25,037 bases of DNA, from the IMG/VR virus record IMGVR_UViG_3300021961_000589, positions 1-25,037 of that record; one strand, given 5' to 3'. The position numbers were made by a program, and so were the translations under genes. Within the stretch, counting starts at the first letter, position 1; each line of letters opens with the position of its first letter. Positions 1 through 25,037 of this stretch are shown here, in pieces. The DNA is from a virus. Below the pieces are notes generated by a model. The model was not told the origin of the DNA. It searched no databases and was given only the letters and a program-made list of their open reading frames with translations.

Positions 1-1
1 A

Positions 2-271
2 AAGCTTGATGATTTGTCTGATATAGCTTTTGAAATGATTGCTGATTGTATTGAATATGTTTATGATGGTGAACAGTTTTATTATGCGAAAGAAGTGTCG
101 AGTCAAGAGATGGTTGAATTTGTAGAGTCTCTGAATCAAACACAATTCTCGAAGATTGAAGAATTTTTTGCAAATCTTCCTAAGTTAGAAAAGAAACTTG
201 ATATGAAATGTTCTAGATGTGGCTTTGAGCATCGTTTAGATGTTGAAGGGCTTGAAAGTTTTTTCGGCTAA
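2..271 (+). CDS. 26: gp26-like baseplate hub protein, C-terminal part (5' end outside window)
   Basis: The reading frame is already open at base 2, so only the last 89 residues are seen and the true start lies upstream. The visible part is acidic and helical. It ends in a treble-clef-like segment with a CSRC pair (residues CSRCGFEH), then a short tail finishing in FFG. From memory this matches the C-terminus of T4-type gp26 baseplate hub proteins of cyanophage-like myoviruses. A GTG/TTG internal start at 14 is unlikely because upstream codons are open and conserved in style. The next gene in such phages is gp51, and a gp51-like ORF follows directly here, which supports the call. Only one CxxC pair is visible, so any metal site must use other ligands. 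Confidence 0.7.
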   Translation, partial: KLDDLSDIAFEMIADCIEYVYDGEQFYYAKEVSSQEMVEFVESLNQTQFSKIEEFFANLPKLEKKLDMKCSRCGFEHRLDVEGLESFFG

Positions 272-321
272 CTTTTTGTCATGACAACCTGAGGAATTAT
301 TATAAAACTAATTTCTCTTTG

Positions 322-465
322 ATGCAGCACCATAAGTATAGTCTCACGGAACTTGAAAATATGATACCGTGGGAACGTGACATATATGTTACTATGTTGA
401 TACAGTATATTGAGGAAGAAAACTTAAAACTAAAACAAAAACAAAACGAAAGAAAACTTAGATGA
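322..465 (+). CDS. 51: gp51-like baseplate hub assembly protein (start uncertain, possible 5' extension)
   Basis: A 47-residue frame begins at the only in-frame ATG. It is basic, with the segment HHKYSLTELENMIPWERDIY typical of the short gp51-like proteins of T4-type phages (recalled similarity). The same frame is open upstream and codes NYYKTNFSL before the ATG, which also resembles the family, so the real N-terminus is probably near 281-298. No ATG, GTG or TTG lies in that stretch, however. An ATG at 281 is in another frame and reaches a stop after three codons. The stop codon overlaps the ATG of the next gene (ATGA at 462-465), which implies coupled translation. Role: catalyst or assembly factor for the baseplate hub. 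See findings for the frame problem. Confidence 0.6.
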   Translation: MQHHKYSLTELENMIPWERDIYVTMLIQYIEEENLKLKQKQNERKLR

Positions 466-2186
466 ACTATCAGGAAGCTGCGATAATAAGAAAAAAAAGC
501 TTTGCTGAAATAATGACTCAAAAATTAATTGAGGGTCAGGGTTTAATTTCATCTGTTGGTAGCGCAAGAAGAGACATAAAACAAGCCAAGAAACTTGCAA
601 GAAAAGAAAAGTTTGACATACTAAACGTTGCAAAATTTTTGACTGGTGGCAGCACTCTTGCGCCAGCAATTTTAGGAAGAATGTTAGGAAGAAAATCTTC
701 AGACATATCTTATTTCGCTGGCAGAAAAATGCTCGGTGATACCACCGAATCAAATAAAGTGCTGATACAGATATTAGACTTTATGAAAACGTCTCGTCAG
801 CAAAAAGAAAAAGATTTTCAAACTCATATGATGTATCAAGAAATGAATGAACTGATGCGTAACGATAGGCATCAGGAAGTTCTCAATGTTTTTCTCGATG
901 CTATTAAGAAAAACTCAACACCAAAAAGAAGAAGAGTCCGTGCAATAACATCTCCTATGAGTGGTGGTTTTGCAACAACTGCTTTACTTGTTACTGGCGC
1001 CGCTGGGCTTCTTATGATGTCTAAAGAATCTGTTGCAGCGATAAGAAAAAGATCCGATGATGATTTAAAAATTTTAGAAACGGAAACTGATAAACAAGTT
1101 AAATCATTACAAAGCCCATATGATGAAATTTATTTCATAGCTGAAGAAGATAAAATTAGCAGTGAATATAAAAAGGAATTGCAAGAGATTTCGGACACTG
1201 ATGAAAAATGGAAAGAAATAGAAAACATTTCTGAAGAAGAAAAAGAAGAAGCCGCACCAAGAGGTGGTGGTTTAACTTTAATGAAAGAAGCAATTCCTGA
1301 TGTTGGACCTGAACCAACAGCTACCGAAGTTGAACCTTCACTGCCAAAAAATTTGATGCCTAAAGCAAGAGGTCTTGAAAAAGTTGAACCAGAAACTGCT
1401 AAAATGGTTTCGCCTGCACAAATATCGATAGCAGGTGAAACAGGTGCAAAAACAATTACTCAAGCTAAACAGAAGAGTTCTCAAATTGTGAAAAATGATC
1501 CAAAAAAGGGTCATAAATCATACGGCATTTTTGGTATGAATACCTTGTCGAAAACTATTGATCAGTTTGTTTCTCAAAATCCTCAGTTCGGTTTCGAAAA
1601 CAAACCAGGAACTGATGCATTTGACGATGAATGGAAAGAAATTTCTAAAACTAGATCGGACGAAATATATGCTGCTCAAGTCAGGTGGTATGAAAACAAT
1701 GTTCTTGAACCTTTAAAAAAGGAAATGAAAAGTTTGTTGCCAACTAATTTAGCTTCTGATGAAAGAATTTTAGCTTTACTCGCAGATCGAAGAGTTCAAT
1801 ATGGAAGAGTGATGGAAAACGATGCATTACAATATGCATTAATGTCTGAGACACCTGAAGAATTTATTAATAGAGTTACAGAATTTGATAAAGAAAATAT
1901 TGGGACGGCTTTTAAAACATATCTAAGCAATAACCCTGGAAATGAAAAAGGTTTGTTAAGTAGACTTGATATGCGAAGAAGAATGGCATTACAATTCTCA
2001 TATAACACTATTGGTGACAGAGTTCAAACAAGTTCAGTTGAAAATCAAGATATGAAAAAAGAATTAAAAGATGTTTTGAGTCAAACAACAATTATATTTG
2101 ATAATCAGAATATTGTCAATCAAAAAACTACTCAGATTGCATTTAATGCACAAGAACAATCACTTAATCCTATTTTAAGTAGGTAA
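462..2186 (+). CDS. Virion structural protein with VgrG3-C-like peptidoglycan hydrolase domain
   Basis: A 574-residue late structural protein. Residues 11-88 form a domain shared without gaps with the next gene (KEKFD at 48-52, TGGS at 61-64, GRK at 77-79). A short hydrophobic segment lies around 168-186, followed by a charged linker rich in E/K and P. Residues about 320-520 resemble the glycosidase-like C-terminal domain of T6SS VgrG3 and phage relatives: candidate catalytic Glu326 in GETG, the SYG signature at 353-355, and the TDAFDDEW block at 384-391. This suggests a tail-tip or baseplate enzyme that opens the peptidoglycan during infection, as gp5 lysozyme does in T4. The family match is from memory and the Gln of the usual SYGxxQ is not kept (Met here), so activity is unproven. 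Translation is coupled to the gp51-like gene by ATGA. Confidence 0.65.
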   Translation: MNYQEAAIIRKKSFAEIMTQKLIEGQGLISSVGSARRDIKQAKKLARKEKFDILNVAKFLTGGSTLAPAILGRMLGRKSSDISYFAGRKMLGDTTESNKVLIQILDFMKTSRQQKEKDFQTHMMYQEMNELMRNDRHQEVLNVFLDAIKKNSTPKRRRVRAITSPMSGGFATTALLVTGAAGLLMMSKESVAAIRKRSDDDLKILETETDKQVKSLQSPYDEIYFIAEEDKISSEYKKELQEISDTDEKWKEIENISEEEKEEAAPRGGGLTLMKEAIPDVGPEPTATEVEPSLPKNLMPKARGLEKVEPETAKMVSPAQISIAGETGAKTITQAKQKSSQIVKNDPKKGHKSYGIFGMNTLSKTIDQFVSQNPQFGFENKPGTDAFDDEWKEISKTRSDEIYAAQVRWYENNVLEPLKKEMKSLLPTNLASDERILALLADRRVQYGRVMENDALQYALMSETPEEFINRVTEFDKENIGTAFKTYLSNNPGNEKGLLSRLDMRRRMALQFSYNTIGDRVQTSSVENQDMKKELKDVLSQTTIIFDNQNIVNQKTTQIAFNAQEQSLNPILSR

Positions 2187-2188
2187 AA

Positions 2189-3805
2189 ATGGAATACAAA
2201 CTAGCAAGAGACGTAAGAGGGCGTTCATTATCTTCATTAATTACTTCAAATATAACTGAAGGTAAGAATGTTACATCAGCCATTAAAGGTGCTCTGTCTC
2301 AAAAGTTAAGAGCAAGAGGTACGGCTATTAAAGAAAAGTTTGATCCTCTTAATATTGTCAGATTTATGACTGGTGGTAGTCGACTTGCAACTGCGGCAGT
2401 TGGTAGGCTTACAGGAAGAAAACGTTCAGATATAGAATATTTCACCGGCACAACTCGACAGAGAAAAACATATACGCCTCTGTCAAAAGGTGCACCGGGA
2501 GAATTAGATTCTTCTTCTGTTGGTTTGTTATCAGATATGTTCAATTTTATGAAACAAACATATGAAGATGATAGACAGAGACAGCAAACAGAAAAAGCGT
2601 TCAGAGAGGAAAAAGAAAACGAAGAACAGAGAAGGCATGATAGATTTTTGGCTGTACTTCAACAATATGTATCAGTTACGTCTGGCGTTGGTCCTACTCC
2701 AAAACAACAACCTGAAACTGAAAGTTTAATCAGTAAGCTACTAAGCTCGATCAAAAGTGCAATAGGTGGCGTAATAGATGCTATGAAAGCAATTATATCA
2801 TCTGTTTTCAAAGGTGTCGTTGCCCTGCTGAGTAAGCTGATGGGTGGTATAGCATCGCTGATAGGTACTCTTTTGACCGGTATGAGAAAAATAATTACGA
2901 ATCTAATAGGAAAATTATTGTCCGGTTTGAAATGGTTAGGCTCACTAAAAAAATTCTTTAAAGGTCCTTTTTTTAAATTTATAACAGGAGGATTGTTTAG
3001 ATTTTTACTAAGATTCGGTGGTCCTGCTGCTCTCGCATATGCCTTATTGAAATATATCGTTGATATAACTCCTGATATGAAGTCTCTTTCTCCACAAGAG
3101 GCCGCCAATTTATTGGAAAATGGCACACCTGAAATGATAAGAAAATCTGGTGGTCAAGATTTTTTAATGAACATTGTAAAAAATGGAAAACAAAGGGCTC
3201 AAAGTATAATGAGCCGTGTTGAAAGCGGTGAGGATTCTTCTGAACTCGATAAAGAAATAAGAAGCATGGGTGGTCTTGATAAAATTAGAAAAATATTGGC
3301 GGAAAAAGAAATTGATATATCGAAATTTATCAAAAGAAACCCGATTGAAGATATGGCACCATTATATGGTATAACTAAAGAAGAATATTTAAAAGCTAAA
3401 CCAGGGAGAGAAAATTGGTGGGAACAATCGATAGCGCCCTATTATGATGAAATGGGGGTTCGAAGAGATTTATCAGGTACTTTTGAACCTCCTACGAATT
3501 GGAAAAAAATGAAATCTGCTTATCAAGCGGGAGGTGAACTGCCTAAATCTTTAGGAGAATATGATCCAAACATACCAACTCCACCTACTGTAACTCCAAT
3601 ACCACCGAGACAAATAGAGCAAACGCCTCTTATAGACTACAACGAGGCTTCTCTGATGATGTCTCTACCTGATACAAATATTGTTAATCGTTCATCAAAT
3701 CCAGTAAATCTGCCGGATAAACCACAACCTGTCAGCGCAAGTGTTAGAAACAAGGAACAAATGTTGAGACACGTTGTAACAGGTAGAGTAATTGTAGGGC
3801 AATAA
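2189..3805 (+). CDS. Virion structural protein with tape-measure-like hydrophobic region; paralogue of preceding gene
   Basis: 538 residues, starting 2 nt after the previous stop, with an AGGT-type ribosome site inside the previous gene's end. Residues 11-90 are a clear paralogue of the N-terminus of the upstream protein, aligning gap-free at KEKFDPLN (48-55), TGGS (61-64) and GRKRSDIEYF (77-86). A Q/E/R-rich coiled-coil-like segment follows (about 115-155). Then comes a long run of amphipathic and hydrophobic Gly/Ile/Leu helices (about 180-290), as in tape-measure or membrane-interacting tail proteins. The C-terminal 150 residues are proline-rich and soluble. I infer a tail or baseplate component acting with the upstream protein; the exact function is unknown. 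It is the last gene of the plus-strand late block and is followed at once by a terminator. Confidence 0.6.
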   Translation: MEYKLARDVRGRSLSSLITSNITEGKNVTSAIKGALSQKLRARGTAIKEKFDPLNIVRFMTGGSRLATAAVGRLTGRKRSDIEYFTGTTRQRKTYTPLSKGAPGELDSSSVGLLSDMFNFMKQTYEDDRQRQQTEKAFREEKENEEQRRHDRFLAVLQQYVSVTSGVGPTPKQQPETESLISKLLSSIKSAIGGVIDAMKAIISSVFKGVVALLSKLMGGIASLIGTLLTGMRKIITNLIGKLLSGLKWLGSLKKFFKGPFFKFITGGLFRFLLRFGGPAALAYALLKYIVDITPDMKSLSPQEAANLLENGTPEMIRKSGGQDFLMNIVKNGKQRAQSIMSRVESGEDSSELDKEIRSMGGLDKIRKILAEKEIDISKFIKRNPIEDMAPLYGITKEEYLKAKPGRENWWEQSIAPYYDEMGVRRDLSGTFEPPTNWKKMKSAYQAGGELPKSLGEYDPNIPTPPTVTPIPPRQIEQTPLIDYNEASLMMSLPDTNIVNRSSNPVNLPDKPQPVSASVRNKEQMLRHVVTGRVIVGQ

Positions 3806-3806
3806 A

Positions 3807-3826
3807 AAAGGGGCTTTCGCCCCTTT
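3807..3826. terminator. Bidirectional rho-independent terminator between convergent gene blocks
   Basis: An 8-bp perfect stem (AAAGGGGC with GCCCCTTT) and a TTTC loop, with a T-rich run on both sides. It lies between the stop of the plus-strand structural gene and the stop of gp32 on the minus strand, so it can end transcription from both directions. Confidence 0.9.
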
Positions 3827-3828
3827 CT

Positions 3829-4707
3829 TTATTCTTCAGCCAATTTTGAGAAGTATGCTAGATCATCGTCCTCTTCACCAATTTCTACATCAACTGGTGC
3901 AGGCTTTTTAGGTGCAGCTTTTGCTTGCTCAACAGTTGTTTTTGGAACTGGCGGTGAACCATCAACACCAAGAACTTTGTCCATCTTAGCTTTAAGCTCA
4001 TCATAAGACTTGAAGTTTTCTGGCGCAAGAAACTCTCTTAGAGAATGCTCATATTTCCAGATTGATTCAAGCTTATCATCATCAAAATCACCAAGAACGG
4101 AAGGTGCTTCAAACTCTGACTTATCATAATTTTGATAACCTTCAACTTTACGAATTTTCAGTTTGAAGTTTGCACCTTTCCACATATCAAAAGGATTAAT
4201 AGCCTTTTCATCTTCAAATTGTGGATTCATCGACTCATTAATCTTGTCGAAGATTTTCTTTCCGTATTTGTACAGGAAGACTTTGCCTTCGTTTTCTGGA
4301 TTTTTTGGATCTTCCACAACGTAGATGTTAGAGATATAAGAGAGTCGGCGCTTTTGCTTACGAGCGATTTCTTTGTTTGCTTCAACACCAGAATTCCATA
4401 GTTGCGAATTGTATTCGGAAACAGGGTCTTTTTGCCCAATCGTGGTCAACGAGTTTTCGATATACCAACCACCGGGACCCTGAAACCCATGATTAAAGAT
4501 TTTAACCCAAGGAAGCCCGTCCTCACCATCAACTTCAGGCTGAGGTAAAAAACGAATAACAGCATAGCCATTACCTGCTTTATCTACTTCAGGTTTCCAA
4601 AATTTATCTTCTTTGGTTGTTTGCTCTGACGAACTAAGTTGTTCGATTGCTTTGGCGAGTTTCTCCAGATTACCGGAGCTTCGTTTGAGATTTGCGAATG
4701 ATGACAT
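3829..4707 (-). CDS. 32: gp32-type single-stranded DNA-binding protein
   Basis: 292 residues from the ATG at 4707, preceded by AAGGAA at 7 nt; the frame is open 19 codons further up but has no better start. Order: basic N-terminal cooperativity segment (MSSFANLKRSSG), OB-fold core with NGYAVIRFLP, FNHGFQGPGGWYIE, RKQKRRLSYISNIYVVEDP and NEGKVFLYKYGKKIFDKI, a P/A-rich linker, and an acidic tail (EIGEEDDDLAYFSKLAEE). The core blocks match T4 gp32 and, more closely, cyanophage gp32. There are no cysteines at all, so the zinc site of T4 gp32 is absent. It coats ssDNA and organises the phage replication, recombination and repair proteins. Upstream genes are nucleotidase, gp59 and gp33. Confidence 0.95.
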   Translation of the reverse strand: MSSFANLKRSSGNLEKLAKAIEQLSSSEQTTKEDKFWKPEVDKAGNGYAVIRFLPQPEVDGEDGLPWVKIFNHGFQGPGGWYIENSLTTIGQKDPVSEYNSQLWNSGVEANKEIARKQKRRLSYISNIYVVEDPKNPENEGKVFLYKYGKKIFDKINESMNPQFEDEKAINPFDMWKGANFKLKIRKVEGYQNYDKSEFEAPSVLGDFDDDKLESIWKYEHSLREFLAPENFKSYDELKAKMDKVLGVDGSPPVPKTTVEQAKAAPKKPAPVDVEIGEEDDDLAYFSKLAEE

Positions 4708-4772
4708 CGTATTTTCCTTTGTATAAACGTTGTGTGTTGTATTGCGATTTGTCCAAAACATCATGATATATG

Positions 4773-4781
4773 ATTATTTAG
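4773..4781 (-). promoter_or_regulatory. Candidate late-type promoter box (CTAAATAAT) upstream of gp32
   Basis: Minus-strand CTAAATA resembles the T4 late box TATAAATA and its NATAAATA variants. It lies about 65 nt before the gp32 start and overlaps the stop of the nucleotidase gene. The same CTAAATA form recurs at 17575 and 17085. No experimental support is visible. Confidence 0.35.
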
Positions 4782-5278
4782 TTCAAATCAAGATACTTCT
4801 TCAGTGTTTCAACGGTAATATTGGCATCAGTGTGTAGAATACCAACACCTCCCGCTGCATTCCATTCTTCGATAACAATTGGTGTATCATCGATTAAGAT
4901 AGAATTGGGGGTTGCATACTGCTGCTTCAGATGTTTTCCTGGTACAAAGATTTTAGGCCAGTGAATATCAGCGACCTTAACCAGCCATTGCATTTTTTGT
5001 ACTGAAACTTGAACGTTGATCTCTGGTCGAGCAGTTGATGAGAGAATACATTTTTGAATCTCTAAAGATTCGAGAAATGGTACTAAAATATCAAACCCAG
5101 GCATTTTCTCTAGTGTTGCAAAGTGCCCTGCATCTACAATTTTCTGAAAGTTAGTACCGAAACCTTTCTCTGTACGATAATCTGATGGCAGTTTGCCTGT
5201 GACTTCTTTGAATCTTTTTTCAAAGTTTGCAATCACACCATCCATATCAACATAGATTTTAGTTATGCTGGTTGACAT
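4778..5278 (-). CDS. HAD-family 5'(3')-deoxyribonucleotidase
   Basis: 166 residues with all four HAD phosphatase motifs: I, DMDGV at 11-15 (Asp11 nucleophile, Asp13 acid/base); II, SST at 80-82; III, Lys115 region (GKHLK); IV, IDD at 129-131. Length and motif spacing fit the small mitochondrial/phage 5'(3')-deoxyribonucleotidase group (NT5C), which dephosphorylates deoxynucleoside monophosphates and so tunes dNTP pools. The ATG at 5278 has AAGGA upstream inside the end of gp59, and the two genes overlap by 16 nt, so they are cotranscribed. The gene sits between 59 and 32, where T4 has nothing equivalent. Confidence 0.85.
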   Translation of the reverse strand: MSTSITKIYVDMDGVIANFEKRFKEVTGKLPSDYRTEKGFGTNFQKIVDAGHFATLEKMPGFDILVPFLESLEIQKCILSSTARPEINVQVSVQKMQWLVKVADIHWPKIFVPGKHLKQQYATPNSILIDDTPIVIEEWNAAGGVGILHTDANITVETLKKYLDLN

Positions 5279-5868
5279 ATTTTTCCTTTAAGTATTTCTT
5301 TGAACTTAACTTTATCGTAGTTTAAAAATGGTTTATATTTTTCACATCGAGTTAAAAAGCCAGGGAAAACAATATCATCTGAAATTTTTCTTTTCCACAT
5401 TGGAAAGAAATTCAAGATATCATTTAATATAATGATTGTTTCAATTGATATTTTTCCCTGTAGATGTTCATTATACAGCAAAGGATATTGCCCGTCAACC
5501 ACCTTTAACATTTCTTCCGGTATTTCTACCAAATCAAACATACGATCTATATCTTGTTTAAAAACGTATGTTAAAGACTGTTGTGTTTTTAACCATTTCT
5601 TATAAAGTTGATCTGCATCATCTTGTAAGAGATCCCCCACCCAAGTAGCAGAATTGTATAAAAAATTGGCAACAAAAAATCCAATTAGTTCTTCTCTATT
5701 ATATTTTCTGGACAACTTATAGAAACTATATTTGTCCTTTCTATTCATAAATTGGTCTTTTGTTGTGTTTGTTTTACCATTGTATTTCACATAATCATAC
5801 TTACCAGTAAAGTGTAACTTTAAAGCATGATATGTTGTAAATGCTTCATAGCCACCAATTTCATTCAT
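5263..5868 (-). CDS. 59: gp59-like helicase loader
   Basis: 201 residues matching T4 gp59 in the most conserved N-terminal block: GKYDYVKYN (residues about 22-30), KDKYSFYKLSRKY, and the aromatic ATWVGD segment. In T4 this all-helical protein loads the gp41 replicative helicase onto gp32-coated forked DNA. The ATG overlaps the stop of gp33 (ATGA), and the 3' end overlaps the nucleotidase gene. The order 33-59-(nucleotidase)-32 repeats the T4 order, which strengthens the call despite low overall similarity. Confidence 0.88.
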   Translation of the reverse strand: MNEIGGYEAFTTYHALKLHFTGKYDYVKYNGKTNTTKDQFMNRKDKYSFYKLSRKYNREELIGFFVANFLYNSATWVGDLLQDDADQLYKKWLKTQQSLTYVFKQDIDRMFDLVEIPEEMLKVVDGQYPLLYNEHLQGKISIETIIILNDILNFFPMWKRKISDDIVFPGFLTRCEKYKPFLNYDKVKFKEILKGKICQPA

Positions 5869-6086
5869 ATCGGCAATTTGTTAACTTTCTTCATCATGTT
5901 GAGAGATTGTGCTTCGTCACCAATTTTAGATTTGATTGGTGCAGTCAAAAGAGAAGCCGCTAGTTCAACTTCAAAACCTGTGGCTTCGCAGTGATGAACA
6001 ACGGCTTCCATGTAACTGAGTTTCTTACTTTCAACTAGGTTCTGTATGAGTTCAGAAAACTTTCTTTGTTCTTCTTTTGTTGGCAT
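5865..6086 (-). CDS. 33: gp33-like late-transcription co-activator
   Basis: 73 residues from the ATG at 6086, which has GAGGA 5 nt upstream; the frame is open further up but that start is preferred. The sequence is helical (KKLSYMEAVVHHCEATGFEVELAASLL) and ends KLPI, as recalled for gp33 proteins of cyanophage-like myoviruses. gp33 bridges host RNA polymerase, the gp55 late sigma factor and the sliding clamp, and so activates late promoters. Its position next to 59 matches T4. Late-type NATAAATA boxes elsewhere in the window fit its presence. Confidence 0.75.
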   Translation of the reverse strand: MPTKEEQRKFSELIQNLVESKKLSYMEAVVHHCEATGFEVELAASLLTAPIKSKIGDEAQSLNMMKKVNKLPI

Positions 6087-6093
6087 ATAATCC

Positions 6094-6486
6094 TCATTTA
6101 AACAGTATGAGTGCCATGAATACGGCATTGACAATAAATCCGACACCAATCGTCAGAATGACTACAGTGTCTTTCAATATTGCTGCACGTAGAAAGAAAG
6201 TAACCAGAGCTGCCCACATAAAAAGTACCAAGTCAATTGGAGGCATCTTATCAGTAATCCCTGCCATGACAGCCAAGAATGTAGGAATCAAAGATGCAAG
6301 TAACAGAATCAGCCCTAGCCATCCAATAGATTCGGCTGTGCTTGGTTTAAGCTTGTGTTGCAAAAAGTTTCGAATTGAGTCCTTTAGATTGGAGAATTTC
6401 GTCAACCAATCAACCTTTGTAGAAGATGTGTTTTCCAATTTTGGCGACTCGCTGTTTTTTCCATCGGGGGTTGATGTAGTCTGCAT
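6094..6486 (-). CDS. Small three-span membrane protein (holin candidate)
   Basis: 130 residues from the ATG at 6486 (MQTTSTPDG); the frame is open further upstream into the hydrolase gene. A soluble N-terminal 50 residues with an amphipathic helix is followed by three hydrophobic spans: about 53-77 (IGWLGLILLLASLIPTFL), 82-103 and 107-128. It overlaps the downstream end of the SleB-type hydrolase by 77 nt and directly follows it in transcription. That pairing, with the three-span topology, suggests a holin or lysis accessory protein, but I recognise no family. No strong ribosome site is seen, so the exact start is uncertain. Confidence 0.6.
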   Translation of the reverse strand: MQTTSTPDGKNSESPKLENTSSTKVDWLTKFSNLKDSIRNFLQHKLKPSTAESIGWLGLILLLASLIPTFLAVMAGITDKMPPIDLVLFMWAALVTFFLRAAILKDTVVILTIGVGFIVNAVFMALILFK

Positions 6487-6943
6487 GATAGTAAAGTGTG
6501 TCCTCTTTGATAATGTCGAGTTTGAATCCTTCGAGAAGTACCTTTTTAGCCACAGCCTCGGATTCCTTATAGGTTGCAGCATGTATTGGTTTGACTTTTG
6601 CTTGAGCATCGCAGTACCAGCTAAATTGACAGATTAGATTATTGTACACTAAATTTCTTTCGTACACAACTGCACAGATATCTTTTGGAAATTTTCCTGA
6701 CTTTGTTCTGTTAATTGTAACTTGTGCAACGGCAACCTTTCCTTCAAAAGGTTCTGTTCCTGCTTCATAATAAATGTTTTTCGCTAGACAGTCTAGTTCT
6801 TTTTCACGTTGTGCCATCGTTACAAACTCGGGATGGCGACCTTCTCTTACCTCTTCAAACTTTTTCTCAACTAAGAAATTAAAATGTTGTGTGAAAAAGT
6901 AACCAAGAATGCCTATGAAAACCAGTTTCATAAAATGCATCAT
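6410..6943 (-). CDS. SleB/CwlJ-type cell-wall hydrolase with N-terminal signal anchor
   Basis: 177 residues. An uncleaved hydrophobic N-terminus (FMKLVFIGILGYFF, residues 4-17) is followed by a Hydrolase_2 domain: LAKNIYYEAGTEPFEGKVAV at 53-72 with the catalytic-type Glu60, NRT, FPKDICAVVYE, CQFSWYCD, and the C-terminal YYHADYINPRWKK / VAKIGKHIFYK blocks. Members cleave peptidoglycan (lytic transglycosylase or amidase activity) and are common lysins in cyanophage-like and SAR11 phages. The ATG at 6943 has GGAGAG 5 nt upstream. The neighbouring membrane protein and outer-membrane protein suggest a lysis or envelope cassette. Confidence 0.88.
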   Translation of the reverse strand: MMHFMKLVFIGILGYFFTQHFNFLVEKKFEEVREGRHPEFVTMAQREKELDCLAKNIYYEAGTEPFEGKVAVAQVTINRTKSGKFPKDICAVVYERNLVYNNLICQFSWYCDAQAKVKPIHAATYKESEAVAKKVLLEGFKLDIIKEDTLYYHADYINPRWKKQRVAKIGKHIFYKG

Positions 6944-6965
6944 TGATTCTCTCCTTTGGGGAAGA

Positions 6966-6987
6966 GTGGGTTATCGAGGAAACCCAC
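6966..6987 (-). terminator. Hairpin between beta-barrel and lysin genes (attenuator or processing site)
   Basis: A 7-bp stem (GTGGGTT with AACCCAC) with an 8-nt loop, between the stop at 7004 and the lysin ribosome site. Only a weak T-run follows, so read-through or RNA processing is as likely as termination. Confidence 0.4.
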
Positions 6988-7003
6988 CGAAACCTTTTTG
7001 ACT

Positions 7004-7441
7004 TTAGAAGGTGCTTTTAAGCCCGAAAGTCACAAGAGAGCCCTCGTAACTGGTACTCTTTTTGAGATCCCAACGATAGCTATAATCGGCAGTAACAGAG
7101 ACACTTTTACTAAGAGCATAAGAAACTTCAAGCCCAGCAGAACCAACACCACCATCTTCAAGTTTGGTAGAATCAGCTTTGATATAACTGAGTGAAGTAT
7201 AAGGAAGAACACCAAGCCCGAAAACATTGAGAGATTTTCCTACACTTACACCAACACTGTGATAAGTATCTTGAACTCGCCCAACATCAACAGAAGCTTT
7301 CAAACCCATAACATCGGTTCCAACAGAAAGAACTGTCAAATCCTTGTTAAATTTCCTGTCTGTACCTACTGATAGCCCAACGTCTGCTGCTTGTGCCGCA
7401 AATGCAGAAGCCATCAAAACACTAAAAACAACTTTCTTCAT
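7004..7441 (-). CDS. Phage-encoded outer-membrane beta-barrel protein
   Basis: 145 residues from the ATG at 7441, which has AGGAG 7 nt upstream. It has a classic signal peptide (MKKVVFSVLMASAFAAQA, cleavage after AQA). The mature part alternates polar and hydrophobic residues (VGLSVGTD, LSVGTDVMGLKASVDVG, VSVTADYSYRW) and ends with Phe in VTFGLKSTF, the C-terminal aromatic signature read by the BAM complex. About eight strands fit, the size of Ail/OmpA-like small barrels. It would be exported and inserted in the host outer membrane, so the host is Gram-negative. Possible roles are superinfection exclusion, receptor masking or membrane weakening at lysis; none is shown by sequence. Confidence 0.8.
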   Translation of the reverse strand: MKKVVFSVLMASAFAAQAADVGLSVGTDRKFNKDLTVLSVGTDVMGLKASVDVGRVQDTYHSVGVSVGKSLNVFGLGVLPYTSLSYIKADSTKLEDGGVGSAGLEVSYALSKSVSVTADYSYRWDLKKSTSYEGSLVTFGLKSTF

Positions 7442-7512
7442 TATAAATCTCCTTTTTCTAAGAAAGAAGGATTTTTTTAAAAGGAAATCCAATTAAAACC
7501 TTTTACGATTTA

Positions 7513-7746
7513 TTACCTTTCGCTGATAAACTTATTCAGTTCTTTAGCTTTTGCAATAATCGCAGTAGAATTGGGATATTCTGGGAATCCAGGGTGTTCT
7601 GGTGGTGTCTGCCCTGCCCTTTCGGCGGTCTGAACTTTGATAGTCCAATCACTCGAAATCTTTTCACGTTCACCAAAATAATCTTGTTCCAACATCTCTC
7701 TAGCCATTTTCAAAAGTTCAAGTCTCAAATGGTATGGATCACTCAT
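7513..7746 (-). CDS. Conserved phage protein of unknown function
   Basis: 77 residues, helical at both ends, with a central PPEHPGFPEYP segment. The N-terminus SDPYHLRLELLKMA is, from memory, shared by small proteins in many T4-like cyanophages. The ATG at 7746 has AAAGGAG nearby. It lies directly downstream of the tmRNA gene and upstream of the beta-barrel gene. No function is known to me. Confidence 0.75.
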   Translation of the reverse strand: MSDPYHLRLELLKMAREMLEQDYFGEREKISSDWTIKVQTAERAGQTPPEHPGFPEYPNSTAIIAKAKELNKFISER

Positions 7747-7783
7747 GTTAATCTCCTTTAATGTGTGTGAGTGTGTGTAAAAT

Positions 7784-7815
7784 GTCAGTTGATTCTGTTG
7801 CCAAGTTCAACTGAC
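7784..7815 (-). terminator. Hairpin at the 3' end of the tmRNA coding piece
   Basis: A 9-bp perfect stem (GTCAGTTGA with TCAACTGAC) with a 14-nt loop, followed on the minus strand by ATTTT. It follows the tag frame and helix P5 of the tmRNA. It may be the transcription terminator of the tmRNA gene or the 3' terminal hairpin of the mature coding RNA. Confidence 0.7.
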
Positions 7816-7831
7816 AAAACTCCGTCCTAGT

Positions 7832-7882
7832 TTAAGCTGCTAGGGCAAAACGCTCATCATTGCTTGCGTTTACTTCGTTTGC
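7832..7882 (-). other. tmRNA proteolysis-tag reading frame
   Basis: Resume codon GCA at 7882, then 15 further codons and TAA, giving ANEVNASNDERFALAA. The ending (NDERFALAA) is the form used by betaproteobacterial tags; the ALAA end is what ClpXP-type proteases recognise. The stop lies inside the CCUAG/CUAGG helix, as in E. coli tmRNA. Confidence 0.9.
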
Positions 7883-7978
7883 TTCTTCGGCCGGGAAGTC
7901 CCAACCCTAACGGCTTTCACATTGCCGGATCGTCCATGTCTCTACTTATTGCCCTGTCGAAACCTGGTCAGGCCCATC

Positions 7979-8063
7979 AGAAGCATACTACCCACACTCA
8001 CTTACGATTAGCGTAACCAGCGGTAGTTAGAAATCTGCTCATGTATTTCTATAGTATGCTTCT
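7979..8063 (-). repeat. 12-bp inverted repeat bracketing the tmRNA intervening segment
   Basis: AGAAGCATACTA at 7979-7990 and its exact complement at 8052-8063 flank the removed segment, one arm abutting the CCA end and the other lying just 3 nt before the 5' end of the coding piece. In the precursor this would stack on the acceptor stem and present both cut sites, for RNase P at the coding 5' end and a 3' endonuclease after CCA. Confidence 0.8.
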
Positions 8064-8122
8064 GGTGGACCTGGGCGGAATCGAACCGCCGTCCAGAACA
8101 CCTTTCGATCTACTTCATACGA

Positions 8123-8419
8123 TCATAACTTTTTAGGTTCATATCCAATACTCAGTATACAAGAAATGTCACCACTTTTTGTAGTTTTAAATAGAGTATA
8201 TGAACCAGTGTCTTCATTTTTCCACAACGAAATTATTGAACCATTTTCTTCCGTTGCAATAAAAGACTGTCTCTCTTTATATTCCTCCATGACCTTCATC
8301 ACTTTAGAGGTTCTATCACATAGAACACTCAAAGGATATGTAAATGCTGTTGATGGAACATTTGTTTGCGACAATGCCATCATTGGAAGAAATATGGATG
8401 CCGCAACTAATGTTTTCAT
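8123..8419 (-). CDS. Small exported protein with signal peptide
   Basis: 98 residues from the ATG at 8419, chosen because AAGGA lies 6 nt upstream; the ATG at 8425 directly abuts the same site. N-terminal signal peptide (MKTLVAASIFLPMMALSQ). The mature part of about 80 residues has two cysteines (LCDR, SCIL) that could form a disulfide, and a beta-rich pattern (GSIISLWKNEDTGSYTLFKT). Similar small exported proteins occur in many marine phages (recalled); their function is unknown. A consensus sigma70-type promoter sits directly upstream. The stop codon touches the 5' end of the tmRNA acceptor piece, so both may share a transcript. Confidence 0.75.
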   Translation of the reverse strand: MKTLVAASIFLPMMALSQTNVPSTAFTYPLSVLCDRTSKVMKVMEEYKERQSFIATEENGSIISLWKNEDTGSYTLFKTTKSGDISCILSIGYEPKKL

Positions 8420-8432
8420 TTTCATTCCTTGT

Positions 8433-8460
8433 ATTATACATCATTTTAGAAATTTGTCAA
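8433..8460 (-). promoter_or_regulatory. Sigma70-type promoter (TTGACA-N16-TATAAT)
   Basis: -35 box TTGACA at 8460-8455, 16-nt spacer, -10 box TATAAT at 8438-8433, all on the minus strand in a 37-nt intergenic gap. It drives the small exported protein and probably the tmRNA. Confidence 0.85.
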
Positions 8461-8462
8461 TA

Positions 8463-8873
8463 CTAAGACCAGGTAAATTTTGGATATTTTGCTTTAACGG
8501 CTAAACAATCGTCTAAATATTTTTGCCTTTGTTCTTCATCACCTTTCACAATGGCATCCAAATAATCTGCCATTGGCGGATATGACTCTGCTCTTAACGT
8601 ATCAATAACACGATGAATTATTTCTTCTGTAATTCTTAAACCCCAACTTTGTCGGAAAATAAAATCATAACCTTCTGGAACAGAATTTTGTTTAGTAAAT
8701 TCTGTTACAACGTTATTGGATAACAAAAGAAAGCCAGAGCAATCTGGTTTTTGTCCAATCATAATGACTTCAAGATCGTTATATTTTGGTGCCCTATTTT
8801 CCGATTCAATAGAGCTTAGCCTTCCAAAAACCGTTTGCATATCTTTTGATTCTACTGAACAAAGGTAAAACAT
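8463..8873 (-). CDS. Conserved phage protein next to tail-fibre genes
   Basis: 136 residues, soluble. The last 40 residues (YPPMADYLDAIVKGDEEQRQ and following) resemble the short motif found at the end of many small proteins encoded beside phage tail-fibre genes, where PxxxxYLDAxVKGD is common (recalled). The start overlaps the previous stop (TAATG at 8873), so it is coupled to that gene. Role unknown; possibly a fibre assembly or accessory protein. Confidence 0.7.
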   Translation of the reverse strand: MFYLCSVESKDMQTVFGRLSSIESENRAPKYNDLEVIMIGQKPDCSGFLLLSNNVVTEFTKQNSVPEGYDFIFRQSWGLRITEEIIHRVIDTLRAESYPPMADYLDAIVKGDEEQRQKYLDDCLAVKAKYPKFTWS

Positions 8874-9532
8874 TATTTTTCCTCCAAAATACCTACTTTA
8901 ACTTGGTTGTTTTCTAATTGCACAGTTGATGGCGCAGGCCGCAATTCAATACGAAGAGGATCCACATTACCCTCAAGTAACATTGCTTCTTTTGGAATTA
9001 ATCCAATTTGCTGTAAAGCTGCAAACGTATATGGGTTTGACATTGCATTTTTTAATTTTGCAGGTGAAGGCCTTCCGTTTGCAATAATTTCTGCTTGTAT
9101 TTCTTTACCGATCATAACAGTAAATTCATTTGCTGCGTTTGCTTCAAACATTTCCTCATCAGTGTAAGGTGTTCCATCAGCATGTTTTAATCTGGTTGGT
9201 TCTGCCAAAACAAAAAGTTCATCCAAAAGTTTTTCAAGAATTTTAATTTCTTGTTTATTCAATTCAAAGTTTTGTCTTTGATCTTCTTGAACAGATTCAA
9301 TTTCAATAATTTCAGCTTGAAGGTTTAAAATTAAATGTGGAAGCCCATTATTATTTTTTAAATGTTGCAATTCAGCCAACTTAGCTTGATACTTTAGTTC
9401 AGAAACTTGCTCAAGTGCTGCTGCACGTTTACGCCCAACTAAAAAATTTTGAAGATGTTTAATTTTTTCCCATACTGTATCGCCCATCACCTGATAACGA
9501 TAATTAAACTCAGAATTCAATTTTGCTGCCAT
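8873..9532 (-). CDS. Coiled-coil phage protein in the tail-fibre module
   Basis: 219 residues, rich in E, K, L and Q with heptad-like spacing through about residues 35-110. A second part contains NGRPSPAKLKNAMSNPYTFA and a C-terminal beta-like stretch (PLRIELRPAPSTVQLENNQV). I recall similar unnamed proteins in freshwater and marine myoviruses. The ATG at 9532 has AGGAG upstream. A CATAAATA late-type box lies 30 nt upstream, so it is likely a late structural or assembly protein. Confidence 0.7.
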   Translation of the reverse strand: MAAKLNSEFNYRYQVMGDTVWEKIKHLQNFLVGRKRAAALEQVSELKYQAKLAELQHLKNNNGLPHLILNLQAEIIEIESVQEDQRQNFELNKQEIKILEKLLDELFVLAEPTRLKHADGTPYTDEEMFEANAANEFTVMIGKEIQAEIIANGRPSPAKLKNAMSNPYTFAALQQIGLIPKEAMLLEGNVDPLRIELRPAPSTVQLENNQVKVGILEEK

Positions 9533-9560
9533 TTTAAAGAATCTCCTAAAAACAAAAAAA

Positions 9561-9568
9561 TATTTATG
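9561..9568 (-). promoter_or_regulatory. Late-type promoter box CATAAATA
   Basis: Minus-strand CATAAATA differs from the T4 late consensus TATAAATA by its first base. It is placed 29 nt before the start of the coiled-coil gene and overlaps the stop of the adhesin gene. Confidence 0.55.
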
Positions 9569-10502
9569 AACCGTAACTTGCTGCGGCTAGATAGTATCTA
9601 AATGTTCCAACATTACTATTATCTGTTGCAACAACACCAGTGTTGGAAACTAAATTAGTATATGTATTATTTGGTATTGCAAGCCCAAATCCGAATATAG
9701 CTTTATCACCACCATATCCTGCTGCGGCTAATCCATATCTGGTAGTACCTACACCAGTCGTATCTGTTTGAACCACACCAGTATTAGAGACAAGATTAGT
9801 CATGGACACTGCTGTAGTAGTTCTTCCATATCCAAATATAGCTTTATCACCACCATATCCTGCTGCTGCCAATTCCTTTCTAGCAGTTCCAACACCTGTT
9901 GTGTCAGTTGCAACGACACCAGAATTAGAAACTAGATTGGTCATAGATAAATTACCAGAACCATTACTACCATATCCAAATATAGCTTTATCACCACCAT
10001 ATCCTGCTGCTGCCAAATCCATTCTAGCAGTACCAACACCAGTCGTATAAGCAGCAACAACACCAAGGTTGGAAACAAGATTTGTTAACGATGCATATGA
10101 AGCTCCCGTATATCCATATCCAAATATAGCTTTATCACCACCATATCCTGCTGCGGCTAACCCTGATCTTTCAATAGCATCAACAACACCAGAGGTGTCC
10201 GTAGCAACAACACCAAGGTTGGAAACAAGATTCGTAATTGATGTCCGACTTGAACTAGTGAACCCAAATCCAAATATGGCCCTATCACCACCATATCCTG
10301 CTGCGGCTAATGCATATCTGGTAGTACCTACTCCACTTATATCTGTTCCGAGAACTCCGGTAGACGAAACAATATTAGTCGTAGAATAAAGGGTAGCAGA
10401 ATTGAGACCATATCCAAAAATAGCTCTCTGTGAAACACGTGCAGATGTTCTCACTGTACCATCGTTAAATTGTAATCCTGAAGTAGTTAATGTTGTTGGC
10501 AT
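9564..10502 (-). CDS. Six-repeat propeller-like tail adhesin, paralogue 1
   Basis: 312 residues: an N-terminal anchor-like segment (SGLQFNDGTVRTSA, residues about 8-21, a form common at the start of phage tail-fibre proteins), then six repeats of about 46-50 residues. Each repeat reads [KR]AIFG[YF]G, a variable stretch of 4-10 residues, TNLVSNxGVV, D/TTGVGT, then LAAAGYGGD. The pattern suggests a beta-propeller with one blade per repeat, and the last repeat ends in AASYGS. The variable stretch lies at the same point in each blade, so those loops would form one face. Repeat 2 carries an insertion (VVDAIERSG). It is probably a receptor-binding or surface-adhesion protein; the family is recalled only as unnamed repeats in phage tails. 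Confidence 0.75.
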   Translation of the reverse strand: MPTTLTTSGLQFNDGTVRTSARVSQRAIFGYGLNSATLYSTTNIVSSTGVLGTDISGVGTTRYALAAAGYGGDRAIFGFGFTSSSRTSITNLVSNLGVVATDTSGVVDAIERSGLAAAGYGGDKAIFGYGYTGASYASLTNLVSNLGVVAAYTTGVGTARMDLAAAGYGGDKAIFGYGSNGSGNLSMTNLVSNSGVVATDTTGVGTARKELAAAGYGGDKAIFGYGRTTTAVSMTNLVSNTGVVQTDTTGVGTTRYGLAAAGYGGDKAIFGFGLAIPNNTYTNLVSNTGVVATDNSNVGTFRYYLAAASYGS

Positions 10503-10518
10503 TTAATGTTCTCTTTTT

Positions 10519-11445
10519 TTAACCACTAAAACTTGCTGCTGCTAATGATGATCTGATTGTACCAACACCTGTTCTATTTGTAGCAACGACTCCCAAATTT
10601 GAAACTAGGTTAGTCGTTGAAGTATAGCCAATTGATATATCTCCATATCCGAATATAGCTTTATCGCCACCATACCCTGCTGCGGCTAAACTATACCTTT
10701 CAACTCCTACTCCAGTGGTATCGGTTGCAACAACACCGGCATTGGAAACAAGATTAGTCATAGAAACACTTACCAGACCGGCGGCCAAACCATAACCAAA
10801 TATAGCTTTATCGCCACCATATCCTGCTGCGGCTAATAATCGTCTAGCTGTACCGACACCGGTGGTATCGGTTGAAACGACGCCTAGATTTGATACAAGA
10901 TTGGTTAATGAGGAAACTGAAGAACCAGTGTAACCATATCCAAATATAGCTTTATCGCCACCATATCCTGCTGCCGCCAAAGATTCTCTAGCTGTACCGA
11001 CACCGGTGGTATCGGTTGCAACAACACCAGCATTTGATACAAGGTTTGTCATAGAAACCTGAACAGACGTATATCCATATCCAAATATAGCTTTATCGCC
11101 ACCATATCCTGCTGCCGCCAAAAGTTCTCTAGCTGTACCGACACCGGTGGTATCGGTTGAAACGACGCCTAGATTTGATACAAGATTGGTTAATGAGGTA
11201 GTTTTACCATAACCAAATATAGCTTTATCACCACCATATCCTGCCGCCGCTAAATTTCTTCTAGCTGTACCGACACCCGTGGTATCAGTGGCAACATTTC
11301 CAAAATTACTAACAAGATTGGTCATAGACAAACTGCTGACGCTGAGTTGGCCATATCCAAATATTGCTCTAATTCCTGTGCGAGCAGTAGTTATTTCTGT
11401 TGTATCATTAAAAGCAAAGCTTGTATTTTTTAATATTGTGGGCAT
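10519..11445 (-). CDS. Six-repeat propeller-like tail adhesin, paralogue 2
   Basis: 308 residues with the same plan as its two neighbours: N-terminal MPTILKNTSFAFND, then six AIFGYG...TNLVSN...GVGTAR...LAAAGYGGD repeats, ending LAAASFSG. The inter-repeat loop after GYG varies from 4 residues (KTTS, repeat 2) to about 11 (LAAGLVSVS-, repeat 5). Its repeats are the most alike of the three proteins, and repeat DNA includes an exact 71-bp duplication, which indicates recent copying between repeats. Spacing to both neighbours is short, so the three form one late operon. Confidence 0.75.
   Translation of the reverse strand: MPTILKNTSFAFNDTTEITTARTGIRAIFGYGQLSVSSLSMTNLVSNFGNVATDTTGVGTARRNLAAAGYGGDKAIFGYGKTTSLTNLVSNLGVVSTDTTGVGTARELLAAAGYGGDKAIFGYGYTSVQVSMTNLVSNAGVVATDTTGVGTARESLAAAGYGGDKAIFGYGYTGSSVSSLTNLVSNLGVVSTDTTGVGTARRLLAAAGYGGDKAIFGYGLAAGLVSVSMTNLVSNAGVVATDTTGVGVERYSLAAAGYGGDKAIFGYGDISIGYTSTTNLVSNLGVVATNRTGVGTIRSSLAAASFSG
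10843..10913 (-). repeat. Exact 71-bp repeat, copy 1 (copy 2 at 11128-11198)
   Basis: Reads identically to 11128-11198, 285 bp away, which is two repeat units, and mismatches immediately on both sides. It covers the conserved half of a blade, from the codons after the TNL region to GVGTAR. Confidence 0.9.
11128..11198 (-). repeat. Exact 71-bp repeat, copy 2 (copy 1 at 10843-10913)
   Basis: Second copy of the internal duplication in adhesin paralogue 2. The flanking variable-loop codons differ between the copies. Confidence 0.9.
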
Positions 11446-11456
11446 TTTTTGTCTTT

Positions 11457-12392
11457 TTATGAAAAATAACTTGCTGCTGCAAGGTCTAAACGAACCGTAC
11501 CAACGCCAGTTGTATTTGTTGCAACAACACCAAGATTTGAAACCAAATTAGTGATAGCAGTTAATGTTCCATTAATACTTCCATAACCAAATATAGCTTT
11601 ATCGCCACCATATCCTGCTGCGGCTAGATAGGACCTAGAAGTGCCAACACCTGTAGTGTCCGTAGCAACAACTCCACTGTTTGACACTAAATTGGTCACA
11701 CTTAAACTGTTTGTTGCAAAAGTGAATCCATAACCAAATATAGCTTTATCGCCACCATATCCTGCTGCTGCAAGACCCCATCTGGCAGTTCCAACACCTG
11801 TAACATCAGTAGCAACAACACCTGCATTTGATACTAAATTTGTTAAATTATATTCTACGAATGAATTATTTCTTCCATAACCAAATATAGCTTTATCTCC
11901 ACCATATCCTGCTGCGGCCAAATAGTATCTGACTGTACCAACACCCGTAGTGTCTGTATTAACAACGCCGGTATTTGACACAAGATTCGTCACTGAAACG
12001 TCTGTTCCTGATCTACCATAACCAAATATAGCTTTATCTCCACCATATCCTGCTGCGGCCAAATATTGCCTAGCAGTTCCAACGCCTGTTGTATCTGTAG
12101 CAACGACTCCAAGATATGATACAAGATTGGTCATTGAAACTTGTGTTGAGGTGTATCCGTATCCAAATATAGCTTTGTCACCGCCGTAACCTGCTGCTGC
12201 TAAACGAGACCTAGCTGTTCCAACTCCTGTTACATCAGTGGAAACTTTTCCAAAGATATTAACAAGATTTGTAATTGATACATTGCCAAGACTATCACCA
12301 TAACCGAATATGGCCTTCACCTGGCTTTTCAATGAAGATTCAAAAGTTCCGTCGGAATATAAAATACCTGTCGTGTTTGACGTTGCGGGCAT
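11457..12392 (-). CDS. Six-repeat propeller-like tail adhesin, paralogue 3 (first in operon)
   Basis: 311 residues: N-terminal TTGILYSDGTFESS anchor-like motif, then six repeats in the pattern AIFGYG / variable loop / TNLVSN / GVGTAR / LAAAGYGGD, ending LAAASYFS. The first repeat is the most divergent (TNLVNIFGKVSTDVTG), as in paralogue 2 (SNFGNVATD), so first-blade sequence is conserved between paralogues. An AATAAATA late-type box stands about 30 nt upstream. It is probably displayed on the tail fibre or tail tip and binds the cell surface; which ligand is not visible. Confidence 0.75.
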   Translation of the reverse strand: MPATSNTTGILYSDGTFESSLKSQVKAIFGYGDSLGNVSITNLVNIFGKVSTDVTGVGTARSRLAAAGYGGDKAIFGYGYTSTQVSMTNLVSYLGVVATDTTGVGTARQYLAAAGYGGDKAIFGYGRSGTDVSVTNLVSNTGVVNTDTTGVGTVRYYLAAAGYGGDKAIFGYGRNNSFVEYNLTNLVSNAGVVATDVTGVGTARWGLAAAGYGGDKAIFGYGFTFATNSLSVTNLVSNSGVVATDTTGVGTSRSYLAAAGYGGDKAIFGYGSINGTLTAITNLVSNLGVVATNTTGVGTVRLDLAAASYFS

Positions 12393-12420
12393 ATTTTCTA
12401 ATACCTAATTAGTTTATATG

Positions 12421-12428
12421 TATTTATT
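12421..12428 (-). promoter_or_regulatory. Late-type promoter box AATAAATA upstream of the adhesin operon
   Basis: Minus-strand GAATAAATAC, one base from the T4 late consensus, 29 nt before the first adhesin gene in a 58-nt intergenic gap. Confidence 0.6.
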
Positions 12429-12450
12429 CATCTAAATAAGAGAGTAATTC

Positions 12451-13122
12451 CTATTTAGAGTTGGGTAGGTTTTTATGGTAAAAATCGATGTGTTCTGCTA
12501 AATTACCAATGTGATCCTGCGTTTTTTGAACAAAAACAAGAGGTTTTTCTGCTTCTACCGCCATCAGAATGACGATTTGATCCACCGGGACGCCAGTTAA
12601 TTCTTCATACATCAAAGAATATGCTGTACATTGTGCAAAATAATCTTGTATATCTTCTTCTTTTTTAATCTTGGAAGAGGTTTTAAAGTCGATTACCGAC
12701 AGCACACCTTTCCATTCTGCAATACAATCAACTGTACCTGCCATACCAATTTTTTCAGACCATAGTGACTGTTCTTGATAGTGTATATTGTTGATATGTT
12801 TCAGTTGATCTTTTAAAGATGCATACATGGCTGCACTATCGGGCATTTCCGAAAGTAATGACACCTTCTCATTCATAAGGTGTTTTTCTACCAATGTATG
12901 CAGTCTTGTGCCTCTTTTAGATGCAGCATTTGAGATTCGGTTGGCTTCTTCATGCCCAACCCTATTTCTCCATTCATTGATTATAGCTTTTTTCTTGGCG
13001 CCTATAACAGTTGTCACCGATGCTAGTTTTTTGCCACCGGGAGAAATATAGTATCTTCGCCCATCAGAAAAGGTTTCAGATACTAATTTCTCTAGGGCTT
13101 TCGGTGGGCAATGTATATACAT
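12451..13122 (-). CDS. PD-(D/E)XK exonuclease (RecB/Cas4-like)
   Basis: 223 residues with the RecB-nuclease motif order: His75 in GTRLHTLVEKHL, then GTVD (Asp132), IDFKT (Asp145-Phe-Lys147), and the QxxxY motif Gln164-Tyr168. These chelate metal and cut the DNA backbone. Similar single-domain exonucleases are found beside phoH in T4-like cyanophages. The start overlaps the PhoH stop (TAATG at 13120-13124), so the two are cotranslated. Likely roles are DNA end processing in recombination or host DNA breakdown. Confidence 0.85.
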   Translation of the reverse strand: MYIHCPPKALEKLVSETFSDGRRYYISPGGKKLASVTTVIGAKKKAIINEWRNRVGHEEANRISNAASKRGTRLHTLVEKHLMNEKVSLLSEMPDSAAMYASLKDQLKHINNIHYQEQSLWSEKIGMAGTVDCIAEWKGVLSVIDFKTSSKIKKEEDIQDYFAQCTAYSLMYEELTGVPVDQIVILMAVEAEKPLVFVQKTQDHIGNLAEHIDFYHKNLPNSK

Positions 13123-13823
13123 TATAATTTAAGCTTTTCTTTTTGAATGAGATATGATTTAACAAAGCCGGATCGAACAATGTCTTCCAGCCCGAATCTG
13201 ATGTGAGACATATATTCAATCTTTTCTAAAATCTTAATTGAATCTTCAAAACCAGATTTCTCTTTTTTTAGATTCAAATCGTTTTGGTTATAATCACCAC
13301 ATAAAATGAAGCGACAATTTTCGCCAATTCGTGTTAGAACTGTATCGATTTCGTGAAAGGTTGCAGATTGAAACTCATCAAATATAATAATACAATTTCT
13401 AAATGTCAAGCCTCTCAGAAAGCTTGTTGTTTGAAACTGAATGATTTCTTTATTGAACAGAAAATGCCATGCATCCCCACGCCCAATAAGTTCATTCACA
13501 ATATTCATGTAGGGCTCTTGATATATCTTAGATTTCTCCTCAAGAGTTCCTGGCACGAATCCTAGATCCCTAGACGGTACCGCTGAACGAATGATAATAA
13601 CACGTTCATAATAAGAACTTGGTGCAAGTAAATCTTTCAGTGAGAGATATAGCGCAAGAAACGATTTACCTGTGCCTGCTGAACCTGAAAGTATTAGATT
13701 GTGCCCTTTGTCATATTCTTCAAATGTTCTTTTCTGATTTTCTGTTAGAGGCTCAACTGTGCGAAGCCCAAAATGCTGCGACTGTGCCTGTGCAGCGGCT
13801 GATTTCTTTTTTCCCGTTGCCAT
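13122..13823 (-). CDS. phoH: PhoH-like P-loop ATPase
   Basis: 233 residues. Walker A GSAGTGKS at 47-54, IRSAVPSRDLGFVPG (78-92), Walker B IIIFDE at 145-150, and CGDYNQNDL near 184-192: the complete PhoH signature. A basic Ala/Gln-rich N-terminus precedes the domain. The ATG at 13823 follows GAGGAG. PhoH is widespread in marine and freshwater phages and belongs to the pho regulon in E. coli. Its biochemical role is unsettled (RNA or ATP handling has been proposed). A PsiE-like and a PstS gene occur in the same window. Confidence 0.92.
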   Translation of the reverse strand: MATGKKKSAAAQAQSQHFGLRTVEPLTENQKRTFEEYDKGHNLILSGSAGTGKSFLALYLSLKDLLAPSSYYERVIIIRSAVPSRDLGFVPGTLEEKSKIYQEPYMNIVNELIGRGDAWHFLFNKEIIQFQTTSFLRGLTFRNCIIIFDEFQSATFHEIDTVLTRIGENCRFILCGDYNQNDLNLKKEKSGFEDSIKILEKIEYMSHIRFGLEDIVRSGFVKSYLIQKEKLKL

Positions 13824-13841
13824 AGATTCTCCTCATTTTTG

Positions 13842-14123
13842 TTACCACTCTCTTGGCATTTTTGTTTTATGAGTTCGAGCTAGAGTATTTCCTGGCACTT
13901 TTTCTCTAATACGCCCGATTATCTCCCTTTCAAATCTTGCGTCTGGCTGCCCTGCGCTTGGAACATTCATACGCATACCATCACCGAAAACTGGTAGACT
14001 ATCAACAGAATGATAAGTCTGTAGATGAGGATTTAATTCTTTGAATTCGTCCAACTTCTTATAGCTAAACGTATATTCTTCGATTTCGTTTGTTTCTGTA
14101 TTGATAAATTGATATGTGGGCAT
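13842..14123 (-). CDS. FmdB-like small conserved phage protein lacking zinc ligands
   Basis: 93 residues. The start MPTYQF resembles the MPxYxF/Y opening of FmdB-type zinc-ribbon proteins, but there are no cysteines, so it cannot form that ribbon. The C-terminal third is basic and ends THKTKMPREW. Proteins of this plan are conserved in T4-like cyanophages (recalled) with no known function. No clear ribosome site precedes the start, which lies 3 nt after the oxygenase stop, so reinitiation is likely. Confidence 0.7.
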   Translation of the reverse strand: MPTYQFINTETNEIEEYTFSYKKLDEFKELNPHLQTYHSVDSLPVFGDGMRMNVPSAGQPDARFEREIIGRIREKVPGNTLARTHKTKMPREW

Positions 14124-14125
14124 TT

Positions 14126-14707
14126 TTATAAATTAAATACGATTGAAATTCTAGGTTCATCAGATTCGTTTGGTGCAACTTCATGATACAACCAACCAGG
14201 CCACATAAGAAGAAGCCCAGGGTACGGTGTGTAATCGAAATGAGACATTGCATACCAATTATTGGGATCTTTGACATGAAAGAAATAATCAAAGAAGTCT
14301 CTAAATGGTTGATTCGGCATAAAACGAATCTTGGAAGATCCTGGGGGTGTCTGTAGATAAAAAATACCTGATATCGTACACTGTGAATGTAGGTGTTTTG
14401 GGTGATTACTACCCTTCAAAAAAGAATTCAGGAAGAAATATGGATTCAATTTGATGGGTGTCGGATCAAATCCTTGTATTTCTAAAAATTCTATACCTTT
14501 TGAGATAATAAATTCGGTGAATGGTTTGAATTCAGGATTTTTAGTAAGATCCAACCCTGTGCCATGTGTTGTTCGCCCATTATAATAAAAATCGGGATTT
14601 GATGGTTGTGTTTCAAAAAATCTTTTGACAATCGGTAACATTTTATCCGACCAATTAAAATGATCTTCTCGTGCAACCACTGAAGGGAAAAAATTATCAA
14701 GTATCAT
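14126..14707 (-). CDS. 2OG-Fe(II) oxygenase
   Basis: 193 residues with the double-stranded beta-helix signature of the phage 2OG-Fe(II) oxygenase family (TIGR02466-like): HPKHLHSQ with His105-x-His107, then SGIFYL, KIRFMPNQP, PGLLLMWPGWLYHEVAPN (His175 as distal iron ligand) and Arg186 in EPRISIVFN as the 2-oxoglutarate anchor. Such enzymes hydroxylate proteins or nucleic-acid bases; the substrate here is unknown. The 3' end abuts the FmdB-like gene and the 5' end overlaps the MazG-like gene by 4 nt. Confidence 0.85.
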   Translation of the reverse strand: MILDNFFPSVVAREDHFNWSDKMLPIVKRFFETQPSNPDFYYNGRTTHGTGLDLTKNPEFKPFTEFIISKGIEFLEIQGFDPTPIKLNPYFFLNSFLKGSNHPKHLHSQCTISGIFYLQTPPGSSKIRFMPNQPFRDFFDYFFHVKDPNNWYAMSHFDYTPYPGLLLMWPGWLYHEVAPNESDEPRISIVFNL

Positions 14708-14973
14708 AATGTCTCAGGTAAAAAGATTTTAAGTTTTTCTCGTTTTGCTTGAACTGCATTTACTATTTCATCTTCAGAAATATTTATGTCAGTCTCATTA
14801 ATAAGAATGTCAATAAGTGCCAAAACATCCCCGATTTCGGTAATCAATGCTTGTTTATTTGTAATTCCATTCCAAGAATTATCAAGCCCGAAACGATAAA
14901 CTTTTGAAACAGCTTGTACAACTTCAGCGCATTCTTCCTGAAGAATTGCCATTACAGTATTTTTATCTCTCAT
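14704..14973 (-). CDS. MazG-like NTP pyrophosphohydrolase
   Basis: 89 residues, the size of a single MazG helical domain. Metal-binding EExxE at Glu13-Glu14-Glu17 (QEECAEVV) and ExxD at Glu46-Asp49 (TEIGDVLALID) are both present. MazG-type enzymes hydrolyse (d)NTPs to monophosphates and may lower ppGpp or noncanonical nucleotides during infection. The gene overlaps its neighbours by 4 and 11 nt. An internal CATAAATA (14788-14781) could be a late box for the oxygenase gene, but this is weak. Confidence 0.78.
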   Translation of the reverse strand: MRDKNTVMAILQEECAEVVQAVSKVYRFGLDNSWNGITNKQALITEIGDVLALIDILINETDINISEDEIVNAVQAKREKLKIFLPETL

Positions 14974-15514
14974 ACTTTACTCCATACCATTCAGGAACCG
15001 GTCGGTTTTTCCAAGATGCAAGATGTGTTTTGTTGCGATTGTAATAGTTACGATAAGATGCTAGAGAATCACCTGGCACTTTTACATCATCAGGCATTGC
15101 CGGCGTAGGACCGTAAAACTCACTGCTCACAATATTAATCGGTGGCAAATACAATGCTTCAGACATTCTTTTCTCTACAGCATGAATTTTACCATAACGA
15201 TAAGTGTATTCTTTACACAAATAAAACCACATCTGGTATAGCCAGATATAGTTTTCACGATTGGAACGAGTCCATACGGCTGAAGGATGATTGATATGAG
15301 ACGCCTTCATCATAATCGTATCATTCTCACCTTCAAGCCGCCACCGTTTGATGGAGCGCCCGTTGGCAGTCTTATCAAGATACGGTACGCCATCAAGTAA
15401 ACGGTGTGCAGTGGACATAAGTTGGGAATATTCGATAATCATTTTTATGGTATGCTTATCGTTATGCATTTCAGCGCAAATTTGTGGATCATGATGTAGA
15501 TAGAAAATGTTCAC
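14963..15514 (-). CDS. Conserved phage protein of unknown function (HHDP/HNDKH family)
   Basis: 183 residues. Conserved-looking blocks: MNIFYLHHDPQICAEMHNDK, IIEYSQLMSTAHRLLDG, INHPSAVWTRSNRENYIWLY, EYTYRYGKIHAVE and PAMPDDVKVP. The His/Asp-rich N-terminus and aromatic helices suggest a helical enzyme. I recall the family as common in aquatic myoviruses without a known role. The gene overlaps both the MazG-like and the glycosyltransferase genes. Confidence 0.75.
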   Translation of the reverse strand: MNIFYLHHDPQICAEMHNDKHTIKMIIEYSQLMSTAHRLLDGVPYLDKTANGRSIKRWRLEGENDTIMMKASHINHPSAVWTRSNRENYIWLYQMWFYLCKEYTYRYGKIHAVEKRMSEALYLPPINIVSSEFYGPTPAMPDDVKVPGDSLASYRNYYNRNKTHLASWKNRPVPEWYGVKYER

Positions 15515-16311
15515 GGTACGATATAGCCCTTTTCTTTGAGGTTTTCGATGTTCATTTCAAAATAAGGATACAACACATGATGGGGTACTGGCAAGATATT
15601 ATCGACTATTTCTTGAATATTATCCGGCCAACGAGCTTCCAAATCATAAGTTTTCCATTTGTATTCCCAGACTTTCCACGACAGCCCTCTATAATTATGT
15701 GAACGGTTTTGTTCATCACAACGAGAATTATCTGGTTGTGGTCTTTTTGCCAAATGTAGAGTGGGATTCCAAACTCTACCATGAGCATAATCGTTGATTG
15801 ATGATCGTTCTGGTAGATATTTAATAGCTCTTAGAAAATAATCACCTTCACCAAAACCATAGTGAAATCTTTCATCCCAAAGCCCAATGCGTTTCACTGC
15901 TTCTGGTGTATATGAACAGACCATATCACCTGCATCATCAGCATAAAAGTCAAAGTTCTTATGTATTTTCAAAAGTTGAAAAATCCAATCGAAATTCCAT
16001 ACCGTATCATCTTGTGCTGTAACAACAATGTCTGCATCAGGGTTTGTTAAACTTTTAAAGCCATGAATAATTGCTGTATTCCACATGCGGGCTAACATGG
16101 CAGTTGCAAAGTCTGGCGTGCCTCGATTGTGAATTACATTCACATGTTGTTCAAAAACCGGATCGATTTTAAAGTTTGTATGATTATTGATAATGTTAAC
16201 ATGCAAGTCAATATCAACAAGTGGTCTATTGAACACTTGGAACAAAGATGCAAGATTATTGCTTAGAGCTTTTTCATCTTGCCATGTAACAATAAAAACT
16301 TTTATTTTCAT
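15511..16311 (-). CDS. GT-A fold glycosyltransferase (family 2-like)
   Basis: 266 residues. KIKVFIVTW opens a Rossmann-like fold; INNHTN (41-46) and the TAQDD segment with Asp101-Asp102 correspond to the nucleotide-sugar and metal site; GLWDERFHYGFGEGDYFLRA (143-162) resembles the acceptor-side motif of GT2 enzymes. The C-terminus adds a Trp-rich helical part. It may glycosylate phage DNA, a virion protein or host surface sugar; the substrate cannot be read from sequence. Overlaps of 4 nt with both neighbours place it inside a long operon. Confidence 0.78.
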   Translation of the reverse strand: MKIKVFIVTWQDEKALSNNLASLFQVFNRPLVDIDLHVNIINNHTNFKIDPVFEQHVNVIHNRGTPDFATAMLARMWNTAIIHGFKSLTNPDADIVVTAQDDTVWNFDWIFQLLKIHKNFDFYADDAGDMVCSYTPEAVKRIGLWDERFHYGFGEGDYFLRAIKYLPERSSINDYAHGRVWNPTLHLAKRPQPDNSRCDEQNRSHNYRGLSWKVWEYKWKTYDLEARWPDNIQEIVDNILPVPHHVLYPYFEMNIENLKEKGYIVP

Positions 16312-16583
16312 AGCGAACGGGCTTGAAATCCTTCTGCGGGAATAGTTGGATGAACAATTTGATTACTCATAATCTTATGTTTTTCAAGTGGTTCCAATGA
16401 TACGCCATCAAGTTTAATTGTTGGGGCAAATGTAAGTTCAACTTCGTTACCAATATTAAAACCACATGCGTTAAGAAAGTCCTGAAAGTTTTGAACAACT
16501 CTACGAAGCTCAAGAGTTTCAAGATTCATTTCGATAGTGACATTATCGTCTCGAACCAGTTTAAATGTAAATTGTTTTTTCAT
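16308..16583 (-). CDS. Small hypothetical protein
   Basis: 91 residues, with a beta-strand start (KKQFTFKLVRDDNVTIEMN) followed by a helix (LELRRVVQNFQDFLNACGF). No family is recognised. It overlaps the glycosyltransferase start by 4 nt, and its own start overlaps the stop of the next upstream gene, so it is part of the operon and most likely real. Confidence 0.65.
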   Translation of the reverse strand: MKKQFTFKLVRDDNVTIEMNLETLELRRVVQNFQDFLNACGFNIGNEVELTFAPTIKLDGVSLEPLEKHKIMSNQIVHPTIPAEGFQARSL

Positions 16584-16900
16584 TATTTGTCTCCAAATGA
16601 AGGAATATTCAATTCAACACCACCTGAAAGTGGAGCTTTAATATTAGTATCTTCTTTCTTAATAGGCTTAGGAAACTTCTTTGCGATATCCTCCGCTTTC
16701 ACTGTTTGAAGCACAAACTGTTGAAAGTTTGAATAGTCATCTGTGATTGTGATAGTTCGTGGTGACCCAGCCTCAAGTGTTGAGAAATACAGAACACAAC
16801 CTCCGGCTACCAATGGCGCAATCTCAATGACATTATCAAGATTGATAATGATTTTGCATTTTTTAGGTGCAAGTGAATTTACTTCGACAAACATTGTCAT
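16583..16900 (-). CDS. Small hypothetical protein, FlbD-like N-terminus
   Basis: 105 residues with AGAGGT 4 nt before the ATG; a second in-frame ATG is two codons later. The first 60 residues are beta-rich (KKCKIIINLDNVIEIAPL, TITITDDYSNFQQFV) and faintly recall small FlbD-like beta proteins, but not enough to assign a function. The C-terminal 40 residues are K/P-rich and probably flexible. First gene of a tightly overlapping run that continues to the MazG-like gene. Confidence 0.65.
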   Translation of the reverse strand: MTMFVEVNSLAPKKCKIIINLDNVIEIAPLVAGGCVLYFSTLEAGSPRTITITDDYSNFQQFVLQTVKAEDIAKKFPKPIKKEDTNIKAPLSGGVELNIPSFGDK

Positions 16901-16919
16901 AATTACCTCTTTTTAAAAA

Positions 16920-17057
16920 TCATGTAAATAAAAAATATAACACTAGTAGTATAACAAATAAAAACGCCGAAGTAAAGGCAAATACCTTAATTCTTCGGCG
17001 TTTTTCCAGTTCTCTTTCTATTTTTTCCAGCTCAAAGTATAATTCAATGTTGTTCAT
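16920..17057 (-). CDS. Possible 45-residue membrane protein overlapping a strong hairpin
   Basis: The frame MNNIELYFELEKIERELEKR, then a basic turn and a 20-residue hydrophobic span (VFAFTSAFLFVILLVLYFLF), then stop. This is a plausible single-span protein with a charged coiled-coil head. Against it, the ribosome site is poor, and a 12-bp terminator-like stem lies within the frame, so the hydrophobic stretch may just reflect T-rich terminator sequence. It sits in a gap that has no other gene on either strand. Confidence 0.4.
   Translation of the reverse strand: MNNIELYFELEKIERELEKRRRIKVFAFTSAFLFVILLVLYFLFT
16961..17004. terminator. Strong inverted repeat, terminator-like on both strands
   Basis: A 12-bp perfect stem (AAAACGCCGAAG with CTTCGGCGTTTT) with a 20-nt loop that contains a further AAGG/CCTT pairing. 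T-runs flank both arms, as for a bidirectional rho-independent terminator. It separates the 17089-17542 gene group from the 16900 operon. Confidence 0.65.
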
Positions 17058-17088
17058 AACAAAAGCCAAAAGTTAAAGACTATATTAT

Positions 17089-17184
17089 TTAGTACCACCC
17101 ACGGTTGTATGTATTGTTACGGTATTCATAAATGTCATCGGACATATCACACAGAAAAGCCCAGATTTTTTTGATTATGGCCAT
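17089..17184 (-). CDS. 31-residue conserved-type phage peptide
   Basis: A short frame MAIIKKIWAFLCDMSDDIYE followed by YRNNTYNRGWY and stop, with AGGGA 8 nt upstream. Short proteins ending in YR...RxGWY/RGYY are recalled from T4-like cyanophages. Its start lies 10 nt inside the end of the next upstream gene, which supports coupled translation. Function unknown. Confidence 0.6.
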   Translation of the reverse strand: MAIIKKIWAFLCDMSDDIYEYRNNTYNRGWY

Positions 17185-17339
17185 TGTTTGTTCCCTATAG
17201 TTCTTTGGTATTGAGTTTCCAATCTCTCTACGTCAGAGTGTGTTTTGGGTCTTTTGGACTCAATGTACTTCTGCATAGATGAACCATGTTTTTCTTGTAA
17301 TTTGCTAAGTACAAATTTGTAAAGTAAAGATGGTAACAT
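17175..17339 (-). CDS. 54-residue conserved-type phage protein
   Basis: Frame MLPSLLYKFVLSKLQEKHGS, then SMQKYIESKRPKTHSDVERL and a Gln-rich end. An N-terminal hydrophobic helix is followed by a charged segment whose THSDVERLExQYxR pattern is recalled from small cyanophage proteins. The ATG overlaps the stop of the 67-residue gene upstream (TAATG), so translation is coupled. Function unknown. Confidence 0.6.
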   Translation of the reverse strand: MLPSLLYKFVLSKLQEKHGSSMQKYIESKRPKTHSDVERLETQYQRTIGNKQWP

Positions 17340-17542
17340 TATTTTGTTTTTGACTTCAATAATGTGTCAGTGAAAACAGACATAACATCATTACCAGTTT
17401 TTACAATTTGTTTCGTGAAAGCTCTCTGTGCCTCAATAAAAGAGAAAAGAGGCGCTTTCAAGTTCTCATCAGTAATAAACGTGGTGACAAAATACTTCTT
17501 TGAGTCTTGAACGGTGTCAATAAAGCGGTCGGCTGCAAACAT
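17339..17542 (-). CDS. Conserved-type small helical phage protein
   Basis: 67 residues: FAADRFIDTVQDSKKYFVTT, then ENLKAPLFSFIEAQRAFTKQ and a helical end, SVFTDTLLKSKTK. It is phasin-like in overall look (amphipathic helices, no Cys), and similar proteins are recalled in T4-like cyanophages. The ATG has AAGGAG upstream, and a CTAAATA late-like box lies about 33 nt further up. Role unknown. Confidence 0.7.
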   Translation of the reverse strand: MFAADRFIDTVQDSKKYFVTTFITDENLKAPLFSFIEAQRAFTKQIVKTGNDVMSVFTDTLLKSKTK

Positions 17543-17574
17543 AATATTCTCCTTAAAATTAGTAGTAACTCTAA

Positions 17575-17581
17575 TATTTAG
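17575..17581 (-). promoter_or_regulatory. Candidate late-type promoter box CTAAATA
   Basis: Minus-strand ACTAAATATTAG upstream of the 67-residue gene, the same core as the box upstream of gp32. Confidence 0.35.
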
Positions 17582-17615
17582 TAAAATTTATGCTGCAAAC
17601 GCAAAACTTTTTGAC

Positions 17616-17623
17616 TATAAATA
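17616..17623 (+). promoter_or_regulatory. T4-type late promoter (perfect TATAAATA)
   Basis: An exact TATAAATA on the plus strand, the only consensus late box noticed in the window. Transcription would begin 6-7 nt downstream, near 17629. It faces the GIY-YIG gene. A 6-bp hairpin (GTGGGT 17627-17632 with ACCCAC 17651-17656) would form at the very 5' end of the transcript. Confidence 0.75.
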
Positions 17624-17689
17624 ACTGTGGGTCGCCAGATTGCCGTCTGCACCCACTCTAACACTGAACAGAAAACAAGGAGTGCCAGC

Positions 17690-18130
17690 CTGACTATCTA
17701 TAACGACAATTCTTTAGTATTACCTTATGTTTACCGTTGTACCGAAAGAGAAACAGGTAGATTTTACATAGGTTATCGTTTTAAAAACAAGGTTCCAGCA
17801 AAGGACGATTTGGGCATTCACTATTTCACCTCAAATGAATATGTCAAAAACAATTTTGATAAATTTGACTTTGAAATCATAAAAGAATTTCCAGATAGAA
17901 AGAGTGCTTTTGAGTATGAAACGCAATTGATCAAAGAGACCAAATGCGAAAATCAGATAAATGCTAATAAACACAATAAAGCAAAACGCCCATATCAAAA
18001 AAAGCAAATTTATCTATATTGTATATACCCAGGTTGCGGAAAATACATCAATTCTTCAATCAAACGATTTTGTTGCAAAACTCATGCGGCATCTTATTCT
18101 GCGAAGAAAAGGTATAGTCAAAAAACATAA
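17690..18130 (+). CDS. GIY-YIG homing-type endonuclease with C-terminal zinc finger
   Basis: 146 residues if started at CTG 17690, which has AAGGAG at 7 nt. The GTG at 17627 is in frame but lies at the predicted transcript start, so it is unlikely. GIY-YIG motif: YVYRCTE then GRFYIGYR, with the helix block YFTSNEYVKNNFDKFDFEII and the catalytic-type Glu in AFEYETQLIKE. The C-terminus is basic and has CIYPGC and CCKTH, a likely zinc finger for DNA binding. It is a free-standing selfish nuclease of the T4 Seg type. It runs opposite to all neighbours, carries its own late promoter and overlaps the convergent 83-residue gene by 13 nt, all signs of insertion. Confidence 0.82.
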   Translation: MTIYNDNSLVLPYVYRCTERETGRFYIGYRFKNKVPAKDDLGIHYFTSNEYVKNNFDKFDFEIIKEFPDRKSAFEYETQLIKETKCENQINANKHNKAKRPYQKKQIYLYCIYPGCGKYINSSIKRFCCKTHAASYSAKKRYSQKT

Positions 18131-18369
18131 GTTTTTTGCAAGTATGCCTTAGCCGAGGACAAAGATGTAAATTTAGTACCGTCGATAAAAATAGACTTAG
18201 GGCTGTACACCAAAACTTGCCCGTTTTTCATGGTCAGTTTGTAGTGCTGCACACCTTTTTTGTCTTTTTCTTTGGTTCTAAACTCATCAAATTTGTGTAC
18301 CAGATTACCCCACATGAGAGTTTCGCACAATTCTTCACAGACTAGAGACCGATGGTATGCAGCATTCAT
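18118..18369 (-). CDS. Small hypothetical protein downstream of an early promoter
   Basis: 83 residues. The helical N-terminus (YHRSLVCEELCETLMWGNLV) is followed by a beta part (GVQHYKLTMKNGQVLVYSPK). The ATG at 18369 is preceded by AAGGA, and a strong sigma70-type promoter lies about 30 nt upstream. No family is recognised. The last codons overlap the end of the GIY-YIG gene on the other strand. Confidence 0.65.
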   Translation of the reverse strand: MNAAYHRSLVCEELCETLMWGNLVHKFDEFRTKEKDKKGVQHYKLTMKNGQVLVYSPKSIFIDGTKFTSLSSAKAYLQKTYVF

Positions 18370-18399
18370 AATAAAATCCTTTTCTCACAGTATATCATT

Positions 18400-18428
18400 A
18401 TTATAGCACAAACTTGCCTCTTTGGCAA
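18400..18428 (-). promoter_or_regulatory. Sigma70-type early promoter (TTGCCA-N17-TATAAT)
   Basis: -35 TTGCCA at 18428-18423, 17-nt spacer, -10 TATAAT at 18405-18400, minus strand, in a 77-nt gap. Same boxes as the promoters at 20984 and 22827. Confidence 0.85.
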
Positions 18429-18446
18429 CCACCGAGTGTTGTTTTT

Positions 18447-18644
18447 TTACAACGTATTGATATACTTCTTAAAGCGGTCCCATTCGGTAGGCTTCATGAA
18501 CAATTCAACTTTGGTGCTATGACAATCGGGAAAGTTTGCGTTCAATGTACGAACCTCAAGCGTGACCTTCTTAATATCACGAATGGGTTCTACCGTCAAA
18601 TAATATGAATACTGGTGAAAAGGATCGGAAAATTCATATCTCAT
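18447..18644 (-). CDS. Small hypothetical protein coupled to AAA+ gene
   Basis: 65 residues, predicted beta-rich (YSYYLTVEPIRDIKKVTLEV) with a C-terminal helix (KPTEWDRFKKYINTL). It overlaps the AAA+ gene stop by 4 nt (ATGA), so the two are translated together. No family is recognised; the partner may be the ATPase. Confidence 0.6.
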   Translation of the reverse strand: MRYEFSDPFHQYSYYLTVEPIRDIKKVTLEVRTLNANFPDCHSTKVELFMKPTEWDRFKKYINTL

Positions 18645-19804
18645 ACAAACCCCATCTTTCTAGTAACAGGTTTAACACTATTGGTATTCTGTTCAAAAAA
18701 TACGTCTGCAATGCTCCATTTTTCTTTGTCGCCTTTGAGTTTGACACCAGACTTGTTTGCAAGCAACTTAGCTTCGTCCAGTGTAAGCTCACGGAATGTC
18801 AGAATGTCATAGCAACGCCCAGGGCGAACAAGGGCAGGATCAATCTCTTTGATTGAGTTTAGATTGGTCGAGAACACAAGCTTTTTGTTACGTGTTGTAA
18901 CAAGCCCATCACCAACATTCAGAAACTTGTGCATCATCGTATTACCATCTTCACGAGGCTTCAAAAACATATCAGCATCTTCAAGTACGAATACTGATTT
19001 ATCACCCTCGATAAACGATGCAAAGACATAATCCTTTTCAAGAATATTTGCATCATAAGAGACCAGAGCGGATGCCTTGCAGTGTTGTAGAAGCCCACGA
19101 ATGAAAGTTGTTTTGCCTGTTCCAGGCGGTCCAATCAGCAGTAGGATCGATGCTGAAGAATTCATGAAGGATTCATAGTATTCTTCAAGAGATTGATCCT
19201 GTAGAAAAGGATACATCTCTTTGATAGGCATACGATCGGGGCGCAGAGGAATTTCAATTGATTGCCCGTCAGGGCTATAAACCCATTCTACACCATTCGA
19301 TATGGCATCAAAGCTGTTTAGAACTTTTTCTTTATACTTTTGAATAAAGTCGAAATCTCCTACAAGTTCAATCGAAACGTGTGTTGAGTGAACATTGTAT
19401 TCTAGAAACGATAGACTATTGTCTTCGAAAATAAAACCTCTTGATTCGGAAACTTCAACACGACGTAATACGTCCGATGTATTATCTTCAATCAAACTTG
19501 CGATAAACTTTTTCCAATTATTTTTAGTTGCATGAACATCCACAATTTCATGCAGGCTCTCCATATTTTTCGATACACGATCCGATATGAGCTTGCAAGT
19601 AAGCATATCGGTAAGATCGGTTGCACCAAGGAAAATATCGGAATCAACTTTATTCATAGCATCATACCTCACGACTGTTTTTTTCATTATTCTACGATTT
19701 CTAACTTTAGCGATTATCTTCCTAGACCTCTTAATACGAATAAGGTCTTTATATTTTCCATCGAAAGATATTTTAAGTCTATCAATTCGAAAATTTGGAA
19801 TCAT
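18641..19804 (-). CDS. BCS1-like AAA+ ATPase
   Basis: 387 residues. The basic N-terminal 50 and a mixed domain up to about 190 are of unknown fold. The AAA+ core has Walker A GPPGTGKT at 225-232, Walker B VFVLEDAD at 271-278, sensor-1 Asn314 (FSTN) and arginine-finger candidates Arg327 and Arg330 (VRPGRCY). The core resembles BCS1/FtsH-type remodellers, found in many T4-like aquatic phages. It would use ATP to unfold or move a protein partner; the substrate is unknown. The start overlaps the stop of the 39-residue gene upstream (TAATG). Confidence 0.85.
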   Translation of the reverse strand: MIPNFRIDRLKISFDGKYKDLIRIKRSRKIIAKVRNRRIMKKTVVRYDAMNKVDSDIFLGATDLTDMLTCKLISDRVSKNMESLHEIVDVHATKNNWKKFIASLIEDNTSDVLRRVEVSESRGFIFEDNSLSFLEYNVHSTHVSIELVGDFDFIQKYKEKVLNSFDAISNGVEWVYSPDGQSIEIPLRPDRMPIKEMYPFLQDQSLEEYYESFMNSSASILLLIGPPGTGKTTFIRGLLQHCKASALVSYDANILEKDYVFASFIEGDKSVFVLEDADMFLKPREDGNTMMHKFLNVGDGLVTTRNKKLVFSTNLNSIKEIDPALVRPGRCYDILTFRELTLDEAKLLANKSGVKLKGDKEKWSIADVFFEQNTNSVKPVTRKMGFV

Positions 19805-19923
19805 TATTCTTCAACAATCCAGGTTTTCCAATCTAACCTTTTAATACGGTCAAGGTTGTAGTTACGCATCATGCAATACTTCCATGCTTCAAGGTAGAAA
19901 GAAAATTCTTTGAGACTAGCCAT
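19804..19923 (-). CDS. 39-residue conserved-type phage protein
   Basis: Frame MASLKEFSFYLEAWKYCMMR then NYNLDRIKRLDWKTWIVEE, with GAGGTG 4-5 nt before the ATG. The stop overlaps the start of the AAA+ gene and the start overlaps the stop of the 95-residue gene. The LEAWKYCMxRNY pattern is recalled from short cyanophage proteins. Function unknown. Confidence 0.65.
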   Translation of the reverse strand: MASLKEFSFYLEAWKYCMMRNYNLDRIKRLDWKTWIVEE

Positions 19924-20203
19924 CAATCACCTCTTCAAATAGTTCATTAATTTTGGTGCGACATTCTACAACACCTCTATTGTAGCCGTTTAGATATGCT
20001 GCTGTCAAGTAATTCTTTATGTGTTGTTGGTAAAAATCATTTGCTATTTCTTGAATGTGTTTCCTTTCTTCTTTGGTTGTACCTTCGACATAGGGAAAGG
20101 AATAGCCACCGGGATCTTTTTCCTTTTCGATAAAATAATCCGACTTTAATAGTATGCAAAGCGCAGATATTAGATTTTCAGGATTATTTTTCACAGGTCC
20201 CAT
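19916..20203 (-). CDS. Small hypothetical helical protein
   Basis: 95 residues, mostly helical (ENLISALCILLKSDYF, HIQEIANDFYQQHIKNYLTA) with a central GGYSFPYVEG turn. No ribosome site of its own; the start lies inside the end of the 54-residue gene upstream, so translation is coupled. No family is recognised. Confidence 0.6.
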   Translation of the reverse strand: MGPVKNNPENLISALCILLKSDYFIEKEKDPGGYSFPYVEGTTKEERKHIQEIANDFYQQHIKNYLTAAYLNGYNRGVVECRTKINELFEEVIDG

Positions 20204-20355
20204 TCGTTCAAAGATTCTTTGACGGCAACATCAAACTTTTTGCCCTGTTCCACTTTTTCCATTACTGTTGCAATAAAAGGTACACTTAGATTTTGCTGTT
20301 TTGCAAACTCCACAATCTTCAGAAACCTTTCTGCTTCTTTCTTATAATTTTCCAT
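20191..20355 (-). CDS. 54-residue hypothetical helical protein
   Basis: Frame MENYKKEAERFLKIVEFAKQ, then QNLSVPFIATVMEKVEQGKK and FDVAVKESLNEWDL. Regular helix pattern, no Cys. It overlaps the downstream 95-residue gene by 13 nt and starts 1 nt after the stop of the 59-residue gene. The ribosome site is weak, so reinitiation from upstream is likely. Confidence 0.55.
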   Translation of the reverse strand: MENYKKEAERFLKIVEFAKQQNLSVPFIATVMEKVEQGKKFDVAVKESLNEWDL

Positions 20356-20356
20356 C

Positions 20357-20536
20357 TTACGTTTTTTTCAACTTGAATTTATTCAAAACGCTTGCAGCAT
20401 CATTATAGCTCGACATGTTTTGAATTTGTTTTTCGATTTTGTTGTCGACTTCGAGAGTGATTAGGTTAGAGATATAACCTTTGTCGACACGACGGACATT
20501 GAGTGTAAAAACGGTATCAAGATTAAAACGATTCAT
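20357..20536 (-). CDS. 59-residue hypothetical protein
   Basis: Frame MNRFNLDTVFTLNVRRVDKG, then YISNLITLEVDNKIEKQIQN and a Lys-rich end. Beta hairpin then helix by pattern. GGAG lies 6-7 nt before the ATG. It is the first gene of a chain of overlapping small genes leading to the AAA+ ATPase, and lies directly after the terminator of the winged-helix-like gene. Function unknown. Confidence 0.6.
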   Translation of the reverse strand: MNRFNLDTVFTLNVRRVDKGYISNLITLEVDNKIEKQIQNMSSYNDAASVLNKFKLKKT

Positions 20537-20555
20537 AATAACTCCAATAAAAAAG

Positions 20556-20574
20556 AGGGAGGTGTAACCTCCCT
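20556..20574 (-). terminator. Rho-independent terminator after the winged-helix-like gene
   Basis: An 8-bp perfect stem (AGGGAGGT with ACCTCCCT), 3-nt loop, then C and TTTTTT on the minus strand. Confidence 0.9.
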
Positions 20575-20591
20575 ATATAGGCACTATTTGA

Positions 20592-20936
20592 TTATGCTGC
20601 TACAGTTTCGCCAACTTCATCACGCTTGGGTGTAGGCTGAACAGGTGAAACGGGAGTGACAGGTTTGACCTGTTTGCCAATATAACGCCCTTCTGGGCTG
20701 AATTCGTCTGGGTTCATCAGTTGATAGCCGGTGACTTTACGCCCGTCTTTATGCACTCTCACGACACCACCATCTTTTCGAATGTTATAGATGTTGGTCG
20801 ATAGACGATACAGGACATTTTCTTGGTCAGACCCTTTAAAACACTCACGAATTTGTTCGGGTGATACAGGTTTGCCAGACAGAAGGACGCAAGCGATTTT
20901 CTCGTGACGATTGATTTTACCAGTATGTTTGCTCAT
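20592..20936 (-). CDS. Winged-helix-like putative DNA-binding protein
   Basis: 114 residues from the ATG at 20936, chosen for GAGGAA at 7 nt. Residues 1-75 fit a helix-turn-helix with a wing: KIACVLLSGKPVSPEQIREC, a recognition-type helix with LYRLSTNIYNIRK, and a beta wing (GGVVRVHKDGRKVTGYQL). The rest is a Pro/Val-rich tail. Similar putative regulators occur in T4-like cyanophages. It stands alone as a one-gene unit with an early sigma70-type promoter and a strong terminator, which fits a regulator expressed at high level early. Confidence 0.65.
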   Translation of the reverse strand: MSKHTGKINRHEKIACVLLSGKPVSPEQIRECFKGSDQENVLYRLSTNIYNIRKDGGVVRVHKDGRKVTGYQLMNPDEFSPEGRYIGKQVKPVTPVSPVQPTPKRDEVGETVAA

Positions 20937-20983
20937 TTCAAAGTTCCTCATCAAGTTTAAAGTAAATATTCACCAGAGATATT

Positions 20984-21012
20984 ATTATAGCATAGCTGGT
21001 TTCTGGTGGCAA
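20984..21012 (-). promoter_or_regulatory. Sigma70-type early promoter (TTGCCA-N17-TATAAT)
   Basis: -35 TTGCCA at 21012-21007, 17-nt spacer, -10 TATAAT at 20989-20984, minus strand, between the DexA-like gene and the winged-helix-like gene. Confidence 0.85.
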
Positions 21013-21022
21013 CCATGCCATG

Positions 21023-21604
21023 CTACTGTTGCATCTTTACAACACCATACAGAAGTTGCATGGCATCTGCCAGACAGTCATCCACCGGGTCATGTTTTGT
21101 TATATTTAAGCTAAAATTAAAATCAGGATAGTACACATCCACATATCCCTTTTCGGTGTTATAGAAGATATCAATAGCAGTTCTTACATCACGCCACCGA
21201 GCGTATGGAAAGACAGGATCGATACCCAGTTGTTCTTCAATGTCATCCATGACCAACTGGTCTAGATTGCCTCTTGCCCATACCCAAGATTTGTTATCAT
21301 TGAATTGTTTTACATAGTTACGCAACATCTCATAGCCATCTTCAAAGATAACATCATCGTCGGTTGGATAGAATGACTTCTTTTTTACATTTTCGCACTG
21401 CTTGGCCCACCAATCGATTGTTGATCTAGTGGTAGACCGTTTTAGTCTAAGCATTTGATCTTCTGCATCCAATTTAACAAAGAATGCATTAGACTTCAAT
21501 TCATCGAAAGATGGTCTTTTTGTTGGTTCGAAGTGAATTGCAGCCATCGAAAGGATGACTGAATTCGACCTCTTGCCAAGCGTTTCTACATCAAATATAA
21601 AAAT
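21023..21604 (-). CDS. dexA: DexA-like 3'-5' exonuclease (DEDDh), probable ATT start
   Basis: 193 residues if begun at ATT 21604. The first ATG (21547) would remove the exonuclease I motif (IFDVETLGKR, Asp-x-Glu), which is clearly coded just upstream in the same frame. No ATG, GTG, TTG or CTG lies between the in-frame stop and that motif. ATT has AAGGA 8 nt upstream. Matches to T4 DexA: DVETLG...SVILSMAAIHF, PSFDEL, STIDWWAKQ, WARGN...LDQLV, WRDVRT, and the HDPVDDCLADAMQLLYG block that holds the catalytic His and Asp. DexA degrades single-stranded or nicked DNA from 3' ends. Downstream of the CobS-like gene by 14 nt. Confidence 0.82.
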   Translation of the reverse strand: MFIFDVETLGKRSNSVILSMAAIHFEPTKRPSFDELKSNAFFVKLDAEDQMLRLKRSTTRSTIDWWAKQCENVKKKSFYPTDDDVIFEDGYEMLRNYVKQFNDNKSWVWARGNLDQLVMDDIEEQLGIDPVFPYARWRDVRTAIDIFYNTEKGYVDVYYPDFNFSLNITKHDPVDDCLADAMQLLYGVVKMQQ

Positions 21605-21618
21605 TTTAAAATTCCTTA

Positions 21619-22806
21619 TTAAAAGGGAATATCGTTATCACGGTCATCCACAACAACCTGTGGTGCAGTGTCAGCATCTGTCACTTTTGCATCAACTTTT
21701 GCATACAGATCGAGAAACGAAGTTTTGGTTTCAGTGTCGAAACGATTTACACACAATTCAATGGCTTTCATACGATCTTTGAAAATCGAATAAGTCTTCG
21801 CAATGTGTACAAGGCGACGAGTTGAGATAATCTCATCGACACCACCTTCATCAAACGTCTTACGAATAACATCAGCCCATTTAACAAGATTCTCGGCAAA
21901 CTCATCATCACCAACAAGAGGCTTGAGAATCTTGAGTTCTACACGAGCTTCAGGATATTCCTGCTCGACGGTAACATTGAAACGTTCCAAGAATGCATCA
22001 TCAAGAATCTGAGAAAGATAACGCCCTTCTTCTGAGCCACGCCCTTTGGTGTTAGCCGTTGCAATTACATTGAAGCCCTCACGGGGATGAATGTACTCGC
22101 CTGACTTTTTGTTGAAGTAGGGTTTACCTTCTAGAATACCTTGAAGGCACATAAGTTTGTTGGAGCCACGGTCAACTTCGTCAATCAACAGAATGGCACC
22201 ACGTTTCATTGCAGTGATAACAGGACCATCACGATACACAACGTTGCCATCAATCAAGGTAGGACCACCAAGAAGGTCGGATTCATCAGTCTCGATTGAG
22301 ATATTGACACGAATACACTCACGCCGCAGAGACGCACAAACCTGCTCGACCATTAGAGTCTTGCCGTTGCCAGAAAGCCCAGTGATAAAGACAGGAAAGA
22401 ATTGTAGAGATTTAACAATCGTGGTCAAATCTTTGAAAAAACCAAAGGGAACATAGCCCTCATACTTTTCGGGAATTGAAACGTCAGCATCATCTTCCAG
22501 TTTCTTTTGACGCAAGACATGGACGGTTGCCGCCATGTTTACTTCTCTAACAGGTTGTTCTTGCATAGGCACAGGAGTAACTTTCTGAGATTTAGGATTA
22601 ACGGTATCGGTGCAATCTGGCAAACGATAGAAGCCACGCCCTTGTCGAAATTCTTGCCGAGTTACAAACCAAAACGGGTATGGTGTACACTTACTTTCAA
22701 CCACGTTTTGAATTTGTTCACGGGTCATAACGGCATTGGGACCATAAACTTCGGTAGCGGCTGCCACAAAAGCTTTTGCATTACGATTCATTTCAATAAA
22801 CTCCAT
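21619..22806 (-). CDS. cobS: CobS-like MoxR-type AAA+ ATPase
   Basis: 395 residues. N-terminal part (10-65) looks like a small DNA- or protein-binding domain, then a linker with basic residues. AAA+ core: Walker A GLSGNGKT at 143-150, the GGPTLIDG/DGPV segment, Walker B ILLIDEVD at 205-212, sensor-1 Asn252 (TANTKG), and a C-terminal lid. This is the CbbQ/NorQ/CobS branch. Cyanophages carry the same gene under the name cobS, although a role in cobalamin synthesis is doubtful in a phage. A start at Met6 (22791) is also possible, with GGAG 9 nt before it. A TTGCCA/TATAAT promoter lies 20 nt upstream. Confidence 0.85.
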   Translation of the reverse strand: MEFIEMNRNAKAFVAAATEVYGPNAVMTREQIQNVVESKCTPYPFWFVTRQEFRQGRGFYRLPDCTDTVNPKSQKVTPVPMQEQPVREVNMAATVHVLRQKKLEDDADVSIPEKYEGYVPFGFFKDLTTIVKSLQFFPVFITGLSGNGKTLMVEQVCASLRRECIRVNISIETDESDLLGGPTLIDGNVVYRDGPVITAMKRGAILLIDEVDRGSNKLMCLQGILEGKPYFNKKSGEYIHPREGFNVIATANTKGRGSEEGRYLSQILDDAFLERFNVTVEQEYPEARVELKILKPLVGDDEFAENLVKWADVIRKTFDEGGVDEIISTRRLVHIAKTYSIFKDRMKAIELCVNRFDTETKTSFLDLYAKVDAKVTDADTAPQVVVDDRDNDIPF

Positions 22807-22826
22807 AATAAAATCTCAATATGTGT

Positions 22827-22854
22827 ATTATACAGGCTTTATGATCAGTGGCAA
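22827..22854 (-). promoter_or_regulatory. Sigma70-type early promoter (TTGCCA-N16-TATAAT)
   Basis: -35 TTGCCA at 22854-22849, 16-nt spacer, -10 TATAAT at 22832-22827, minus strand, directly upstream of the CobS-like gene. Confidence 0.85.
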
Positions 22855-22856
22855 GT

Positions 22857-22878
22857 GGTGTTGTTGGCATGCAACACC
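22857..22878 (-). other. Inverted repeat just upstream of the CobS-like promoter
   Basis: A 7-bp perfect stem (GGTGTTG with CAACACC) and an 8-nt loop, two bases from the -35 box. No T-run, so not a standard terminator. It could be an operator or an upstream hairpin. The 134-nt gap 22807-22940 holds only this and the promoter. Confidence 0.4.
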
Positions 22879-22940
22879 AAGTTTACCGTTATTTCCAAGA
22901 TTTTCTCATATAAGTAGGTATGCCCTGCCTTCAAATAAAA

Positions 22941-23366
22941 TCAATTAGAACTTGATTCCGGTTTGGTCTTAACCTCATTACCGTTTTCATCAAACAGTTT
23001 AAGAGGTCCAGAAAATACCGTTTCAGTATCTTCATGCACCCAACCATCTTCTTCCAATTCACCATAACCCATCATTTCAATTTCTTCCTGGTATTCTTCT
23101 GTTAAAAGAGTGGTGTCATAGAAATTAAAAGATTCCCAACAACCATCATCACATTCATAATCCTCTACTTCCAGTTCTTCGAAAATATAGAATACCTGAT
23201 TACCTTCTAGGTCAATATTGGGCACCTCTTCTGATTGAAATGTACAATGCCCCCAACGCCAACCAACTTCACGTTCGATCCATAATTTTTTACCTTCGAT
23301 AACTTTCGACCAATGTTCAATATCAACAACACTTTTCTTCCAAACCGGTTCAAGTCTGTATAGCAT
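22941..23366 (-). CDS. Acidic hypothetical protein
   Basis: 141 residues, very acidic (long E/D-rich stretch from about 60 to 125), with aromatic residues and a CDDGC pair. Predicted soluble. No family is recognised. It might act as a DNA mimic or inhibitor, but this is speculation from charge alone. It follows the 61-residue gene by 3 nt and ends the pstS-to-here operon before the CobS promoter. Confidence 0.6.
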   Translation of the reverse strand: MLYRLEPVWKKSVVDIEHWSKVIEGKKLWIEREVGWRWGHCTFQSEEVPNIDLEGNQVFYIFEELEVEDYECDDGCWESFNFYDTTLLTEEYQEEIEMMGYGELEEDGWVHEDTETVFSGPLKLFDENGNEVKTKPESSSN

Positions 23367-23369
23367 TTT

Positions 23370-23555
23370 TTATTCCTCTTCATTAAAGATGTTGTAACGC
23401 CTTTCGATTAGATATGCAATATGTCTGGGATGTTCTTTGTCATAGTATTCTACAACACGAGAACAATCTCGAACAATCATCTCAGCAAATAATTCAGGGT
23501 CAAGTCTTCCATCAATGAAACTTTCCATATATAGTTTTTTCAGGTGGTTATTCAT
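23370..23555 (-). CDS. Small hypothetical protein
   Basis: 61 residues, helical and charged (HLKKLYMESFIDGRLDPELF, then AYLIERRYNIFNEEE). It overlaps the PsiE-like stop by 8 nt. No family is recognised. Confidence 0.6.
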   Translation of the reverse strand: MNNHLKKLYMESFIDGRLDPELFAEMIVRDCSRVVEYYDKEHPRHIAYLIERRYNIFNEEE

Positions 23556-23961
23556 TCACTTTACCTCTGTCACTAGGAAATTTATAACTACCAATACGCA
23601 ATACCAAAATGCTCAGTGCAAACAAAAGTGTCGTGGCACCCATAGCTGCAATGTCCCACACACTTTGATGGTTTGCTATTAAATCAACAACATGCCGTGT
23701 GACGGCTGTAATTGCAATATACACAAGAAATCTAACAGGCATATGATTGGTACTAAAGTAAATACCAACCATTGCACCGATTTCTAAGTATATAAACAAC
23801 AATAACAAATCTTGAACGGATGCATAGCCGAACGGCCAACTGTTGAGAAATAGTTTAACCACTGTCATGAGCGCAGCCCATGCAGTAGCAGCACCAATAC
23901 CGAACAAAAGCATCCTGTGAAAGATGCTGACTAGATTAGTACCTAATTTATCGATTTTCAT
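23548..23961 (-). CDS. psiE: PsiE-like phosphate-starvation-inducible membrane protein
   Basis: 137 residues from the ATG at 23961; an in-frame TTG at 23976 is less likely. Four hydrophobic spans as in PsiE. The stretch LLLLFIYLEIGAMVGIYF, then MPVRFLVYIAITAVTRHVVD and a last span LLFALSILVLRIGSYK, matches E. coli PsiE blocks (YFLYFEFIAL, FPLRYFVYIGITAIVR). Inner-membrane protein of unknown biochemical role, induced by low phosphate in E. coli. It overlaps the 157-residue gene by 14 nt and lies in the same run as the phage PstS, which supports a phosphate-stress module. Confidence 0.8.
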   Translation of the reverse strand: MKIDKLGTNLVSIFHRMLLFGIGAATAWAALMTVVKLFLNSWPFGYASVQDLLLLFIYLEIGAMVGIYFSTNHMPVRFLVYIAITAVTRHVVDLIANHQSVWDIAAMGATTLLFALSILVLRIGSYKFPSDRGKVNE

Positions 23962-24421
23962 CTTCTGATTTTTCAAAGTCCAATTCGTAATTCAAACTGA
24001 TATCATCTCTTATTTGAAAATGCTGCTTGATTAAAGATGCTGCACCAGTAGAAGTCATCTGTGTGCTTTTGCCTTCTTCACATATACGAATACATTCACG
24101 AGCAACCTTTTCAATTACTTGTTCGATTTCTACGCCAGTGTAAATCGCATTGTGAATATCTAGATAGCCAGCCAGTTGTGCCTGTACATATGCTTCTGGT
24201 CCAAATCCAAAAACATTGTACAGAACATAACGATAGCTGCCACGCAATTCAACTTCGCCTTTATGAATACGCCGAGCAACAGCACAAAAAGCTTTTAGTT
24301 GTTCTTCTTTTGTAAGAGAATCCCAATACGCTTCTTGTTCATCTTTAATTTCGTTCATTGCATTCATAAATGCATTTGAAGTTTCTTCAAGATCAACGAG
24401 AGCTTTTTCGATATCAGTCAT
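23948..24421 (-). CDS. Conserved-type T4-like phage protein of unknown function
   Basis: 157 residues from the ATG at 24421, chosen for AAGGAA 6-8 nt upstream; the frame is open to 24514 but that part lacks a good site. Central block LKAFCAVARRIHKGEVELRG, then SYRYVLYNVFGFGPEAYVQA, is recalled from proteins conserved across T4-like cyanophages. Soluble, acidic at both ends. Function unknown. Confidence 0.7.
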   Translation of the reverse strand: MTDIEKALVDLEETSNAFMNAMNEIKDEQEAYWDSLTKEEQLKAFCAVARRIHKGEVELRGSYRYVLYNVFGFGPEAYVQAQLAGYLDIHNAIYTGVEIEQVIEKVARECIRICEEGKSTQMTSTGAASLIKQHFQIRDDISLNYELDFEKSEDENR

Positions 24422-24491
24422 TTTGTCGTTCCTTATACTCGGTCTTAGGGCTGGAAATGTCACAGGCACTCGGCTCTTATAGTTCGTGTAC

Positions 24492-24854
24492 TCAATTGTA
24501 TTCTCCTTGTTCATTTTTAAGTGCAGGCTTACGGCGCAGCAATCGACCTAGTTTATACAACCAAGTCCATTGCCATACATGATGAAAGCCAATAAAGATT
24601 CTTAGATATGGTACAATAAAACCAATCGTAATACTGTTTTGTTCTATATTAATCTCAGCATTAAATGCAAAGTGTTCGAGAGACCAAATATGAAAAATCA
24701 TCCAGTGCAGATAGAAGTTGTTGGCATTCCATTCATCACCTTTTCGATATTCGAATCGGGGCACCAGTGGGAAAACATCATTACACCACACCTTGTGCAG
24801 AGGATAATGCTCCCACCAGTTCAAATCCCGTTTAGGAACTTGATCTTCATTCAC
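24492..24854 (-). CDS. Trp/His-rich hypothetical protein, probable membrane association
   Basis: 120 residues. GTG start at 24854 overlaps the PstS stop (GTGA). Unusually aromatic: NWWEHYPLHKVWCNDVFPLV, WMIFHIWSLEHFAF, HHVWQWTWLY, with one hydrophobic span (ITIGFIVPYLRIFIGF) and a basic tail. No family is recognised. The overlap with pstS says it is made from the same message. Confidence 0.6.
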   Translation of the reverse strand: MNEDQVPKRDLNWWEHYPLHKVWCNDVFPLVPRFEYRKGDEWNANNFYLHWMIFHIWSLEHFAFNAEINIEQNSITIGFIVPYLRIFIGFHHVWQWTWLYKLGRLLRRKPALKNEQGEYN

Positions 24855-25037
24855 TTAATCTGACTCCAAACACGGTTGCGAATCTCATTCGTCAAACTAT
24901 CAGGCAATGGCACATAATCTAAATCAATTGCAAGTTGTTTGCCATTCTTGAAAGCCCAATCAAAGAATCGAATAACTTCAGCACTCGCTTTCTTATCCTT
25001 CGGCTCTTTGTACATAATAATAAATGAGGCTGAGGAG
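24851..25037 (-). CDS. pstS: PstS phosphate-binding protein, C-terminal part (5' end outside window)
   Basis: Only the last 61 codons are visible. They read FIIMYKEPKDKKASAEVIRF, then FDWAFKNGKQLAIDLDYVPL and PDSLTNEIRNRVWSQIK. The FFDWAxKNGxxxAxxLDYVPLPD pattern is the C-terminal signature of periplasmic phosphate-binding PstS. In the host it delivers phosphate to the PstCAB transporter. Phage pstS genes are well known in cyanophages from phosphate-poor water. The rest of the gene lies beyond the right end of the window. Confidence 0.9.
   Translation of the reverse strand, partial: SSASFIIMYKEPKDKKASAEVIRFFDWAFKNGKQLAIDLDYVPLPDSLTNEIRNRVWSQIK

Follow-up and report, generated by a model that had tools for sequence, protein, structure and literature searches.

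The stretch of viral DNA analysed here (the window; 25,037 nt, IMG/VR record IMGVR_UViG_3300021961_000589) is a 25-kb piece of a T4-like myophage genome and carries, at 8124-7784 on the minus strand, a complete circularly permuted ssrA (tmRNA) gene with all parts intact. This gene is very probably functional: its precursor would be cut in two and would serve host-assisted trans-translation, which frees ribosomes. The phage two-piece tmRNA itself is known already; the unexpected part, for which no earlier report was found, is that the spacer between the two halves often carries a small protein gene in relatives, whereas the window's own spacer is a non-coding hairpin.

The Rfam model tmRNA_permuted (RF04321) matched the window with 114.8 bits (E 4.6e-22) over the full model length, 1-213, well above its curated cut-off of 47 bits. 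The beta_tmRNA model (RF01850) scored 92.7 bits (E 3.7e-27), a narrow margin over its cut-off of 84 bits, and ARAGORN called a permuted tmRNA with the tag ASNDERFALAA. A sequence-only reading had proposed a permuted, two-piece tmRNA in a T4-like phage, in the order acceptor half, 87-nt segment, coding half, without naming the strand. It had suggested these same searches as a check and a missing covariance-model match as evidence to the contrary. Both models matched, and together with ARAGORN and the comparative data below they bear out that order and type.

All parts lie on the minus strand. The acceptor half, the tRNA-like 3' part (8063..8124, from the RF04321 alignment and ARAGORN), begins with the helix strand GATCG (8124-8120), followed by the T-arm GGCGG UUCGAUU CCGCC (8090-8074), the acceptor 3' strand CAGGTCC (8073-8067) and ACCA (8066-8063), in which the encoded CCA occupies 8065-8063. 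The 87-nt intervening segment (7976..8062, ARAGORN) forms a non-coding hairpin with GAAGCATACTA/TAGTATGCTTC as its closing helix and ends in TGAT immediately before G1; no Shine-Dalgarno-led ORF was found in these 87 nt. The coding half (7784..7975, G1 at 7975) contains the mRNA-like part and the tRNA-like 5' part. It starts with the acceptor 5' strand GGGCCTG (7975-7969) and the D-like element GGUUUCGAC (ACCAGGTTTCGAC; 7968-7956), and continues with CGATC (7932-7928), the partner of GATCG in the acceptor half, and the tag reading frame ASNDERFALAA with its UAA stop (7832..7867, ARAGORN). The stop codon is flanked by the helix CCUAG (7844-7840)/CUAGG (7830-7826), and the half closes with the 3' hairpin GUCAGUUGA/UCAACUGAC (7815-7807/7792-7784). 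The two halves form an acceptor stem of 7 bp, GGGCCUG (7975-7969)/CAGGUCC (8073-8067), with G3.U70; the stem, T-arm and encoded CCA noticed in the letters alone are all present. The T-loop and the D-like element carry U55 and G18. The predicted fold of the precursor RNA had a z of -3.5 and was better than that of 100/100 dinucleotide shuffles. The 3' pseudoknot region aligned poorly to beta_tmRNA, with gaps and broken pairs in the last part of the model; a 9-bp hairpin exists there, at 7815-7784.

Upstream of the gene, a sigma70-type early promoter, TTGACA-16-TATAAT, lies at 8433..8460 (minus strand) and agrees with the consensus at 12/12 positions. Between the promoter and the tmRNA is a small ORF of 100 aa (8123..8425, minus strand) belonging to the function-unassigned family phrog_25396, and the next ORF downstream (7513..7746, minus strand, 77 aa) has no family match. 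The tmRNA therefore does lie between small ORFs, as had been described, but not strictly in the gap between them, since the acceptor half begins inside the stop codon of ORF 8425-8123. In the relatives, 32/34 tmRNA genes had a promoter with at least 10/12 matches in the 400 nt that precede them, versus 18% of 1119 other windows. The contig carries the T4-like genes gp32, gp59, gp33, PhoH, PDDEXK exonuclease and CobS-like. Two minus-strand genes served as synteny markers, those of the gp33-like late promoter transcription regulator (5865..6149, phrog_254) and the gp59-like helicase loader (5263..5868, phrog_269), and the gp32-like single-strand DNA-binding protein (3829..4764, minus strand, phrog_224) was the query for collecting relatives. 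Elsewhere on the window, three tandem paralogous proteins made of GYGGDKAIFGYG repeats (9564-12392, minus strand) are probably surface- or tail-associated, and a homing endonuclease-like ORF (17627-18130, plus strand, phrog_314) runs in the opposite direction to the genes around it.

Nucleotide search revealed no close relative of the window among isolate phages, and gp32 identity to isolates was at most about 61% among the matches listed. Through gp32, 80 IMG/VR loci were gathered, and 48 records were searched for tmRNA. A permuted tmRNA scored above the cut-off in 42/48, or 42/43 informative records, as in five of the six negatives the record breaks off no more than 2.4 kb upstream of gp32, before the locus is reached. 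The gene, located 2.3-4.6 kb upstream of gp32, is thus near-universal in the uncultivated phage group of the window. One near-identical strain (L093) shares 99.96% identity across 5.5 kb, gene included. The sole relative with the region present but without a tmRNA is L047, indicating that not every such phage needs the tmRNA. That the lineage keeps a rescue RNA almost without exception argues that trans-translation itself, and not just tRNA supply, limits the infections by these phages.

Whether the two halves evolve together was assessed on the loci collected with gp32, which were selected independently of tmRNA sequence. When the helices between the halves were paired with their own partner, the energy was -11.6 kcal/mol, compared with -10.0 kcal/mol for swapped partners, and 0/5000 permutations were as good, so each gene has helices of its own between the halves. 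Covariation extends to the elbow contact: with residues 18 and 55 assigned by eye from the sequences, 19 genes had U55 with G18 and 31 had G55 (in UGC or GGC loops) with A18, with no exception among 50. Examples of G55/A18 are the gp32-clade loci L005, L021, L031, L054 and L076, and also the phage Melnitz; pseudouridine 55 is impossible in these G55 loops. On the gp32 tree, 10 switches between U55/G18 and G55/A18 were needed, six of them independent and on well-supported branches. Several of the switches could be due to recombination of entire tmRNA genes, but this would not account for the absence of mixed pairs. Because of their UGC or GGC T-loops, most gp32-clade tmRNAs escaped a strict regular expression, and ARAGORN with model coordinates was used instead; as loci from the pattern scan are biased towards pairing and UUC/GG, the covariation is argued from the gp32-collected loci only. 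The naturally repeated swap from G18-U55 to A18-G55 is a directly testable point.

These data bear on whether the gene could be a nonfunctional relic of a host gene, which a temperate ancestor took up at an attachment site. tmRNA genes are indeed common integration sites (PMC11915505), but both halves, the CCA, the tag frame and the helices are intact, one locus has been kept across diverged phages with covariation, and no integrase was found in 19 long relatives (0/19). Nor was a host source gene found in 399 Burkholderiales genomes, where the best matches were short, covering about 30-45 nt of the T-arm or, in a few cases, the tag region; the phage gene has therefore not been copied recently from any host gene sampled. 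The intact parts, the conservation and the absence of integrase already largely refute the relic explanation, which we regard as barely credible. A permuted tmRNA above the cut-off was present in 5/120 Burkholderiales genomes scanned, and ARAGORN found one-piece genes in most of the others read. Four Herbaspirillum loci (L201-L204) have a permuted tmRNA whose tags end in AYGT (ANEPQFVAYGT), a sequence not known as a degron; in the L201 genome there is one more, weak tmRNA-like match that may be a standard gene.

For the favoured functional gene, the following course can be proposed. Transcription from the early promoter would give one precursor comprising the small ORF, acceptor half, spacer and coding half. 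By analogy with bacterial two-piece tmRNAs, host tRNA-processing nucleases would cut after the CCA and before G1, dropping the 87-nt hairpin, and the two RNAs would stay joined through the acceptor stem and the helices next to it. The RNA would be charged by host AlaRS through G3.U70, EF-Tu and host SmpB would use it in trans-translation, and stalled proteins would be tagged with ASNDERFALAA, presumably an ordinary ClpXP-type degron. Trans-translation with host SmpB and AlaRS is the most likely function. SmpB (PF01668) was found in 0/24 long tmRNA-bearing relatives, and host SmpB is assumed here; as the window is a 25-kb fragment, a phage SmpB may lie elsewhere in its genome. The benefit would most likely be that ribosomes are kept free during the burst of phage translation. 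The sequence-only reading had suggested that the RNA may make up for degraded host RNA or redirect tagging; the first motive is weakened by a report that host SsrA RNA stays stable during phage T4 infection (PMC9697503).

The phage RNA might instead compete with or modify the host system by taking SmpB and changing the tag, so that tagged proteins are spared or redirected. Inhibition of the endogenous tmRNA has been reported for a phage tmRNA without a tag (DS6A), according to a citation in PMC11915505. Unusual tag ends (LMVA, RIAA, RLAA, LAAA and LMAA) occur among the relatives L008, L014, L010, L024, L005, L084 and L141; they may change protease recognition in those phages and agree with such a role. 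But most relatives' tags, like the window's, end in ALAA, as do those of Burkholderiales hosts, and no redirection is expected from such a tag itself. We therefore consider competition unlikely for the window, and ordinary trans-translation remains the favoured reading.

The spacers of phage loci were then compared in a set of at least 277 distinct sequences, at least 111 of which are 130 nt or longer. In at least 64 of these 111 long spacers, among the matches listed, an ORF led by a Shine-Dalgarno site takes up at least 75% of the length; shuffles gave 0.14 and the reverse complement 0. A wider rule gave, among the matches listed, at least 65 contained ORFs and at least 8 running past the cut site (at least 73 of 111), versus about 0.3 in shuffles. 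Spacers shorter than 100 nt had almost no such ORFs among the matches listed. For 45/76 ORFs among the matches listed, the stop codon is completed 1 nt ahead of the predicted cut at G1. The encoded proteins form at least 40 families among the matches listed, one of which is DUF2061 (E 3.5e-20). The ORFs are under purifying selection, as pN/pS was 0.10-0.63 in 11/12 families with usable pairs (among the matches listed). All 12 spacer-ORF loci checked scored 91-147 bits as permuted tmRNA. It is near certain that the spacer ORFs in relatives are real genes.

Such loci include L016 (6998-7348), L013 (2491-2757), L067 (7501-7876), L390 (3150-3572), L440, L453, L399 and others, as well as Melnitz (L497, 45984-46436). 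The gp32 proteins of L065 and L067 are identical; one has a spacer of 62 nt without a gene and the other a spacer of 175 nt encoding 50 aa, indicating that gain or loss of spacer genes is local. When three spacer proteins were compared with isolate phages, one distant match and no others were found. One phage contig of about 300 kb (L428, 9451-9914, 6470-14384) has a GOLLD RNA and more than 30 tRNA genes near its spacer-gene tmRNA. A pattern scan for long spacers in 398 Pseudomonadota genomes gave four matches; two show terminator-like hairpins after the CCA in the excerpts, and these were read as probable ordinary one-piece genes.

The Shine-Dalgarno site of the spacer ORFs was predicted to be paired with a mean probability of 0.85, mostly with the ORF end. 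This site follows directly on the CCA, and the stop of the ORF falls within the UGAU that precedes the G1 cut, or past that cut. With each tmRNA made, precursor processing would then release a tiny mRNA, or truncate it to a non-stop message. We tentatively suggest that the discarded spacer became a site for interchangeable small protein genes whose expression is linked to ribosome rescue, although the coupling itself is speculative. For such a link, arfA offers a comparison. The window's copy would be the empty-spacer form of this family. Another explanation is that the tmRNA serves mainly as a cis-acting processing cassette that separates mRNAs of the early operon, trans-translation being secondary. 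The position of the tmRNA between small ORFs of one transcription unit and the small genes in relatives' spacers would fit this, but a cleavage site would not need a kept G3.U70 stem, tag frame and 18-55 contact, which makes a mainly cis-acting role very improbable. The spacer-nested small genes are directly testable, and the cultured phage Melnitz has one, which brings them within reach of the bench.

The window gene belongs to an already known class, the phage two-piece tmRNA. Standard one-piece tmRNAs of phages, e.g., those of Mycobacterium and Stenotrophomonas phages, are as far as known not permuted; they are phage-encoded too and match the window in short T-arm stretches only. Compared with the bacterial permuted tmRNAs of RF04321 and RF01850, the window gene has the same gene order, G3.U70, encoded CCA and AND-type tag, whereas it is phage-borne, its 11-residue tag has an extra Ser and its 3' pseudoknot region fits poorly. 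Its spacer is 87 nt long, whereas those of the permuted Burkholderiales genes examined measure 25-43 nt. Buchholz et al. (2022) counted 53 two-piece genes among 133 unique phage tmRNAs, including the ssrA of Melnitz (PMC9004378), and a database paper of 2025 lists 79 phage tmRNAs (PMC11915505). The sequence-only reading, which placed permuted tmRNAs in three bacterial lineages, thus overstated the novelty of its find, as phage two-piece tmRNAs had been described in 2022, that of T4-like Melnitz at the same locus among them (PMC9004378). For protein genes in tmRNA spacers, no published report was found in the open-licence literature; in the database paper, a tRNA and a repeat element are named as lying within spacers, with no mention of protein genes (PMC11915505).

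The closest parallel is Melnitz (MZ577097), a cultured Methylophilales phage, which is likewise a T4-like myophage with a permuted tmRNA at the same locus and in the same gene order: PhoH, PDDEXK nuclease, tmRNA, gp33, gp59 and SSB. Its permuted ssrA was described as lying downstream of an early promoter and as alphaproteobacterial-like (PMC9004378), whereas the window gene scores as beta-type. The tag is ANDNYVPVDYALAA in Melnitz and ASNDERFALAA in the window, and the elbow contact is G55 with A18 in the former and U55/G18 in the latter. In place of the hairpin spacer of the window, Melnitz has a spacer of 142 nt whose Shine-Dalgarno-led ORF (peptide MFKWLSKTRLVVITRDYF...) runs into the coding half.
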